DNA from: Herbiconiux daphne
Lineage (GTDB): Bacteria > Actinomycetota > Actinomycetes > Actinomycetales > Microbacteriaceae
NCBI RefSeq assembly: GCF_024979295.1
Contig: NZ_JANLCJ010000006.1
Location: forward strand, 186,001 to 250,000
DNA: 64,000 bases
Reading direction: 5' to 3'
A program made the position numbers and the translations under genes. Of this stretch, positions 1 through 64,000 are shown piece after piece. The stretch's first letter is position 1, and each line of letters starts with the position of its first letter. The notes beneath the pieces are model-generated. The model was not told where the DNA came from. It saw only the letters and a list, made by a program, of their open reading frames with translations, and made no database searches.

Positions 1-1
1 C

Positions 2-616
2 GGCGACGTGTGGGGCGAGGCGCTGGTGCTCGTGACTCTGGGTCGGGTCGCCCTGTTGCAGCAGAAGGTGCATGCGGCCCTCAACCGGTTCGACGAGAGC
101 CTCGAGCTCACCCGTCGGCAGGGCGATGAGCTCGGCGAGACGATCGCCCTGAACCACCTCGGCTGGGCGCAGCTGCTGCTCGGCGAGCCGGCGAAGGCGA
201 ACGCCGATTTCGCCGAGAACCTGGCGATCTCGACCCGGTTGGGGCACGACGACGGCGTCGCCTACGGGCTCGAGGGCATGGTGGCGGTGGCGGCCATGCT
301 CGGCGACGCGCGCCGCGCCGGGTTGCTGCTCGGCGCCTCGCAGACGCTGCGGCGGCGGGCGGGGCTCTACAACGCGCCGGTGTTCTCGTTCCATCAGCCG
401 TTGGTGGACCGGATGCTGGCGGGGGCGGGGGCGGGCGAGTCGCCGGCAGCTCCGGCAGCTCCGGCCCCGCCGGCCGAGTCCGGCGCGCAGCCCGGCGACA
501 CGGCCGTGGTGTTCGAGTCGGCGCTCGCCGAAGGTCGCGCGCTCACCCCCGAAGCCGCGGTCGCCGTGGCGCTGGGTGAAGGGGTGCCGGCTCGGGAGGG
601 GCAGGGCGGTGAGTGA
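2..616 (+). CDS. C-terminal part of a TPR-containing regulator (5' truncated)
   Basis: The reading frame is open from the window edge, so only the C-terminus (about 204 residues) is visible. It holds TPR-like helical pairs with regular Ala/Leu/Gly spacing (ALNRFDESLELTRRQGD, then LGWAQLLLGEPAKANADF), followed by an LLLGASQTLRRRAG segment. That arrangement is typical of the C-terminal TPR part of large AAA/NB-ARC-type transcriptional regulators of actinomycetes (LuxR or BTAD classes). The tail is Ala/Pro-rich. The DNA-binding and ATPase parts would lie upstream, outside the window. Its TGA overlaps the GTG start of the next gene, so the two are probably co-translated. The family call is inference from the tail only. 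Confidence 0.6.
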   Translation, partial: GDVWGEALVLVTLGRVALLQQKVHAALNRFDESLELTRRQGDELGETIALNHLGWAQLLLGEPAKANADFAENLAISTRLGHDDGVAYGLEGMVAVAAMLGDARRAGLLLGASQTLRRRAGLYNAPVFSFHQPLVDRMLAGAGAGESPAAPAAPAPPAESGAQPGDTAVVFESALAEGRALTPEAAVAVALGEGVPAREGQGGE

Positions 617-1469
617 CCGCACGGCCACACCGGGGGCGGGCGCCGGGGTGGCGACCGATCGCATCCGTCGCTACACCCGTGGGGTGGGGCTGCTCATCGT
701 GCCGTTCCTCGTGGTGGCGAGTGTGCTGCTCCACATCCTGCCAGGGCGCACCGAGGAGCTCTTCGCCTGGACGATCACGCCGCCGTTGTCGGCGATGTTC
801 TTGGCGTGCGCCTACATCGGCGGCATCTGGTTCTTCGTCACCGTCATCCGGCAGCGAGCGTGGCATCGCGTGCGCTGGGGCTTTCCCGCCGTGATCGTGT
901 TCGCCTCGCTGCTGTCGATCTCGACCTTCCTGCACTGGGACAGATTCCATTTCGGGCATATCTCGTTCATCGTGTGGGTGACGCTCTATGTGACGACGCC
1001 GTTCCTGGTGGCTGCGGCGGTCGTCGTGCAGCGCGGAGAAGACCGCGGCGCGCCCGAGCTGCGCGATTTCCTGCTGCCGCTGTGGCTGCGCGTCGTGCTC
1101 GCGGTGATCGGTCTCGCGGCGCTTGCGACGGGTGTCGTGCTCTTCGTGGTGCCGCAGTTCGCGATCGACGGGTGGGCGTGGCAACTCACGCCGCTCACCG
1201 CGAGGGTGTGCGGCGCCATCCTGACCCTGCCCGGCATGGTGAACGTGTGGATGCTCGTCGACGCGCGGTGGTCGGCGTTCCGTTGGGTGGTGCAGGCCGA
1301 ACTGGTGAGCCTCGTGTTCATCGCGGCGGCGCTCGCCATCCGCGGGAGTGACCTGCTGTGGTCGCGGCCCGCGACGCCGCTGTTCGTGGGCGGCATCGTG
1401 GTTTCACTGCTGGCCTTCGCGGGCTTCTACCTCTATTGCGACCGGCGGCGCACGGCTGCTGCCGTCTAG
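609..1469 (+). CDS. Polytopic membrane protein, function unknown
   Basis: A 286-residue protein with roughly eight hydrophobic segments separated by short Arg-rich loops, beginning after a 25-residue polar N-terminus (first segment GVGLLIVPFLVVASVLLHIL). I do not recognise the family and see no catalytic motif. The GTG at 609 is chosen because it overlaps the TGA of the upstream regulator gene; an upstream in-frame start would extend it into that gene. The stop codon overlaps the stop of the convergent DoxX-like gene by four bases. Confidence 0.7.
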   Translation: MSDRTATPGAGAGVATDRIRRYTRGVGLLIVPFLVVASVLLHILPGRTEELFAWTITPPLSAMFLACAYIGGIWFFVTVIRQRAWHRVRWGFPAVIVFASLLSISTFLHWDRFHFGHISFIVWVTLYVTTPFLVAAAVVVQRGEDRGAPELRDFLLPLWLRVVLAVIGLAALATGVVLFVVPQFAIDGWAWQLTPLTARVCGAILTLPGMVNVWMLVDARWSAFRWVVQAELVSLVFIAAALAIRGSDLLWSRPATPLFVGGIVVSLLAFAGFYLYCDRRRTAAAV

Positions 1470-1864
1470 CGGCGAGCCGGTCGGGTCGACCAGACCGCCC
1501 ACGCCACGAGCAGGGGCTGAAAAAGCAGCCGCAGCGCGCGCTTGCGGTCGTCGTCGAGGCCGAACGCGTCGCGCCCGTTGAGCCACTGCGAGATGTTCCC
1601 CGGGAAGATCGCGGTGAAGAACACCGCGGCGATGTCGCCGACCGCCTTCTGGTGCTTCGGCAGCACGGTGAGGGCGGTGCCGAGGGCGATCTCGGCGACT
1701 CCGGATGCCAGCACCACGGTGTCTTTGTCGAGCGGCACCCAGTCGGGCACCTGCGCCTGGAAGTCTTTGCGGGCGACCGTGAGGTGCGTGGTGCCGGCGC
1801 CGACGAGAGCGAGGCCGAGCAGGATGCGGGCGATGGTGCGGGCGACCGAGCGCTTCTGAGTCAT
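1466..1864 (-). CDS. DoxX-like small membrane protein
   Basis: 132 residues with an N-terminal hydrophobic helix (IARILLGLALVGAGTTHL), a second segment near residue 55 and C-terminal helices, matching the size and layout of DoxX/DoxD-like four-helix membrane proteins. The FPGNISQWLNGRDAFGLDDDRKRALRL stretch resembles DoxX-family proteins of actinobacteria. The ATG at 1864 is preferred: a longer open frame continues upstream but would read through the tRNA gene. The physiological role is not evident here. Confidence 0.7.
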   Translation of the reverse strand: MTQKRSVARTIARILLGLALVGAGTTHLTVARKDFQAQVPDWVPLDKDTVVLASGVAEIALGTALTVLPKHQKAVGDIAAVFFTAIFPGNISQWLNGRDAFGLDDDRKRALRLLFQPLLVAWAVWSTRPARR

Positions 1865-1901
1865 GTGCTCATCCTGCACCCGGGCTGGCTGCCCTAAGAA
1901 C

Positions 1902-1931
1902 CTCGTGGAGCGGATGACGGGAATCGAACCC
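1902..1931 (-). repeat. Partial duplicate of the tRNA-Gly 3' end
   Basis: A 30-base stretch identical to 1987-2016, covering the 3' side of the tRNA-Gly T-arm, the acceptor strand, CCA and four bases beyond. The copies lie 85 bases apart in direct orientation. Only part of the T-arm and the acceptor strand is present, so this cannot be a tRNA. The geometry (tRNA 3' end duplicated downstream of the tRNA) is that of an attachment-site scar, though no integrase gene is nearby. Confidence 0.85.
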
Positions 1932-1950
1932 CACGACGCATCGCGTCGTG
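1932..1950 (-). terminator. Short GC hairpin downstream of tRNA-Gly
   Basis: CACGACGC-ATC-GCGTCGTG forms a perfect 8-bp stem with a 3-base loop, 41 bases past the tRNA 3' end in the direction of tRNA transcription. It lies between the two copies of the duplicated tRNA 3' end. There is no clear T-run, so a terminator role is possible but unproven. Confidence 0.4.
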
Positions 1951-1990
1951 CGTCGCGTGGTCTTGGAGCGCTCGGCTCAGGGCGGTCTCG

Positions 1991-2064
1991 TGGAGCGGAT
2001 GACGGGAATCGAACCCGCGCTATCAGCTTGGGAAGCTGAAGTTCTGCCATTGAACTACATCCGC
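1991..2064 (-). tRNA. tRNA-Gly (anticodon CCC)
   Basis: The minus strand folds as a full cloverleaf of 74 nt including an encoded CCA. The acceptor stem is GCGGATG paired with CATCCGC, the discriminator is T, the anticodon stem is TCAGC/GCTGA around loop TTCCCAA (anticodon CCC), and the T-loop is TTCGATT. It reads GGG codons. The downstream side carries a duplicated copy of its 3' end at 1902-1931. Confidence 0.95.
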
Positions 2065-2168
2065 GCGCCGCCTACGTCGTAGGCGTCTTCAGCAGGATAG
2101 CCGAACCGGGCGGCGCATGTCGCCGGTGCGTGCGACGATAGCGGCGACGACGACCGGCGGGAGGGCCG

Positions 2169-3365
2169 ATGCGGAACGAGGCGACCGTGCTGCACGCCGA
2201 TCTCGACGCCTTCTACGCGTCGGTCGAGCAGCGAGACGCGCCGGCGCTCCGCGGTCGCCCGGTGATCGTCGGCGGCGGGGTCGTTCTCGCCGCGAGCTAC
2301 GAGGCGAAGGCGCGCGGGGTGCGCACCGCGATGGGCGGCCGGCAGGCGCGTGAGCTGTGCCCGGATGCCGTGGTCGTGCCGCCGCGCATGGAGGCCTATT
2401 CGGCGGCGAGTCGCGACGTGTTCGACATCTTCCGCGACACGACACCGCTCGTGGAGGGGCTCTCGATCGACGAGGCCTTTCTCGAGGTCGGTGGGCTGAG
2501 GCGCATCGCCGGCAGTCCCGAGCAGGTCGCCGTGCGGTTGCGGGAGCGCGTGCGCGCCGAGGTGGGGCTCGCCATCTCGGTGGGCGTGGCGCGCACCAAG
2601 TTCTTGGCCAAGGTCGCGAGTGCGGTGAGCAAGCCCGACGGTCTGCTCGTGGTCGAGCCCGATGGCGAGCAGGCGTTTCTGCTGCCGCTGCCGGTCGAGA
2701 GGCTCTGGGGAGTGGGCGCCGTCACGGCGTCTAAGCTGCATCGGCTCGGCATCACCACGGTCGGTCAGCTCGCCGAACTCGAGGCCGCGACCGCCGAGCA
2801 GCTGCTCGGAAAGGCGGTCGGCGCCCACCTGCACGCGCTGGCCCGGCTGCGCGATCCGCGCCCGGTCGACACCACCCGTCGTCGCGGGTCGATCGGCTCG
2901 CAGCGCGCGCTCGGCAGCCGGCCGCGCTCGCCCGACGAGCTCGACCTGTTCCTGACGCAGATCGTCGATCGCCTCGCCCGGCGCCTGCGCGACGGCGACC
3001 GCGTGTGCCGCACGGTCGTGCTGCGCCTGCGCTACGGCGACTTCGTGAAGGCCACCCGGTCGCACACGATGGGCACGCCCACCGATCGCACCGCGGTGCT
3101 GCTCGCCGTGGCGCGGGGGCTGCTCGCGGCCGCGCTGCCCGAGATCGCGGAGCGCGGCATCACGCTCATCGGCATCTCGCTGTCGCACCTGGGCCGCGTC
3201 GACGCCCTGCAGCCCGAGCTGCCGATCGACTGGAACGAGGGGGCCCGACTCGACACCGTGCTCGACGCGGTGCGGGATCGATTCGGCGCGGCATCCGTCG
3301 GTCGCGCCGCGCAGCTGGGCCGGGATGCGGGTGTGTCGACACCGCTGCTGCCCGAACACGAGTGA
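2169..3365 (+). CDS. dinB: DNA polymerase IV (Y-family translesion polymerase)
   Basis: 398 residues, full length for DinB. The N-terminal catalytic motif HADLDAFYASVEQRD carries the first metal-binding Asp and the steric-gate aromatic region. LSIDEAFLEV supplies the second Asp-Glu pair, and VGVARTKFLAKVAS is the usual palm/finger sequence. The thumb follows (LWGVGAVTASKLHRLGI, helix-hairpin-helix), then the little-finger domain to the end. It copies past damaged template bases with low fidelity. The gene stands alone between tRNA-Gly and dcd; no LexA box is evident to me in the 104 bases upstream. Confidence 0.95.
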   Translation: MRNEATVLHADLDAFYASVEQRDAPALRGRPVIVGGGVVLAASYEAKARGVRTAMGGRQARELCPDAVVVPPRMEAYSAASRDVFDIFRDTTPLVEGLSIDEAFLEVGGLRRIAGSPEQVAVRLRERVRAEVGLAISVGVARTKFLAKVASAVSKPDGLLVVEPDGEQAFLLPLPVERLWGVGAVTASKLHRLGITTVGQLAELEAATAEQLLGKAVGAHLHALARLRDPRPVDTTRRRGSIGSQRALGSRPRSPDELDLFLTQIVDRLARRLRDGDRVCRTVVLRLRYGDFVKATRSHTMGTPTDRTAVLLAVARGLLAAALPEIAERGITLIGISLSHLGRVDALQPELPIDWNEGARLDTVLDAVRDRFGAASVGRAAQLGRDAGVSTPLLPEHE

Positions 3366-3427
3366 CGGCGGCGGCCCCGGGCGGCCGCCCGGGGTGACAA
3401 CGGCGGGAGCGCCGTTACACTGACTGC

Positions 3428-4027
3428 GTGCTCCTCTCCGACCGCGACATCCGCACCCAGATCCGTGAGAACCGCGTCAGCCTCGAGCCCTACGAACCGG
3501 CGATGCTGCAGCCGTCGTCGATCGACGTGCGGCTCGACCGCTTCTTCCGGTTGTTCGACAACCACAAATACCCGTTCATCGACCCCGCCGAAGACCAGCC
3601 CGAGCTCACGCGGCTGATCGAGACGAAGCCGGATGAGCCGTTCATCCTGCACCCGGGCGAGTTCGTGCTCGGCTCCACCTTCGAGCGGGTGAGCCTGCCC
3701 GACGACATCGCCGCGCGCCTCGAGGGCAAGAGCTCTCTCGGCCGGCTCGGGCTGCTGACGCACTCCACGGCCGGGTTCATCGACCCCGGGTTCACGGGGC
3801 ACGTGACGCTCGAGCTGTCGAACGTGGCGACGCTGCCGATCAAGCTGTGGCCGGGCATGAAGATCGGTCAGATGTGCTTCTTCCAGCTCTCGAGCCCCAC
3901 CGAGCGGCCCTACGGGTCGAGCGATTACAGCTCGCGCTACCAGGGGCAGCGGGGGCCGACCGCGTCGCGTTCGCACCTCAACTTCCACCGCAGCGACGTG
4001 TCGGAGGGCACCAGCCCCGACGCCTGA
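3428..4027 (+). CDS. dcd: dCTP deaminase, probably bifunctional dCTP deaminase/dUTPase
   Basis: 199 residues starting at GTG with the canonical [10 protein letters not shown]-terminus. The signature [20 protein letters not shown] holds the catalytic Glu-side region and the nucleotide-binding loop, followed by [13 protein letters not shown] and a C-terminal [18 protein letters not shown] tail that closes over the active site. Actinobacterial enzymes of this type convert dCTP directly to dUMP, supplying thymidylate synthesis while removing dUTP. A small conserved-looking gene follows after a few bases. Confidence 0.95.
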
Positions 4028-4032
4028 GGGCC

Positions 4033-4248
4033 GTGAGATCGATGGACCGCAGCTGGCAATGGGGCAACGGCGGGGTGGACCTGTCGGGCACCACCCTGCT
4101 CTGGTACGAGAACCTCGGCGCCGTCTCGTTCGCCGGCGGCGGGGCGCTCGAGCAGTCCCTCGACGACTTCGCCCTGCACGGGCCGCCCGTCGACGGTGTG
4201 CCGGCCGACGTGCTCGCCGACCTGCGCGGCATCCGCTCCTCGCGCTAG
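4033..4248 (+). CDS. Small hypothetical protein downstream of dcd
   Basis: A 71-residue frame from GTG 4033, or 68 residues from ATG 4042 (MDRSWQWGNGGVDLSGTTLLWYENL). It begins within a few bases of the dcd stop and is probably co-transcribed with it. It is rich in Trp, Gly and acidic residues, with no signal peptide or recognisable domain. Codon use matches the neighbouring genes, with G/C-ending codons throughout, which supports translation. Function unknown. Confidence 0.55.
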   Translation: MRSMDRSWQWGNGGVDLSGTTLLWYENLGAVSFAGGGALEQSLDDFALHGPPVDGVPADVLADLRGIRSSR

Positions 4249-4563
4249 CCTCCGGGCCCGGATGCCGCCTCGCCGCCCGCTGGATCGTGCTGCGGCCCGG
4301 ATGCCGCCTGCCCCCCTCCTCGGGAGGCCGACCCGGCCGGCACCCGCCCTCGGGAGGCCGCGGTGGCCTCCGAAAGGTGGATCGGCCTCCCGAGCGGGTG
4401 CGAACCGCTCCTGTGGGGCCGACCATGCCACTCCGGCGGGGAAGCCCGGCGGGTGCGAGCTTGTGGTCAGGAGGCCATTCGGGCGCGGGTCGAGCTCGGG
4501 AGGCCGCTATGGCCTCCCGAGGGCCGATCGGCCTCCCGAAGCCGCGGGATGGTCGGCCCCGGG
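4249..4563. repeat. Non-coding spacer with GGGAGGCC palindromic repeats
   Basis: This 315-bp spacer between the convergent dcd cluster and the AlaRS-like gene holds no plausible gene. It carries at least six copies of CGGGAGGCC or its complement (near 4321, 4351, 4384, 4495, 4511 and 4530). Two form a perfect 11-bp inverted repeat with a 5-base loop at 4495-4521 (CTCGGGAGGCC/GGCCTCCCGAG). The hairpins may serve as bidirectional terminators; the clustering also suggests a dispersed palindromic repeat family. Confidence 0.75.
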
Positions 4564-6003
4564 TCAGGCGCCCGCGCCGGGGGCACCACCCGGCAGGCCC
4601 GCCGCGCCGAGGCGCGTGGCGCCGCGCGACCGCGCCCGCTGCTCCTCGAGGGCCAGCGCGAACTCCGCCTGCCAGTCGTCGGCCACGGCGATGCCGAGCC
4701 GGCGGGCCTCCTCCACCGAGAGCTCCTTCGGAAACCCGTGGGTGTCCGACAGCCGGAACACGTCCGCCCCGGTCAACGTCTGCCCCTGGTAGTCGGCGAG
4801 GGCGAGCAGCCCGCCCTCGAGCGTGCGCCGGAACGAGTTCTCCTCCTTCACCAGCACCGCGATCACCTCGTCGCGAGACGCCGCCACCTCGGGGTAGTCG
4901 TCGGCGTAGAGATCCGCGATCACCGGCACGATCTCGGCGAAGAAGTTCTCGGTCAGTCCGAGCGACAGAGCCAGCCGGATGGCGCGGCGCAACAGCCGCC
5001 GCATCACGTAGCCCTGTTCCTTGTTCGAAGGGCGCACCCCGTCGACCGCCAAGAAGGTCGCGCCGCGCAGGTGGTCGGCGATGATGCGCATCGACGAGGT
5101 CTCGTCTTCGTAGGAGCGGCCCGTCAGGTTCTGCAGCGCCGCGATGATGGGCCACAGCAGTGAGATGCGGAAGACGTCATCCGACCCGATGGATGCCGCC
5201 GCGATGCGCTCGAGCCCACCCCCGAAGTCCACGTTCCGCCGGGCGAGCTCCTCGAACGACCCGTCGTCGAGCCGCCGGTACTGCATGAACACCTGATTGC
5301 CGATCTCCATGAACTGCCCGCCGTCGCTGGCCGGGTGCGCGAGGCCGAACGACGCATCCTGGAACTCCGGCCCGAAGTCGTAGAACACCTCGCTGTCGGG
5401 CCCGCACGGGTCGCCGATCGGCGTGCCGGCGAGCGACCCGCCCCGCGACCACCAGTTCTCACCGCCGTCGTAGAAGAAGATGCGCTCCCCCGGCCGCACG
5501 CCCCGCGCGTCGCCGTCGGCCTGGCTGCCGATCTCGGCCACCTCGGCCGTGATGCCCTTCTCGGCGAACACCGTCTGCCAGATCGCCGCGGCCTCGTCGT
5601 CGCGAGGAATGCCGTTCTCGGCGTCGCCGATGAAGCAGGTCACGTAGATCTTCTGCGGATCGAGCCCCACGATGTCGACCAAGAACGTGAAGAACTGCCT
5701 GATCTGCGTCTCTTTGAAGTAGTCACCCAGCGACCAGTTGCCGAGCATCTCGAAGAACGTGGTGTGGCGGTTGTCGCCCACGTCGTCGATGTCCTGCGCC
5801 CGAACGCACGGCTGGCTGTCGGTGAGTCGCTTGCCGGCCGGATGCTCCGCCCCGAGCAGAAAGGGCAGCAGCGACTGCATCCCGCTGCCGTTGAAAAGGG
5901 TGCTGGTGTCGCCGCGGGGCACGAGGGGCGCCCGCTCGATCACCGTGTGACCGTTGCTTTGCAGAAAGGCGAGGTAGGAGTTGCGGATCTCGTGGGCGTC
6001 CAT
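4564..6003 (-). CDS. Stand-alone alanyl-tRNA synthetase catalytic core (AlaRS-related)
   Basis: 479 residues that align by eye with the N-terminal class II catalytic domain and tRNA-recognition domain of AlaRS: AHEIRNSYLAFLQSNGHTV, then QPCVRAQDIDDVGDNRHTTFFEMLGNWSLGDYFKE (motif 2 region) and VDFGGGLERIAA (motif 3). The frame ends soon after the helical tRNA-recognition region with a Gly/Ala-rich tail, so the editing domain (HxxxH and Cys-x3-His) and C-Ala domain are absent. A normal bacterial AlaRS has about 880 residues. Such proteins are usually annotated as alanine--tRNA ligase-related. It lies 34 bases after the SDR gene on the same strand, with no strong Shine-Dalgarno sequence. It could charge tRNA-Ala-like substrates or activate alanine for another purpose. 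Confidence 0.85.
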   Translation of the reverse strand: MDAHEIRNSYLAFLQSNGHTVIERAPLVPRGDTSTLFNGSGMQSLLPFLLGAEHPAGKRLTDSQPCVRAQDIDDVGDNRHTTFFEMLGNWSLGDYFKETQIRQFFTFLVDIVGLDPQKIYVTCFIGDAENGIPRDDEAAAIWQTVFAEKGITAEVAEIGSQADGDARGVRPGERIFFYDGGENWWSRGGSLAGTPIGDPCGPDSEVFYDFGPEFQDASFGLAHPASDGGQFMEIGNQVFMQYRRLDDGSFEELARRNVDFGGGLERIAAASIGSDDVFRISLLWPIIAALQNLTGRSYEDETSSMRIIADHLRGATFLAVDGVRPSNKEQGYVMRRLLRRAIRLALSLGLTENFFAEIVPVIADLYADDYPEVAASRDEVIAVLVKEENSFRRTLEGGLLALADYQGQTLTGADVFRLSDTHGFPKELSVEEARRLGIAVADDWQAEFALALEEQRARSRGATRLGAAGLPGGAPGAGA

Positions 6004-6037
6004 GCCATCAGCATGCCAGAGCCCGCATGGGCCGTGG

Positions 6038-6925
6038 TCACCCGCGTCGGCGGCCGCTCTCGTCGAGGTGGTCTCGCCATGAGCGGGTCGCCGCCCACCC
6101 GAACAGCTCCCGGGCCTTCCGCGAGCTGATTCCGGATGCGTCGACCCTCTCCAGCGGGCCGACCGGCACCTCGGGGTGCAAGCGCGCCATCGCGTCGGCG
6201 AGGTCCCGGCCGCCGATGTTGTCGGCGGCCGCGGCGTAGACGACCTCGTGACCGGGAGTCGACGATCCGACCGCGAGCACGATCAGGTCGGCGAGATCGG
6301 CGACGTCGATGTAGGCCCAGAACACGGCGCTCGTGAGGTCGGGGTCGTCGAAGAACGGTCGCAGGTTCGCCTCGTAACTCTCGGGAGTGAGCACCCAGGT
6401 GGGCCGGATCGACACGGCCGTGGCATCCGATCGCCCGACGAGGCCGTCGCACAGCACCTCCGAGACCCGTTTGGACAGGCCGTAGGCGTCGTGGGCGAGG
6501 TCGGGGTGCGACTCGTCGATGGGGCAGGCGAGCCCGGTGAACGGGCGCGAGGCCCACGTCATGCCCGACACCGAGTCGCTCGAGAGGTTGACGAACCGTC
6601 GCACGTCCGAGTGCGCGGCCGCCTCGACGACGTTGAACGCCGCCGTGACATTGGTGAGGAACACGGTGTTCGGGGTGTTCTTAGAAGGCTCCGGGATGCC
6701 GGCCGCGTGCACGACCGCGTCCATTCCGCGCACCACGGCGAACGCATCCGCTCCGTTCGTGAGGTCGGCCTGCACGTAGGGCACCTCATTCGACTCGTCG
6801 GCGTCATAGACCGGTCGCACGATGTCGGTCGAGCGCACGACGTGCCCGGCGGCGACGAGCGCCGTCACGGCCGCGCGGCCCACCTTCCCACGGGCGCCGG
6901 TCACCAGCACGTTCAGGCCAGCCAT
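6038..6925 (-). CDS. NAD(P)-dependent extended SDR (epimerase/dehydratase-like)
   Basis: 295 residues. The N-terminal Rossmann motif is VTGARGKVGRAAV (GxxGxxG), with DI at the end of the second strand favouring NAD. The catalytic YGLSK (YxxxK) lies near residue 148 and the preceding Ser is in NLSSDSVSG. Overall it resembles sugar-nucleotide epimerase or uronate dehydrogenase-like SDRs. The start overlaps the end of the enolase-superfamily gene by 13 bases, so the two are translated together. Given that partner, oxidation or epimerisation of a sugar or sugar acid is likely; the substrate is not deducible. Confidence 0.85.
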   Translation of the reverse strand: MAGLNVLVTGARGKVGRAAVTALVAAGHVVRSTDIVRPVYDADESNEVPYVQADLTNGADAFAVVRGMDAVVHAAGIPEPSKNTPNTVFLTNVTAAFNVVEAAAHSDVRRFVNLSSDSVSGMTWASRPFTGLACPIDESHPDLAHDAYGLSKRVSEVLCDGLVGRSDATAVSIRPTWVLTPESYEANLRPFFDDPDLTSAVFWAYIDVADLADLIVLAVGSSTPGHEVVYAAAADNIGGRDLADAMARLHPEVPVGPLERVDASGISSRKARELFGWAATRSWRDHLDESGRRRG

Positions 6926-8046
6926 GCGCGGTGCGCCTCCTCGATCACGGATTCGTCGACCGCGATGCCGAGGCCGGGCCCCGATGGTACCGCGATGCGT
7001 CCGTCGACGATGGCGTCGATTCCGAACCCGGCGTCGGCGGCAACCCGATTCATCACGGGCGAGAGGTGGAACGGGTACTCGATGACCTCGACCCCGGCGA
7101 CCGAAGCGGCCACGTGCAGGTTGGCCGCGAACGAGATGGGCCCGCCGTGCAGATGCATGACCACCCTGGCCCCGCGGAGCAGCGCCGTGCGCGCGAGCAT
7201 TCGCGCCTCGTCGACCCCGCCGCAGATGGAGGCGTCGGGTTGGATCACCGAGATGCCGGTGAGCTCCAGGGCGTCGAGCGCGTATTCGGTGCCGAAGAAG
7301 TGCTCGCCGTAGGCCACCGGAACGGGGGAGGCGCGCACGACCTGCGCGATCGCGCCCAGTCGGTAGCTCTGCACCGGCTCCTCGAACCAGCCGACCCGCA
7401 AGTCACCGAGCCGGGCGGCGATCTCGATGGACTCCGCCACTGTGAAGAGCTCGCTGCCGTCCACAGTGATCTCGATGGTCTCGTCGATGCGGTCGAGCTC
7501 GCGCCGCAGCTCGCGCAGCACCCGCAGCGAGTTCCGCCAGTCGGAGCCGATCCGCAGCTTCACGATCGAGACACCCCGGTCGAGCAGCGGCGCGAGCATC
7601 GCCAGGTGGTCAGGCGCCTCCTGGGAGTCGAGGAAGTGGCTGTTGCCGGCGTAGATCCGCACCGAGTCCTTCACCCTGCCCAGGGTGTTCGACAAGGAGG
7701 TTCCGGACGCGCGCCCCTCCAGATCCCGCAGCGCGATGTCGATCGCACTGCGGGACTGCGAGGCGCTGAACTGGTCGCCCAGGGTGCGCCGGGTGGCGCG
7801 ATGCACGTCGTCGAGTGCGCTCCGCGCCTCACCGAGCTCCCGCCCTACCACCGCGGGTGCGTAGACGTCGTCGACGAACGCCTGCAGGATCGAAGGGTAG
7901 GAGATGCCGAAGCAGTCGCAGCTCTCACCCCAGCCCACCAGGCCGTCGTCGGTCTCGATCTTCACGGTGAAATAGGTCATCGACGAATAGTCGGTGGTCA
8001 TGCGTAGTGGGAGCGGGGTGATGGAGCGGATGCGCACGTGGGTCAC
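6913..8046 (-). CDS. Enolase-superfamily (mandelate racemase/muconate lactonizing type) enzyme
   Basis: 377 residues beginning at a GTG that overlaps the TGA of the binding-protein gene. The capping domain carries DDGLVGWGESCDCFG. The barrel shows VKLRIGSD (the KxK-like base on strand 2, here K-x-R), EITVDGSELF (first metal-ligand Asp), WFEEPVQSY (Glu ligand) and VIQPDASICGG (third ligand strand), followed by VVMHLHGG, where the opposing His base is expected. These enzymes abstract an alpha-proton from a carboxylate; many are sugar-acid dehydratases. The Ser in VDGS where Asn is common is a specificity hint. Substrate unknown. Confidence 0.85.
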   Translation of the reverse strand: MTHVRIRSITPLPLRMTTDYSSMTYFTVKIETDDGLVGWGESCDCFGISYPSILQAFVDDVYAPAVVGRELGEARSALDDVHRATRRTLGDQFSASQSRSAIDIALRDLEGRASGTSLSNTLGRVKDSVRIYAGNSHFLDSQEAPDHLAMLAPLLDRGVSIVKLRIGSDWRNSLRVLRELRRELDRIDETIEITVDGSELFTVAESIEIAARLGDLRVGWFEEPVQSYRLGAIAQVVRASPVPVAYGEHFFGTEYALDALELTGISVIQPDASICGGVDEARMLARTALLRGARVVMHLHGGPISFAANLHVAASVAGVEVIEYPFHLSPVMNRVAADAGFGIDAIVDGRIAVPSGPGLGIAVDESVIEEAHRAWLA

Positions 8047-9191
8047 TTGCCTTCGGTGTAGCTGATGGAGGGGTCGAGGAATTCGTTGGTGTAGATGTCG
8101 TCGGCGGTGAGGCCGTCGGCGACCTCGACATCGGTGCCGGCGTAGATGCCTTCGAGCAGGTCTGTCATCCGCTTCATCCGGTCGGCGTCGAAGGAGCCGA
8201 ACACGCCGTCGGTGCCGTTGGTCACGAGGGCGTCGTCCTGCATCACGTCGTGCACATAGGCGGCGGCCTCGGGAGAGATCTGGAAGAACTGGTCGATCTT
8301 CACGAGGTAGTCGGAGATGGCCTGGTTCACCGCATCCGGCGACTCCATGTAGTCGATCTGCGCCTGCTGCATGGCCGGCACCAACTGGGCGAGGCAGTCG
8401 GACTGCGCCGCGACGACATCGGGCTTGCCTGACCAGGCGGCCGGGTAGATGTCGTAGCCCGAATCGGCGATCAGCAACGAGTCCACCTCGCGGCCGTAGT
8501 CGGTGAACTCGTGCATCAGGCGGTAAGGCTCCTGCGTGATGTAACCCTGCAGCACCACGGGCTCGCCGGCCACGAGGCGGGTGACCGAGCCGTCGAACGA
8601 ACCGTCGACCTGGTCGGCGCGCACGTCGCCCTGCGCGATCAGGTAGTCCATGTAAGTGGCGCCCTGGAAGTAGAGCACCGTGGCGTCGCTCGCGGCGACC
8701 TCGGAGAGGTCGGAGAAGTCGTATTTCGTCGGGTCCCAGAGCAGGATCTGCGGGTTCTTCTGCAACGGCGTGAACACGGCCTTGGTGGGCTGGTCGTTCG
8801 AGAGCTTCACCGACTCGTCGGTGTCGATCATGGCGAGCATGATCGAGTCGTCGGAGTAGAGCAGTGCGGTCGACTGCTGGAAGCCGATGAACGGGCCGCC
8901 GGCGCGCACTTCGATGGTGATGTTCGGATCGGCGATCGCCGGACCCGAATAGATTCCGGCGTCGGCGTCGATGGTGGCCTCAGCGGGATCGATCAGCGCA
9001 TAGGCGGCGGAGTGCTCGGGCTCGGGGAACCAGTTCGTCTGCAGCACGACGGTCGAAGGGCAGGCGCTGAGCGCGCCGTCTCCGCCGGCCGCCTCGGCGT
9101 CTTGGGCGGCGGGCGCGGCGCTGCTGCAGGCAGACAGCAGCAGCAGGCCGGAGGCGGCGGCGACCGCCGCGATGCGGGTGGGATGGGACAT
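8043..9191 (-). CDS. ABC transporter substrate-binding lipoprotein (SsuA/NMT1-like)
   Basis: 382 residues with a lipoprotein signal (basic start, hydrophobic core, lipobox LLSAC with Cys near residue 22). The mature part begins with STVVLQTNWFPEPEHSAAY, the typical opening of the NMT1/THI5 and SsuA/TauA periplasmic-binding class used for sulfonates, nitrate or pyrimidine precursors. The ATG at 9191 follows AAGGAG with good spacing; longer in-frame extensions run into the permease gene. It is cotranscribed with its permease and ATPase and immediately precedes the catabolic enzymes, so its ligand is probably their substrate. Confidence 0.85.
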   Translation of the reverse strand: MSHPTRIAAVAAASGLLLLSACSSAAPAAQDAEAAGGDGALSACPSTVVLQTNWFPEPEHSAAYALIDPAEATIDADAGIYSGPAIADPNITIEVRAGGPFIGFQQSTALLYSDDSIMLAMIDTDESVKLSNDQPTKAVFTPLQKNPQILLWDPTKYDFSDLSEVAASDATVLYFQGATYMDYLIAQGDVRADQVDGSFDGSVTRLVAGEPVVLQGYITQEPYRLMHEFTDYGREVDSLLIADSGYDIYPAAWSGKPDVVAAQSDCLAQLVPAMQQAQIDYMESPDAVNQAISDYLVKIDQFFQISPEAAAYVHDVMQDDALVTNGTDGVFGSFDADRMKRMTDLLEGIYAGTDVEVADGLTADDIYTNEFLDPSISYTEGK

Positions 9192-9289
9192 GGATGTCTC
9201 CTTGGAGGGTGTCGGGATTTCGGTGGTGGTGCCGGACGGGCGGTGCGGTAGTGCGGTATGGAAAAGAGGGGGGGCGATCAGCCGGTGGC

Positions 9290-10117
9290 TCAGCGGGCAT
9301 CCGGCCGATACCACGAGCCGACGAAGAGTCGGCCGAGCAGACCGAACACCCAGAAGGCGACGAGCCCGAGGAGTGAGGCCAGGATGATGGCGCCGTAGAG
9401 CATCTCGCCGTTCAACTGGTTGCGATAGGTGTCGATGACCAGCCCGATGCCCGACTCGCCCTTGCGAAAGAAGAAGTCGGCCACGATCGAGCCCACCACC
9501 GCCATTCCCGCCGAGATGCGGAGCCCGGTGAACAGGGCGGGCAAGGCGGCGGGGAACTGCAGCTTGGTGAGCACGGTCCACCGGTTCGCGTGCTTCAGGG
9601 TGAAGAGTTCGCGCATCTGGGGGCTCGTCGACTGCAGCCCGAACAGCGTGTTCGTGATGATGGGGAACAGGCTGATCAGCACCACCACCAGGATGCGACT
9701 CTCGAAGCCGTAGCCGATGGCGAAGGCGATGAGCGGCACGATCGCGAGGATCGGGATGCTCTGGAGTGCCACCGCGTAGGGGAAGAGCGTGATCTCCACC
9801 CACTTCGCCTGGCTCATGAGCACCGCCGTGACGATGCCGATGACGGTCGCGATCGCGAGGCCCAGCATCGCGATCACGCTCGAGGTGCCGAGCGGACCGA
9901 GAAGCGCGAGCAGGTTCTTCGGGGTGAGGAAGGCCTCGACGAGCACCTCGTGGGGCATCGGCAGGATGAATCGGCGCGACGGTGACAGCAGAAGGGTGCT
10001 CGTGAGATACCAGAGCCCGATGAAGGCGATGCCGAAGGCGATGGGCAGGATGACGGTCAGCGAGCGGCGGGAGGTGCGCGGCCTGCGCGGGACAGGCGTG
10101 CCGACGCCGGCGGTCAT
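9290..10117 (-). CDS. ABC transporter permease (SsuC-like)
   Basis: 275 residues with about six membrane segments. The EAA-type loop region reads TLKHANRWTVLTKLQFPAALPALFTGLRI, matching binding-protein-dependent permeases of the SsuC/TauC class. The ATG at 10117 overlaps the TGA of the ATPase gene (ATGA), so it is preferred over an upstream in-frame ATG. A 98-bp gap separates it from the binding-protein gene downstream. Confidence 0.9.
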   Translation of the reverse strand: MTAGVGTPVPRRPRTSRRSLTVILPIAFGIAFIGLWYLTSTLLLSPSRRFILPMPHEVLVEAFLTPKNLLALLGPLGTSSVIAMLGLAIATVIGIVTAVLMSQAKWVEITLFPYAVALQSIPILAIVPLIAFAIGYGFESRILVVVLISLFPIITNTLFGLQSTSPQMRELFTLKHANRWTVLTKLQFPAALPALFTGLRISAGMAVVGSIVADFFFRKGESGIGLVIDTYRNQLNGEMLYGAIILASLLGLVAFWVFGLLGRLFVGSWYRPDAR

Positions 10118-10851
10118 GCCATCGCCCCTTTCAGGCACTGCGAGATCTCGTTGGCGAGTTCGGCGAACTCCGGCGAGTACCGCACCGCCTCGCCGCGCTC
10201 CTCGCCGAACGGCACCGCGAACTCGCCGATCACCCGCCCCGGGCGCGCGCCCATCACGATCACCCGGGTGGCCATGTAGACCGCCTCGGGGATGGAGTGG
10301 GTCACGAACACCCCGGTGAAGCGCTCCCGCAGGAACAGGCCGCGCACGTCGTCGTTCAGCCGTTCGCGGGTGAACTCGTCGAGTGCGCCGAACGGCTCGT
10401 CGAAGAGAAAGAGCTTAGGCCGGTTCACAAGGGCGCGGGCCAGCGACACCCGCATCTTCATACCGCCGGACAGTTGGTGAGGCCGGTGGTCTTCGAACGC
10501 CGTGAGGCCCACCACGCCCAGCGCGTGGTCGACGCGCTCGCGGGTCTCCCCCGCACTCAGGTCGTCGAGCTCGGCGAACAGCGCCACGTTCTTGCGCACC
10601 GTGCGCCACGGCAGCAGAGTCGCATCCTGGAACACGTAGCCGATCTGCCGGGTGCCGACCTGCGTCTGTCCGCCGGTGGCGGTCTCGAGCCCCGAGGCCA
10701 ACCTCAGCAGGGTCGACTTTCCGCAGCCCGAAGGGCCGAGCAGCGCGATGAACTCACCCGGCTGAATGGCGATGTCGACGTCGGCGAGTGCGACGGTGCC
10801 GTCGGGGAACGTCATCGTGACGTCGTCGAAGGTGACCAGGGGTGCGGACAC
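10114..10851 (-). CDS. ABC transporter ATP-binding protein (SsuB-like)
   Basis: 245 residues. Walker A is GPSGCGKST, the signature is LSGGMKMRVSLARAL, Walker B is LFLFDEPFGALDE, and the switch His follows in VFVTHSIPEAV. This is the SsuB/TauB/NrtD import ATPase class. The start is taken as GTG 10851 because GAGGAG lies seven bases upstream; a longer frame lacks a ribosome-binding site. It is the first transporter gene, preceded by a 121-bp AT-richer leader with an inverted repeat. Confidence 0.9.
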   Translation of the reverse strand: MSAPLVTFDDVTMTFPDGTVALADVDIAIQPGEFIALLGPSGCGKSTLLRLASGLETATGGQTQVGTRQIGYVFQDATLLPWRTVRKNVALFAELDDLSAGETRERVDHALGVVGLTAFEDHRPHQLSGGMKMRVSLARALVNRPKLFLFDEPFGALDEFTRERLNDDVRGLFLRERFTGVFVTHSIPEAVYMATRVIVMGARPGRVIGEFAVPFGEERGEAVRYSPEFAELANEISQCLKGAMA

Positions 10852-10870
10852 GATGAAGCTCCTCAGAGAA

Positions 10871-10891
10871 AATATTGATGTGCTCAATACT
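10871..10891 (-). promoter_or_regulatory. Inverted repeat in the transporter operon leader, candidate operator
   Basis: AATATTGA-TGTGC-TCAATACT is an 8-bp inverted repeat with one mismatch and a 5-base spacer, in the AT-rich stretch just upstream of the ribosome-binding site of the ATPase gene. A second AT-rich element (AATATTACTCGGGACGATATT) lies about 60 bases away. The adjacent XRE-cupin regulator is the obvious candidate ligand, but this is inference from proximity. Confidence 0.45.
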
Positions 10892-10972
10892 CTGGGGGGA
10901 GTTTATTGCTGCAGTGTTTCGCTGGCGTGAAGAAATATTACTCGGGACGATATTCCTCGTCGAGACCCGGCG

Positions 10973-11602
10973 TCAGCCGAAGTCGCTGTGGCGATCGGGC
11001 GAGCCCCCGGCCTGCGTCACGAGCAGGCGCGCCGGCCACAGTCCGCGCACCCGCCAGCGATGGCGCACACCCCCGGCGAAGTAGAGCGTGTCGGCCGGGC
11101 CGAGCACGTGCACGCCGTCGTCGGCGAGGTCGACCTCGATCGAGCCGGCGATGACGTAGATGAACTCCGGATGCGGGTGCTCGTAGTACTCCTCGAAGTC
11201 GGGCAACCGGGTCACGAACTCCATCGGGTACATGGCGCGAGCCCCGGCGACCAGAGCCTTCGCCTGACCGGTGTCCTGGCTCACCATCGCGCCCTCGTCG
11301 GCGCGCACCAGACTCACCCGCTCCGTCTCGACCTCGGCGTGCGTGGTCGTGTCGGCGGTGCCGCCCGCCGAGGAGAGCAGCACGGGGGTGGCCGTCTCCA
11401 GAGCCTGCGCGATGCGGTGCAACGACGCCATGCTCGGCCGAGCGCGCCCGCGTTCGATCTGGCTGAGGAAGGGCTGCGACAGGCCGGTGAGACCGGCGAG
11501 CTTCACCAGGGTGAGACCGTGTTCTTTGCGGCGAGTACTGATCTTGCGGCCGAGCTCCGACATCATCATCGCGTCGGCGGCATCCGGATCGATTTCGGCC
11601 AT
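10973..11602 (-). CDS. XRE-family regulator with C-terminal cupin domain
   Basis: 209 residues. An N-terminal helix-turn-helix of the XRE type (LVKLAGLTGLSQPFLSQIERGRARPSMASL, residues about 30-60) is joined to a C-terminal cupin barrel (EYYEHPHPEFIYVIAGSIEVDL, then GPADTLYFAGGVRHRWR). His and Glu residues in the cupin could bind metal or a small ligand. Such regulators commonly control an adjacent uptake or catabolic operon, here the SsuABC-type transporter set 121 bp downstream. It starts 30 bases after the idi stop, so it could also be read from the idi promoter. Confidence 0.9.
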   Translation of the reverse strand: MAEIDPDAADAMMMSELGRKISTRRKEHGLTLVKLAGLTGLSQPFLSQIERGRARPSMASLHRIAQALETATPVLLSSAGGTADTTTHAEVETERVSLVRADEGAMVSQDTGQAKALVAGARAMYPMEFVTRLPDFEEYYEHPHPEFIYVIAGSIEVDLADDGVHVLGPADTLYFAGGVRHRWRVRGLWPARLLVTQAGGSPDRHSDFG

Positions 11603-11632
11603 GACGCCACGATATCCGACGTCGGAGCGGCC

Positions 11633-12157
11633 TCAGGCGGTGGCGAGCTGCGGCAGCTGCAGGGCGAGCCAGGGGCTGAACGCCCACGGCGTGAGCGACA
11701 CGGCCAGCTGCAGTTGGGTGGCGTCGGCCCAGCGCCACTCGGCCACCTCGGCGGGGTTGGGCGCGAGCGGTCCGTCGGCGCGCGCGGTGTAGACCGGGCA
11801 CACCTCGTTCTCGACGATTCCGGATGCGTCGATCGCCAGGTAGCGGAAGTCGGGAAGCGCGAGCTCCAGACCCGACAGCGAGAGCCCGAGTTCGTCGTGG
11901 GCACGACGGAGCACGGCATCCGTCATCCCCTCCCCCGGTGCCGGATGCCCGCAGAACGAGTTCGTCCACACCCCGGGCCACGTGCGCTTGGTCAGCGCTC
12001 GCCGCGTCACGAGCACGCGGCCGGCGTCGTCGAACACGTGGCAGGAGAAGGCGAGATGCAGCGGAGTGTTCTCGGTGTGCACCTCGATCTTGCCCGCGAC
12101 CCCGATCGGAGTGCCGTCGTCGGAGAGCAGAATCACCTGCTCGGTATCGGTGGTCAT
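11633..12157 (-). CDS. idi: Isopentenyl-diphosphate delta-isomerase type 1
   Basis: 174 residues with the Nudix-related IDI-1 fold. The catalytic Cys is in WTNSFCGHP and the catalytic Glu region in NEVCPVYTA. His ligands lie in LHLAFSCHVFD, and RRAHDELGL is the modified Nudix helix. It interconverts IPP and DMAPP and so supplies the starter for the carotenoid pathway. The gene is divergent from crtE with only 45 bp between the two starts, so control is probably shared. Confidence 0.95.
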   Translation of the reverse strand: MTTDTEQVILLSDDGTPIGVAGKIEVHTENTPLHLAFSCHVFDDAGRVLVTRRALTKRTWPGVWTNSFCGHPAPGEGMTDAVLRRAHDELGLSLSGLELALPDFRYLAIDASGIVENEVCPVYTARADGPLAPNPAEVAEWRWADATQLQLAVSLTPWAFSPWLALQLPQLATA

Positions 12158-12202
12158 TTCACTATTGTGCTTTATTACTTGGTTGCCATGTAACGTGGAG
12201 AC
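12158..12202. promoter_or_regulatory. Divergent idi/crtE promoter region
   Basis: A 45-bp AT-rich gap between two divergent starts, including TTTATTACTT and ATGTAACGTGGAG (the latter gives the crtE ribosome-binding site). The two promoters must overlap each other or the coding ends, so one bound regulator would affect both genes. I do not see a clear -35/-10 pair. Confidence 0.5.
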
Positions 12203-13273
12203 GTGGACACGCACGATCTGGTCGCGGTATCCGACCGCCGTCAGCAGCAGGTCGACCGCGTGCTGAAGGCGTTCTTCAGCGACTCGCGCTATCGGGCCGA
12301 GAAGCTCGGTGCGCCGTATTCGGCGCTCTGGCAGACTCTCGAGCGCAACACCTCGGGCGGAAAGCGATTCCGCCCGCGCATGGTCATGGCCGCCTACGAA
12401 TCGCTCGGCGGCACCGACGTGGATGCCGCCGCCCACGTCGGCGCGGCCTTCGAGCTGCTGCACACCGCCCTCATCGTGCACGACGACGTGATCGACCGTG
12501 ACTTCGTGCGGCGCGGCGGGCCCAACGTGTCGGGCAGCTACCGCGACATCGCGACCACGGCCGGAATCCCGCTGCCGATCGCCGAGCACCGGGGCATGTC
12601 GGTGGCCATCATCGCCGGCGACCTCGCCTTGTTCAACGCCTACCGCTTGATCGACCGCTCGGGCGCCGACGGCATCCTGCGCACCCGCCTGCACGACATC
12701 CTCGACGAGGCCATGTTCGTGTCGGCCGCAGGCGAGCTCTACGACGTCGACTTCTCGATCCGCGCCGAGCCGCCCACCGTCGACGAGATCGTCGAGATGG
12801 AGCGCCTCAAGACCGCCGGCTACTCGTTCGAGGGCCCGCTGCAGGCCGGCGCCGTGCTCGCCGGCGCCGCGGGCGAGGCCGTCGATGCGCTCGGCGCCTT
12901 CGGCCGCAACATCGGCATCGCCTATCAGATCGTCGACGACCTGCTAGGCGTCTTCGGCGACGAGAACGACACCGGAAAGACCACCGTCGGCGACCTGCGC
13001 GAGGGCAAGCGCACGGTGCTGCTCGCCCACGCGGTCACGCATCCGGAGTGGGCCGCGGTCGAGGGCTTGTTCGGCTCGCCCGACCTCACCGCCGCCGATG
13101 CCCGGCGCATCCGCGAGGTGCTCGAGAGCACCGGATCGCGGCGCTTCGCCGAGGCCCTCGCCCGTGACTTCGCCAACCGCGCCTGGGAGGCGCTCGTGAA
13201 CCCCGCCCTGCCCGATGCCGCCCGTGCGGAGTTTCAGCCCGTCGTGGCGTCGGTGCTGGGTAGGGTTCGATAG
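12203..13273 (+). CDS. crtE: Geranylgeranyl (polyprenyl) diphosphate synthase
   Basis: 356 residues from GTG 12203 (GGAG just upstream). The first Asp-rich motif is VHDDVIDRD, the second is IVDDLLGVFGDE followed by TGKTTVGDLREGKRT, both diagnostic of trans-prenyl synthases. GGKRFRP near the N-terminus binds IPP. As first gene of the carotenoid operon it should make C20 geranylgeranyl diphosphate. The stop is followed directly by the crtB start. Confidence 0.93.
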   Translation: MDTHDLVAVSDRRQQQVDRVLKAFFSDSRYRAEKLGAPYSALWQTLERNTSGGKRFRPRMVMAAYESLGGTDVDAAAHVGAAFELLHTALIVHDDVIDRDFVRRGGPNVSGSYRDIATTAGIPLPIAEHRGMSVAIIAGDLALFNAYRLIDRSGADGILRTRLHDILDEAMFVSAAGELYDVDFSIRAEPPTVDEIVEMERLKTAGYSFEGPLQAGAVLAGAAGEAVDALGAFGRNIGIAYQIVDDLLGVFGDENDTGKTTVGDLREGKRTVLLAHAVTHPEWAAVEGLFGSPDLTAADARRIREVLESTGSRRFAEALARDFANRAWEALVNPALPDAARAEFQPVVASVLGRVR

Positions 13274-14179
13274 ATGAGCGGTAGGCAGGCGGCGCGTTGG
13301 GGCGGTGAGACGAGCCTCTACGACCGCGTGGCGATGGAGACGTCGTCGGTGGTCATCCGGCGCTACTCGACCTCGTTCGGACTCGCCTCGCGCCTGCTCG
13401 CCCAGCCCGTGCGCCAGCACGTCGAGAACATCTATGCCCTCGTGCGCCTGGCCGACGAGGTGGTCGACGGGGTCGCCGAGTCGGCGTCGCTCACGCGCAC
13501 CGAGATCTGCGACCGGCTCGACGCCCTCGAGCGCGAGACCAGGGCGGCGACGGCGTGTGGCTACAGCACCAACCTCGTCGTGCACGCATTCGGCTACACT
13601 GCCCGCCTGGTGGGCATCGGCGACGACCTGACGGCACCGTTCTTCCGCTCCATGCGGGCCGACATCTCCGAGACCCGGCACACGCCGGAGTCGTTCGACG
13701 ACTACGTCTACGGCTCGGCCGAGGTGGTCGGCCTCATGTGCCTGGCCGTGTTCCTGCACGGCGAGGCGGTGACGGATGCCGACCGCGCGCGTCTGGTCGA
13801 CGGCGCCCGCCATCTCGGCGCCGCGTTCCAGAAGATCAACTTCCTGCGCGACCTCGCCGCCGATTTCGGCACCCTCGGCCGCAGCTACTTTCCGGGCATC
13901 GACGTGCAGACGTTCACCGAGCAGGAGAAGAACCGCATCATCGCCGACATCGACGACGACCTGCGCATCGCGCGCGCGAGCCTGCCGGGCCTGCCCTCCA
14001 CCAGCCGCCGGGCCGTGGCGCTCGCCCAGGGGCTCTTCGACGAGCTCGCCGACCGCTTGCGCGACACGCCCGCCGTCGTACTCGCCGTCACGCGCATCCG
14101 GGTTCCGAACCCGGTCAAGGCGAGAATAGCGGCAGGGGCTGCTCTCGGCAGGCTCCCGCAGCAGAGGACGACACAGTGA
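13274..14179 (+). CDS. crtB: Phytoene synthase
   Basis: 301 residues of the squalene/phytoene synthase family. The first Asp-rich region is YALVRLADEVVDG and the second is INFLRDLAADFGTLGR followed by SYFPGID. It condenses two GGPP molecules to 15-cis-phytoene. It begins at the base after the crtE stop and ends in a GTGA overlap with crtI. Confidence 0.95.
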   Translation: MSGRQAARWGGETSLYDRVAMETSSVVIRRYSTSFGLASRLLAQPVRQHVENIYALVRLADEVVDGVAESASLTRTEICDRLDALERETRAATACGYSTNLVVHAFGYTARLVGIGDDLTAPFFRSMRADISETRHTPESFDDYVYGSAEVVGLMCLAVFLHGEAVTDADRARLVDGARHLGAAFQKINFLRDLAADFGTLGRSYFPGIDVQTFTEQEKNRIIADIDDDLRIARASLPGLPSTSRRAVALAQGLFDELADRLRDTPAVVLAVTRIRVPNPVKARIAAGAALGRLPQQRTTQ

Positions 14180-16017
14180 CAGACGACTCCCCGACAGATG
14201 ACTCCGTGACAGACGACTCCCCGACAAACGTCTCCCCGACCGACGACGGCTCGGGCACCACGCCCCGGGCCGGCAAGACGGCGATCGTGATCGGCGGCGG
14301 CATCAGCGGCCTGGCGAGCGCCGCCCTCCTGGCCCGCGACGGCTATTCCGTCACGCTGCTCGAGAAGAACGAGCGGGTGGGCGGCAGGGCCGGCGTCTGG
14401 GAGCGCGACGGGTTCCGGTTCGACACCGGGCCCTCGTGGTATCTGATGCCCGAGGTGTTCGACCACTTCTTCCGCCTCTTCGGCACGAGCGCCGACGAGC
14501 AGCTCGACCTGGTGAAGCTCGACCCGGGCTTCCGCGTCTACTTCGAGGGCGAGTTCGCCTCGATCGACCTCGCCGCCACGCGTGACGCGAACCTCGAGCT
14601 GTTCGAGTCGCTCGAGCCGGGGTCGGGCGTGCGGATGTCGGGCTACCTCGACTCCGCCGCCAAGACCTACGAGCTCGCCAAGGAGTACTTCCTCTACTCC
14701 ACCTTCGAGAAGGTGTCGCCGTTGTTCGCGGGCCCGGTGCTCAAGCGCCTGCCGCGTCTGGTGCGCCTGCTCACCGAACCGCTGGCCGCCTTCGCCGCCC
14801 GCTCGGTGCGCGACCCGCGCCTGCAGCAGGTGCTCGGCTACCCCGCGGTCTTCCTCGGCACGTCTCCATATGCCGCTCCGAGCATGTATCACCTGATGAG
14901 CCATCTCGACCTCGCCGAAGGCGTGCTCTACCCGCGCGGCGGGCTCTCGACGGTCATCGACGCGGTCGAGCGCGTCGCGCTCGCGCAGGGCGTCGAGATC
15001 GTCACGGGCGCCGAGGTGTCGCGCATCGTGATGGCGGTCGAGGGCGGCCCGACGCCCGTTCCGGTGGCGGTCGACGTCTACGACTACGAGACCACTGAGT
15101 TCGACACCAACGTGATCGACCGCGACGAATTGCGGCGCGTTCTCGCCGGCGAGGCCTCGACCGCGCCCACCACCCAGGCCGAGATCGCCGTCGCCGAGGC
15201 GGCTGCACCGGATGCCGGAAAGCCGCGCGTGGGTGGCGTGCACTACACCGACGACGGCGGCCGGGCGCACTCCCTCGAGGCCGACGTGGTGGTGTCGACC
15301 GCCGACCTCTGGCACACCGAGACCTCGATGCTGCTGCCCGAGCTGCAGACCTACCCCGAGAGCTACTGGCAGAAGAAGACCGCGGGCCCGAGCGCGCTGC
15401 TGGTGATGCTGGGCGTGCGGGGCGAGCTGCCCGAGCTGCTGCACCACACCCTCTTCTTCACCAAGGACTGGAAGGCCGACTTCGGGCAGATCTTCGGCAC
15501 CGGTCCGTCGCACGAGACATCCATTCCCGAACCGGCATCTCTCTACGTCTGCAAGCCGAGCGCCACCGATGCAGGCGTGGCGCCGGAGGGCAACGAGAAC
15601 CTCTTCGTGCTCGTTCCGCTGCCGGCCGACCCGTCGATCGGATCGGGCGGGGTCGACGGCGCCGGCGACGCCCGGGTCGAGGCGCTCGCCGATGCGGCGA
15701 TCGCGCAGGTGGCCGAATGGTCGGGTGTGACCGATCTGGCCGACCGCATCGTGCTGCGCCGCACGGTCGGCCCAGCCGACTTCGCCGACGACCTCAACGC
15801 CTGGAAGGGCACGGCGCTCGGCCCGGCGCACACCCTGCGGCAAAGCGCCATGTTCCGGGCGCGCAACGTGAGCTCGAAGGTGGATGGCCTCTACTATGCC
15901 GGCGGTTCGACGACCCCCGGAATCGGCCTGCCGATGTGCCTGATCAGTGCCGAGCTGGTCATCAAGCGCCTGCACGGCGACACCACGACCACGGCTCTGC
16001 CCGAGCCCCCGCGGTAG
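14176..16017 (+). CDS. crtI: Phytoene desaturase (lycopene-forming)
   Basis: 613 residues, longer than usual CrtI (about 490-550). The FAD-binding motif is VIGGGISGLASAALLARDGY, followed by NERVGGRAGVW and FDTGPSWYLMPEVF. The C-terminal GLYYAGGSTTPGIGLPMCL is the FAD-closing motif. Two oddities account for the length. First, a Thr/Asp/Ser-rich N-terminus is encoded by a 30-base direct repeat that duplicates the GTG start context (14176 and 14206, both in frame). Second, an extra segment of about 60 residues (roughly residues 288-350, acidic and Ala/Thr-rich) lies between SRIV and VGGVHY. The first GTG overlaps the crtB stop. Confidence 0.93.
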   Translation: MTDDSPTDDSVTDDSPTNVSPTDDGSGTTPRAGKTAIVIGGGISGLASAALLARDGYSVTLLEKNERVGGRAGVWERDGFRFDTGPSWYLMPEVFDHFFRLFGTSADEQLDLVKLDPGFRVYFEGEFASIDLAATRDANLELFESLEPGSGVRMSGYLDSAAKTYELAKEYFLYSTFEKVSPLFAGPVLKRLPRLVRLLTEPLAAFAARSVRDPRLQQVLGYPAVFLGTSPYAAPSMYHLMSHLDLAEGVLYPRGGLSTVIDAVERVALAQGVEIVTGAEVSRIVMAVEGGPTPVPVAVDVYDYETTEFDTNVIDRDELRRVLAGEASTAPTTQAEIAVAEAAAPDAGKPRVGGVHYTDDGGRAHSLEADVVVSTADLWHTETSMLLPELQTYPESYWQKKTAGPSALLVMLGVRGELPELLHHTLFFTKDWKADFGQIFGTGPSHETSIPEPASLYVCKPSATDAGVAPEGNENLFVLVPLPADPSIGSGGVDGAGDARVEALADAAIAQVAEWSGVTDLADRIVLRRTVGPADFADDLNAWKGTALGPAHTLRQSAMFRARNVSSKVDGLYYAGGSTTPGIGLPMCLISAELVIKRLHGDTTTTALPEPPR

Positions 16018-16029
16018 CGCGGGCCGGCC

Positions 16030-16362
16030 ATGGGCATCCTCTATCTGCTCGCACTGCTCGTGTCGCTCGGCGGCATGGTGGTGCTCGACCGGCGCTTCGG
16101 CCTGTTCTTCTTCGATCGGCCTCGGCGGGCCGCGATCGTTCTGGTGGTCGGTGTCGTGTTCTTCCTGGTGTGGGACGTGCTCGGCATCGGCCTCGGCATC
16201 TTCTTCCGCGGCGAGACGTCGTTCATGACCGGCATCCTGATCGGTGCGGAGCTGCCGCTCGAAGAACTCTTCTTCCTCACCCTGCTCTGCTATCTGACGA
16301 TGAACGTGTTCCGTGGCGCACAGCTGCTCGTCGGCCGCCTGCGGCGAGAGGATGCCGCGTGA
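16030..16362 (+). CDS. crtYe: Lycopene cyclase domain protein, first subunit
   Basis: 110 residues with three membrane segments. It has the PLEELFFLTLLCYLTMN motif of the heterodimeric CrtYe/CrtYf (CarR-like) cyclases of actinobacteria. With CrtYf it closes the rings of the C50 carotenoid. It starts 12 bp after crtI and ends in a GTGA overlap with the next gene. Confidence 0.88.
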   Translation: MGILYLLALLVSLGGMVVLDRRFGLFFFDRPRRAAIVLVVGVVFFLVWDVLGIGLGIFFRGETSFMTGILIGAELPLEELFFLTLLCYLTMNVFRGAQLLVGRLRREDAA

Positions 16363-16688
16363 CCTACTGGGCTCTGAACGCCGTGTTCCTCGCGCTGGTC
16401 GTGATCGTCACCGTGGTGGCGGTGGTGGTCGTCGTGCGGCGCAACGCGGCTCTGCGGCGCACCACCGCCGGAGTGTTCGGCATGACGCTCGGCATCCTGC
16501 TCGTGCTCACCGCGATCTTCGACAACGTGATGATCGCGATCGGGCTGGTGGGCTACGACGCCGGGCGCATCTCGGGGGCGTTCGTGGGCATCGCGCCGCT
16601 GGAGGACTTCGCCTACGCGCTGGCGGCCGTGTTCCTGCTGCCCTCGCTGTGGTTGCTGCTCGGGCGGCGGGACGGAAAGAACCAGTGA
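16359..16688 (+). CDS. crtYf: Lycopene cyclase domain protein, second subunit
   Basis: 109 residues with three membrane segments and the IAPLEDFAYALAAVFLLP motif, the partner version of the PLEE motif in the preceding protein. FDNVMIAIGLVGYD is also typical. The GTG start overlaps the crtYe stop and its own stop overlaps the next GTG, consistent with fixed stoichiometry. Confidence 0.88.
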   Translation: MTYWALNAVFLALVVIVTVVAVVVVVRRNAALRRTTAGVFGMTLGILLVLTAIFDNVMIAIGLVGYDAGRISGAFVGIAPLEDFAYALAAVFLLPSLWLLLGRRDGKNQ

Positions 16689-17548
16689 TCCGCCAACTGC
16701 TGCTCTCGTCGCGCCCGCTGTCGTGGGTGAACACCGCGTTCCCGTTCGCGGCCGGCTACCTGATGACCACGCGCGAGGTCGACCTCGTGTTCGTGCTCGG
16801 CACGCTCTACTTCCTCATTCCCTACAACCTCGCGATGTACGGCATCAACGACGTGTTCGACTACGAGTCCGACCTGCGCAACCCGCGCAAGGGCGGGGTC
16901 GAAGGCGCCGTGCTCGACCGGTCGTTGCATCGCGTGACGTTGTGGGCCGTCGTGATCACCAACGTGCCCTTCCTGGTGTTCCTCGTGGCGGTGGGGTCGC
17001 CGTTGTCGTGGCTGGTGCTCGCCGTGAGCGTGTTCGCCCTGATCGCCTACAGCGCGCCCGGCCTGCGGTTCAAGGAGCGGCCGTTCATCGACTCGCTCAC
17101 CTCCAGCACCCACTTCGTGAGCCCCGCCGTCTACGGTCTCGTGCTGGCGGGCGCCGTCTTCACCCCCGGGCTCTGGGCGGTGCTCGGCGCCTTCTTCCTC
17201 TGGGGCATCGCGAGCCACGCCTTCGGTGCGGTGCAAGACATCGTGGCTGACCGCGAGGGCGGCATCGGCTCGATCGCCACGGTGATCGGCGGCCCGGCCA
17301 CCGTGCGCTTCGCGTTCGCGGCCTACCTGCTCGCCGGAGTGCTCCTGCTCGTCACCCCCTGGCCCGGCCCGCTCGCCGCCGTGCTCGCCCTCCCTTATGC
17401 GCTCAGCATCGTGCCGTTCTGGTCAGTTCGAGACGCGGATGCCGAGAGCGCCAACGCCGGCTGGCGCCGCTTCCTGCTGCTCAACTTCGTGAGCGGGTTC
17501 CTCGTGACGCTGCTGCTCATCTTCACCTGGTTGCTCACCTCGTACTAG
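16685..17548 (+). CDS. crtEb: Lycopene elongase / UbiA-family prenyltransferase
   Basis: 287 residues with about eight membrane segments. The first Asp-rich motif is NDVFDYESD and the second is DIVADREGG, both hallmarks of UbiA-type prenyltransferases; WVNTAFPFAAGYLMTT is the usual CrtEb-like N-terminus. It adds DMAPP units to C40 lycopene to make C50 flavuxanthin-type precursors, which CrtYe/CrtYf then cyclise (decaprenoxanthin-like products). It is the last gene of the operon. Confidence 0.9.
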   Translation: MIRQLLLSSRPLSWVNTAFPFAAGYLMTTREVDLVFVLGTLYFLIPYNLAMYGINDVFDYESDLRNPRKGGVEGAVLDRSLHRVTLWAVVITNVPFLVFLVAVGSPLSWLVLAVSVFALIAYSAPGLRFKERPFIDSLTSSTHFVSPAVYGLVLAGAVFTPGLWAVLGAFFLWGIASHAFGAVQDIVADREGGIGSIATVIGGPATVRFAFAAYLLAGVLLLVTPWPGPLAAVLALPYALSIVPFWSVRDADAESANAGWRRFLLLNFVSGFLVTLLLIFTWLLTSY

Positions 17549-17622
17549 CGAGGCGGCCGCTCGCCGGGCGGTGCCCGCCTGCGCGGCGCTGAGCGCGCAT
17601 TCGATCTGCCTAGAATCGGTGG

Positions 17623-19092
17623 ATGAAACGCCCGACCTGGCTCACGAACGCGCAGCACCGCCCGCGCGTTCTGCTGGCGGCGGCAGCGGCCTGCGCGGTC
17701 ATCGCCCTCGCCGCGGCCACGGTGTCGGTCTGGGCTCTCACCAACGACAAGGCCGGTGCGTCGCAGACCATGGTGCTGTCACCGGATGCCGCGGCCGGGG
17801 CATCCGGGTCGGGCGTCGAATCCGGCCCCGGGCTTCGGCTCACCCGTCAGGCCGGCGCACCCCAGACCGAAGCGGCCCTGAGCTTCGGGCACACCACCGA
17901 TCGCGCCGTGCCGAGCCCGGATCGCCGCCTCGACGCCGCTATGCGCATGCCGTTCGAGCTCGGTGTCGACGCCGATTCGTTCCGGGTGCACGTGCGCAAC
18001 TGGCAGTACAACAGCGAAGAGACCTTCCCCACCCCGGTCACGCTCACCGGCGTCTACGTGGGAGAGCAGGTCGTCACCGGCGAAGCCGGCCAGACGGGCT
18101 CGTTCGCCGACACCCCGATCGGCGTCTCCGGCACCGCGAACCTCTCGACGGCCGGGTTCGTGTCGGACTGGATCACCCCCGAACAGACCGAACTCGACGC
18201 CCACACCAGCTACCTGCTCTCCCTCGGTTTCACGGCACCGGCCGGCGCGACGCTCGCGACGAACCCCGGCCTGTCGTGGCTTTCCACCGCCGACGGAGCC
18301 TCCGCGCTCGCCGGCTCCGCCGCGGCGCAGGGAGTGGCCGGCCAGGTCAGCTACTTCGACATCTGGATCGAGTACCGCTACTCGGGTGACGCTCCGCTGA
18401 TGGTGAGCATCGGGCATTCGCTCAACGCTCCGGGCAGCTACGACACCGCACAGTTCCCCACCCACGGCGAGCAGACCGCATGGTCGCAGCAATGGGCGCT
18501 GAGCAACGACGCGGCCGCGATCAGCTTCGCGTCGCCGGGAGCCGAGACTCCCGTGTTCGCCCGGGATGCCGCGAAGTGGCGCGAGTTCGGCGATCTCGAT
18601 CCCGACATCGTCACCATCTGGGCGGCATCCAACGACATCGCCCACGGCCGGCCGCTCGCCGACATCCAGCGCGACTGGGGTTCGATCGTCACCCATGTGC
18701 ACGCCCTGTGGCCCGACGCCGTGGTGTACGCCATGACCGAGCCGCCGCGCAATCTCACCGGCGCCGAAGAGGAGACCCGCCTGGCCTGGAACGCGTGGCT
18801 CTCGCTCGGCCCCTTCGGCGTCGACCGCGTGCTCGACGCCGACTACGCGCTGCGCGACCCGCTGGCGCCCTCGACCCTGCGGCCCGACGTGAACGCCGAC
18901 GGCATCCACTTCACCGCTCGCGGGCACTCCCTGGTGGCCGGCCTCATCCCGGCCCCGCGCTCCGACGGCGACCGCGGCGACACCGACGCTGACAACGAAG
19001 GCACCGGCACCGACAGCGGTGGCACCGGCACCGGCAGCGACAGCGGCTCCGACAGCAACAACGAGAGCGACAGCGACACCGACGGCAACTGA
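17623..19092 (+). CDS. Secreted SGNH/GDSL-like hydrolase
   Basis: 489 residues with a membrane-spanning signal anchor (residues about 17-40). After a beta-rich N-terminal part, the hydrolase blocks appear: SIGHSLNAPGSY (block I, Ser nucleophile, with His in place of the usual Asp of GDS), IWAASNDIAHG (block III Asn) and ADGIHFTARGH (block V Asp-x-x-His). The C-terminus is a low-complexity Asp/Ser/Gly/Thr tail of about 40 residues. A role in trimming cell-surface esters is likely. It starts 74 bp after crtEb and has its own start region. Confidence 0.8.
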   Translation: MKRPTWLTNAQHRPRVLLAAAAACAVIALAAATVSVWALTNDKAGASQTMVLSPDAAAGASGSGVESGPGLRLTRQAGAPQTEAALSFGHTTDRAVPSPDRRLDAAMRMPFELGVDADSFRVHVRNWQYNSEETFPTPVTLTGVYVGEQVVTGEAGQTGSFADTPIGVSGTANLSTAGFVSDWITPEQTELDAHTSYLLSLGFTAPAGATLATNPGLSWLSTADGASALAGSAAAQGVAGQVSYFDIWIEYRYSGDAPLMVSIGHSLNAPGSYDTAQFPTHGEQTAWSQQWALSNDAAAISFASPGAETPVFARDAAKWREFGDLDPDIVTIWAASNDIAHGRPLADIQRDWGSIVTHVHALWPDAVVYAMTEPPRNLTGAEEETRLAWNAWLSLGPFGVDRVLDADYALRDPLAPSTLRPDVNADGIHFTARGHSLVAGLIPAPRSDGDRGDTDADNEGTGTDSGGTGTGSDSGSDSNNESDSDTDGN

Positions 19093-19095
19093 CCG

Positions 19096-20490
19096 TCACA
19101 CCGCCGCGCGAAACGCCTCGAAGTCGGCGAGCGACTGGTCGGCGTAGTCGAGCGCCCAGTCCGCGACGGCCCGATCGAACTCCCGCGACGCGCCCAGATA
19201 ACCGGCGACGACGGGGGCATCCAGACTCTGCGCGTGGGCGCGAGCGAGAACCGTGCCGCACCCTCTGGCGTAGGTGATGAACTGCTCGGCCGCGAGTCGT
19301 GCGGTGTCGATCGATCCCTTCATGTCACGGAACTGCCGCACGTAGAAGTCGCGCCCGCCGAACCGCAGATAGCCGAGAAACGGGTCCGAGACGGCCTGCA
19401 GGATGCGCTGATTGTCGACCACGCGCCGGCCTTCCGACCAGCGGCTCCGCTCGTCACCCCCGATCGCGCGCGAGACGATGCGGGCGGCGCGGGCGCCTGT
19501 GCCGCCGTAGGTCTCGAGCACCGAGGTCTGCGCCTCTTTCACTTGCAGCACGAGCGATTCGCCGGCCGGCCCGGTGAGGACGAGGATGTAGCAGCGCGTG
19601 CCGACGCTGCCGACCCCTACGACCCGCATGGCCAGGTCGGAGAGCACGAAATGCGACAGCAGCAGCGCGATGTCGGCGGGCACGGTCGTGCGGTAGCGCT
19701 CGAAGAGCTCCTCCACCTCGGTCTCGACTGCCTCGGGCACGTGCGTGAGCACGGGCGGGTCTTCGACGATCAGCAGGGTGCCGTCGTCGAGCCGGGTGGA
19801 GATCTTCTCGACATAAGCACTCGACGTGCGCCGCCTGGCCTGCCGGGTGGCCTTATCGAGCACCTTCTGTGCCGCCGAGTCGAGCTCGGGGTGCAGCTCG
19901 TCGGTGTCGATGCGGGTGTAGTAGCGCTCGAGCGCATTGATTCGCATCATTTCGCGCAAGCCGGTGCGGTAGGCCGTCGCCGTGGCGAGCGCCGCGCGCC
20001 GAACCGCCTTCTCGCCGAGCCTCGCGTCGCGCGCGCCGATGACGGCGCTGGTGACCAGACGTTTGACGTCCCATTCCCAGGGCGCCGGCGCCGCCTCGTC
20101 GAAGTCGTTGAGGTCGAACACGAGGCTGCGCTGTGGCGACGCGAAGAACCCGAAGTTGCTGAGGTGCGCGTCGCCGCAGCTCACGACGTCGATGCCGGTC
20201 GTGGGCGATCCGGCGAGATCGGCCGCCATGATGCCCGCTGTTCCGCGGTAGAACGCGAACGGGCTCTGCAGCATGCGTTCGCGTCGCAGCGGCACCAGGT
20301 GCTCGAGCCGGTCGGCGTTCTGCTCGGCCAAGATCGCGAGCGGATCGCGACCGGATGCCGTCGGCCGGCCACCCTCGCGGTGCATCGAACGGGGAACAGA
20401 GTCGCGGAGTGCCCGTCCGCGAGCCGTGGCCTCCGCGATCGTGAGGTGACGGCCGTGCTCGTGCTGCAGACGGCTCAAGTGGGTGCTCAT
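19096..20490 (-). CDS. DUF2252 family protein (kinase-like fold)
   Basis: 464 residues. SCGDAHLSNFGFF carries the H-x-x-N catalytic-loop-like motif and VFDLNDFDEAAP the DFD metal-binding-like motif of DUF2252, a family with a protein-kinase/aminoglycoside-phosphotransferase-like fold. PSSTG-type flanking elements (DPLAILAEQNADRLEHLVP, QSPFAFYRGTAG) also fit. The substrate is unknown. It is convergent with the SGNH hydrolase gene (three bases between the stops) and divergent from the APC permease gene. Confidence 0.9.
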   Translation of the reverse strand: MSTHLSRLQHEHGRHLTIAEATARGRALRDSVPRSMHREGGRPTASGRDPLAILAEQNADRLEHLVPLRRERMLQSPFAFYRGTAGIMAADLAGSPTTGIDVVSCGDAHLSNFGFFASPQRSLVFDLNDFDEAAPAPWEWDVKRLVTSAVIGARDARLGEKAVRRAALATATAYRTGLREMMRINALERYYTRIDTDELHPELDSAAQKVLDKATRQARRRTSSAYVEKISTRLDDGTLLIVEDPPVLTHVPEAVETEVEELFERYRTTVPADIALLLSHFVLSDLAMRVVGVGSVGTRCYILVLTGPAGESLVLQVKEAQTSVLETYGGTGARAARIVSRAIGGDERSRWSEGRRVVDNQRILQAVSDPFLGYLRFGGRDFYVRQFRDMKGSIDTARLAAEQFITYARGCGTVLARAHAQSLDAPVVAGYLGASREFDRAVADWALDYADQSLADFEAFRAAV

Positions 20491-20559
20491 GGCGCAACGT
20501 TATCGGCCGGGGGCGGGCCGCGACATCCGCAGTTCACCGGCCCGCGGTACTCTGCGGGC

Positions 20560-21858
20560 GTGACCGCCTCGACCCCCCTCGCGCGCCGGCTCGGCCTCGG
20601 CGACGCCGTATTCATCGGGCTGGGCGCCATGATCGGCGCCGGCGTGTTCTCGGCCTTCGCTCCCGCGGCCGCCGCGGCCGGCGCGGGCCTGCTGGTGGGG
20701 TTGGCGATCGCCGCGGTCGTCGCCTATTGCAACGCCACGTCGTCGGCGCAGCTCGCGGCGGTCTACCCGGCCGCCGGCGGCACCTACGTCTACGGGCGTG
20801 AGCGGCTGGGCCCCTGGTGGGGGTTCGCCGCCGGCTGGAGCTTCGTCATCGGCAAGACGGCCAGCTGCGCGGCGATGGCGCTGACGTTCGCGGCCTACGC
20901 GGTTCCGGATGCCTGGGGCCGGCCGGTCGCGGCGGCGGCCGTCGCAGCGCTGGTGCTGGTGAACTCGTTCGGGGTCACGCGCACGGCCTTCGTGGCGCGG
21001 GTGATCGTGGTGGCGGTGCTCGCGGTGCTGGCGATCGTCGTGGCATCGGGCCTCTGGGGCGGCGGGGCGGATGCCGCGGCAACGGCTGTCACGGCTGTCA
21101 CCTCCGACGGGGCATCCGGGGCAGCAGTGGGCGCGGCATCCGTCACCGTTTACGGAGTCTTGCAGGCCGCGGGGCTGCTGTTCTTCGCGTTCGCCGGGTA
21201 TGCGCGCATCGCCACCATGGGCGAGGAGGTGCGTGACCCCGCCCGCACCATCCCGCGGGCGATCGGCATCGCGTTCGGGGTGGCGGTGGTGGTCTACGCG
21301 GCGATCGGGGTCACCGCCCTGGCCGCCCTGGGGCCCGCGGGGCTGGCGTCCGCGAGCGATCCGCTGGCATCGGCGGTGGTGGCCAACGGCTGGGCGTGGG
21401 CGGTTCCCGTCGTCACCGTCGGCGCGGCGCTCGCTTCGCTCGGCGCGCTGCTCGCCCTCATCGCCGGGGTCGGCCGCACCACGCTCGCCATGGCGCGCGA
21501 GGGCGATCTTCCGCGTTGGCTGAGCGCGGTGCATCCGCGATATTCGGTGCCGCGTCGGGCCGAGTTCGTGCTCGGTGCCATCGTGGTGGTGCTGGTGCTG
21601 ACGGTCGACCTGCGCGGAGCGATCGGATTCTCGTCGTTCGGCGTGCTGCTCTACTACTTCGTGGCGAACACCGCCGCCCTCACGCAGCCGCGGGAGCACC
21701 GCCGCTATTGGCGGCCGCTTCCGGTGCTGGGGGCGATCGGATGCCTCGTGCTCGTGGTGACGCTGCCACCGGTCGCGATCGTGGTCGGCGTGGGCGTGCT
21801 GGCGGTCGGGGTGGTCGTGCGGCTCGTGGCCCGGCGACTCGCGCGGCGGGCAGGCTGA
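20560..21858 (+). CDS. APC-family amino acid permease
   Basis: 432 residues with about twelve membrane segments. The N-terminal GLGAMIGAGVFSAFAPA is the classical unwound TM1 substrate-binding motif of the APC superfamily. FFAFAGYARIATMGEEVRDPARTIPRAI is the TM6/loop signature. The GTG at 20560 gives the expected short N-terminus. Substrate specificity is not evident and no catabolic partner is adjacent. Confidence 0.88.
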   Translation: MTASTPLARRLGLGDAVFIGLGAMIGAGVFSAFAPAAAAAGAGLLVGLAIAAVVAYCNATSSAQLAAVYPAAGGTYVYGRERLGPWWGFAAGWSFVIGKTASCAAMALTFAAYAVPDAWGRPVAAAAVAALVLVNSFGVTRTAFVARVIVVAVLAVLAIVVASGLWGGGADAAATAVTAVTSDGASGAAVGAASVTVYGVLQAAGLLFFAFAGYARIATMGEEVRDPARTIPRAIGIAFGVAVVVYAAIGVTALAALGPAGLASASDPLASAVVANGWAWAVPVVTVGAALASLGALLALIAGVGRTTLAMAREGDLPRWLSAVHPRYSVPRRAEFVLGAIVVVLVLTVDLRGAIGFSSFGVLLYYFVANTAALTQPREHRRYWRPLPVLGAIGCLVLVVTLPPVAIVVGVGVLAVGVVVRLVARRLARRAG

Positions 21859-21888
21859 AGCGGGGCGCCGCCGAAAGGGCGCCCCGCT
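21859..21888. terminator. Bidirectional hairpin between APC permease and chaplin-like gene
   Basis: AGCGGGGCGCC and GGCGCCCCGCT form a perfect 11-bp stem around an 8-base loop, starting immediately after the permease stop. The site lies between convergent genes and can serve both. Confidence 0.75.
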
Positions 21889-21935
21889 CAACACTGTTCT
21901 CAGATCAGCACTGCTGCCGCGTCAGCGACCGGATG

Positions 21936-24158
21936 TCACTTCTCGAGTGTCGTCCGGCGCGTCAGCCGCATCAGTCCGAAGCCCGCGAGCACCAGCAGCA
22001 CCAGTCCACCCACGAGCGGGAACGGGTTGCCACCGGTCAGCGCGAGGCTGCCCGAGTTGCCCGAGCCACCCGCCTGCGCGGCCAGCGGGGTGCTGGTCGA
22101 GCCCGACGGAACCGTGGTGCCCGGAGTCGTCGTCACGCCGGGCGTGGTCGGCTCACCGGGGTCGGTGGGGTTGGTGGGGTTGGTCGGATCGGTGGGGTTG
22201 GTCGGCGTCGTCGGGTCGGTGGGATCCGTCGGCGTCGTGGGATCGGTCGGATCGGTGGGATCCGTGGGATCGGTCGGATCCGTGGGATCCGTAGGGTCCG
22301 TAGGGTCCGTAGGGTCGGTCGGGTCGGTGGGATCGGTCGGGTCCGTCGGGCCGGTGGGATCCGTCGGAACGGTCACCGTCGATCCCCCGGTGGTGCAGTC
22401 CCCGATGACGCAGACGGCGTTGCCGCCGATCGTGATCGGAAGATCGATGCCCGGGATGATCTGGTTTCCGCCGCCGATGCTGCCGTCACCGTCGGTGACG
22501 ATCGTTCCGGTGCCCGAACCCGTCTCGGTGGTGACGGTCGAACCGTCGGTCTCCGAGTCGCCGATCACCGAGACGGCGTTGCCGCCGACGGTGACCGGGA
22601 TGCCCAGATCAGGGATGATCTGGTTTCCGCCGGCGATGCTGCCGTGACCCGTGGTGGTCGATCCGCCGTTGCCAACTGAGCCGTTGCCGGTGGTGGTGGT
22701 GACGTCGGAGTCGCTCGACGAGGAGTCGCCGATCACTGAGATGGCGTTGCCGCCGACGGTGACCGGGATGCCCAGATCGGGGATGATCTGGTTTCCGCCG
22801 GCGATGCTGCCGTGACCCGTGGTGGTCGATCCGCCGTTGCCAACTGAGCCGTTGCCGGTGGTGGTGGTGACGTCGGAGTCGCTCGACGAGGAGTCGCCGA
22901 TCACTGAGATGGCGTTGCCGCCGACGGTGACCGGGATGCCCAGATCGGGGATGATCTGGTTGCCGCCGGCGATGCTGTCGTCACCCGTGGTGGTCGATCC
23001 GCCGTTGCCACCTGAGCCGTTGCCGGTGGTGGTGACGTCGGAGTCGCTCGACGAGGAGTCGCCGATCACCGAGATGGCGTTGCCGCCGACGGTGACCGGG
23101 ATGCCCAGATCGGGGATGATCTGGTTGCCGCCGGCGATGCTGTCGCTCCCCGTGGTGGTCGATCCGCCGCCACCACCTGAGCCGTTGCCGGTGGTGGTGG
23201 CGACGTCGGAGTCGCTCGACGACGAGTCGCCGACCACCGAGATGCCGTTACCGCCGACCGTGACGGGTAGGTCGACGACGGGCGCGATCTGGTTGCCGCC
23301 GGCGACGCTGTCCTCTCCGCTGGTGCTGGAGCCGTCTCCGGCGCTGGTGCTGCCGGAGCCCGAGGTGCCGGCGCCGCCGTCGGTGGTGCTGACGTCGGAG
23401 TCGCTCGACGACGAGTCGCCGATGACCGAGATGCCGTTACCGCCGACGGTGACCGGGATGCCCAGGTCGATCGGCAGCTGGTTGCCACCGCCGACGCTGT
23501 CCTCACCCGAGGTGGTGGGGGCGGCTTCGGAGCCCGCCGCGGCGGAATCCGTGGTGGTGGAGTTGGCGGCATCCGTCGACGACGAGTCGCCGATCACCGA
23601 GACGGCATTGCCGCCGACGACCACCGGAACCGACACATCGATCGGAACCTGGTTGCCGCCGGCCACACTGTCGTCACCCGACGTGGTCGCGGGCGCAGCG
23701 GCATCGGGCGCCTCTGCGTTCGCGGCCGGAGCCGGGTCGGTCGCCGGAGCCGGGTCGGCCACCGGAGCGTCGTCGGTGATGGTGCTGGTGGCGTCGGTCG
23801 ATGTCGAGTCGCCGATCACCGAGACGGCGTTGCCGCCCACGGTGACGGGGATGTCGACATCCACGACCGCCTGATTGCCGCCGAGCAGGCTGTCGGCACC
23901 GGAGGTCGAGAGCTCGACCGGCACCGAGGCCGCCTGTTCGGTCGACGCCGACGAGTCGGAGCTGCCCGAGTCGCCGATCACCGAGACGGCGTTGCCGCTC
24001 AGGTCGATGGGCAGGTCGATCGAGACGATCGCCTGATTGCCGGCTGCTGCGCCGTCGTCACCGCTGGTCTCAGCGGCATTCGCGACGCCCGCGCCGAGAG
24101 CGCACAGGCCCCCGGTGATGAGGACTGTCCACAGCCCTCGCGAGACGAATTTATTCAT
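21936..24158 (-). CDS. Sortase-anchored chaplin-like repeat surface protein
   Basis: 740 residues from the ATG at 24158 (GGAGAG upstream). A signal peptide ends near ANAAETSG. Ten chaplin-like repeats follow, each about 45-75 residues, with the pattern SGxDSxxGGNQxxxDxxIPVTVGGNAxSVIGDS plus an acidic Ser/Thr linker. Repeats 6-8 are nearly identical, with a DNA period of 165-168 bp. Only the tenth carries the Cys pair (NAVCVIGDC) seen in chaplins. Next come a Thr-Asp-Pro tract (about residues 595-672), a sorting motif LALTGG near residue 705, a hydrophobic helix and a basic tail. I infer wall anchoring with a stalk. The related function in Streptomyces is amyloid-like hydrophobic surface coats. 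Confidence 0.85.
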   Translation of the reverse strand: MNKFVSRGLWTVLITGGLCALGAGVANAAETSGDDGAAAGNQAIVSIDLPIDLSGNAVSVIGDSGSSDSSASTEQAASVPVELSTSGADSLLGGNQAVVDVDIPVTVGGNAVSVIGDSTSTDATSTITDDAPVADPAPATDPAPAANAEAPDAAAPATTSGDDSVAGGNQVPIDVSVPVVVGGNAVSVIGDSSSTDAANSTTTDSAAAGSEAAPTTSGEDSVGGGNQLPIDLGIPVTVGGNGISVIGDSSSSDSDVSTTDGGAGTSGSGSTSAGDGSSTSGEDSVAGGNQIAPVVDLPVTVGGNGISVVGDSSSSDSDVATTTGNGSGGGGGSTTTGSDSIAGGNQIIPDLGIPVTVGGNAISVIGDSSSSDSDVTTTGNGSGGNGGSTTTGDDSIAGGNQIIPDLGIPVTVGGNAISVIGDSSSSDSDVTTTTGNGSVGNGGSTTTGHGSIAGGNQIIPDLGIPVTVGGNAISVIGDSSSSDSDVTTTTGNGSVGNGGSTTTGHGSIAGGNQIIPDLGIPVTVGGNAVSVIGDSETDGSTVTTETGSGTGTIVTDGDGSIGGGNQIIPGIDLPITIGGNAVCVIGDCTTGGSTVTVPTDPTGPTDPTDPTDPTDPTDPTDPTDPTDPTDPTDPTDPTDPTTPTDPTDPTTPTNPTDPTNPTNPTDPGEPTTPGVTTTPGTTVPSGSTSTPLAAQAGGSGNSGSLALTGGNPFPLVGGLVLLVLAGFGLMRLTRRTTLEK

Positions 24159-24266
24159 GAGTTGAACTCTCCATAACGATTGAATGAGGATGCTCCGATG
24201 CGACGGCACAGCGCCGCGGCAGGAGACTTCGGTCCGTTCTCCGCGCGCAGGCGGAGCGGGCCTCAC

Positions 24267-25535
24267 TCAGTCAGGAGAGGTGTCGGTGTCGTAAACAGGC
24301 GACGACGGCAGTTCGTCGTTCACCGCCCGACCCGAGAGTGTTGCGAAGGCGGACGCGAAGACCGCGCCCAGCAGAAGATCAGAAGCGACGGATGCCGCGG
24401 CGGCGGGTCCCGACGAAGCCCCACCGCTCGACGAACCCGACGTCGGCAGCGCCCCACCGCTGGCGGGGCCGAGCGGGCCCCACGCACCGCCCGGAGCCGC
24501 CGGGCGGAACGGCAGACCACCGGAGCCGGCCAGGCCGGCCAGACCCACCGCGGCGGCCGCGGCGATGCCGAGGAGTGCCGCCGATTCGGAGGCGCCCGAC
24601 CCGAAGAACGAGCCGGTCGAGATGAGGGCGGCCCCGACGACGGCCGCAGGGGCCGACGACGCAGGCGCGCTGGGGCTCGTCGGCACAGCCGGGCCGAGCG
24701 GCAGGCCGCCGGGGGAACCCACGCCCGATCCGCCAGCGGATCCCGAGCCGGGAAGGCCAGGAATGCCGGAACCCGGAAGACCGGAACCGGGAAGGCCCGG
24801 AATTCCGGGGATCCCGCCCGGCGCGCCACCGCCGGTGACGACCGGCGTCAGAGCGTCATTCGTGGCTGCAACCACGGGGGTCACGGCAGTCGCCGTGCCC
24901 TCGAGCACCGTGTCGACCGCGCTCGTGACGGGGGCGGTGATCGTGCCGACCGGCGCCGGCCCGACGATGTCGGACACCACCGGAACACCGGCCACGATTC
25001 CGTCGACCGCGTCGACGACGGGGTCGACCAGCTGCGAGACCGGTGCCGATGCGGCCAGCCCGGTGACGGCATCCGTCACGGCCGGAACAACCTCGGCCAC
25101 CTGACCGACCGGCGCCGCGACCGGCTCGGGAAGACTCTCGACGACGGGTGCGACCACCTCGTCGACCACGGGTGCGACGACCTCGTCGACGACCGGCACC
25201 GCCACGTCGCTCACGACAGGGGCGACGACCTCGTCCACGACGGGTGCGACGACTTCGTCGACGGCGGGCGTGACGACCTGCGACGTGGCGCCCGAGACGA
25301 TGTCGCCGACGCCCCCGGTGACGGCTCCGACCGTGTCGTCGAGGGAGCCGACGGTCTGCGAGACCGACTGGGTCACGCCACCGAGCAGCGATCCGACGGG
25401 GGAGTCGGCCTCGTCGGCAGAAGCAGAGGATGAGCCGAAGACGGCGCCCGCGATGATCCAGCAGGCAGCCAGGCCCGACGCGCCCAGACCGATGGCGAGC
25501 CACCGTCGGGACGGCTTTTCAATTGAACGATCCAC
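24267..25535 (-). CDS. Val/Pro-rich repeat surface or exported protein
   Basis: About 422 residues. The GTG at 25535 is chosen because AGGGGG lies eight bases upstream; a nearer GTG at 25544 would touch that site. An N-terminal hydrophobic segment (LAIGLGASGLAACWIIAGAVFG) should direct export. Repeats of VVDEVVAPV span roughly residues 90-140, followed by a Pro/Gly segment with GIPGLPGSG repeats and a C-terminal hydrophobic Ala-rich region. No domain is recognised. It lies 108 bp upstream of the chaplin-like gene on the same strand, suggesting a joint role at the cell surface. Confidence 0.65.
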   Translation of the reverse strand: MDRSIEKPSRRWLAIGLGASGLAACWIIAGAVFGSSSASADEADSPVGSLLGGVTQSVSQTVGSLDDTVGAVTGGVGDIVSGATSQVVTPAVDEVVAPVVDEVVAPVVSDVAVPVVDEVVAPVVDEVVAPVVESLPEPVAAPVGQVAEVVPAVTDAVTGLAASAPVSQLVDPVVDAVDGIVAGVPVVSDIVGPAPVGTITAPVTSAVDTVLEGTATAVTPVVAATNDALTPVVTGGGAPGGIPGIPGLPGSGLPGSGIPGLPGSGSAGGSGVGSPGGLPLGPAVPTSPSAPASSAPAAVVGAALISTGSFFGSGASESAALLGIAAAAAVGLAGLAGSGGLPFRPAAPGGAWGPLGPASGGALPTSGSSSGGASSGPAAAASVASDLLLGAVFASAFATLSGRAVNDELPSSPVYDTDTSPD

Positions 25536-25571
25536 GACAGTCACCCCCTGTGCTGGACGTTTCTTAATCCG

Positions 25572-25600
25572 ACACAACTCCCGTTTTCGACACGTGTCAA
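25572..25600 (-). promoter_or_regulatory. Candidate promoter of the surface-protein pair
   Basis: On the minus strand TTGACA (25595-25600) is followed after 17 bases by TTGTGT. The -35 is perfect but the -10 is weak. A 10-bp palindrome GACACGTGTC (25589-25598) overlaps the -35 and may be an operator. Confidence 0.4.
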
Positions 25601-25639
25601 GCCTTTTGACTACCGAATTGGGCAATTCTCACGTGAAAA

Positions 25640-25670
25640 AGGGGCCGGTGCGACTCGCGCACCGGCCCCT
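25640..25670 (-). terminator. Rho-independent terminator of the sigma factor gene
   Basis: AGGGGCCGGTGCG and CGCACCGGCCCCT form a perfect 13-bp stem with a 5-base loop. On the minus strand it is followed by TTTTT, 17 bases after the sigma gene stop. Confidence 0.9.
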
Positions 25671-25686
25671 CTCGAACACTCTCGCG

Positions 25687-26661
25687 TCAGGCGATGAGGT
25701 AGTCGTGCAGTGCTTCGTCGCGCAGCATCCCGAGCGCCCGGCGCTGAATCTGACGCGCCCGCTCGCGGCTCACGCCGAGGGCGTCGCCGATCTGGTCGAA
25801 CGACATCGGGTCTTGCCCGTCGAGGCCGAATCGCATGCACACGACGCGCGCCTCGCGGGGCGGCAGGGTGGCCAGGGCCACCTCGAGGTCGTGGTGCTGC
25901 AATGATGCGGCAGCGGCGTCGAACGGCTGCAGCTGGGTCGAGTCCTCGATCAGGTCGCCGAGCTCGGCGTCGTCGTCGCCGACGGGCGTGTGGATCGACA
26001 CCGTGTCGCGACCGTGGCGCAGCAGTTCCTGCACCTTCGCCGGCGGAAGGTCGACGGCGCTCGCGATCTCGTCGATGGTCGCCTCGCGGCCGAGCTCGAT
26101 CACGAGCCGGCGCTGCATGCGGGTGATGGAGCTGATCTTCTCCGACGTGTGCACGGGGATGCGGATGATGCGGCCGCTGTCCGCCAGCGCCCGGTTGATG
26201 GCCTGCTTGATCCACCACGACCCGTAGGTCGAGAACTTGAAGCCGGCCTGGTAGTCGAACTTCTCGACCGCACGCACGAGGCCGATGTTGCCCTCCTGGA
26301 TGAGGTCGAGGAACGGCAGCCCGCGCTCGAGGTAGCGCTTGGCGATCGAGACGACCAGACGCAGGTTGGCCTGGATGAGCTGCCGCTTGGCGGCCTGCCC
26401 GTCGCGGGCGAGCCACTGCAGCTCGCGCTGCAGGCTCGAATCCATCACCGGCTGTTCCTTGAGCTTCGCGTCGGCGAGCACGCCGACCTCGATGCGGCGG
26501 CCGAGATCGACCTCGTCCTCTGCTGTCAGCAACGCGGTCTGACCGATCTGGCGCAGGTAGTCCTTCACCGGGTCCTCTGAGGCACCGCGGATGTTCGCCA
26601 AGCGCGCCTGCGGCTCGCTCTCATCGATTTCGGTTGCTGAAGCTACAACTGTGCGTGACAT
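25687..26661 (-). CDS. Group 2 sigma-70 factor (SigB/HrdB-like)
   Basis: 324 residues with regions 1.2 ([17 protein letters not shown]), 2 ([20 protein letters not shown] and [17 protein letters not shown]), 3 ([16 protein letters not shown]) and 4.2 ([20 protein letters not shown]). The length and lack of the long region 1.1 fit a non-housekeeping primary-like sigma factor. The ATG at 26661 has GGAG six bases upstream; the ATG two codons earlier would lie directly against that site. The protein probably drives stationary-phase or stress transcription. Confidence 0.92.
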
Positions 26662-26852
26662 CTTCATCTCCGTTATTCAGTCCGTATCCCGGTTGTTCCG
26701 AAGGCTATCGCCGCACCAGGGCACCCCCCTAATGGGGGAACGGGGGGTTGACACGACCCGGCTCAAGGTGCCATGCTCTACGGCTTCGTCGCCGGATGGC
26801 GGCTGCCGCGCCTTCTAGACTGGAAGCCCCCACACGGTCGGAAGGCGCACGC
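26662..26852. promoter_or_regulatory. Divergent region between sigma factor and copper cluster
   Basis: A 191-bp region with divergent genes. It contains a G-tract inverted repeat CCCCCCTAATGGGGG (near 26725) and a TTGACA hexamer at 26748-26753 pointing toward the plus-strand gene, but no convincing -10 at 17 bases. GGAAGG precedes the plus-strand ATG. Confidence 0.4.
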
Positions 26853-27482
26853 ATGAGCAGCAGGTGGTCGCGCACCGCGCGCGGTCTGCGCGCCGCGGGC
26901 ATCGCCACCTTCCTCGCCGCCTTCTCGCACGTCGCGGCCGGCGGGGGCGCTCCGGGCGGGGTCGGCCTCGTCGTCGCCCTCGCGCTCTCGGCCATGGTCT
27001 GCGTGCTGCTCGCGGGGCGCAGAATATCGCTGCCGAGGCTTTCCATTTCGGTGCTGATCAGCCAATTCGCGTTCCACCTGCTGTTCGGGGTCGGCGCCGG
27101 CGACGGGTCGACCTCGCTGGTCGAGACCGCCGGTCACCACGGTCGCCTGATGCTCGCGACGGTTCCGGATGCCGCCGCCGCGCCCGTGCACCCGGCCCAC
27201 GATCCGGCGCTGATGTGGGTGGCGCACGGTGTCTCGGCGGTGATCACGATCGCGCTGCTGCAGTGGGGGGAGCGGGCGCTCGCGCGCCTGCGCCGACTCG
27301 CTCGTGGCGGCATCCGGTCGCTCGTGACGATGCCGCAGCTCGCGTTCGTCGAGCCCGTGCCGCCGCGATCGCCGGTGCGTGCCGACGGTCTGGCCGTGGT
27401 CGACCACTTGAGCGACCTCGGGGTGCTGTTCGGTGCCCTTCGGCACCGCGGTCCGCCGGTGGCGGTGGCCACGCACCCCTAG
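26853..27482 (+). CDS. Membrane protein upstream of ycnI, probably copper-related
   Basis: 209 residues with an N-terminal hydrophobic helix, one or two central ones (VGLVVALALSAMVCVLLAGR and SVLISQFAFHLLFGVGAG) and one near residue 130 (ALMWVAHGVSAVITIALLQ). His residues cluster in ETAGHHGRL and HPAHDPA, which would suit metal handling. No family is recognised. The next genes encode YcnI-like and CopC-like proteins on the same strand, so a part in copper acquisition is inferred from context. The start follows GGAAGG. Confidence 0.65.
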   Translation: MSSRWSRTARGLRAAGIATFLAAFSHVAAGGGAPGGVGLVVALALSAMVCVLLAGRRISLPRLSISVLISQFAFHLLFGVGAGDGSTSLVETAGHHGRLMLATVPDAAAAPVHPAHDPALMWVAHGVSAVITIALLQWGERALARLRRLARGGIRSLVTMPQLAFVEPVPPRSPVRADGLAVVDHLSDLGVLFGALRHRGPPVAVATHP

Positions 27483-27560
27483 GTCTCATCGGTCGACGCC
27501 GGTGGGGCGTTCGTGCGTGCGCGCACCGCATCCCACCGAATCGAACCGGACAGGACCCCT

Positions 27561-28388
27561 GTGAACAAGAACTCCTTCGCGCGCGCGGCCGCCACCGCTG
27601 CCGCCGCACTCGCCGTCGCCACCTCGGTCGCGCTCGGCACACCCCTCGCCGCCAGTGCCCATGTGCACATCGACCCCGGTCAGGCGGCGCCGGGAACCTA
27701 CCCCACGGTCACCTTCAAGGTGCCCACCGAATCGGCGACCGCCAGCACCATCAGCCTCACCGTCGACCTGCCGACCGACACGCCGTTCACGAGCGTGAGC
27801 TACCAGCCCGTGCCCGGCTGGACCACCCGGGTGATCACCGCCACCCTGTCCGCCCCTGTCGTCTCGGGCGACGCGACCGTCACCGAAGCCCCCGTCTCGG
27901 TGGTGTGGACGGCCGACCCGGGGTCGGGCATCGCGCCGGGGCAGTTCCAGGAGTTCCCGCTGTCGCTCGGGCCGGTGCCCGACACCGGGCAGGTCGCGCT
28001 CGCGGCGCACCAGGGCTACTCCGACGGCACGACGGTCGACTGGTCTGACGCGACTCCGGCCTCGGGAGACGAGCCCGAGCACCCGGCGCCGATCCTCTAC
28101 ATCACCGACGCGCCCCCGGCCGGCGACGAAACGAGCGCGGCGACGACGGATGCCGCGGCCGGCGCGGGCGCCGATGGATCGACCGATGCCGGCTCATCGG
28201 CCGACGGCCTGACGGCCTCGACCGACGGAGTCGCGGCGGCGGCTGATGCGGCCGCTGATGCGGGTGTGGCATCGGCGGCCCTGGGCCTCGGCCTCGGCGG
28301 CCTGGTGCTCGGAACACTGGCGCTCGTGGTCGCGGCGGTGGCGCTGTTGCGTCGCCCGGCGGCGGGACGAATCGCGGGCTCGAAATGA
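27561..28388 (+). CDS. YcnI family (DUF1775) copper-binding exported protein
   Basis: 275 residues from GTG 27561 (AGGA upstream). The signal peptide ends at ASA, leaving a mature N-terminal His (AHVHIDPGQAAPGTYPTVTF), the copper-ligand position of YcnI proteins. An immunoglobulin-like DUF1775 domain follows, with VSVVWTADP and FPLSLGPVPD, then a Ser/Ala/Asp linker and a C-terminal membrane helix with Arg-rich tail. The protein is anchored outside the membrane. It overlaps the CopC gene by an ATGA. Confidence 0.88.
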   Translation: MNKNSFARAAATAAAALAVATSVALGTPLAASAHVHIDPGQAAPGTYPTVTFKVPTESATASTISLTVDLPTDTPFTSVSYQPVPGWTTRVITATLSAPVVSGDATVTEAPVSVVWTADPGSGIAPGQFQEFPLSLGPVPDTGQVALAAHQGYSDGTTVDWSDATPASGDEPEHPAPILYITDAPPAGDETSAATTDAAAGAGADGSTDAGSSADGLTASTDGVAAAADAAADAGVASAALGLGLGGLVLGTLALVVAAVALLRRPAAGRIAGSK

Positions 28389-29287
28389 TGCGCGGTGAGG
28401 TCCACTCGGTGAGGGCGCGGTCGGGGGGTCGGGCGCATGGGGCGTCGCCATCGCCGTCGCTGTCACCGTCACTGTCGCGTCGGGTTCGCGCTGCTGCGGC
28501 CGCGCGCCGGCTGCTCCTCGTGATCGGGGCGACCGGCCTTGCGGCGGCGGGACTCGTCGGCGGGGCGACCATCGGGGCGGTGAGCGGCGCATCGGCGCAC
28601 GACTTCCTGGTGTCGACCTCGCCGGCCGCCGACTCGACGGTGACCGACACGCTCACCGAGGTGTCGCTCACGTTCAACGAGCCTCCGCTCGACGACGCGG
28701 GAGCCGCCATCGCCGTCGAGGTGCACGACCCGAGCGGCGCGAACATCGCCGTCGGCTCGGTGTCGATCGTGAACAGCACCCTCACCACGTCGGTCGCACC
28801 GGTGTCGACCGGGCCGCACACGGTGCTCTGGCAGACGGTGTCGGGTGACGGGCACGCCGTGTCGGGCCAGTTCGTCTTCGACTACGAGGGCGCAGTGCCG
28901 GGCGCGGCGGGCGGGTCGGGCGCGACGACCCCCACGGGCTCGCCCGGATCAGGGGAGGGCGCACCGAGCTCGACGCCGGCGGCGACGGAGGGGCCGGCCA
29001 CGCCGACCACCCCCTCGGCGGCCGCGTCCGCCTCGGGCGTGCCACCGACGGCCGAGAGCACGACCAGCGCACCGGCGTCGACCGGCGGGGGAGTGCAACT
29101 GCCCTTCCTGCTCATCGGCGTCGGCTCGGCCGCGGCCGTCATCGTGGTCGTCGGTGTCGTCACTGCGGTCGTGCTCGGCCGTCGTCGGCGTTCCACGCCG
29201 GCAGCGGCGGCCGCCGGCGATCCCACGAACCCGCCGCCCGCGGCAGGCCCCGGTGCTGCCGACGCCGGCCGACCGCCTAGGGCCTGA
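28385..29287 (+). CDS. CopC-domain copper-binding protein, membrane anchored
   Basis: 300 residues. A long Arg/Ser-rich N-terminus leads into a signal segment ending SGASA, and the mature protein starts HDFLVSTSPAADSTV with the N-terminal His copper ligand of CopC. VSLTFNEPP and VSGDGHAVSGQFVF (second His) complete the CopC fold. A Ser/Thr/Pro linker, a C-terminal membrane helix and an RRRR tail follow. The ATG at 28385 overlaps the YcnI stop. It probably passes copper to a CopD-like permease or to secreted enzymes. Confidence 0.88.
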   Translation: MMRGEVHSVRARSGGRAHGASPSPSLSPSLSRRVRAAAAARRLLLVIGATGLAAAGLVGGATIGAVSGASAHDFLVSTSPAADSTVTDTLTEVSLTFNEPPLDDAGAAIAVEVHDPSGANIAVGSVSIVNSTLTTSVAPVSTGPHTVLWQTVSGDGHAVSGQFVFDYEGAVPGAAGGSGATTPTGSPGSGEGAPSSTPAATEGPATPTTPSAAASASGVPPTAESTTSAPASTGGGVQLPFLLIGVGSAAAVIVVVGVVTAVVLGRRRRSTPAAAAAGDPTNPPPAAGPGAADAGRPPRA

Positions 29288-29292
29288 GGCCC

Positions 29293-29368
29293 GCGCGGGC
29301 TGTCCCGAACGAGTCATCCTCCGGCCCGCCGTGGCACGGCCGGAGGACGCGACCGGGGCAGCCCGCGC
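29293..29368. terminator. Large interrupted hairpin between convergent genes
   Basis: An outer stem pairs GCGCGGGCTGTCCC (29293-29306) with GGGGCAGCCCGCGC (29355-29368), 14 pairs with one G-U. An inner 10-bp perfect stem TCCTCCGGCC/GGCCGGAGGA spans 29317-29347. It begins six bases past the CopC stop and probably ends both convergent transcripts. The rest of the gap to 29466 holds no gene. Confidence 0.6.
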
Positions 29369-29466
29369 CCGATTCCGCCATCCCACCGAACCGCCGCCCT
29401 CCGTCGATGCCACGGAACCGCCGCCACCCGCCTCGTGCGCGCCAGGCGCCGGAACGCGACCGCGCC

Positions 29467-30192
29467 TCAGACGTCGAGCTCGCGCGCCACCACTCGTGCG
29501 GCGACGTCGCTCAGCCGCTCGCCGTGCGACCGGGCGTGATCGCGCAGCAGCGTGAACGCCTCCTCCACACCGACATCCAGCTGGAAGGCGACGACGCCCT
29601 TGGCCTGCTCGATCACGATGCGGCTCTGCAGCGCATGCTGCAACTGCTCCCGCGCGAGTTCCGACTCGCGCAGCGAGCGTTCCTGCAGGATGCTGATGGT
29701 CGCCACGTCGGCGAGACCCTGCACCACAGCGGCGCTCTCGGGGTCGAGGCGGAGCGGAGCACTCCAGAACACGTTCAGCGACCCCAGGATGGTGCCGCGC
29801 GAGCGCAGCGGCACGGCGTGCACCGCCGCGAACCCGCCCTGCTCGGCGCGCTCGCGGAACAGCGGCCAGCGATCCGGCAGCGTCGCGATGTCGGGCACCG
29901 AGACGACGACGCCACTCGTGATGCAGTCGACGCAGGGTCCGCCGCCGGCCGACAGCTGGATGAGCTCGACCAGTCGGGTCTCCTCGCTCGTCGAGGCGAT
30001 CACCTCCAGCGGGCGGCCCTGGTCGGAGAGGATGATGCCTCCCGCCTGGGCGTCGACGAGCGAGACGCAGTTCTCGACGAGCGTCTGCAGCACCTCGACC
30101 ACGTCATAGGTGTCGACGAGGGTGTCGGCGAGCCTCACGAGCGTGTGCACGAGCTGGGACTCCCGCGTGCCGTCACCCGAACCGTCACCCAT
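29467..30192 (-). CDS. GAF-ANTAR transcription antitermination regulator
   Basis: 241 residues. An N-terminal GAF domain (LVENCVSLVDAQAGGIIL, GGGPCVDCITSGVVVSVPDI, VPLRSRGTILGSLNVF) is followed by a C-terminal ANTAR domain (RIVIEQAKGVVAFQLDVGVEEAF and the three-helix end). ANTAR proteins bind paired hexaloop hairpins in RNA to prevent termination. The Cys residues around PCVDC could sense redox state. It lies four bases after a second GAF-ANTAR gene. Confidence 0.9.
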   Translation of the reverse strand: MGDGSGDGTRESQLVHTLVRLADTLVDTYDVVEVLQTLVENCVSLVDAQAGGIILSDQGRPLEVIASTSEETRLVELIQLSAGGGPCVDCITSGVVVSVPDIATLPDRWPLFRERAEQGGFAAVHAVPLRSRGTILGSLNVFWSAPLRLDPESAAVVQGLADVATISILQERSLRESELAREQLQHALQSRIVIEQAKGVVAFQLDVGVEEAFTLLRDHARSHGERLSDVAARVVARELDV

Positions 30193-30196
30193 GCCG

Positions 30197-30964
30197 TCAG
30201 CCTTCCCCGTCTTCGCGGGGCGCGAACGAGAGGCGCCGTTCGACCACGTCGTTGGCCACCTCGCTCAGCGACCGGCCTGATGAGTAGGCCCGGCCGCGCA
30301 ACAGCAGCAGGGCGTCTTCGGCCGAGATCGACAGCTGCGCCAGCACCATGCCGGTGGCCTGATGGATCTCGCGCCGCGACGACCCGAACCCCGTCGACGC
30401 GAAGTCCGATGCGCCGGCGCCGGCGGCGTCGAGTTCGTCGACCAGGGCGGCGTCTCCCTGAGCTTCGGCCGAATCATCCGTCGCCACCACCCGCCGCAGC
30501 ACCTGGCGCGCCGCGACCGAGGCGAGCGAGCTCGCGTGGCGGATGTCGGCAGGCGAGAGCCCGCCGGTCGAGGTGGAGTAGAGGTCGACCGCGCCGACGT
30601 CGAGCGCGCCGATCACCAGCGGGAAGGCGTAGAGCGCGCCCACGTCGTCGTGCTGGATCGCCTCGATGAAGGGCGGCCACGCCGCCGTGGTCGTGTTGCG
30701 CACATCGGGCTCGATGATGGGCACGTGGCGGGAGACGGCATCCCAGCACGGGCCCACCCCGAGGTCGAACTGCAGCTCGTCGAGCCGCGCCGCCTGGCGG
30801 TCGCTCGCGCAGATGGTCTGGGTGCCGAAGTCACGCGAGAGCACCGAGATCGACGCCCCGGTGACCGGCAGCACGTCGACGAACGGATCACACAGGCTCG
30901 CCCGCGACCGATGGGCGTTGGCGAGCGCGTCCATCGCCGCATCGAACCCGCTCCGTGTGCCCAT
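30197..30964 (-). CDS. GAF-ANTAR transcription antitermination regulator (second copy)
   Basis: 255 residues with GAF (DVLPVTGASISVLS, LGVGPCWDAVSRHVPIIEPD, ALYAFPLVIGALDVGAVDLY) and ANTAR (EIHQATGMVLAQLSISAEDALLLLRG) domains. It is divergent enough from its downstream neighbour to be an old duplication. The pair may form heteromers. No target RNA hairpin pair was identified nearby. Confidence 0.9.
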   Translation of the reverse strand: MGTRSGFDAAMDALANAHRSRASLCDPFVDVLPVTGASISVLSRDFGTQTICASDRQAARLDELQFDLGVGPCWDAVSRHVPIIEPDVRNTTTAAWPPFIEAIQHDDVGALYAFPLVIGALDVGAVDLYSTSTGGLSPADIRHASSLASVAARQVLRRVVATDDSAEAQGDAALVDELDAAGAGASDFASTGFGSSRREIHQATGMVLAQLSISAEDALLLLRGRAYSSGRSLSEVANDVVERRLSFAPREDGEG

Positions 30965-31005
30965 GACCCCACGGTACCCGTCGCGGGTCGATGCGGATCG
31001 ACGAT

Positions 31006-32001
31006 TCAGAAGATCCGGTAGCCGATCTCCGCAGGAGCGTCGAGCAGCCGCTCGATCTCGTCGTCGAGCTTGACCAGCGTGATCGACGCGCCGGCCATGT
31101 CGAGCGACGTGCAGTACTCGCCGACGTAACTGCGCGCCACCGTGATGCCCTGCGCCGCGAGCTTCTCGTGGGCGATGCCGTAGACGAGGTAGAGCTCGCT
31201 GATCGGCGTTCCGCCGAGACCGTTGACCATGAGGGCCACGCGATCGCCGCTCTCGAACGGCAGATCGGCCACCACCGGGTCGAGCAGCTCGTCGACGAGG
31301 TCGTTCGCCGGCGCGATCTTCGCCCGGCGCCGCCCGGGCTCACCGTGGATGCCCACGCCGATCTCGATCTCGTCGTCGCCGAGCTCGAACAGCGGCGACC
31401 CCTTCGCGGGAGGCGTGCAGGCGGTGAGCGCGAGCCCCATCGTGCGGGTGACGGAGTTGACCTTCTCGCCGATGCGGATCAGCTCGTCGAGGTCGGCGCC
31501 CTCTTCGGCGGCGGCGCCGACGGCCTTCATCACGAAGAAGTTGCCGGCCACGCCGCGCCGACCCACCGTGTAGGTGGAGTCCTGCACCGACACGTCGTCG
31601 TCGATGAACAACGTCTTGACGGTGACGCCGTCGGCCTGGCTCATCTCCTGCGCCATGTCGAACGCCATCCGGTCGCCGGTGTAGTTGTTGACCAGCAGCA
31701 GAACGCCCTTCGGGCCCGCCAGCAGCTTCGTCGTCTCATAGACGTAGTCCATCGGCGGCGCGGCGAACACGTCGCCCGGACACGCGCCGTCGAGCATCCC
31801 CTTGCCGACCGTCATCACGTGCGCCGGCTCATGCCCCGAACCCGAGCCCTGGATGATCGAGACCTTGTCGTCGCGAGGCGCGTCTTTGCGCATGATCAGG
31901 TTGTATTCGGGAACGTAGGTGAGCGTGTCGGGGTTGGCGAGGGCGAGCCCCTTCAGCATCTCGGGCACGTACTGCTGCGGGTCGTTGACGAACTTCTTCA
32001 T
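31006..32001 (-). CDS. dhaK: Dihydroxyacetone kinase subunit DhaK
   Basis: 331 residues. GSGSGHEPAHVMTVGKGMLDG is the substrate-loop signature, VGIHGEPG carries the His that covalently binds the keto-substrate as a hemiaminal, and MVNGLGGTPISELYLV is typical of the C-terminal part. The start overlaps the dhaL stop (ATGA). No DhaM or PTS component lies in the window, so the phosphoryl donor may be ATP or a DhaM encoded elsewhere. Related two-subunit kinases act on tetruloses. Confidence 0.92.
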   Translation of the reverse strand: MKKFVNDPQQYVPEMLKGLALANPDTLTYVPEYNLIMRKDAPRDDKVSIIQGSGSGHEPAHVMTVGKGMLDGACPGDVFAAPPMDYVYETTKLLAGPKGVLLLVNNYTGDRMAFDMAQEMSQADGVTVKTLFIDDDVSVQDSTYTVGRRGVAGNFFVMKAVGAAAEEGADLDELIRIGEKVNSVTRTMGLALTACTPPAKGSPLFELGDDEIEIGVGIHGEPGRRRAKIAPANDLVDELLDPVVADLPFESGDRVALMVNGLGGTPISELYLVYGIAHEKLAAQGITVARSYVGEYCTSLDMAGASITLVKLDDEIERLLDAPAEIGYRIF

Positions 32002-32660
32002 GGTGTCTCCACTTCTTCTGTGATCCTGTTCGGCCAGTCGGTGTCGAGTCGTTCGAGGATGACGGCCACCGCCACGGCTCCCGCGTCGGGCGAGCCGATG
32101 CTGCGCTCGCCGCTGTAGCTGGCGCGGCCGCGTTTGGCGATCATCGAGGTGGTGGCGTCGGCGGCGGCACGGGCGGCGGATGCCGCGGCCGAGATCGTGG
32201 CGGCGGCATCCTGGCCCGAGGCGATCGATTGCTCGGCGGCATCCGTCATCGGCACCAGCGCGTCGAGCAGCGTCTTGTCGCCCACGTCGGCGTTGCCGCG
32301 AGCCTTGATGCCCTCGATCGCGGAGCGGAGCATCGCGACGACGTCGTCGCCCGAGATCTCGTCGCGGCCCTTCACCACCCCGGCGGCACGGATGAACGCG
32401 GTGCCCCAGATCGGCCCCGAGGTGCCGCCGATGCGCCCGGTGATGGCGACGGCGATCTTCTGCAGGAAGGTGCCGATGTCGCTGCGGTCGTAGGAGTCCC
32501 AGTCGTTCACCACGACCTCGAAGCCGCGGGCGAGCGAGTAGCCGAAGTCGCCGTCGCCGACCACGGAGTCGAGGTCGCCGAACTGCTTCTCGTTGTCGAG
32601 GCAGGTCTGCGCGATCTCGCGCACGACGAATTCGGTGTCGCGAAAGCTGGGACTGGTCAT
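31998..32660 (-). CDS. dhaL: Dihydroxyacetone kinase subunit DhaL
   Basis: 220 residues. The nucleotide/metal motif reads DSVVGDGDFGYSLARG, with Phe where His is usual in GDGDHG. TSGPIWGTAF and GDKTLLDALVP are the other DhaL signatures, followed by RASYSGERSIGSPDAGA. It would hold the nucleotide that phosphorylates the DhaK-bound substrate. The gene overlaps both neighbours, indicating tight translational coupling. Confidence 0.9.
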   Translation of the reverse strand: MTSPSFRDTEFVVREIAQTCLDNEKQFGDLDSVVGDGDFGYSLARGFEVVVNDWDSYDRSDIGTFLQKIAVAITGRIGGTSGPIWGTAFIRAAGVVKGRDEISGDDVVAMLRSAIEGIKARGNADVGDKTLLDALVPMTDAAEQSIASGQDAAATISAAASAARAAADATTSMIAKRGRASYSGERSIGSPDAGAVAVAVILERLDTDWPNRITEEVETP

Positions 32661-33526
32661 CGTTCCTCCTGGGGGCGGTCGGGCGCGGGGGCGCCGGACG
32701 CAGCGTTGGTGCCGGCGGGGGCGGGCGCGGCCTCCGGCACAGCGGTGGTGTCGGGCAGCGGGCGCCGCAGCACCTCGGCCACGTCGTCGAGCGCCACGAT
32801 GCCGTGTGGCTGGATGCCAAACGGATCGACGAGCACGCCGGCGGGCTGATCGGCGTCGCCGAGCGAGGTCACCACGAGCGACGCGCCGGTGAAGTCCTCG
32901 TCGACCGTGTAGGCGCTCACGGTCACCACGGTGCGCAGGCCCGCCGCGAGGGCGGCCCGCAGGCCATTCGCGCTGTCCTCCACCACCACCGCATCGTCGG
33001 CGGCGAAGCCCAGGCCGTCGAGGGCGAGCAGATAGATGTCGGGTGCGGGCTTCTTGTGCGCCACCACGTCGCCGGCGTAGACCTCGAACCGCGAGGCCAG
33101 CTCGGGCCCCACCGCGTGCTCGAGCACGGCCCGCACCGAGGGCTCGGCCGACGTCGAGGCCACCGCCAGCAGCCAGCCGGATGCCGCGGCCTCGGCCACC
33201 AGGCGCGCGATCCCGGGTCGCGCCGGCAGCCGACCCTCGTCGACCAGTTCGGTGTAGATGGCGGTCTTGCGCCGGTGCCACTCGGCGAGCAGGGCCCGCT
33301 GCCCGTCGGCATCCGTCGGCAGGCCGTTGGCGGCGACGAACTCGGGGGTCAGCAGGCTCGCCATCCGCTCTTTTCCGCCGCCGATCGTCACCTTCTCGGC
33401 GTAGTCGGCATCGCTCCACTGCACGGGAACGCCGAACTCGCGGAAGGTCTGGTTGAAGGCCACCAGGTGCCCGGTGCGTTCGGTGTCGGCGAGCACGCCG
33501 TCGCAGTCGAAGATCAGCGAGGGCAT
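32657..33526 (-). CDS. HAD-superfamily phosphatase/phosphomutase (CbbY-like)
   Basis: 289 residues. The nucleophile motif FDCDGVLADTE, the Thr/Ser motif in LAVASTSAEPSVRAVLE, the Lys in AHKKPAPDIYLLAL and the acidic motif VVVEDSANGLRAAL define the beta-phosphoglucomutase-like HAD class. The final 40 residues are a Pro/Ala tail. As part of the aldolase/DhaKL cluster it may dephosphorylate or isomerise a sugar phosphate intermediate. Its end overlaps the dhaL start. Confidence 0.88.
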   Translation of the reverse strand: MPSLIFDCDGVLADTERTGHLVAFNQTFREFGVPVQWSDADYAEKVTIGGGKERMASLLTPEFVAANGLPTDADGQRALLAEWHRRKTAIYTELVDEGRLPARPGIARLVAEAAASGWLLAVASTSAEPSVRAVLEHAVGPELASRFEVYAGDVVAHKKPAPDIYLLALDGLGFAADDAVVVEDSANGLRAALAAGLRTVVTVSAYTVDEDFTGASLVVTSLGDADQPAGVLVDPFGIQPHGIVALDDVAEVLRRPLPDTTAVPEAAPAPAGTNAASGAPAPDRPQEER

Positions 33527-33527
33527 G

Positions 33528-34388
33528 TCACCACGCCTTGCCGGCGCTGCCGAACTTCGCGGCGAGCCCCGTAGTGAGGTCGACGACGTCGCGGCGCACG
33601 TGGGCGAAGAGCGACGGCGGGTCCCACTTGTTCTTCTCTTCGGCGGTCTTGAGGAAGGCCAGGTTCGACTTCATGTAGGTGATCTTGAGGTCGGTCGAGA
33701 TGTTCACCTTCGCGCAGCCGCGCGCGATGAGGTCGGCGAACTGGTCGTCGCTCATGCCGCTGCCGCCGTGCAGGGCGATCGGCACCCCGGTGGCCTCCAC
33801 CAGGTCGGTGACGCGTTCGAAGTCGAGCTCGGGCTTCTGCGAATACACCCCGTGAGCGTTGCCGATCGACGGCGCGAACACGTCGACGCCCGTGGTCTCG
33901 ATGAACGACACGGCGGTGTCGAGCGACTGGCGGTGGGCGACGGTGTCGCTGCCGATGCCGTCTTCGACGCCGGTGATCGACTCGATCTCGCCCTCGACGT
34001 GCGCCCCGTGCCGCCGCGCCTCGGCTACCACCTCGACGGTCTGCCGCTGGTTCTCCTCCACCGGCAGGGTGGAGGCGTCGAACAGCACCGAGTTCCAGCC
34101 GCGCTCGAGGCACTGCGTGATGACCTCGCGCTCGGGGCAGTGGTCGAGGTGCAGCGTCACGGGCACGTCGATGCCCTCGGTCATCGACGTCCACATCGCG
34201 AACAGCACGTCGTAGCCGATCTGCTTCACCGTCTTCACCGAGGTCTGCACGATGAGCGGCGAGCGAGCCTCGACGGCACCGGCCAGAACGGCTTCGAGCG
34301 TGAGGTCGTTGACGATGTTGATGGCGGGCACGCCGTAACGCTCCTGGAACGCCCGATCGACGATCTGCTTCAATGACACGACCGCCAC
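33528..34388 (-). CDS. Class II fructose-bisphosphate aldolase family protein
   Basis: 286 residues. LHLDHCPER holds a zinc-ligand His and the catalytic Asp region, VEGEIESITGVEDG the loop Glu, NAHGVYSQKP the second zinc His and IALHGGSGMSDDQF the third, with GCAKVNISTDLK binding the phosphate. It cleaves a ketose phosphate to DHAP and an aldehyde. With DhaKL in the same operon, both DHAP release and DHA phosphorylation feed glycolysis. The substrate could be a tagatose-, fuculose- or sulfo-sugar-like phosphate. Confidence 0.9.
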   Translation of the reverse strand: MAVVSLKQIVDRAFQERYGVPAINIVNDLTLEAVLAGAVEARSPLIVQTSVKTVKQIGYDVLFAMWTSMTEGIDVPVTLHLDHCPEREVITQCLERGWNSVLFDASTLPVEENQRQTVEVVAEARRHGAHVEGEIESITGVEDGIGSDTVAHRQSLDTAVSFIETTGVDVFAPSIGNAHGVYSQKPELDFERVTDLVEATGVPIALHGGSGMSDDQFADLIARGCAKVNISTDLKITYMKSNLAFLKTAEEKNKWDPPSLFAHVRRDVVDLTTGLAAKFGSAGKAW

Positions 34389-34495
34389 GGGAACCTCCTC
34401 ATTCGCCTGCCTTCACGCTAGGCAGCGCGCCGACGGTGGGGAATGGGGGGTTCCCCCACCTGGCCGGTAGGGGAGGGGTAGGGCGGCGCTCGCCG
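34389..34495. promoter_or_regulatory. Gap upstream of the aldolase-DhaKL operon with G/C-tract palindromes
   Basis: This 107-bp gap contains the perfect palindrome GGGGGTTCCCCC (34446-34457) inside GGTGGGGAATGGGGGGTTCC. The operon start has a GAGGTTCC ribosome-binding site. It is a candidate operator, perhaps for the upstream LuxR-type fusion protein; the similar G-tract element near 26725 precedes the sigma gene region. Confidence 0.4.
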
Positions 34496-36403
34496 TCAGG
34501 AGTGGCCCGCGAGGGCGCGCCGGTTGGGCGCACCGGTCTTGCGCAGGATCGCGCCGACATGCTTTTCGACCGTCTTCACGGAGATGTCGAGGGCGGCGGC
34601 GATCTGCTTGTAGGGCAGGCCGTCTTCGACCAGGCTCCGCACCTCGCGTTCCCGCGCGGTGAGGTGGTCGGGGCCGTCGACGCCGGTCGAGCTCGTGAAC
34701 AGCTCGACGGTCATCAACGAGTCGCCGCGGGCCGCCGCCACCACGGCCCGGGCGAGCCCGGCGGCATCCACGTCGTGCTTCACGAAGCCGACGGCGCCGG
34801 CCTGGGCGGCTTCGCGCACGCCGTCGTCGGAGACCGTGTCGACTAGCAGCACCACCGCGGCGTCGCGGTCGATCGCCCGCAGATAGGAGGTCAGCCGCAC
34901 GCCGTCGATGTGCGGCATCCGCAGGTGGGTGAGCACGACGTGGGGGCGCAACAGGCGGTAGGCGTCGACCACCTGCGACGACTCGGCGATCTCGCCCACC
35001 ACCTGGATGTCGGGCTCGACGAGCGCGAGCATGCGCACGAGTCCGGCGCGCACCACGGGACTGTCGTGCACCACGAGCACGCGCCAGCGGGAGCGCGACG
35101 ATCCGTCGAGGTGGGTGGGCGCCTGGTAGGGCAGCTCGACGCGCAGCCGCGTGCCCCAGCCGGGTGTGGAGTCGACCTGCACCGAGCCGCCGAGATGCTG
35201 GGCGCGGGCGACGAGTCCGCGCAGGCCGAGCCCCGGGCCGGGACGGGGCCGGGAGGTCGCGCGCGGTCGTGTTGGGTGCGTCAGCTCGGTGATGTCGAAA
35301 CCGCGCCCGTCGTCGTCGATGAGCACGGCGATGCTCTCGTCGCCGTAGACCACCCCCACCCGGATGCTGCGGGCGCGCGCGTGCTCGAGCACGTTGGTCA
35401 GGGCCTCCTGGGTGATGCGGAAGAGCTGGCGCGCCGTCTCGGGCGCGAGCGCGCGCGGCTCGCCGATCACCACGAACCGGGTGGCCACGCCGGCGGTCGA
35501 CTCCACCCAGCCGAGCTCGAGGGCGATGGCCTCGCCGAGCGAGCGGCCGTCGAGCAGCGAGGGGCCGAGGCCGAGCACGGTGCGGCGGGTCTCGGTGAGG
35601 GCGGCGTTCGCGGCGCTGCGCGCCTGGGCGACGGCGGCGCGGGCGGACTCGGCGTCGGGGGCTGGCGGGGTGGCGGCATCCGGGGGCTGTGGGGCGGCGG
35701 CGTCCGGGGGCGGCGGGGTGGCGGCATCCGGGGGCTGTGGGGTGGCGGCATCCGGCAGCGTGGCGAGGGCGCGTTCGGCCGAGTCGAGGTGCAGCAGGAT
35801 GGCGGCGAGGCCGCGGCCCACGGTGTCGTGCACGTCGCGGACGACTCGCTCGCGCTCGCCGAGGGTCGCGGCCTCGCTGGCGCGTTCGGCCGCGAGGGCG
35901 TGCAGTCGGGCGTTGGTGATGGCGATCGCGGCGTGCGTGGCGAAGAGTTCGAGCAGGCCGCTGTCGGCGTCGGTGAAGCGGCGGTCGGGGTCGCGGCTGA
36001 ACACGACGCAGGTGCCGATGACGGCGCCGTTCCAGCGGATGGGCACCCCGATCACGCCGTGCAGCAGGTCGCGTTCGGGCGGCGCGATGTGGGCTCCGGG
36101 AACATCGGCATAGCGGTCGAAGATCACGGCGCTGCGCTGCCTCACCACGGCGCCGGTGACGCCCTCGTCGAGCGGGAAGGTCTGGCCCGACTGGCAGCCG
36201 ACGCCGAGGTCGACCTCTTTGCGGTAGGTGCCGGCCACCTCGTCGACGGTGCAGATCGATCCGCTCTCGCAGCCGAGCAGCTCCATCGTGTGGGTCAGGA
36301 TGCGTTCGAGCAGCGGCTCGAGCGCGAACTGCCCGGCCAGGTCGTTCGCCATCGCGGCGAGGGTGTCGACTTGGCGCCGCGCGTGTGACGCGTCTTGATC
36401 CAT
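34496..36403 (-). CDS. Fused GAF-histidine kinase-receiver-LuxR regulator
   Basis: 635 residues that join a complete NarL-type two-component pair in one chain. GAF spans about 20-165; HisKA_3 has its phospho-His in RDVHDTVG (His192); HATPase has the N-box TQEALTNVLEHA (about 331-342), DDDGRGFD and GLGLRGL; a receiver-like domain spans about 440-560; LuxR HTH spans about 580-630 (LTAREREVRS, YKQIAAALDISVKTVEKH). A Pro-Asp-Ala-Ala repeat (217-250) interrupts the region after the H-box. The receiver position that should be the phosphorylated Asp is His493 (VVLTHLRMP) and only one acidic residue remains in VVHDSP. Phosphotransfer to the receiver is therefore unlikely. It sits 107 bp upstream of the aldolase operon. 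Confidence 0.9.
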   Translation of the reverse strand: MDQDASHARRQVDTLAAMANDLAGQFALEPLLERILTHTMELLGCESGSICTVDEVAGTYRKEVDLGVGCQSGQTFPLDEGVTGAVVRQRSAVIFDRYADVPGAHIAPPERDLLHGVIGVPIRWNGAVIGTCVVFSRDPDRRFTDADSGLLELFATHAAIAITNARLHALAAERASEAATLGERERVVRDVHDTVGRGLAAILLHLDSAERALATLPDAATPQPPDAATPPPPDAAAPQPPDAATPPAPDAESARAAVAQARSAANAALTETRRTVLGLGPSLLDGRSLGEAIALELGWVESTAGVATRFVVIGEPRALAPETARQLFRITQEALTNVLEHARARSIRVGVVYGDESIAVLIDDDGRGFDITELTHPTRPRATSRPRPGPGLGLRGLVARAQHLGGSVQVDSTPGWGTRLRVELPYQAPTHLDGSSRSRWRVLVVHDSPVVRAGLVRMLALVEPDIQVVGEIAESSQVVDAYRLLRPHVVLTHLRMPHIDGVRLTSYLRAIDRDAAVVLLVDTVSDDGVREAAQAGAVGFVKHDVDAAGLARAVVAAARGDSLMTVELFTSSTGVDGPDHLTAREREVRSLVEDGLPYKQIAAALDISVKTVEKHVGAILRKTGAPNRRALAGHS

Positions 36404-36559
36404 GGTGAGACCTCGGGTTCCGCGGTGACCACGTCGTCGCCCGCACGCCTATTCTTCATCGGCGCGGTCGCGGGCACCAGGGGCCGCATGCGCGAGGTCG
36501 CGTCGGCGGGCGGGTCGCGAATAGGCTGATGGCAGCGTCCGCATGCTCCCGGGGCGCTA
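36404..36559. promoter_or_regulatory. Divergent promoter region, kinase fusion and crcB
   Basis: GAATAGGC occurs here on both strands (GCCTATTC at 36447-36454 and GAATAGGC at 36519-36526), suggesting two divergent -10 elements of similar sequence. The plus-strand copy would start a transcript just upstream of the fluoride aptamer. No other gene is seen. Confidence 0.4.
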
Positions 36560-36628
36560 CGGCGGTGGGGCTCACCGTAACCAACCTCGGCCAGGCCGCA
36601 TGCGGCGGCCGACAACAGTCCCTATCTC
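36560..36628 (+). ncRNA. Fluoride riboswitch (crcB motif)
   Basis: GGCGGTGGGGCTCACC then GTAACC matches the conserved 5' half of the fluoride aptamer (GGNGAUGGNGUUCNCC, NUAACC) with two changes. P1 is CGGTG/CACCG, and its loop GGGCT can pair with AGTCC at 36617-36621 as the aptamer pseudoknot. P2 is TCGGCC/GGCCGA around a self-complementary loop. The 3' end TCCCTAT resembles the conserved CUCCUAC. It lies 44 bases upstream of crcB, the expected target. The 3' bases 36621-36628 (CCTATCTC) are also complementary to GAGATAGG at 36658-36665, which overlaps the ribosome-binding site, indicating translational control. Confidence 0.82.
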
Positions 36629-36671
36629 AAGAGTTCTGCGTGCCCACGGCGCGCCCGGAGATAGGAGCCCG

Positions 36672-37250
36672 ATGAACAGCCCAGACCCGAACGCCGAACT
36701 ACCCATGGACAGCGACGTCGAGGAGCTCGGCGCCGGCGAGGGGTCGTCGCCTGGGTCGTCGGCCGGTGCTCTGTCGCCCGGGGCGTTGTCGCCCGGGGTG
36801 GCGCCGCCTGCGCCGGCGGGGTCGCGGCCGGCGCACCTCCGGCCGGCCTACCTCGCGCTCGTCGCCCTGGGCGGTGCGATCGGCACGGGCCTCCGCGAGG
36901 CCATCTCGCTGGCCACGCCCGCGCTCGGCGGATTCCCGATCGCGATCTTCGGCATCAACGTGGTGGGCGCCTTCGTGCTCGGCGCGTTGCTCGAGGCGCT
37001 CGCCCTCCGCGGCCCCGACGAGGGTCGGCGTCGGCGCATCCGGTTGTTCGTGGGCACCGGGGTGCTCGGCGGTTTCACGACCTACAGTGCCCTCGCCACC
37101 GACACCGCCCTCCTGCTCGGCGACGGCAGCGCCGCACCCGCGGCGCTCTACGCCGGCCTCACCGTGGTGCTCGGCGCGATCGCGACCTGGGGTGGAATCG
37201 CCCTCGGCATGCGGTGGGGCCGGGAACGGCAGCGGGGGGTGGCCTCATGA
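36672..37250 (+). CDS. crcB: Fluoride exporter CrcB/FluC, first subunit
   Basis: 192 residues. A 60-residue Ser/Pro/Gly-rich N-terminus precedes four membrane segments with the Fluc motifs LGGAIGTGLRE, GINVVGAFVLGAL and GVLGGFTTYSALATD. Fluc channels export F- as antiparallel dimers, and two-gene systems form heterodimers. The ATG at 36672 follows AGGAG, which is the element masked by the riboswitch stem. The stop overlaps the second crcB (ATGA). Confidence 0.92.
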   Translation: MNSPDPNAELPMDSDVEELGAGEGSSPGSSAGALSPGALSPGVAPPAPAGSRPAHLRPAYLALVALGGAIGTGLREAISLATPALGGFPIAIFGINVVGAFVLGALLEALALRGPDEGRRRRIRLFVGTGVLGGFTTYSALATDTALLLGDGSAAPAALYAGLTVVLGAIATWGGIALGMRWGRERQRGVAS

Positions 37251-37624
37251 CCCCCCTCGTGTTCGTCGCGCTCGCCGCGGCCGGGGGCGTCGGGGCCGCG
37301 ACCCGCTTCTTCGTCGACGGCGCGGTCAAGGCGCGCATCCGGTGGCCCTACCCAGTCGGCACCACGATCATCAACGTCTCGGGGTCACTGCTGCTCGGAT
37401 TCGTCACGGGCGTGGCGCTCGGCCACCTGGTGGGGGTGGAGTGGCAGCTCGTGCTCGGCACCGGATTCCTCGGCGGATACACCACTTTCAGCACCGCGAG
37501 CTTCGAGACCGTTCGCCTGCTGCAGACCGGCCGCCCCTGGGCGGCGCTCGCCAACGGCGTCGGCATGCTCGTGGCATCCGTGGCAGCCGCGACCCTCGGC
37601 CTCTGGCTCGCCTCCCTGCTCTGA
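37247..37624 (+). CDS. crcB: Fluoride exporter CrcB/FluC, second subunit
   Basis: 125 residues with four membrane segments. GGVGAATRFFVDG, IINVSGSLLLGF and GFLGGYTTFSTASFE carry the Asn, Phe and Thr/Ser residues of the fluoride pore and the central sodium site. Start overlaps the first crcB stop, as expected for heterodimer partners. Confidence 0.93.
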   Translation: MTPLVFVALAAAGGVGAATRFFVDGAVKARIRWPYPVGTTIINVSGSLLLGFVTGVALGHLVGVEWQLVLGTGFLGGYTTFSTASFETVRLLQTGRPWAALANGVGMLVASVAAATLGLWLASLL

Positions 37625-38412
37625 CCGACCTCGAGGCGTGCTGCCGCGCTGCCCCGCTCACGTCTTGGCGTGCGGCCGCGCCGCACCTGCCCTGGGCAAC
37701 GGCTTCGGGCGAACCTCCGCGCACTCACCCCGCCCTGCGGGCCGCCTAGCGCGACGTCCTCCCGTACGCGCACGCGTCAGCGCGACGCGCCCGCCCAGGG
37801 CGCGCCGTCGGGGCGGGGCAGTGGTCGCCCGCCGGCCCGGCGTCGGGCGTGCCGCCATGCTGACCCTGCCTCAGGCACCGGCCCCGGTCGAACCTCTGCC
37901 CACTCACCCCGCTATTCAGGCCGGTTCGTGCGACGTCCTCCCGTAGGCGCAGGCGTCAGCACGACGCGCCCGCCCCGGGGCGCTCCGTCGGAGGTGGGCG
38001 GCGGGCGCCCGCCCGGCCCGGCGTCGGGGCGTGCTGCCGCGCCGAGCCCGGCCCGGGCGACCGCTTCGGGCGAACCTCCGCGCACTCACCCCGCCATGCG
38101 GGCGGCCTGGCGCGACGTCCTCCCGTACACGGGCGTCGGCGCGACGCGCCCGCCCCGCCGTCGGGGCGTGCTGCCGAGCCGCCCCTGCCCAGGGCACTGG
38201 CTTCAGGCGAACCTCCGCGCACTCGCCGGGCTATTCGGGCCACCTGGCGCGACGTCCTCCCGTACGCGGAGCGTCAGCGCGACGCGCCCGACCCGCCGTC
38301 GGGGTGTGCTGCCGACCCGCCCCTGACCCGGGCGACCGCTTCGGGCGAACCTCCGCGCACTCGCCCAGCTATTCGGGGCGGGTGTCGCGACGTCCTCCCG
38401 AGGGCGCGGGCG
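37625..38412. repeat. Non-coding tandem repeat field, five units
   Basis: This 788-bp gene-free region between crcB and the MFS gene contains five imperfect units. The marker CGAACCTCCGCGCACTC starts at 37710, 37889, 38071, 38208 and 38346 (periods 179, 182, 137 and 138), and CGACGTCCTCCCG follows each by about 40 bases. Intervening elements such as GTCGGGGCGTGCTGCC also recur. Copies fall in different reading frames, so it does not encode a repeat protein. Unequal periods and absence of uniform spacers exclude CRISPR. Confidence 0.85.
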
Positions 38413-39792
38413 TCAGCGCGACGCGACCGCGCCGGGGCGCGACGTCGGGGCGGGGCGGCGGTCGCCGCGCACGCCGAGCATGAGCAGCAGGCCCACGAGC
38501 AGCACGAGCACGATGCCGAGGATGCCCCAGTACTGCACGTTCGCGTCCGGCCCGCCGATGGCCGCGCCGATGCCGATGAAGAGGGTGAACATGGCCGGGG
38601 CCAGGAACGTGGCGGCCTTGCCCGTAGTGGCGTAGAGGCCGAAGATCTCGCCGTTGCGGCCCTCGGGGATGCGGCGCGCGAGGAACGACCGGCTCGCCGA
38701 CTGCGCGGGGCCCACGAAGGCGCAGAGCGCGAGGCCGAAGGTCCAGAACACGGCCTGGCCTCCGTCGTGCAGCACGAACACCGCCAGCCCGCACACCACG
38801 AGCCCGATCAGCGCCGCCACGATGACGGGCTTGGCCCCGAACCGGTCGTCGAGCAGACCGACCAGGATGGTCGACACCCCGGCCACCACGTTCGCCGCGA
38901 TCGCGAAGATGATGACCTGGCCCGACGAGAACCCGAACGAACCCGCCGCGAGCACACCGCCGAACGTGAACACACCGGTCAGCCCGTCGCGGAACACGGC
39001 GCTCGCCAGCAGGAAGTACGCGGTCTGCCGATCGCTCCTGAACAGCGACCGGATGTCGCGGAACAGCACCCGATACGACTCGACGATGCCGATGCGCACC
39101 GCCGCTCCCGACCGCTGATCGGGCGAGCGGTACTCCGGCACCGACAGCAGCACGGGCAGCGCGAACAGCCCGAACCAGATGGCCGACACCAGCACGGTCA
39201 CCCGCACCGGCAGTCCGTCGCTCGCCGGCACGCCGAACAACGCGGTGCCGCCGATGGGCTCGATGAAGCCGAAATACACCACGAGCAGCAGCACGATGCC
39301 GCCCACGTAGCCCATGCCCCAGCCGAAGCCCGAGACCTTGCCGATGGTGGCCGGCGTCGACACCTGGGTGATCATGGCGTTGTAGTTCACCGTGGCGAAC
39401 TCGTAGAAGATGGTGCCGGCCGCGAGCAGGAACAACCCGAGCCAGAGGTAGCCCGGGTCGGGCGCCACGAAGAACATCAGCGCCGAGATGAGCACCACGA
39501 TGTAGGTGTTCACACCCAGCCAGAGCTTACGGCGCCCACGGCGGTCGGAACGCTGCCCGGTGATCGGCGCGAGCAGAGCCACCAGCACGCCCGCGATGGT
39601 CATGGCTATGCCGAGCTGGGCCGAGACGGCGGTCTCGCCGCCGAACGAATCGCTCGTGAGATAGACCGTGAACACGAAGGTCGTGATGACCGCGTTGAAC
39701 GAGGCCGAACCCCAGTCCCACAGACCCCAGGCGAGCACGTGCCGGCGCAGCGGTGAGGGGGTCGAGGCGGTGGGCGTCGGGCCGTCGGTCAT
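38413..39792 (-). CDS. MFS transporter, UMF1/Atg22-like
   Basis: 459 residues with about twelve membrane segments. The start LAWGLWDWGSASFNAVITTF matches the UMF1 (Atg22-like) branch of the MFS, and GQRSDRRGRRKLWLG is the MFS loop 2-3 motif. Substrates of bacterial UMF1 proteins are largely unknown. The ATG at 39792 excludes a Cys-rich upstream extension without a ribosome-binding site. The C-terminus runs into the end of the repeat field. Confidence 0.85.
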   Translation of the reverse strand: MTDGPTPTASTPSPLRRHVLAWGLWDWGSASFNAVITTFVFTVYLTSDSFGGETAVSAQLGIAMTIAGVLVALLAPITGQRSDRRGRRKLWLGVNTYIVVLISALMFFVAPDPGYLWLGLFLLAAGTIFYEFATVNYNAMITQVSTPATIGKVSGFGWGMGYVGGIVLLLVVYFGFIEPIGGTALFGVPASDGLPVRVTVLVSAIWFGLFALPVLLSVPEYRSPDQRSGAAVRIGIVESYRVLFRDIRSLFRSDRQTAYFLLASAVFRDGLTGVFTFGGVLAAGSFGFSSGQVIIFAIAANVVAGVSTILVGLLDDRFGAKPVIVAALIGLVVCGLAVFVLHDGGQAVFWTFGLALCAFVGPAQSASRSFLARRIPEGRNGEIFGLYATTGKAATFLAPAMFTLFIGIGAAIGGPDANVQYWGILGIVLVLLVGLLLMLGVRGDRRPAPTSRPGAVASR

Positions 39793-39937
39793 GCAGCCAC
39801 AGTAACGGCAGCGGGTGAACAATCGGCGCCGCGCCGGGCCCGCATCCGCGCCGAATTACTCACGACGCTTCCTGCCCTCCGCTGCTTATGATGAGCAAAA
39901 CTCACGCCCACATCCCGCACGAGAGAACGGAGACGCC

Positions 39938-40318
39938 ATGCACGCCATCATCGAGACCACCGTCGGCTTCGACGCGCGCGGCCGAGAGGGCGCGACCGTG
40001 CTCTCCATCGGGTTCCGGATGCCGCTCGACGCGGCCGACGGCACCGCCGAGTTGCTCGCCACCCTCCACCGCAACGGGCGCGAGCTCGTGGCCACGACCG
40101 GGGCCGAGCACGGCGACATCCGGGTCGACCGTCGCGGCGCCGATCGCGACGGGCTCGGTCACTACCGGGCCAGGGTACTGGGCGTGCGGGCGCTGGCGCC
40201 GGGCGTCTACGGCCTGCGAGTTCGCCGGAACGGCGAGGTAGTGGCCCGGATTCCGTTCGAGATCGCTCACAGCGGAGCGCTGCGGGCCGCGGGAGACGCG
40301 ATCATAGCCCGCTCATAG
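39938..40318 (+). CDS. Hypothetical protein, 126 residues
   Basis: Starts at an ATG with CGGAG seven bases upstream (MHAIIETTVGFDARGREG). The sequence alternates short hydrophobic strands and charged turns, suggesting a small beta-sandwich (for example VYGLRVRRNGEVVARIPFEI). No signal peptide, membrane helix or recognised motif. Divergent from the MFS gene and followed by the protease gene. Confidence 0.6.
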   Translation: MHAIIETTVGFDARGREGATVLSIGFRMPLDAADGTAELLATLHRNGRELVATTGAEHGDIRVDRRGADRDGLGHYRARVLGVRALAPGVYGLRVRRNGEVVARIPFEIAHSGALRAAGDAIIARS

Positions 40319-40414
40319 CCAACGCCCAGCGAGCCCTTGACTGGGGGAGTTGCAATGGATGGGTCGCACCGCGTCAGCCAGGCGCATCCGCGGCCCCTAT
40401 TCCAAGGACTCACC

Positions 40415-41746
40415 ATGATCGACTTCTCCGAGGCTCCCGCCGGGAGCCCCTCGCAACCAGCCCCCGCTGCCTCCTCCGCCTTCACCCGGCCCGGCTCCCG
40501 TCGGCGTCGCACCGGCCTCATCGCCGGCGTCGCCGGACTCGCCCTCGTCGCCGCCCTCGGAGCGAGCGGCACCGCCGCCTTCGCCACCACGCAGGCCGCC
40601 TCGGCCCTGGCCGGCACCGGCACCGGCGACTCGTCCGCCGTCACCGACGTCACCGGGGGCCTGCCCTCGACCGGCTACTCGTTCGGCTCGGGGTCGGGCG
40701 TCACGCCCTACGGCTACGGCTACGGCTCGGGTTCCGGCTCATCGTCGCCCTACGGCTATGGCTATGGCTCGGGCGGCTCGGGCTCCTCCGGCTCAGGCTC
40801 CTCCGGCTCAGCCTCGGGCTCCACCGCCACCGACGCCGTCCCGGCAACCGCCGCCCAGACCTCCGGGGTGGTCACCATCGACACCGTGCTCGCCTACCAG
40901 AACGCGGCCGCCGCCGGCACGGGCATCATCCTCACCTCCGACGGGCTGATCCTCACCAACAACCACGTCGTCGAGGGCTCGACCAGCATCCAGGTCACCG
41001 ACGAGTCGACCGGCGAGGCCTACACCGCGACCGTGGTCGGAACCGACGCCACCCACGACGTCGCCCTCCTGCAGCTGCAGAACGCCGAGGGCCTCACCCC
41101 CGCCTCGATCGAGTCCGCCGACCCGGCCACCACCGGCGACGCGGTCACCGCCGTCGGCAACGCCGAGGGCACGGGCGACCTCGTGGCGGCATCCGGAACC
41201 GTCGTCGCCACCGACCAGCCCGTCACCACCCAGGCCGAGGGCAGCGTGGCCGGCGAGACCCTCACCGGCATGCTGCAGGTCGACGCCGACATCGTCTCGG
41301 GCGACTCGGGCGGCCCGCTGCTCGACGCCGACGGCGACGTGGTGGGCATCGACACCGCTGCGTCGTCGGGCTCGGCCCAGATCGTCGGGTTCGCCATCCC
41401 CATCGCCACGGCGCTCGACATCGCGGCGCAGATCGAGCAGGGGCAGGAGACCGACACCATCGAGATCGGCTACCCGGGCTTCCTCGGCATCCAGGTCGCG
41501 TCGAACGCCACCGTGGCCGGAGCGGGCGTCGCCGGCGTGATCGACGGCACACCCGCAGCGGATGCCGGCCTCGCCGCCGGTGACGTGATCACCGCCGTGA
41601 ATGGCACGGCGGTGACCTCCGGCAGCCAGCTGTCGGCCGTGCTCGGCGCCATGGAACCGCGCGAGCAGGTGTCGCTCAGCTGGACCACCTCGGCCGGATC
41701 CGCCGCCTCGGCCACCGTCACCCTGGTCGACGGCCCCGCGGCCTGA
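40415..41746 (+). CDS. HtrA/DegP-like trypsin-family protease with PDZ domain
   Basis: 443 residues from ATG 40415 (AAGGA six bases upstream); an ATG at 40355 with GGGGAG upstream would add 20 residues. A short cytoplasmic part and one membrane helix (GLIAGVAGLALVAALGASG) lead to a Gly/Ser/Tyr linker with YGYGYGSGSG repeats. The protease domain holds the triad LTNNHVVEG (His), THDVALLQL (Asp) and GDSGGPLLD (Ser). A C-terminal PDZ domain begins near GFLGIQVAS, with AADAGLAAGDVITAVNG. It should act outside the membrane in protein quality control. Confidence 0.9.
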   Translation: MIDFSEAPAGSPSQPAPAASSAFTRPGSRRRRTGLIAGVAGLALVAALGASGTAAFATTQAASALAGTGTGDSSAVTDVTGGLPSTGYSFGSGSGVTPYGYGYGSGSGSSSPYGYGYGSGGSGSSGSGSSGSASGSTATDAVPATAAQTSGVVTIDTVLAYQNAAAAGTGIILTSDGLILTNNHVVEGSTSIQVTDESTGEAYTATVVGTDATHDVALLQLQNAEGLTPASIESADPATTGDAVTAVGNAEGTGDLVAASGTVVATDQPVTTQAEGSVAGETLTGMLQVDADIVSGDSGGPLLDADGDVVGIDTAASSGSAQIVGFAIPIATALDIAAQIEQGQETDTIEIGYPGFLGIQVASNATVAGAGVAGVIDGTPAADAGLAAGDVITAVNGTAVTSGSQLSAVLGAMEPREQVSLSWTTSAGSAASATVTLVDGPAA

Positions 41747-41796
41747 TCGGGTTCGGCTGTTCTCCTTCCGCGTGGAATAGAGGAGCGAAGCTGAGA

Positions 41797-41817
41797 GTTG
41801 AGCCATAGTGACTCAAG
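41797..41817 (+). promoter_or_regulatory. HAIR operator 1 upstream of dnaK
   Basis: GTTGAGC-CATAGTG-ACTCAAG fits the HspR-associated inverted repeat CTTGAGT-N7-ACTCAAG with a perfect right half. HspR with DnaK as corepressor binds this element. Confidence 0.8.
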
Positions 41818-41859
41818 TTTTTCAGACAGGACTTGACGGCGATGCCGCCGGATGGAAAA

Positions 41860-41880
41860 CTTGAAGTCACAAGGCTCAAG
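41860..41880 (+). promoter_or_regulatory. HAIR operator 2 upstream of dnaK
   Basis: CTTGAAG-TCACAAG-GCTCAAG keeps the CTTGA...TCAAG ends and 7-7-7 spacing of the HAIR element. It lies just before TTGACA (41883-41888) and 43 bases downstream of the first operator, so both can block the dnaK promoter. Confidence 0.8.
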
Positions 41881-41933
41881 TCTTGACAAGCTTCGTACTA
41901 CCAGAACATCCACAACAGAAGGAGAACAGCCGA

Positions 41934-43808
41934 ATGGCTCGTGCAGTAGGTATCGACCTCGGAACCACCAACTCGGTGGTCGCCGTGCTCGAGGGCGGGG
42001 AGCCCGCCGTCATCGCGAACGCGGAAGGATTCCGCACCACGCCGTCAGTGGTCGCATTCACCAAAGACGGAGAGGTTCTCGTCGGAGAGACCGCCAAGCG
42101 TCAGGCCGTCACCAACGTCGACCGCACCATCTCCAGTGTCAAGCGCCACATCGGCACGAACTGGACCGCCGACATCGACGGCAAGAAGTACACCCCGCAG
42201 GAGATCTCGGCCCGCATCCTGGGCAAGCTCAAGCGCGACGCCGAGAGCTACCTGGGCGACGCGGTGACCGACGCGGTCATCACCGTTCCCGCCTACTTCA
42301 ACGACTCCGAGCGTCAGGCCACGAAGGAGGCCGGCGAGATCGCGGGCCTCAACGTGCTGCGCATCATCAACGAGCCCACCGCTGCGGCTCTCGCCTACGG
42401 CCTCGACAAGGGCAAGGAAGACGAGCTCATCCTGGTCTTCGACCTCGGTGGAGGCACGTTCGACGTCTCGCTGCTCGAAGTGGGCAAAGACGACGACTTC
42501 TCCACCATCCAGGTGCGTGCCACCGCCGGTGACAACCGGCTCGGCGGCGACGACTGGGACCAGCGGGTCGTCGACTACCTGATCAAGAACTTCAAAGACA
42601 CCACCGGTGTCGACGTGTCGAAGGACAAGATCGCCCTGCAGCGCCTCAAGGAGGCCGCCGAGCAGGCCAAGAAGGAGCTCTCGTCGGGCATGTCGGCCAG
42701 CATCACGCTGCCCTACCTGTCGCTGACCGAGAACGGCCCGGCCAACCTCGACGTCACCCTCACGCGCGCCAAGTTCGAAGAGCTCACGCAAGACCTGCTG
42801 GCTCGCACCGAGAAGCCCTTCAAAGACGTCATCGCCGAGGCGGGCGTGTCGGTCAACGACATCGCACACGTCGTGCTGGTGGGTGGATCGACCCGTATGC
42901 CGGCCGTCGTCGAGCTCGTGAAGAAGCTCACCGGTGGCAAGGAGCCCAACAAGGGCGTCAACCCCGATGAGGTCGTCGCCGTGGGCGCCGCCCTGCAGGC
43001 GGGCGTGCTGCGCGGCGAGCGCAAAGACGTGCTGCTCATTGACGTGACCCCCCTGTCGCTCGGCATCGAGACCAAGGGTGGCATCATGACCAAGCTCATC
43101 GAGCGCAACACGGCCATCCCCACCAAGCGCAGCGAGACCTTCACGACCGCCGACGACAACCAGCCGTCGGTCGCCATCCAGGTGTTCCAGGGCGAGCGTG
43201 AGTTCACCCGCGACAACAAGAACCTCGGAACGTTCGAGCTCACCGGCATCGCGCCGGCCCCCCGCGGCATCCCGCAGGTCGAGGTGACCTTCGACATCGA
43301 CGCCAACGGCATCGTGCACGTGTCGGCGAAAGACAAGGGCACCGGCAAGGAGCAGTCGATGACCATCACCGGCGGCTCGTCGCTGCCGAAGGAAGACATC
43401 GACCGCATGGTGCGCGAGGCCGAGGAGCACGCGGCCGAAGACAAGAAGCGCCGTGAGGCCGCCGAGGTGCGCAACCAGGCCGAGACGCTCGCGTACTCGA
43501 CCGATAAGCTCATCAAAGACAACGCCGACAAGCTGCCCGACGACGTGAAGTCCGACGTGCAGGCCGACGTCGACGCTCTGAAGTCCGCCCTCGCGGGTGA
43601 AGACGACGACGCCGTGAAGACCGCGTTCGACAAGCTCAACGAGAGCCAGCAGAAGCTCGGCCAGGCCATCTATGCTTCTGCTCAGGCAGATGCTGCGGCG
43701 CCCGGTGCGGGCGAGCAGGGTGAGCCCACCGAGTCGACGCAGCCCTCCGACGACGACGTCGTCGACGCCGAGGTCGTCGAAGACGAAGACGAGCCGAAGG
43801 ACAAGTAA
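41934..43808 (+). CDS. dnaK: Hsp70 chaperone DnaK
   Basis: 624 residues. The ATPase domain shows [50 protein letters not shown] and [11 protein letters not shown]; the linker and substrate-binding domain follow [14 protein letters not shown]. The acidic C-terminus ([14 protein letters not shown]) is typical. AGAAGGAG lies upstream of the ATG. It folds client proteins with DnaJ and GrpE and in actinomycetes also serves as HspR corepressor. First gene of the operon, under two HAIR sites. Confidence 0.98.
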
Positions 43809-43811
43809 TCC

Positions 43812-44393
43812 ATGACTGACGACAACACCAACGGTCGTCAGCCTGATGACGAGTCGGGCGCCTCTTCCGAAGAGACGCCCGACTCGGCCTTCATCCAGGC
43901 TGAAGGACCTGATGTCGAGACCTCGCTGACCGACGCCGACCTGTCGTTCCTCTCGGGGCAGACGACGGCCGACGAGCTGGCGGCCGAGCGGCTCGCCGAT
44001 CTGCAGCGGGTGACGGCGGAATACGCGAACTACCGCAAGCGCACCGAGGCCAACCGCGAAGTCGAGCGCGAGCGCGCCGTCGGCGACGTGGTCAAGGTTC
44101 TGCTGCCGGTGCTCGACGACCTCGACCGGGCCGCCAAGCACGGCGACCTCGAAGAGGGCGGCCCGTTCACGGCGATCGCGGCGAAGCTGCGGTCGGGCGT
44201 CGAGCGGGTGGGGCTCACGCCCTTCGGTGCGGCCGGCGATCTCTTCGACCCCCAGGTGCACGAGGCGATCTTCCAGCAGCCGAGTGCCGACGTCGAGACT
44301 CCGACGATCGCCGACGTGGTCGAATCCGGGTACTACCTTGGTTCCACGCTGCTACGCGCCGCCAAGGTCGTAGTGGCGGTGCCCAATGGCTAG
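43812..44393 (+). CDS. grpE: Nucleotide exchange factor GrpE
   Basis: 193 residues: an acidic disordered N-terminus, a long coiled coil (LADLQRVTAEYANYRKRTE) and the C-terminal beta domain (FDPQVHEAIFQQPSAD, GYYLGSTLLRAAKVVVA). It releases ADP from DnaK. It starts three bases after dnaK and overlaps dnaJ by eight bases. Confidence 0.95.
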   Translation: MTDDNTNGRQPDDESGASSEETPDSAFIQAEGPDVETSLTDADLSFLSGQTTADELAAERLADLQRVTAEYANYRKRTEANREVERERAVGDVVKVLLPVLDDLDRAAKHGDLEEGGPFTAIAAKLRSGVERVGLTPFGAAGDLFDPQVHEAIFQQPSADVETPTIADVVESGYYLGSTLLRAAKVVVAVPNG

Positions 44394-45384
44394 CCAGGAC
44401 TGGTTCGACAAAGACTTCTACAAAGTGCTCGGGGTGTCGAAAGACATCACGCAGGCCGACCTGAAGAAGGCTTATCGCAAGCTCGCGCGCCAGTTCCACC
44501 CCGACTCCAACCAGGGTGACGCGAAGGCCGAGGCCCGGTTCAAGGAGATCAGCGAGGCCTACTCGGTGCTCTCCGACGAGGAGCAGCGCAAAGAATACGA
44601 CCAGATCCGCGCCATGGGCTCCGGCGCTCGCTTCACCGCGGGCGGCGGGGGTCAGGGCGGCGGCTTCGAAGACGTGTTCGGCGGCATGTTCGGTCAGGGC
44701 GGCGGGGGTGCTCGGGGGCAGAGCTACAGCTACCAGCAGGCTCCCGGCGGCTTCGACGACATCCTCGGCGGCATGTTCGGCGGGGGCGGCGGCTTCGGCT
44801 CGCAGCGCGCGGGGTTCGGCTTCGGCGGTCCCACGCGCGGTCGCGACGTCACCGCGCGCACCACGATCGACTTCATCACCGCGGTGAAGGGCGACACCAT
44901 CAAGCTGCAGACAGCGGATGGCAAGCCGATCACGGTGAAGATCCCCGCCGGCGTGGCCGACCAGCAGAAGATCAAGCTGCGCGGCAAGGGCGAGCCCTCG
45001 CCCGACGGCGGCGAGCCCGGCGACATCGTGCTCACGGTGTCGGTGCGTAAGCATCCGGTGTTCGAACGCGACGGCCTCAACCTGCGCGTCAACGTGCCGG
45101 TCACCTTCGTCGAGGCCACCCTCGGGGCGACCATCGAGGTGCCCACGCTCGGTGGCCCTCCGGTGAAGCTCAAGGTCGCGGCCGGCACCCCGTCGGGGCG
45201 CGTGCTGCGCGTCAAGGGCCGGGGAGTCGAGTCGTCGAAGGGCAAGGGAGACCTGCTCGCCGTCGTTCAGGTGGCGGTGCCGTCGCACCTCACCGCCGAA
45301 CAGCGCGAGGCGCTCGAGCACTTCCACCAGGTGGAGCCGCAGGAGAACCCGCGCACCGAACTGCTCGCCAAGGCGCGGGAGTAG
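44386..45384 (+). CDS. dnaJ: DnaJ-family co-chaperone lacking the zinc finger
   Basis: 332 residues. The J domain has YKVLGV and the HPD motif in RQFHPDSN. A Gly/Phe-rich region (about residues 75-140) follows, then the two C-terminal beta domains starting at RGRDVTARTTIDF. No CxxCxGxG repeats are present, so this is a type II (CbpA-like) DnaJ. It stimulates the DnaK ATPase. The start overlaps grpE. Confidence 0.95.
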   Translation: MASQDWFDKDFYKVLGVSKDITQADLKKAYRKLARQFHPDSNQGDAKAEARFKEISEAYSVLSDEEQRKEYDQIRAMGSGARFTAGGGGQGGGFEDVFGGMFGQGGGGARGQSYSYQQAPGGFDDILGGMFGGGGGFGSQRAGFGFGGPTRGRDVTARTTIDFITAVKGDTIKLQTADGKPITVKIPAGVADQQKIKLRGKGEPSPDGGEPGDIVLTVSVRKHPVFERDGLNLRVNVPVTFVEATLGATIEVPTLGGPPVKLKVAAGTPSGRVLRVKGRGVESSKGKGDLLAVVQVAVPSHLTAEQREALEHFHQVEPQENPRTELLAKARE

Positions 45385-45403
45385 CAGGAGAGGAACGCTG
45401 CTG

Positions 45404-45823
45404 ATGGACGAGTCGTCGCCCCTGTTCGCGATCGCCGTCGCCGCAGAGCTCGCGGGCATGCATCCGCAGACCCTGCGCCAGTACGACCGGTTGGGGCTCG
45501 TGAGCCCCAACCGCACGTCGGGCAAGTCGAGGCGCTACTCGATGCGCGATGTCGTGCAATTGCGCGAGATCGCCCGCCTCTCGTCGGAGGGGGTGTCGCT
45601 CGAGGGCATCGCCCGCATCCTGCAGCTCGAGAACCAGGTCAACGCCCTCGAGTCGCGCGTGCGCGAGCTCGAGTCGACGCTCGCCGACGAGCTGCTCAAC
45701 CGCCCGGGGCGCCGGGTTTTCGCCGCCGGGGTCGAGGGCGAGATCATCTCGCTCAAGCACGGCACCCGCACCCAGCGCCGCACCGAACTCGTGGTGTGGC
45801 GCCCGCTCGGCAAGGGCGACTGA
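45404..45823 (+). CDS. hspR: Heat-shock repressor HspR (MerR family)
   Basis: 139 residues. The MerR-type winged helix begins FAIAVAAELAGMHPQTLRQY and continues GLVSPNRTSGKSRRYSMRDV; a coiled coil follows (LENQVNALESRVRELESTL). HspR represses its own operon and clpB through HAIR sites, and three such sites are visible in the window. Last gene of the dnaK operon, 20 bases after dnaJ. Confidence 0.96.
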   Translation: MDESSPLFAIAVAAELAGMHPQTLRQYDRLGLVSPNRTSGKSRRYSMRDVVQLREIARLSSEGVSLEGIARILQLENQVNALESRVRELESTLADELLNRPGRRVFAAGVEGEIISLKHGTRTQRRTELVVWRPLGKGD

Positions 45824-45869
45824 CCCGTCGCTCGCCCGGCGGTGGCCCCGCGTCCCGTACGGTTGAGGC

Positions 45870-47009
45870 GTGACCGAGTTCTCGTTCGACGCGCTGAGGC
45901 GTGCGCCCGACGTCGAAGCCGACAATCTGTTCGCGGTCGACGCCAGCGACCGGCTCATCCTCGACCAGGCGGATGCCGCGCTCGAAGAGACCGTGGGCGA
46001 CCCGGGTCGGGTCGTGGTGATCGGCGACAACTACGGCGCCCTCACGCTCGGTGCCGCCGCGGTGCTCGAGCTGCACGGCATCCGGGTGCATCAAGACGCC
46101 CTGGCCGGCGAGCTCGCTCTCGCCGCCAACGCGCGCCGGGTGACCGACCTCGATCTGAGCGGCCGGTTCGTGAACCTGCCGCTCTCGAAGCAGCTGCTCG
46201 AGGATGCGACCGTGGTGCTGCTGCAGCTGCCCCGCAGCCTCGCGGCGCTCGACGACATCGCGCGTGCCATCGCTGCCTACGCCGACCCCTCGGTGACGGT
46301 CTATGCCGGCGGGCGCGTCAAGCACATGACGACCGCCATGAACGAGGTGCTCGCGGCATCCTTCGACTCGGTCACGGCGCGGCTCGCCCGCCAGAAGTCG
46401 CGGGTGCTCATCGCGAGCGGACCCCGTCCCGGGGTCGGTGTCGCGCTGCCCCGGCGGGAGTTCCACGACGACGTCGGACTGTGGATCTGCGCCTCGGGCG
46501 GCGCCTTCGCCGGCACGAAACTCGACATCGGCACCCGCTTTCTGCTCGGGCATCTCGACGAGATGAAACCGGATGCCGCCACCGCCATCGATCTCGGCTG
46601 CGGCACCGGTGCCCTGGCCGCAGCCCTCGCGCGCGCCCGGCCCGGCCTCGCCGTGATCGCGACCGATCAGTCATTGGCCGCGGTCGAGTCGGCCACGGCG
46701 ACCATGGAGGCCAACGGCCTCGCCGATCGGGTCGACGTCGTGCGCGACGACGCCCTGAGCGGCTTCGACGACGGCAGTGCCGATCTCGTCGTGCTCAACC
46801 CGCCCTTCCACACCGGATCGACCGTGCACGCCGGCATCGCGCTCAAGCTGTTCGAGGCGGCCGGCCGCGTGCTGGCCCCGGGCGGCGAGCTCTGGACCGT
46901 GTTCAACTCGCACCTGTCGTATCGCGCCGCCCTGCAGCGTGCCGTCGGCGCCACCCGTCAGGTCGACCGCAACGCCAAGTTCACGGTGATGGTGTCGACG
47001 AAGCGTTGA
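45870..47009 (+). CDS. RlmG/RsmC-like rRNA (guanine-N2) methyltransferase
   Basis: 379 residues from GTG 45870. The N-terminal half is a degenerate methyltransferase-like domain (RVVVIGDNYGALTLGAAAVL) and the C-terminal half holds the SAM motif AIDLGCGTGALAAALA and catalytic VLNPPFHTG (NPPF). That two-domain layout is shared by RsmC and RlmG, which methylate guanines of 16S or 23S rRNA. The last 29 bases overlap the convergent mannosyltransferase gene. Confidence 0.85.
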   Translation: MTEFSFDALRRAPDVEADNLFAVDASDRLILDQADAALEETVGDPGRVVVIGDNYGALTLGAAAVLELHGIRVHQDALAGELALAANARRVTDLDLSGRFVNLPLSKQLLEDATVVLLQLPRSLAALDDIARAIAAYADPSVTVYAGGRVKHMTTAMNEVLAASFDSVTARLARQKSRVLIASGPRPGVGVALPRREFHDDVGLWICASGGAFAGTKLDIGTRFLLGHLDEMKPDAATAIDLGCGTGALAAALARARPGLAVIATDQSLAAVESATATMEANGLADRVDVVRDDALSGFDDGSADLVVLNPPFHTGSTVHAGIALKLFEAAGRVLAPGGELWTVFNSHLSYRAALQRAVGATRQVDRNAKFTVMVSTKR

Positions 47010-48606
47010 CACGCTCGGCGGCCGGCAGGGCGAGCATCGGGGCCGCCAGGCCCCGGCCCGTGAAGCGGCGGTGCAGCGTCCACTCGAACAGGGCCACGAG
47101 CACGACCGCGCCGACGAGTCCAGTGAGGCCGTAGACGGTGGGGATCGCCGGGTCGGCGCGCAGCCGGTCGATGAGGTCGACCTGCTCGCCGCTGATGCCG
47201 ATCAGCACGAAGAAGACAGTGGCGTAGACGAACAGCCGCGCCTGCCAGAGCCGCCGCAGCCCGGCCACCGCGCAGAGGCTCAGCAGCCAGAGGCCGTACC
47301 AGGGGTGCAGCAGTGGCGAGAAGAGCGCGAGGGCGGCGAACACCCCGGCGAGCAGCCAGAGCGGGTCGGCCCGCCGCTTGACCGTCACGAGGAACGCCGC
47401 GATCGCACAGCCAATGGCGAGGAAGGCGAGCACGACGATCGAGCGCACCTGGTCGCCGTCGCCGCCGAGGCCGTCGGCGAGATCACGCGACCAGAGCGAC
47501 AGGATGCGCGGGATCGAATACCACGAGCCGATCTCGATCGGGGTGCCGAGCCCGGCGATCCAGCCCACGCCGACTCCCAGGCCCACGCCGAGGGCCACGA
47601 TGCTGCCGGCCGCGATGGCGGCCACGGCGGCCCAGCGCCGGATGAGCGCACCCCAGTTCGCGGTGGAGCCCGCCCAGATGATGCCGATGATCGGCAGCGC
47701 GATGAGTGCGATCGGCTTGATGCCGATGGCCGCCGTGACGAGCAGGGTGGCGAGCACCGGGCGCTGCCGCAGCGCCCAGTAGGCACCGGCGACGATGAGC
47801 CCGAGCATGAGGGCGTCGTTGTGCCCGGCGACCACGAAGTTCATCAGCACCAGCGGGCTCGCCGCAATCGCCCAGAGCACCGCCGCCTCGTTGAACCCGC
47901 GCAGCCGCGCTATGCGCCAGCCGTAGTAGGCGAGCATGGCCAGTCCGGCTACCGCGAGCAGCCGCATGCCGAACAGGCTCGCCTCGATCGGCAGCCAGGA
48001 TGTCGCCACCACCACGATCCGGGCGAGCAGCACGAACAGCGGACCGTAAGGGGTGACCGTGGTCGACCATTTGATGTCGACGCCCGCCTCGAACCAGCCG
48101 GGCACGTCGGCCATCACGTCGGTGTAGGGGTCGAGACCCGCCACGAGCATCCGACCCTGGCCGAGGTAGGCGTAGATGTCGCGGCTGAACAGCGGCAGCG
48201 CGAACAGCAGGGGGGCCGACCACACGATGGCCGAGGTGGCGACCTGGCGCAGGGGAGCACGGGTGCTCGCGCGGCGGGCGGCTGCGGCATCCGGAGCCCG
48301 TGTGCCGGCGGCATCCGTTCGGCCGCGGGGCGACAAGCGGGGCGACAGGCTGGGCGACAGGCGGGGCGACGCACGGAGCGACAGGCCGAGCGAGAGCCAC
48401 GCCGCGAGCAGCAGCAGCACTCCGGCCACGACGAGCAGGGTGCACACCCACGCGGCCGCGTGACTGTTGCGCAGCAGCGCGATGAACGGCTGCGTCTGCA
48501 GCGACGAGCCGGGCGCCAGCCAGCCGACCCCCAGTGATCCCGCGGTGATTGCGAGCGACCCGACCAGGCCGATGACCAGGCGCAGCGGCGGGGGGAGAGA
48601 GAGCAC
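46981..48606 (-). CDS. MptB-like polyprenol-phosphomannose mannosyltransferase (copy 1)
   Basis: 541 residues with about thirteen membrane segments. FSRDIYAYLGQGRMLVAGLDPYTDV is the external-loop motif with catalytic Asp typical of GT-C enzymes, followed by TVTPYGPLFVLLARIV and VVAGHNDALMLGL. It resembles MptB, the alpha-1,6-mannosyltransferase of lipomannan-type glycolipids in actinobacteria. The GTG at 48606 gives the same N-terminus as the adjacent paralog; a GTG at 48621 is possible. An Arg/Ser/Pro loop (RLSPSLSPRLSPRG) is encoded by 12-base tandem repeats near 48330-48380. Confidence 0.78.
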   Translation of the reverse strand: MLSLPPPLRLVIGLVGSLAITAGSLGVGWLAPGSSLQTQPFIALLRNSHAAAWVCTLLVVAGVLLLLAAWLSLGLSLRASPRLSPSLSPRLSPRGRTDAAGTRAPDAAAARRASTRAPLRQVATSAIVWSAPLLFALPLFSRDIYAYLGQGRMLVAGLDPYTDVMADVPGWFEAGVDIKWSTTVTPYGPLFVLLARIVVVATSWLPIEASLFGMRLLAVAGLAMLAYYGWRIARLRGFNEAAVLWAIAASPLVLMNFVVAGHNDALMLGLIVAGAYWALRQRPVLATLLVTAAIGIKPIALIALPIIGIIWAGSTANWGALIRRWAAVAAIAAGSIVALGVGLGVGVGWIAGLGTPIEIGSWYSIPRILSLWSRDLADGLGGDGDQVRSIVVLAFLAIGCAIAAFLVTVKRRADPLWLLAGVFAALALFSPLLHPWYGLWLLSLCAVAGLRRLWQARLFVYATVFFVLIGISGEQVDLIDRLRADPAIPTVYGLTGLVGAVVLVALFEWTLHRRFTGRGLAAPMLALPAAERVNASSTPSP

Positions 48607-48651
48607 AGTATGTCTTATCACGACCCGGCTGGGCGGGGCGTGCGCCGCGGG

Positions 48652-50160
48652 CTAACCCGGCAGCGACGACGCGGCGAAGACGCGGGCCGGGAAGGTGCGG
48701 CGCAGGCGGTATTCGGTGGCGACGAGCACCGCGGTGACGCCCACGAGCGCCGCGCCGATCACGGCGACCGGGATCATCGTGTCGCCCTCGAGGCGTTGCT
48801 CGAGGTTGAGCGGCTCCGCGAGCCCGATCAGCATGAAGAAGGCGGTGGAGTAGAGCACCACCCGGATGCGCCAGAGCCGCTCGACGCCGGCCACCGCGAA
48901 GAAGGTGAGCAGCCAGAGGCCGTACCACGGGTGCAGCACGGGCGAGGCGAGCATCACTACCGCGAAGCATCCGGCGAGCAGCCACACCGGATCGGCCCGG
49001 CGCCGCGCGATGAGTAGCACGGCGGCGGCCGCCGCGCCCAGCCCGAGCAGCACGAGCTTGAACACGCTCTGGGTGACGTCGCCCGAGAGACCGACCCCGT
49101 TGGCGAGGCCGCCGATGCCGATGCCCAGGATGTTCGCGGGCGCGTACCACGACGAGATGGTGACGGGCGTGGCGAGCGCGCCGATCCAGCCGACACCGAC
49201 CCCGATGCCCCAGCCGAGCACGGCGATGCCACCGAGCGCGATCGACGCGACCGCGAGCCAGCGGCGGACGACGACCCCCCAGCCGGCCTCGCGGCCCGCC
49301 CAGATCAGCCCGATGATCGGCAGGGCGATCAGCGCGATGGGTTTGACCCCGATCGCCAGGGCCACCAGCACGGTGCCGAGAACGGGGCGGTCTTTGAGGG
49401 CGTAGTAGACGCCGCCCACGATCAGCCCCAGCATCAGCGAGTCGTTGTGGCCCGCCACCACGAAGTTCATCAGCACGAGCGGGCTGGCGGCCACGACCCA
49501 GAGCACGCCGGCCTCGTTGAGCCCGCGCAGGCGGGCGATGCGCCACGCGTAGTAGGCGAGCATCGCCAGGCCCGCCACCGCCAGCGCGCGGAACGCGAAC
49601 ACCGCCACCTCGGCCGGCAGCGCATCCGTCGACATCACCACCACCCGCTCGAGCCACACGAACACCGGTCCGTAGGGGGTCTGCGTGTCGGCCCAGAGCG
49701 GATCGACGCCGAGGCCGAACCAGCCCGGCAGATCGGCCATCCCGGTCGTGTAGGGGTTGAGCCCGGCGGCCATCAGCCGGCCCTGGCCGACGTAGGCGAA
49801 CATGTCGCGACTGAACATCGGCAGGGTGAACAGCAGCGGCGCCGCCCATGCGGCCGCCGAGAGCGCGACCTGGCGCACCTGCGCCGCCTTCTTGCGCGCG
49901 TCGGTCTTGGGGCCCGAGCGGCGCTCGAGCAGCGACATCCCGAGCGCGATCCACGCCACGAGCAGCATCACGGCGCCGGCCACCACGAGCAGGCCGCAGA
50001 TCGTCACGGCTCCGCGGTAGTCGCGCAGCAGCACGAACAGGTGCCAGGTGCGAAGAACGGATGCCGGTCCGAGCCACCCTGCTCCGAGCGACCCGACCGC
50101 GATCGCCACGGAGCCGAGAACTCCGAGCAGCAGGCGCACTCGAGGGGGGATGACAGGCAC
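48652..50160 (-). CDS. MptB-like polyprenol-phosphomannose mannosyltransferase (copy 2)
   Basis: 502 residues, clearly paralogous to the downstream gene: FSRDMFAYVGQGRLMAAGLNPY, TQTPYGPVFVWLERVV, VVAGHNDSLMLGLIVGGVYYAL and LHPWYGLWLL are shared nearly position by position. About thirteen membrane segments. The two genes are separated by 45 bp and point away from clpB. Acting on the outer membrane face, they would extend mannan chains from a polyprenol-phosphomannose donor; two copies could add different linkages. Confidence 0.78.
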   Translation of the reverse strand: MPVIPPRVRLLLGVLGSVAIAVGSLGAGWLGPASVLRTWHLFVLLRDYRGAVTICGLLVVAGAVMLLVAWIALGMSLLERRSGPKTDARKKAAQVRQVALSAAAWAAPLLFTLPMFSRDMFAYVGQGRLMAAGLNPYTTGMADLPGWFGLGVDPLWADTQTPYGPVFVWLERVVVMSTDALPAEVAVFAFRALAVAGLAMLAYYAWRIARLRGLNEAGVLWVVAASPLVLMNFVVAGHNDSLMLGLIVGGVYYALKDRPVLGTVLVALAIGVKPIALIALPIIGLIWAGREAGWGVVVRRWLAVASIALGGIAVLGWGIGVGVGWIGALATPVTISSWYAPANILGIGIGGLANGVGLSGDVTQSVFKLVLLGLGAAAAAVLLIARRRADPVWLLAGCFAVVMLASPVLHPWYGLWLLTFFAVAGVERLWRIRVVLYSTAFFMLIGLAEPLNLEQRLEGDTMIPVAVIGAALVGVTAVLVATEYRLRRTFPARVFAASSLPG

Positions 50161-50228
50161 GATCTTGTCTTACCACCCTCAGTTGAATGCGCGGCGAACG
50201 CTGGCACAAGATCCGCCGCTCTGCTAAA

Positions 50229-50249
50229 CTTGAGTCAGATCAACTCAAC
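50229..50249 (+). promoter_or_regulatory. HAIR operator upstream of clpB
   Basis: CTTGAGT-CAGATCA-ACTCAAC matches the HspR consensus CTTGAGT-N7-ACTCAAG at 13 of 14 positions. It lies 42 bases before the clpB start and places clpB in the HspR regulon with the dnaK operon. Confidence 0.9.
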
Positions 50250-50290
50250 TTTGGAACCGGCAAGCAGAAGACAAGGAGTCGAATCCACCG

Positions 50291-52534
<2,244 letters not shown>

Positions 52535-52555
52535 CCGAGCGCACACGCGAGAACG

Positions 52556-52588
52556 CGCCGGGCCCCTGATTCGTTCGGGGGCCCGGCG
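52556..52588 (+). terminator. Terminator of clpB
   Basis: CGCCGGGCCCC and GGGGCCCGGCG form a perfect 11-bp stem with an 11-base loop, 21 bases after the clpB stop, followed by TTCTGTGTTGT. Confidence 0.88.
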
Positions 52589-52678
52589 TTCTGTGTTGTG
52601 GGCGGATTGCGGCTTGTTCGGCGGTGTGTCAGGCGGCTCAGCGCGAAGCCAACGCCGAGGCCGCCGCCGTCTCCGCGC

Positions 52679-53308
52679 TCACTCGTTGGCGAGCAGCAGC
52701 TCGGCGAGCGGCAGACGGGTGCGCGGCGCCGACTCGCGCGTGCGCAGAATCTCGTCGGGCAGCGCGTCGGGCGAGGCGAGGGTGCCGATCGCCGCGACCG
52801 TCACCGGGGTGAGGGTGTCGTCGAGGTCGAAGGCCTGCGCGATCGCGGCGACGTCGAAGCCGCCCATCTGGTGCACGTGCAGTCCGTCGTGGTGGGCCTG
52901 CACCGAGAGGTGCGCCATGGCCTGCCCGAGGTCGTACTCCGCCCAGCGCAGCGGCTTGCCGTCGGCGCCGGTGGTCGCGACGACGCCCACGACGAGCACG
53001 GCGGCCGAGGTGGCCCACACCGAGTTGAAGCCCATCAGGGTGGCGGCGACCTTGTCGAACGCCTCGGTGCCGCGGCGCGCCACGATGAATCGCGCGGGCT
53101 GCGAGTTGGCGGCCGACGGCGACCACCGGGCGGCCTCGAGAGCCGCGGTCAGCGCGGTCTCGTCGATGGGCGCGGCGGCGTCGAACGAACGGGGGCTCCA
53201 GCGGTCGGCCAGAACGGGGTGGATGGGGGCGCTGGTCTCAGCGCTGCGGTCGAACGAGCCTCGCGAGACGGGGGCGTCGAACGTGCGGGGGTCTGCGGTG
53301 ATGGTCAT
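52679..53308 (-). CDS. Nitroreductase family protein
   Basis: 209 residues. HPVLADRWSPRSFD is the FMN-binding N-terminal motif, AARWSPSAANSQPARFIV the second FMN motif, and AMAHLSVQAHHDGLHVHQMGGFD the C-terminal region of NADPH-dependent FMN nitroreductases of the NfnB/RutE type. Likely reduces quinones, nitro groups or related electrophiles. The start at 53308 has only a weak ribosome-binding site. Confidence 0.88.
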   Translation of the reverse strand: MTITADPRTFDAPVSRGSFDRSAETSAPIHPVLADRWSPRSFDAAAPIDETALTAALEAARWSPSAANSQPARFIVARRGTEAFDKVAATLMGFNSVWATSAAVLVVGVVATTGADGKPLRWAEYDLGQAMAHLSVQAHHDGLHVHQMGGFDVAAIAQAFDLDDTLTPVTVAAIGTLASPDALPDEILRTRESAPRTRLPLAELLLANE

Positions 53309-53424
53309 GACGACTCCAAGGGATCGAGCGGTGTTCTGCACGCCATTGGACAGCGGATGAGTCGGGCCGGGCAGTGATCGAATCGGACTGCGGTCCGCTT
53401 CATGCAACCGACTCCCCGCCGCAG

Positions 53425-54153
53425 TTATTCCGCGTCGTCGACCGGGCTCGTCGAGGGCGCTCGGCCCCGTTGCTGCCGCGCCCGGCGCACGCGTTTCGCG
53501 ACGAACCACACCGCGGCCGCGGCGACCACCACGATCACCACCACCTGGAAGATGCCCGCGTACTCCTCGACCACGTGCCACTGCTCGCCGAGAAAGAAGC
53601 CGGCGACGATGAACACCGAGTTCCAGATGAGGCTGCCGGCCGTGGTCAGCAGGGCGAACCGCCAGAGCGGCATCCGTTCGATCCCGGCCGGAATCGAGAT
53701 GAAGCTGCGGAAGATGGGCACCATCCGCCCGAAGAACACCGCCTTGCTGCCGTGCCGCTGGAACCAGGCTTCGGTGCGGTCGATGTCGTCGACGTCGATG
53801 AGCGGCATGCGACGGGCGAGCCTGCGCATGCGGTCACGCCCCAGCCAGGCACCCAGCCCATAGAGCGCCAGGGCGCCCACGAGCGAGCCGAGTGTGGTGA
53901 ACACGATCGCCGCGGTGAGGTCGAGGTCGCCCCGGCTCGCGGTGAACCCCGCGAGTGGCAGGATGACCTCGCTCGGAATGGGCGGGAAGAGGTTCTCGAC
54001 CGCCACGGCGATGCCCGCGCCGGGGGCGCCGAGCGTCTGCATGAGCGACACGACCCAGTCGCCGATCGCTCCGAGGCCCGAGCTCTCGGAAGCCGCCCGG
54101 GGAACGGCGAAGTGGGGAAGGGAGACGGATGGGTCGGCTGCGGCCAGGCTCAT
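53425..54153 (-). CDS. DedA family membrane protein
   Basis: 242 residues. VENLFPPIPSEVILPLAGF, then GRMVPIFRSFISIPAG and FALLTTAGSLIWNSVFIVAGF are the DedA/VTT-domain signatures including the conserved Arg and Pro residues. DedA proteins are linked to lipid-carrier (undecaprenyl phosphate or phospholipid) flipping. The C-terminus is Arg-rich. Divergent from the AlkD-like gene. Confidence 0.92.
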   Translation of the reverse strand: MSLAAADPSVSLPHFAVPRAASESSGLGAIGDWVVSLMQTLGAPGAGIAVAVENLFPPIPSEVILPLAGFTASRGDLDLTAAIVFTTLGSLVGALALYGLGAWLGRDRMRRLARRMPLIDVDDIDRTEAWFQRHGSKAVFFGRMVPIFRSFISIPAGIERMPLWRFALLTTAGSLIWNSVFIVAGFFLGEQWHVVEEYAGIFQVVVIVVVAAAAVWFVAKRVRRARQQRGRAPSTSPVDDAE

Positions 54154-54217
54154 GCCTCAACGGTAGGGGCTTCGGCTGGGGTGACCCTGATCGCCGGGGG
54201 GGGCTTAGGGTGGGCGC

Positions 54218-55048
54218 GTGAACGAACGTGCCGCGGGCACCGGCCCTGCCGCGGGAGCGGGCACCGCCAGGGGCGACGCCCCTGTCGCGGGAGCCGCCCC
54301 CGCCGCGCGCGCGACCGCCGCCGAAGTGGAGGCGGCGCTCGCCGATATCGCCGACGCCGCCGACGCGGTGAACCTGCGCCGGTTCTTCAAGACCGGGCCC
54401 GGGCAATACGGCGAGGGCGACGAGTTCATCGGGGTGCGGGTGCCGGCGAGTCGCGCCGTGGCCAAGCGGTTCGCGAACCGGCTGGCGCCCGCCGAGATCG
54501 ACGCGCTGCTCGAGAGCCGGGTGCACGAGCACCGCCTGGTGGGCCTGTTCCTGCTGATCGCCGACCTCGACCGAGCCGTCGCCCCGCGCACGCGCGACGA
54601 GGCCGACGAGCGGCGGGTCGTCGACCAGTACCGCAGGGCGGTGCGCCGGGGGCGGGTCGACAACTGGGATCTCGTCGACTCCTCCGCCGACCAGATCCTC
54701 GGCCGATGGCTGCTGCTCACCGGCGCGCCCCGCGACGAGCTGTTCGCGCTGGCGCGAAGCGACGACCTGTGGCAGCGCCGGGTCGGCGTGCTCGCCACGT
54801 TCGCCTTCATCAAGAGCGGCGACGCCACGACGACCCTCGAGATCGCACCCCTACTGCTCGACGACCCGCACGACCTCCTGCACAAGGCGGTGGGCTGGAT
54901 GCTGCGCGAAGTCGGCAAACGCGTCGACCGCGCCCTGCTGCTCGGCTTTCTCGACGACTACGCCGCCCGCATGCCGCGCACGATGCTCAGCTACGCCACC
55001 GAGCATCTCGATGCCGAGCAGAGGCGGCACTACCGCTCGCTCGGCTGA
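54218..55048 (+). CDS. AlkD-like DNA alkylation repair protein
   Basis: 276 residues from GTG 54218 after an Ala/Gly-rich N-terminus. FFKTGPGQYGEGDEFIGVRV and ASRAVAKRFANRL begin the HEAT-like repeat domain. NWDLVDSSADQILGRWLL and WQRRVGVLATFAFIKSGD carry the Trp and Asp residues that handle alkylated bases in AlkD. It removes N3- and N7-alkyl purines without base flipping. Confidence 0.9.
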   Translation: MNERAAGTGPAAGAGTARGDAPVAGAAPAARATAAEVEAALADIADAADAVNLRRFFKTGPGQYGEGDEFIGVRVPASRAVAKRFANRLAPAEIDALLESRVHEHRLVGLFLLIADLDRAVAPRTRDEADERRVVDQYRRAVRRGRVDNWDLVDSSADQILGRWLLLTGAPRDELFALARSDDLWQRRVGVLATFAFIKSGDATTTLEIAPLLLDDPHDLLHKAVGWMLREVGKRVDRALLLGFLDDYAARMPRTMLSYATEHLDAEQRRHYRSLG

Positions 55049-55057
55049 CCACCACCG

Positions 55058-55411
55058 TCAGGACTTCACCAGCCGCGCGATCGCATCCGACGCCTCTTTG
55101 AGCTTCGCCTGTGCCACCTCGCCGCCCTCGGCGACCGCCTCGACCACGCAATGGTTGAGGTGGTCGTTCAGCAGCCCGAGGGCCACGGATTCGAGCGCGC
55201 TCGTCATGGCCGACACCTGGGTGAGGATGTCGATGCAGTACTTCTCGTCGGTCACCATGTTCTGCAGCCCGCGGGCCTGCCCCTCGATGCGCCGAAGGCG
55301 CTTGAGGTAGTCGTCCTTGTTCGAGATGTAGCCGTGGTGGGCGTGGGCGTCGGCCGGGGCGGGCGTGTCGGGCGAGGCGGCATCCGGTGCGGGGGCGGCA
55401 TCCATGGTCAT
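55058..55411 (-). CDS. csoR: Copper-sensing repressor CsoR
   Basis: 117 residues. An Ala/Pro/Asp N-terminus is followed by the four-helix CsoR core: YLKRLRRIEGQARGLQNM, then YCIDILTQVSAMTSAL and LLNDHLNHCVVEAV. The Cys-His-Cys Cu(I) ligands are present (Cys of YCID, His of NDH, Cys of NHC). The start overlaps the stop of the copper ATPase gene (ATGA). A CsoR-like operator lies upstream of the ATPase gene, implying autoregulation. Confidence 0.92.
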   Translation of the reverse strand: MTMDAAPAPDAASPDTPAPADAHAHHGYISNKDDYLKRLRRIEGQARGLQNMVTDEKYCIDILTQVSAMTSALESVALGLLNDHLNHCVVEAVAEGGEVAQAKLKEASDAIARLVKS

Positions 55412-58011
55412 GCTCCGATTCTCGCCGGTCGCAGGTCGATGCGGCGCAGCAGTTGTGCGTTGAGGGCCACGATGATCGTCGAGAGCGACATCAGGATCGC
55501 CCCGACCGCCATCGGCAGCACGAACCCGACGGGTGCGAGCACGCCGGCCGCGAGCGGCACCGAGAGCAGGTTGTAGCCGGCGGCCCACCAGAGGTTCTGG
55601 GTCATCTTGCGGTAGCTCGCCTTCGAGAGGTCGATCACCGAGAGCACCGACCGGGGGTCGTCGCTGGCCAGGATGACGCCGGCCGAGGCGATGGCGACAT
55701 CCGTTCCCGCGCCGATCGCGATGCCCACGTCGGCGCGCGCGAGCGCCGGTGCGTCGTTCACGCCGTCGCCGACCATCGCGACCTTGCGGCCCTCGGACTG
55801 CAGCTCAGCCACCTTGGCCGACTTGTCGCCCGGCTTCACTCCGGCGAACACACGCTCGATGCCGAGCTCGGCGGCCACCGCGTGAGCGACGGAAGCCGCA
55901 TCGCCGGTGATCATCACGACCTCGACGCCGCGGGCCCGCAGTCCGGCGACGGCGTCGCGCGACTCGGCGCGCACCTCGTCGGCCAGCGCGATCAGCCCGA
56001 CGACCTCGTCGCCGCGCAGCACGTGCAGCACGGTCTGGCCCGCGTACGCGTCGGCGGGCGCCTCAGAATGCGGTGCGGTGCCGGTGCCGCTTATGGTTCG
56101 GGAGGAGGTGACGCCGGCCGGCGCGCTGGGCGCGTCGTGCGCGGAGTGCTCCTCCCGAACGCTGCTCGCGGGAGCCGCGGCGGCGGGCGTCTCGGGGTGC
56201 GTTGTTGTGCCGCTGCCGCTTGCGGCTCGGGAGGAGGTGGGGCTGGCCGGGGCGCTGGGCGCGTCGTGCGCGGAGTGCTCCTCCCGAACGCTGCTCGCGG
56301 GAGCCGCGGCGGCGGGCGTCTCGGGGTGCGTTGTTGTGCCGCTGCCGCTTGCGGCTCGGGAGGAGGTGGGGCCGGCCGGGGCGCTGAGCGCGTCGTGCGC
56401 GGGATGCTCCTCCCGAACGCTGCCCGTGGGAGCGCCGGCGGCTGACGCGAGCGGCTGGGCGCCGTGCGCCTCGAGCAGGTTGGGACCGCCGACGCTGATC
56501 GTCGCGCCCCCCACCACGGCGCTGACGCCGACGGCGGTGGAGGCCTGGAAACCGGTGGCCGTGGCCACGGCGAGGCCGCGCTGGCGGGCCGCCGCCACGA
56601 TCGCGCGGGCGAGCGGATGCTCGCTGTCGGCCTCGGCGGCCGCCGCGAGGGCGAGCACCTCGTCGTCGTCGTGACCGGGCGCCGCCGTCACCGAGGTGAC
56701 GACCGGCTCGCCCTTGGTGAGGGTGCCGGTCTTGTCGAAGAGAACGGTGTCGACGGTGCGCATGGTCTCGAGGGCGAGCCGGTCTTTCACGAGGATCCCA
56801 GCCGACGCCGCGCGCTCGGTGGCGATGGCGACGACGAGCGGGATGGCCAGCCCGAGCGCGTGCGGGCACGCGATGACGAGCACGGTGATGGTGCGGATGA
56901 CGGCATCGTCGGGGCTACCGACGAGCGACCAGACCAGGGCGGTGACCGCCGCCGACCCGAGAGCGAACCAGAACAGCCAGCCCGCGGCGGTGTCGGCGAT
57001 GCGCTGGGCCCGCGAGGTGGAGTTCTGGGCCTCGGCGACCAGGCGCTGGATGCCGGCGAGCGCCGTGTCGTCGCCGACCGCGGTGATGCGGATGCGCAGG
57101 GCCGTGTCGGTGGCGACCGTGCCCGCGACCACGTGGTCGCCGGGGCCACGGGTGACCGGCTGCGACTCGCCCGTGATCATCGATTCGTCGACGGCGGCCA
57201 TGCCCTCGACGATCTCGCCGTCGGCCGGGATGCGACCGCCCGGGCGCACGATCACCAGGTCGCCGAGGCGAAGAGCGGATGGCGCGACCGTCGTGACGGT
57301 GGGCTCGGCGGTGCCGTTCGCCTCAGCATCCGGAGCGGGGTCGAGTCGCTCGGCCTCGTCGGGCAGCAGCGCAGCCAGCGAGTCGAGGGCCGACGTCGTC
57401 TGCGCCAGGGACCGCATCTCGATCCAGTGGCCGAGCAGCATGATGACGATCAGCAGCGCGAGCTCCCACCAGAAGTCGAGCTGCTCGTCGAGCAGCCCCA
57501 GCGTCGCGCCCCACGACGCCACGAAGGCGACGGTGATGGCGAGCGCGATGAGCAGCATCATGCCGGGCTTGCGGGCGCGCAACTCGTCGACCCCACCGGT
57601 GAGGAACGGGCGGCCGCCGAGCACGAACATGATGGTGCCGAGCACGGGGGAGATCCAGGTGGTGAAGCCCGACTCGGGCAGCGGGTAACCCACGATCATG
57701 TTGAACGAGCTGAACCCCACCACCGGCACGGCGATGACGAGCATCACCCAGAACAAGCGCCGGAACTGCCCGACATGATCGCCGTGGCCGCCGTGGCCGC
57801 CGTGGCCGCCGTGCCCGCCATGGCCGGCGTGCCCGGCATGGTCGCTGTGGTCGTGGCTGGCCATCGCGCCGTGGTCGTGACCGGAGTGGTCGTGCTCTTC
57901 GTGACCGGAGTGGTCGTGGCCCGTGTGATCGTGGCCCGCGTGCCCGCCGTGGTCATGCCCACCGTGCTCCGTGGCGGGCGAGAGGGACACAGGATCGCGG
58001 TCGGTGCTCAT
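55408..58011 (-). CDS. copB: Copper-exporting P1B-type ATPase (CopB-like)
   Basis: 867 residues. The N-terminus is His-rich (repeats of GHDH and HGGHGG, residues about 16-78). The transmembrane motif is CPH (VLVIACPHALGLAIP), diagnostic of the P1B-3 CopB group. MITGESQP, DKTGTLTKGEP, SEHPLARAI and MVGDGVNDAPALA mark the A, P and N domains. An extra block of about 115 residues (roughly 525-640) interrupts the N domain; it consists of three tandem 43-residue copies (SSVREEHSAHD...), encoded by a 129-bp DNA repeat with palindromic arms. First gene of the operon with csoR. Confidence 0.93.
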   Translation of the reverse strand: MSTDRDPVSLSPATEHGGHDHGGHAGHDHTGHDHSGHEEHDHSGHDHGAMASHDHSDHAGHAGHGGHGGHGGHGGHGDHVGQFRRLFWVMLVIAVPVVGFSSFNMIVGYPLPESGFTTWISPVLGTIMFVLGGRPFLTGGVDELRARKPGMMLLIALAITVAFVASWGATLGLLDEQLDFWWELALLIVIMLLGHWIEMRSLAQTTSALDSLAALLPDEAERLDPAPDAEANGTAEPTVTTVAPSALRLGDLVIVRPGGRIPADGEIVEGMAAVDESMITGESQPVTRGPGDHVVAGTVATDTALRIRITAVGDDTALAGIQRLVAEAQNSTSRAQRIADTAAGWLFWFALGSAAVTALVWSLVGSPDDAVIRTITVLVIACPHALGLAIPLVVAIATERAASAGILVKDRLALETMRTVDTVLFDKTGTLTKGEPVVTSVTAAPGHDDDEVLALAAAAEADSEHPLARAIVAAARQRGLAVATATGFQASTAVGVSAVVGGATISVGGPNLLEAHGAQPLASAAGAPTGSVREEHPAHDALSAPAGPTSSRAASGSGTTTHPETPAAAAPASSVREEHSAHDAPSAPASPTSSRAASGSGTTTHPETPAAAAPASSVREEHSAHDAPSAPAGVTSSRTISGTGTAPHSEAPADAYAGQTVLHVLRGDEVVGLIALADEVRAESRDAVAGLRARGVEVVMITGDAASVAHAVAAELGIERVFAGVKPGDKSAKVAELQSEGRKVAMVGDGVNDAPALARADVGIAIGAGTDVAIASAGVILASDDPRSVLSVIDLSKASYRKMTQNLWWAAGYNLLSVPLAAGVLAPVGFVLPMAVGAILMSLSTIIVALNAQLLRRIDLRPARIGA
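56096..56428 (-). repeat. Three tandem 129-bp repeats with palindromic arms inside copB
   Basis: GGGAGGAGGTG begins at 56100, 56229 and 56358, and CTCCTCCCGAAC at 56149, 56278 and 56407, each 129 bases apart, so the reading frame is kept. In the first unit GTTCGGGAGGAG (56096-56107) and CTCCTCCCGAAC (56149-56160) are a perfect 12-bp inverted repeat. The same arm sequence recurs in the intergenic palindrome at 59763-59827. Confidence 0.88.
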
Positions 58012-58021
58012 GCCGCCACGG

Positions 58022-58039
58022 TATACCCCCAGGGGGTAC
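58022..58039 (-). promoter_or_regulatory. CsoR operator upstream of copB
   Basis: TATACCCCCAGGGGGTACA is a G/C-tract palindrome of the type bound by CsoR (TACCCCC-A-GGGGGTA here), 11 bases from the copB start. Copper binding to CsoR should relieve repression. Confidence 0.85.
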
Positions 58040-58086
58040 AGCGCAAGCGTGTTCGCGCGGGGCGCAGTCGATTCATCCGGTACCGT

Positions 58087-58671
58087 ATGGCCATGTCAGG
58101 CACCGAGCCCGCCCCGGCACCGCAGCCGGCCGCCCGTCGCACCGATGCGCCTTCGCGCATCACGGGTGTGATCGTCGTGGGCATGAGTGTCGCCGTCTGG
58201 TGGCCCGCCTTCACGCTCGGTGCGTGGGGCGACTTCTTCTTCGATCAGATGCTCACCGTGTGGGCGGCGGCCACCGGCGCCCTCATCGTGGTGCTCATCC
58301 AGCCCCGGGGCAAGCCGCGGCTGTGGCGCGCGCTCGCTCTGCTCGTGCCGAGCCTGTGGCTCTTCCTGTCGTTCACGATCGACGCGGATGACGGCAACAT
58401 CGCGAACCTCATCGTCAACCTCCTGGCGCTGGTGGTGGCGCTGCTCGCCGTGCCGGCGACGATCTGGGTGCTGGCCCGCATCATCTGGCCCGAGTTCGCC
58501 GAGGACATCTCGTGGCCGCGGCGGCTCGTCGTGATCGGGTCGGTGCTGCTGATCGCGGTGGCGTCGTTCGTGCTCGGTCTCAACCAGTCGAAGTTTCTCA
58601 CCTGCGAAGACTTCGCCATCAGCGGCAACTCGCAGCCGCCCGGGTGCACGCCCGACCCCGAAGCCGGTTAG
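58087..58671 (+). CDS. Hypothetical membrane protein
   Basis: 194 residues with about four or five membrane segments (GVIVVGMSVAVWWPAFTLG, VWAAATGALIVVLIQP, ALLVPSLWLFLSFTI, LIVNLLALVVALLAVPATIWVLA, RLVVIGSVLLIAVASFVLG). The C-terminal tail has a Cys pair (LTCEDFAIS and QPPGCTPD) that may form a disulfide outside. Function unknown. ATG 58087 has a poor ribosome-binding site; ATG 58093 is an alternative. Its stop overlaps the convergent aldolase gene by four bases. Confidence 0.7.
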   Translation: MAMSGTEPAPAPQPAARRTDAPSRITGVIVVGMSVAVWWPAFTLGAWGDFFFDQMLTVWAAATGALIVVLIQPRGKPRLWRALALLVPSLWLFLSFTIDADDGNIANLIVNLLALVVALLAVPATIWVLARIIWPEFAEDISWPRRLVVIGSVLLIAVASFVLGLNQSKFLTCEDFAISGNSQPPGCTPDPEAG

Positions 58672-59732
58672 CCGAGCTCGCGCTTGAGCGCCGCCACGAA
58701 CGCGTCGATGTCGGCTTCGGTGGTGTCGAAGGCGCACATCCAGCGCACCTCGCCGGTCGCGGTGTTCCAGTCGTAGAACCGGAACGACTCGCGCAGCCGA
58801 TCGGCCACGCCGGCCGGCAGCACCGCGAACACCGCGTTCGACTGCGTCGGCTGCGTGAACGTCACGCCCGGCACGTCGGCGACCGCCTCGCGCAGGCGCG
58901 CCGCCATGGCGTTCGCGTGCGTAGCGGACCGCAGCCACAGGTCGCCGCCGTAGAGCGCGATCAGCTGCGCCGACACGAACCGCATCTTCGACGCCAGCTG
59001 CATGTCGAGCTTGCGCAGGAAGGTGATGCCGGTCGCCGCCGCCGGGTTCACCACCACGACCGCTTCGCCGTAGAGCAACCCGTTCTTGGTGCCGCCGAGC
59101 GACACGACGTCGACGCCGGCATCGGTGGTGAAGGCCCGCAGCGGCACCCCGAGCGAGGCCGCCGCGTTCGAGATGCGCGACCCGTCGAGGTGCACGGTCA
59201 TGCCGAGGGAGTGGGCGTGCGACGCGATCGCGGCCACCTCGTCGACCGTGTAGGCGGTGCCGAGCTCGGTGGTCTGCGTGATCGACACCGCGAGCGGCTG
59301 AGCCCGGTGCTCGTCGCCCCAGCCCCAGGCCTCGACGTCGATGAGCTCGGGGGTGAGCTTGCCGTCGGGGGTCGGCACCGTGAGCAGCTTGAGCCCGGCC
59401 ACCCGCTCGGGCGCCGCGTTCTCGTCGGTGTGGATGTGCGCCGTTGTCGAGCACACCACCGCACCCCAGCGGGGCAGCATCGACTGCAGGCCCACCACGT
59501 TGGCTCCCGTGCCGTTGAACACCGGAAACGCCTCGGCCTGATCGCCGAAGTGCCCGCGCACGACGTTCTGCAGCTCGGCCGTGTAGAGGTCTTCGCCGTA
59601 GGCGATCTGGTGCCCGCCGTTCGCGGCCGCGATGGCCTCGAGCACCTCGGGGTGGGCGCCGGCGTAGTTGTCAGAGGCGAAGCCGCGCAGCGCGCGGTCG
59701 TGCAGGGTCGGGGCGGAAGCGATATCGGTCAC
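58668..59732 (-). CDS. Low-specificity threonine aldolase (PLP enzyme)
   Basis: 354 residues of the beta-eliminating lyase family. FASDNYAGAHPEVLEAI, FNGTGANVVGLQSML and SLGGTKNGLLYGEAV (PLP-binding Lys in GTKNG) are the family signatures. HLDGSRISNAA holds the Asp that contacts the PLP ring. It cleaves threonine or allo-threonine to glycine and acetaldehyde. No neighbouring pathway gene. Confidence 0.9.
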   Translation of the reverse strand: MTDIASAPTLHDRALRGFASDNYAGAHPEVLEAIAAANGGHQIAYGEDLYTAELQNVVRGHFGDQAEAFPVFNGTGANVVGLQSMLPRWGAVVCSTTAHIHTDENAAPERVAGLKLLTVPTPDGKLTPELIDVEAWGWGDEHRAQPLAVSITQTTELGTAYTVDEVAAIASHAHSLGMTVHLDGSRISNAAASLGVPLRAFTTDAGVDVVSLGGTKNGLLYGEAVVVVNPAAATGITFLRKLDMQLASKMRFVSAQLIALYGGDLWLRSATHANAMAARLREAVADVPGVTFTQPTQSNAVFAVLPAGVADRLRESFRFYDWNTATGEVRWMCAFDTTEADIDAFVAALKRELG

Positions 59733-59762
59733 CGCACCAGTCTCTCAAACCCGCGCGTGAGA

Positions 59763-59827
59763 TTTCGGGAGGAGCTGCGTCACGAGGCGCCCGCGTGCGA
59801 CGCTCGTGCGCGCAGCTCCTCCCGAAA
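59763..59827. repeat. REP-like palindrome with CGGGAGGAG arms
   Basis: TTTCGGGAGGAGCTGCG (59763-59779) and CGCAGCTCCTCCCGAAA (59811-59827) are a perfect 17-bp inverted repeat. Inside, CACGAG/CTCGTG continues the stem. It lies upstream of the threonine aldolase start and shares its arm with the repeats in copB. Confidence 0.85.
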
Positions 59828-59927
59828 CGGAGGAGCCTGCCAATCCGCCCGAATCGGCCGGCACCGGTGCGCGCAGGGCATACCCTTCGGATACCGAGTC
59901 ATCGTGGCTTGCGATGGAGGAATCACC

Positions 59928-60065
59928 ATGGCCGAGAAATCCGCTCGAAAGACGGTCGCGAAGCCCGCCGCCCGCTCACTCAAAGAGAAGCGCGCCGACA
60001 AGAAGGCCAAGAGCGACCGGCAGGACCACTCGGCCGACGTCGTCTCGAACGTCAAGAAGAAGTAG
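59928..60065 (+). CDS. Small basic protein, 45 residues
   Basis: Starts MAEKSARKTVAKPAARSLKE and ends VVSNVKKK; about one third Lys/Arg. A strong GGAGG lies upstream of the ATG with correct spacing, which supports real translation. No domain. Its composition suggests nucleic-acid association, by inference only. Confidence 0.65.
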   Translation: MAEKSARKTVAKPAARSLKEKRADKKAKSDRQDHSADVVSNVKKK

Positions 60066-60122
60066 CGCCGCCGGCGCCGGCCTCGAGCGCTTCGGACCGG
60101 CAGTCGTCGCGGCCAAATCGGA

Positions 60123-60548
60123 TCAGGCGAACTCCGCGGTGGCGCGGGCCCGGAGGTCGGGCCCGGCGAGGTCGACGTGCTTCCACCGCCCGCTGCCTCC
60201 TGCTGTGCCGGCGATCGTGATCGCACGCTTCTCGGCGCGCAGCCAGCCGACGCTCACGAGGTCGAAGGCGGACGACGAGAACCACTCCTGGTCGTCGCGG
60301 TCGAACTCGCGCATGGTCAGCAGCTGCCACCCGCTGACGGTGACGCGCACGCGGCGGAGCTCAGACGTCGGCCGCCCGTCGAGCTCCCGGATGCTGCCGA
60401 CGAGAGTGGGCGACCGCGGGTCGAGCAACGTCGCCGCAGCCGCATCGAACTCGAGCCGTCGGGCGGTGAGGTCGAGCCGAACCCGCGTCACCGGGTCGTC
60501 GTCGAAATCGAGTCGTGCGAGAGCCACCCCGCTGAGATCGACCGCCAT
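60123..60548 (-). CDS. Hypothetical protein, 141 residues
   Basis: ATG 60548 follows GGGAG. The sequence (MAVDLSGVALARLDFDDDP, VRVTVSGWQLLTMREFDRDD, SVGWLRAEKRAITI) shows alternating strands and acidic turns but no signal peptide or known motif. It is convergent with the small basic protein gene. Confidence 0.6.
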   Translation of the reverse strand: MAVDLSGVALARLDFDDDPVTRVRLDLTARRLEFDAAAATLLDPRSPTLVGSIRELDGRPTSELRRVRVTVSGWQLLTMREFDRDDQEWFSSSAFDLVSVGWLRAEKRAITIAGTAGGSGRWKHVDLAGPDLRARATAEFA

Positions 60549-60638
60549 TGTGACTCCCTTCCACCGCCGAACATGGCGCAAGAAGAGAATTTATCAGCTT
60601 TGAGCGTGCGCGGCGCCGCGCGTCGCGGATCGGCCCGG

Positions 60639-61409
60639 TCAGGGCAGGCGGATGCGGGCGCCGTCGAGTTCGGCGGCCGGGGTGCTCCAGAGCCCGACGA
60701 CGGCGGTGGCGAGCGTGAGCACGTCGGTGAAGCCGGGGAAGGTCTTCTGCGGCTCCGCGCGGCGCATGCCGTCGTCGACGAGCGCCTTCACGGCGAACAC
60801 CACGGCGGCGGCTCGCAGGGGGCCGTCGGCCTGGTCGGTGCGGAAGCCCTGGGCGAGCGAGCGCATCCACGATTCCGAGGCTGCCTTGGCCGCGGTGTAG
60901 TCGGCGCCGGATGCCGTGGGGGCGTCGACCGAGATCGACGACACGAACGCCACTCGAGCGGCCTCCGACGCGACGAGTGCGGGGTAGAACGCCCGGGTGG
61001 TGTTGCGCAGGGTGCGGAAGGAGCGCTCGACGGTGGCCCAGCCGGCATCCGTCTGGCCCGGGATGCCGCGGCCGCCGACCCAACCGCCCACGAGGTGCAC
61101 GAGGCCGTCGATCGGGCCCGACGCGATGAGCCGCAGGGCGAGGGTGTCGACGGCCGAGCTGTCGCTCAGGTCGCACACCTCGGTGGCGATGCCGGGCACG
61201 GCGAGGGCGAGCGAGTCGAGACGGCCGGCGTTCGAACCGAGCGCCACCACCTCGGCGCCGGCCTCGACGAGCGCGCCGCACACGGCGGTGCCCGACGCGC
61301 TCGTCGCGCCCGCGACGACGACGCGTCTGCCGGCGACACCCTTGACGCCGGAGACGCCCTCGGCGCCCTCGACACCACCCGGGCGGCCCTCGCGGCCTGA
61401 CTCGCTCAT
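60639..61409 (-). CDS. Short-chain dehydrogenase/reductase
   Basis: 256 residues. A 25-residue Gly/Glu/Val N-terminus encoded by near-repeats precedes the cofactor motif VVVAGATSASGTAV (GxxxGxG-like; the last Gly pattern is slightly unusual). FVSSISVDAP supplies the Ser and ADYTAAKAAS the catalytic Tyr-x-x-x-Lys. VHLVGGWVGG replaces the usual NNAG. Substrate unknown; no operon partners. Confidence 0.85.
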   Translation of the reverse strand: MSESGREGRPGGVEGAEGVSGVKGVAGRRVVVAGATSASGTAVCGALVEAGAEVVALGSNAGRLDSLALAVPGIATEVCDLSDSSAVDTLALRLIASGPIDGLVHLVGGWVGGRGIPGQTDAGWATVERSFRTLRNTTRAFYPALVASEAARVAFVSSISVDAPTASGADYTAAKAASESWMRSLAQGFRTDQADGPLRAAAVVFAVKALVDDGMRRAEPQKTFPGFTDVLTLATAVVGLWSTPAAELDGARIRLP

Positions 61410-61473
61410 GCCTTCATTCTGGCCCGTGTGAGGGCGCGCGGCACCCAGGCCGGGGCGACGATCCTCGAGGCGG

Positions 61474-62922
61474 TCAGTCGCGCCCCGTGATGCCGGCCGT
61501 CGACGCGATCACGTCGTGCATCTTCTTGTCGAGCGCCTCATAGAACATCGACAGCGGGAACTCGTCGTCGAGCACGGCGTCGGTGAGCCCGCGCGGCGGC
61601 CCGTCGAGCGGCAGCGCGCCCGGCCCCTGCGCCCACACCGACGCCGGGTGGGGCGTGAGCGTCTGGGTGATCAGGGCGTAGGCCGCGAGCCAGTGCGCCG
61701 TCTTCGGGCGGTCGATCGACCGCCAGTAGAGCTCGTCGATGGCGTCGCCGAGTGCCACCACCGCGTCGGCGACATCCGGCCAGTCGATGGTGAGCTTGGT
61801 GTCGGTCCAGTGCAGAACCCCGCGCTGGTGAAGCCACGCAAACAGCAACTGACCGCCGAGCCCGTCGTAGTTGCGCACCCGCGAGCCCGTGATGGCGAAC
61901 CGGAAGATGCGGTCGAAGAGCACCGCGTACTGCACGAGCCTCGCGTGTTCGAGCAACTCGGCGTCGGCCGCCGAGAGGCCGGCGTTCTCGGCCTCGGCCG
62001 CTTCGAGCCGTCGCTGGATGCGCACCGACTCGCGAAAAGCCGTCAGGTCGCAGCGCAGCTCTTCGAGCGAATAGAGGAAGTAGGGCATGCGCTGCTTGAT
62101 CATGAACGGGTCGAACGGCAGGTCGCCGCGCATGTGCGTGCGGTCGTGGATGAGGTCCCACATCACGAAGGTGCGCTCGGTGAGGGCCTGGTCGTCGAGC
62201 AGCCGCGCCGCGTCGTCGGGCAGTTCCAGCCGGGTCACGGATGCCGCCTCCCGCACCACCCGGCGGAACCGAGCCGCCTCGCGGTCGGCGAAGATCGCGC
62301 CCCAGGTGTACTGCGGAATGCTCGAGGTCGCGACGGACTCGGGGAACAGCACGGCCGAGTTGGTGTCGTAGCCCGCCGTGAAGTCGAGGAAGCGGATGGG
62401 CACGAACAGCGCGTTCGAATAGTCGCCGGCCTCGAGCTGGGCCACGAACTCGGGCCACACCACCTCTACCAGCACCGCCTCGACGTGCCGGTCGGTGCTG
62501 CCGTTTTGGGTGTACATCGGAAAGACCACGAGGTGACGAGCGCCGTCGACCCGATTGAGCTCGGGCCGGAAGGCCACCAGCGACGCCAGGAAGTCGGGGA
62601 TGCCGAAGCCCTCGTCGGCCCAACGACGGAAGTCGTCGCGCACGGCTGCGAGGTAGTCGTGATCGGAGGGGAAGTGGTGTTCGAGCCGCTCGATGTCGTG
62701 CACGAGCCGGGCCACCAGTTCGCGGGCGGCCGGGTGATCGACCGGGTCGGGCACCGAGCCGTCTTTCGTCTGCAGCGGCTGCAGCCGGGAGACGGCGTCT
62801 TTCAGCGACACCCAGGCGGCCGAGTGCACGAGCGCGGGCGTGGCGAGGGAGTCTTCGACGACCTCGGGTTCTCCGATGATCGATCCGGTGGTGACGGACT
62901 CGGCGGCGGGGCGTGCGGACAT
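61474..62922 (-). CDS. DUF6421-like protein
   Basis: 482 residues from the ATG at 62922, with GGAGG upstream. DLIHDRTHMRGDLPFDPF and IKQRMPYFLYSLEELRCDLT form the most striking block: His-Asp-x-x-His followed 25 residues later by a Glu-Glu-x-x-x-Asp helix, as expected for a metal site. These proteins occur in many actinobacteria without a known function; the DUF number is from memory. No membrane segment. Divergent from the acyltransferase gene. Confidence 0.7.
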   Translation of the reverse strand: MSARPAAESVTTGSIIGEPEVVEDSLATPALVHSAAWVSLKDAVSRLQPLQTKDGSVPDPVDHPAARELVARLVHDIERLEHHFPSDHDYLAAVRDDFRRWADEGFGIPDFLASLVAFRPELNRVDGARHLVVFPMYTQNGSTDRHVEAVLVEVVWPEFVAQLEAGDYSNALFVPIRFLDFTAGYDTNSAVLFPESVATSSIPQYTWGAIFADREAARFRRVVREAASVTRLELPDDAARLLDDQALTERTFVMWDLIHDRTHMRGDLPFDPFMIKQRMPYFLYSLEELRCDLTAFRESVRIQRRLEAAEAENAGLSAADAELLEHARLVQYAVLFDRIFRFAITGSRVRNYDGLGGQLLFAWLHQRGVLHWTDTKLTIDWPDVADAVVALGDAIDELYWRSIDRPKTAHWLAAYALITQTLTPHPASVWAQGPGALPLDGPPRGLTDAVLDDEFPLSMFYEALDKKMHDVIASTAGITGRD

Positions 62923-63065
62923 GGTGGAACCTCCAATCGTTCGTTCAGACGAGCCTAGGCGCACGGCATCCGCGCTTCTTTGAGTTGAAAGCCGGAAATC
63001 GGCGTGGCGGGCGCGATTCGGCGCGGGATTCCGGCATCCGGCCCGCTCTCGGCCCGCCCGGTAGC

Positions 63066-64000
63066 ATGGACGCGATGGAGAAGCAGACGGCAGCGCCCGG
63101 CGCGGCGACGACGGCGCGGCCCGACCACTTCCTCCCGCACATCCAGGGGCTCCGCGCGATCGCCGTGCTGCTCGTGGTGATCTACCACTTCTGGCCCGGC
63201 CGGCTCACGGGCGGCTACATCGGCGTCGACGTCTTCTTCGTGATCTCGGGCTTTCTCATCACGCAGCAGCTCACCCGCCAGATCGAGCGCACCGACCGCA
63301 TCGCGCTGCCGTCGTTCTATGCCAAACGCGCCCGGCGCCTGTTGCCGGCGGCCATCGTGGTGCTCATCTTCGCCAGTCTCGCCACGCTGTTCATCATGCC
63401 GCTCTCGGCGCTCACCGAGAACGTGCGCGAGATCATCGCCTCGACCTTCTATGTCGAGAACTGGGTGCTTGCCATCAACTCGGTCGACTACCTCGCCGCG
63501 GCCAACGAGGCGAGCCTGGTGCAGCACTACTGGTCGCTGTCGCTCGAGGAGCAGTTCTACCTGTTCTGGCCGGTGCTGCTGCTCGGGGCATCCGTTCTCG
63601 CCGTGAAGGTGCTGAAGCGGCGCAAGTGGGTCGGACTCATCGGTGTGCTCGCGGTGGTGGGCGTGGCGTCGTTCGTGCTCTCGATCGTCAACACGGCCAC
63701 CGACCCGGCGTCGGCCTATTTCGTGACCTACACCCGCGTGTGGGAGTTCGCGGTGGGCGGCGCCCTCGCGCTGCTGCCGCGCCTGCGGCCCACCCGCGCG
63801 TGGCAGTCGAACATCCTCGGCTACGGGGGCATCGCCGTGGTGCTCGGCTGCGGCTACTTCTTCGACCAGGCCACGCCGTTCCCGGGCTGGATCGCCGTCA
63901 TCCCGGTGCTCGGCACGGCCGCGATCATCGTGGCCCACCACCGCGAGAAGCCGTGGGATGCCGGGCGGGTGCTGAGCGTGCGGCCGGTGAGCTTCGTCGG
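63066..64000 (+). CDS. Acyltransferase 3 family (OafA/YrhL-like), 3' truncated
   Basis: The frame stays open to the window edge (about 311 residues). PHIQGLRAIAVLLVVIYHFW holds the N-terminal Arg and the conserved His of membrane O-acyltransferases, GVDVFFVISGFLITQQL is the second motif, and RRLLPAAIVVLIFAS and HYWSLSLEEQFYLFWP are further OafA signatures. Such proteins acetylate cell-wall polymers or glycolipids; a C-terminal SGNH domain may follow outside the window. The start may be ATG 63066 or 63075. Confidence 0.9.
   Translation, partial: MDAMEKQTAAPGAATTARPDHFLPHIQGLRAIAVLLVVIYHFWPGRLTGGYIGVDVFFVISGFLITQQLTRQIERTDRIALPSFYAKRARRLLPAAIVVLIFASLATLFIMPLSALTENVREIIASTFYVENWVLAINSVDYLAAANEASLVQHYWSLSLEEQFYLFWPVLLLGASVLAVKVLKRRKWVGLIGVLAVVGVASFVLSIVNTATDPASAYFVTYTRVWEFAVGGALALLPRLRPTRAWQSNILGYGGIAVVLGCGYFFDQATPFPGWIAVIPVLGTAAIIVAHHREKPWDAGRVLSVRPVSFV

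Follow-up and report, generated by a model that had tools for sequence, protein, structure and literature searches.

A multi-repeat chaplin-like protein of Herbiconiux daphne with a predicted sortase anchor and a conserved upstream partner gene in Microbacteriaceae

Introduction

Chaplins are known from aerial growth in Streptomyces. They carry two conserved Cys, which are absent in ChpE and in the second domain of ChpB. In the available part of PMC13251363 chaplins are defined by three GN motifs, 12-13 residues apart; LAXTG is the signal of class E sortase and anchors the long chaplins (PMC5148588, partial text), and ChpE, which has no Cys, forms amyloid in vitro (PMC3079736, partial text). 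Outside Streptomyces, CwpA and CwpB of Actinoplanes missouriensis are hydrophobic and anchored by class E sortase, as is predicted here for our protein, but in the accessible text their authors report no chaplin domains, and the host is hyphal and sporangium-forming (PMC13251363). A review mentions, in the part available, chaplin-like genes in the non-sporulating rod-coccus Arthrobacter chlorophenolicus and in others, to which our protein is likened by description alone, and suggests that an attachment role of chaplin-type proteins may predate the aerial one (PMC4255298). Within the accessible text of the literature searched (PMC4255298, PMC13251363, PMC5148588, PMC3079736, PMC5618241 and PMC10011130 included; subscription literature largely outside), no account of these Microbacteriaceae repeat proteins or of the partner described below was found, and the nearest published mention there is that of the Arthrobacter chlorophenolicus genes (PMC4255298).

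We analysed a stretch of 64,000 nucleotides from Herbiconiux daphne, hereafter the window. Like ChpA-C of Streptomyces (PF03777), one of its proteins has a signal peptide, hydrophobic cores bounded by GN, a Pro-rich spacer and LAxTG for a class E sortase. In contrast to ChpA-C, it has ten truncated repeats instead of two full domains, lacks the third GN and has its Cys, at +4 and +9, confined to the last repeat; its host is a plant-associated rod, with no other PF03777 gene found in the genome, and the gene has a partner that was not found in 30 Streptomyces-type genomes. PF03777 proteins of two other groups, labelled f35 and f26 (L135, L137, L139, L140, L197), share with it the tandem chaplin-type cores, four to eight in number (in L139, eight by eye and seven by the script pattern). 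An LPxTG-like end is found in L135, L137 and L140, and many f35 loci have an upstream partner with a -PD tail, as in the window. Unlike the window protein, however, these multi-repeat proteins (L135, L137, L139, L140) have Cys in most repeats (VCGN, and again about 12 residues later), and the f35 partners end in DPS(F/I)(S/A)PD or EPSFAPD. The conserved upstream partner, which the first-pass annotation of this DNA had missed, is the main new point of this work.

Results

Layout of the repeat gene

The gene is an ORF of 740 aa at 21936-24158 on the minus strand (ORF list, translation and Pfam), with the coordinates that the first-pass annotation had given it. Its ATG at 24158 is preceded by GGAGAG, with an RBS-like GGAG seen by eye, and a promoter and terminator scan found nothing. 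Plus-strand ORFs across the repeats were judged by inspection to be high-GC mirror frames. The translation contains everything that had been claimed for it, namely ten repeats, a Thr-Asp-Pro stalk and an LALTG end. All on the minus strand, these comprise a signal peptide that is kept in relatives (24075-24158, cleavage site predicted), the ten repeats as defined by repeat mapping and profile alignment (22395-24047), the stalk, presumably wall-spanning and built of 9-, 18- and 27-bp tandem repeats according to TRF (22119-22370), and the sorting end with LALTG, a hydrophobic helix, the basic tail RR and the stop (21936-22046; class E specificity after the available part of PMC5148588). The repeats start at residues 38, 92, 166, 223, 286, 342, 397, 453, 509 and 562, each with a core close to GGNQ-x12-GGNAxSVIGD (in fuller form GGNQ-x12-GGNA(I/V)SVIGDS), and are joined by linkers rich in Ser, Asp, Thr and Gly. 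As had been noted, Cys is limited to the last repeat (22395-22475, minus strand, by repeat mapping): the mature chain has two, both in its GNAVCVIGDC.

The mature protein is devoid of Trp and Tyr and has a pI of 4.05 and a GRAVY of -0.13, its cores ranging from 0.44 to 0.81 and its linkers from -0.20 to -0.89; reference chaplin domains, counted from their first GN, have a mean GRAVY of 0.76. Length-variable spacer surface proteins are termed 'periscope'-type. The main rival to the reading that we prefer is that this protein belongs there, its small separate units projecting from the cell or shielding it, with no self-assembly. We consider this unlikely, though deserving of real weight. The beads-on-a-string layout, the hydrophilic linkers, the acidic pI, the negative overall GRAVY and the recent in-frame duplication of units described below would all suit such a spacer; against it, the first repeat directly follows the signal peptide, leaving no distal N-terminal binding domain, and the cores are as hydrophobic as chaplin domains.

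Relation of the repeats to chaplins

Pfam ChpA-C (PF03777) matched the repeat protein at 58.8 bits, above its cut-off of 21, in five stretches each with E <=1, whereas the NCBIfam search of the protein gave no match. A profile made from 30 Streptomyces-type chaplin domains scored it at 59.8 bits, and with the same profile none of 200 shuffled versions of the sequence behind the signal peptide exceeded 4.3 bits; the similarity is therefore not due to chance. The reference domains came from genomes labelled f37 and g136, which we take as Streptomyces on two grounds: their PF03777 matches score about 100 bits and cover positions 2-57, and a search with one of their chaplins found 21 plasmid records, of which 18 are from Streptomyces (with a chaplin annotation in 6 of the 8 records listed). 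A wrong-strand row (L133+) was in the reference profile used for the Cys positions and was left out for the 59.8-bit score and the shuffles.

Taken singly, all ten repeats align to the chaplin profile, with 5 to 18 bits each, over at most positions 3-44 of the domain, and none of the alignments extends to the third GN, which was aligned in 0 of 10. GN1 and GN2 are present, with 13 residues between them. Relative to the second GN, Cys occupies -1 and +17 in all 30 reference domains, against +4 and +9 in the window protein, so that neither the two conserved Cys nor the three GN motifs of a chaplin are found in these repeats. Since the alignments end at position 44 and the Cys lie at +4 and +9, the repeats are, as judged from the alignments, truncated relatives of chaplins and not full chaplin domains, and the Cys pair of the last repeat is a different one from that of chaplins. 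A similar pair is found in 7 of the 8 complete genes of the genus. The earlier description of the repeats as chaplin-like thus stands as to profile similarity and falls as to the third GN and the Cys pair.

The shortness of the aligned core, the low score per repeat and the wholly different repeats of some related modules could also point to convergence, that is, to low-complexity repeats rich in Gly, Asn and Val that resemble chaplins without common descent. We regard this as rather improbable: the summed score is far above that of the shuffles, the repeats retain PV, (V/I)G and a pair of GN motifs with 13 residues between them, alongside LAxTG anchoring, and the f35 chaplins with Cys-bearing multiple repeats share the -PD partner arrangement, which links them to the window group.

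Anchor signal and sortases

The predicted sortase-anchored end of the first-pass annotation was confirmed insofar as LALTG is accompanied by a class E sortase gene in the genome, so that the absence of any sortase, which would have counted against it, was not observed. Three sortase-domain matches were found, including class E at 234 bits (cut-off 160) and class F at 177.2 bits (cut-off 166), and the class E gene lies on the same contig as the repeat gene, about 100 kb away. Thus LAxTG, helix, basic tail and class E sortase, as expected of a class E substrate and of a long chaplin, are all present by sequence. The class F gene (L057:14010-15913) adjoins a gene for a predicted secreted protein, and another sortase-domain match near the contig start (L057:1000-2738) lies beside a similar one; both proteins are possible substrates.

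Among the 20 complete genes of L034-L055, the C-terminal motif is LAxTG in 18, LPNTG in one and neither in one; L035 has repeats but no LAxTG, despite the class E sortase of its genome. Such a sortase is found in 46 of the 47 profile-matching genomes against 141 of 150 in the family overall (135 above cut-off), and its presence is not specific, because 141 of the 150 have one. G121 (L193) has repeats and partner, no class E match and two other sortase-domain matches; its repeat protein has no LAxTG, and the locus is partly masked.

The Pfam score, the LAxTG end and the class E sortase would also be compatible with a true long chaplin that co-assembles with short chaplins into a hydrophobic aerial sheath. 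A PF03777 search of the own genome gave no match besides the repeat gene and hence no short chaplins, although divergent ones could be missed by it. Herbiconiux is described as rod-shaped in the accessible part of PMC10011130, in agreement with the non-aerial host presumed by the first-pass annotation, and an aerial sheath is therefore unlikely. Given in addition that the third GN and the chaplin Cys are absent, we give this explanation hardly any credence.

Expansion of the repeats

The repeat units measure, in order, 162, 222, 171, 189, 168, 165, 168, 168 and 159 bp, followed by the last core. Units 6-8 are 97-99% identical in DNA, the cores of units 8 and 9 share 95% identity, and TRF reports 4.5 copies of 168 bp with 93% matches, which together mark the cores of repeats 6-9 (22554-23135, minus strand, 95-99% identical) as a recently amplified stretch; since the assembly (G000) is a draft of 889 contigs, the exact count of these near-identical units could be an assembly effect. 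It has 5.3 Mb and 3.09% contamination, the other genomes of the genus having 3.8-4.9 Mb, and some contigs may be foreign.

Cores 1, 2, 3, 4 and 10 are nearest to the same-numbered or last repeats of other species, and cores 6-9 are nearest to each other. Repeat numbers are 7, 7, 7, 7, 7, 8, 10 and 10 in the eight complete genes of the genus and 4-13 in the 20 complete genes of L034-L055, a comparison between species with one genome per species. From these comparisons the ends of the gene are judged stable while its middle expands. The recent internal expansion proposed earlier agrees with this, given the identity of units 6-8 and the different repeat numbers between species. On the other hand, ten repeats, which the first-pass annotation had treated as singular, are by the gene comparison not a new architecture in kind, because multi-repeat genes are common in relatives and in other families.

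Distribution and genomic site

With Pfam, the family was detected in 22 of 99 genomes, the own one included, and in 9 of 16 of the genus; the remaining 7 of 16 have no Pfam match, so that the repeat gene is dispensable. At the level of the class, 97 of 394 genomes had a PF03777 match. In Microbacteriaceae, a 16-row profile covering the signal peptide and the first repeat had matches in 132 of 398 genomes, which represent 35 of 85 genera; there were at least three matches in 118 of the 398 and one or two in 14. The 47 named loci among the matches listed are mostly from Microbacterium, with Herbiconiux, Curtobacterium, Leifsonia, Frigoribacterium and others. L049, from an order-level relative, has nine repeats, of which 4-9 carry Cys elsewhere (VGC...SDC). 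A plasmid search with the repeat protein of the window gave no match.

In the genus, a sigma-factor gene borders the gene pair on one side and, in several members, a permease gene on the other. In the window the former is a sigma-70 family gene at 25687-26667 on the minus strand (Pfam, relatives' loci), which flanks the module and is not counted as a member. G006 and G014 lack both module genes, and there the two flanks lie directly next to each other. A gene reading as UvrA-like was seen at the module site in G001, G010 and G013 (L187, L189 and L188).

A conserved partner gene

Upstream of the repeat gene, separated from it by 108 nt, lies the partner gene (24267-25544, minus strand, delimited by relatives' loci and profile; start uncertain, GTG near 25544). 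Its product has a predicted signal peptide, a body rich in Val and Pro and a tail ending in LPSSPVYDTDTSPD. Pfam and NCBIfam searches assigned the window partner to no family; of three other members compared with Pfam, two had no match and one had a match at chance level.

Partner conservation was examined at 59 loci, with L059-L062, L068 and L079 dropped as duplicates and L101-L104 for having no repeat ORF; L046, L049 and L050 are order-level relatives and not Microbacteriaceae. A same-strand ORF ending in PD or PG was present upstream of the repeat gene, with a gap of 67-134 nt, at 57 of the 59, the exceptions being L083 (none within the distance searched) and L100 (the match is not a start; kept in the count). 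The tails at the 57 loci are SPD in 45, TPD in 6, APD in 3, TPG in 2 and RPD in 1. At random positions a partner-like ORF occurred in 45 of 1180 cases, which may include some true sites. Some Microbacterium copies of the partner have Arg residues and a hydrophobic stretch ahead of the tail.

The partner profile matched 113 of the 398 Microbacteriaceae genomes, 109 of them among the 132 with the repeat profile (Fisher p ~1e-68, ignoring shared ancestry). It matched 101 of the 118 genomes with at least three repeat matches and none of the other 17; in two non-matching genomes (G021, G023) a -PD partner is nevertheless visible at the locus (L035, L051). The four partner-only genomes have weak matches, and that of G411 (L186) is probably false, as it falls within an LAxTG ORF.

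Ten loci, mostly with a strong partner but weak repeats, were read. In L177-L182 the partner precedes an LAxTG or LPxTG protein in which the signal peptide is kept (21 to 37 bits) and the repeats are unrelated (<=2.7 bits). As the partner stands beside other repeats in these six genomes, its function may, to judge from gene content, have nothing to do with the chaplin-like cores. The repeat types seen there include VEGGLVGD and LIDADVCxDLGLLGS. L184 has a chaplin-like match with a separate LAxTG-ended ORF, and L185 has chaplin-like repeats. In L183 (G230), a second partner-like ORF with a -TPD tail is followed by a regulator-like gene and not by a surface protein.

A counterpart of the partner in other families

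Among 246 genomes of the class, the Microbacteriaceae partner profile matched 12, eight of them in the family and four at E ~6e-4 to 1e-3. A partner confined to Microbacteriaceae and near relatives could be ruled out, as this profile misses the f35 form. Seven f35/f26 loci were read at length: in L196, L197 and L202 the upstream ORF ends in DDPSFSPD or DEPSFAPD, and in L198-L201 no partner was seen. A three-row profile made from the former, run on genomes all chosen for PF03777, matched 26 of 39 f35 genomes, leaving 13 of 39 unmatched, but none of the 30 Streptomyces-type genomes and not the single f26 genome. All of the 20 f35 loci taken (L203-L222) have the counterpart ORF, 19 ending in DPS(F/I)SPD and one in EPSFAPD, and a chaplin-type repeat ORF then follows in 17 of 20, as defined by a loose pattern (14 of 17 once the three seeds are excluded). 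No long ORF ending in SPD, TPD or APD was found in the 3-kb loci of the 30 Streptomyces-type genomes. The L196 partner scores 16.1 bits with the Microbacteriaceae profile, and position, type of signal peptide and tail suggest that f35 and Microbacteriaceae partners are likely homologous. Our guess is that f35 is Streptosporangiaceae.

Structure predictions

AlphaFold2 modelled five repeats (12 rows) at pLDDT 38, too low for a reliable fold, and two repeats (74 rows) with strands in each core at pLDDT 70 and pTM 0.40; compared with PDB folds (Foldseek, VIA), the two-repeat model found no match. The two-repeat model agrees with beta-prone units on flexible linkers but does not prove them. A PDB sequence search gave four matches, all on the Thr/Pro stalk part and due to composition, which were rejected.

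Discussion

The reading that we lean towards, with somewhat more confidence than doubt, is that the two genes form a module for a wall-tethered, valency-variable coat that is adhesive or amyloid-prone. Signal peptide, repeats, anchor signal, sortase gene, conserved gene pair and copy-number change between species are established at the level of sequence. The repeat protein would be secreted and linked to peptidoglycan by the class E sortase at LALT|G, with the Thr-Asp-Pro stalk carrying it through the wall. Ten short, hydrophobic, truncated chaplin-like cores, presumably beta-forming, would then be displayed on acidic flexible linkers and may associate sideways, within and between chains, into a wall-tethered, adhesive and amyloid-prone layer, whose reach and valency would shift with each duplication or loss of units. 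The upstream gene would supply a second secreted protein needed alongside, most probably an assembly helper or co-subunit. The missing Cys do not exclude amyloid, since ChpE forms it without them. Several points speak against a coat: the whole protein is not hydrophobic, the five-repeat model has a low pLDDT and the two-repeat model has no PDB fold. Against the module or the coat also count L035 without LAxTG, the 17 of 118 repeat genomes without a partner match and the absence of the gene in 7 of 16 members of the genus.

A broader reading, which we hold slightly less probable than its opposite, is that a two-gene system for assembly at the wall surface is common to several actinobacterial families outside Streptomyces. 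In it the partner would be constant and the anchored repeats interchangeable, whether chaplin-like and truncated, of the chaplin type with Cys, or unrelated. The partner, with its acidic -[S/T]PD tail, would be the defining component, in a role like that of an amyloid nucleator, a rodlin or an assembly chaperone. The finding of the partner arrangement in f35 raised our estimate of this possibility.

A partner conserved in two distant families provides a defined gene pair for knock-out, and the natural series of repeat numbers, from 7 to 10 in the genus and 4 to 13 in relatives, allows a direct test of valency. A widespread chaplin relative in unicellular bacteria of plants and soil fits the suggestion, in the available part of the review, that attachment came first (PMC4255298).
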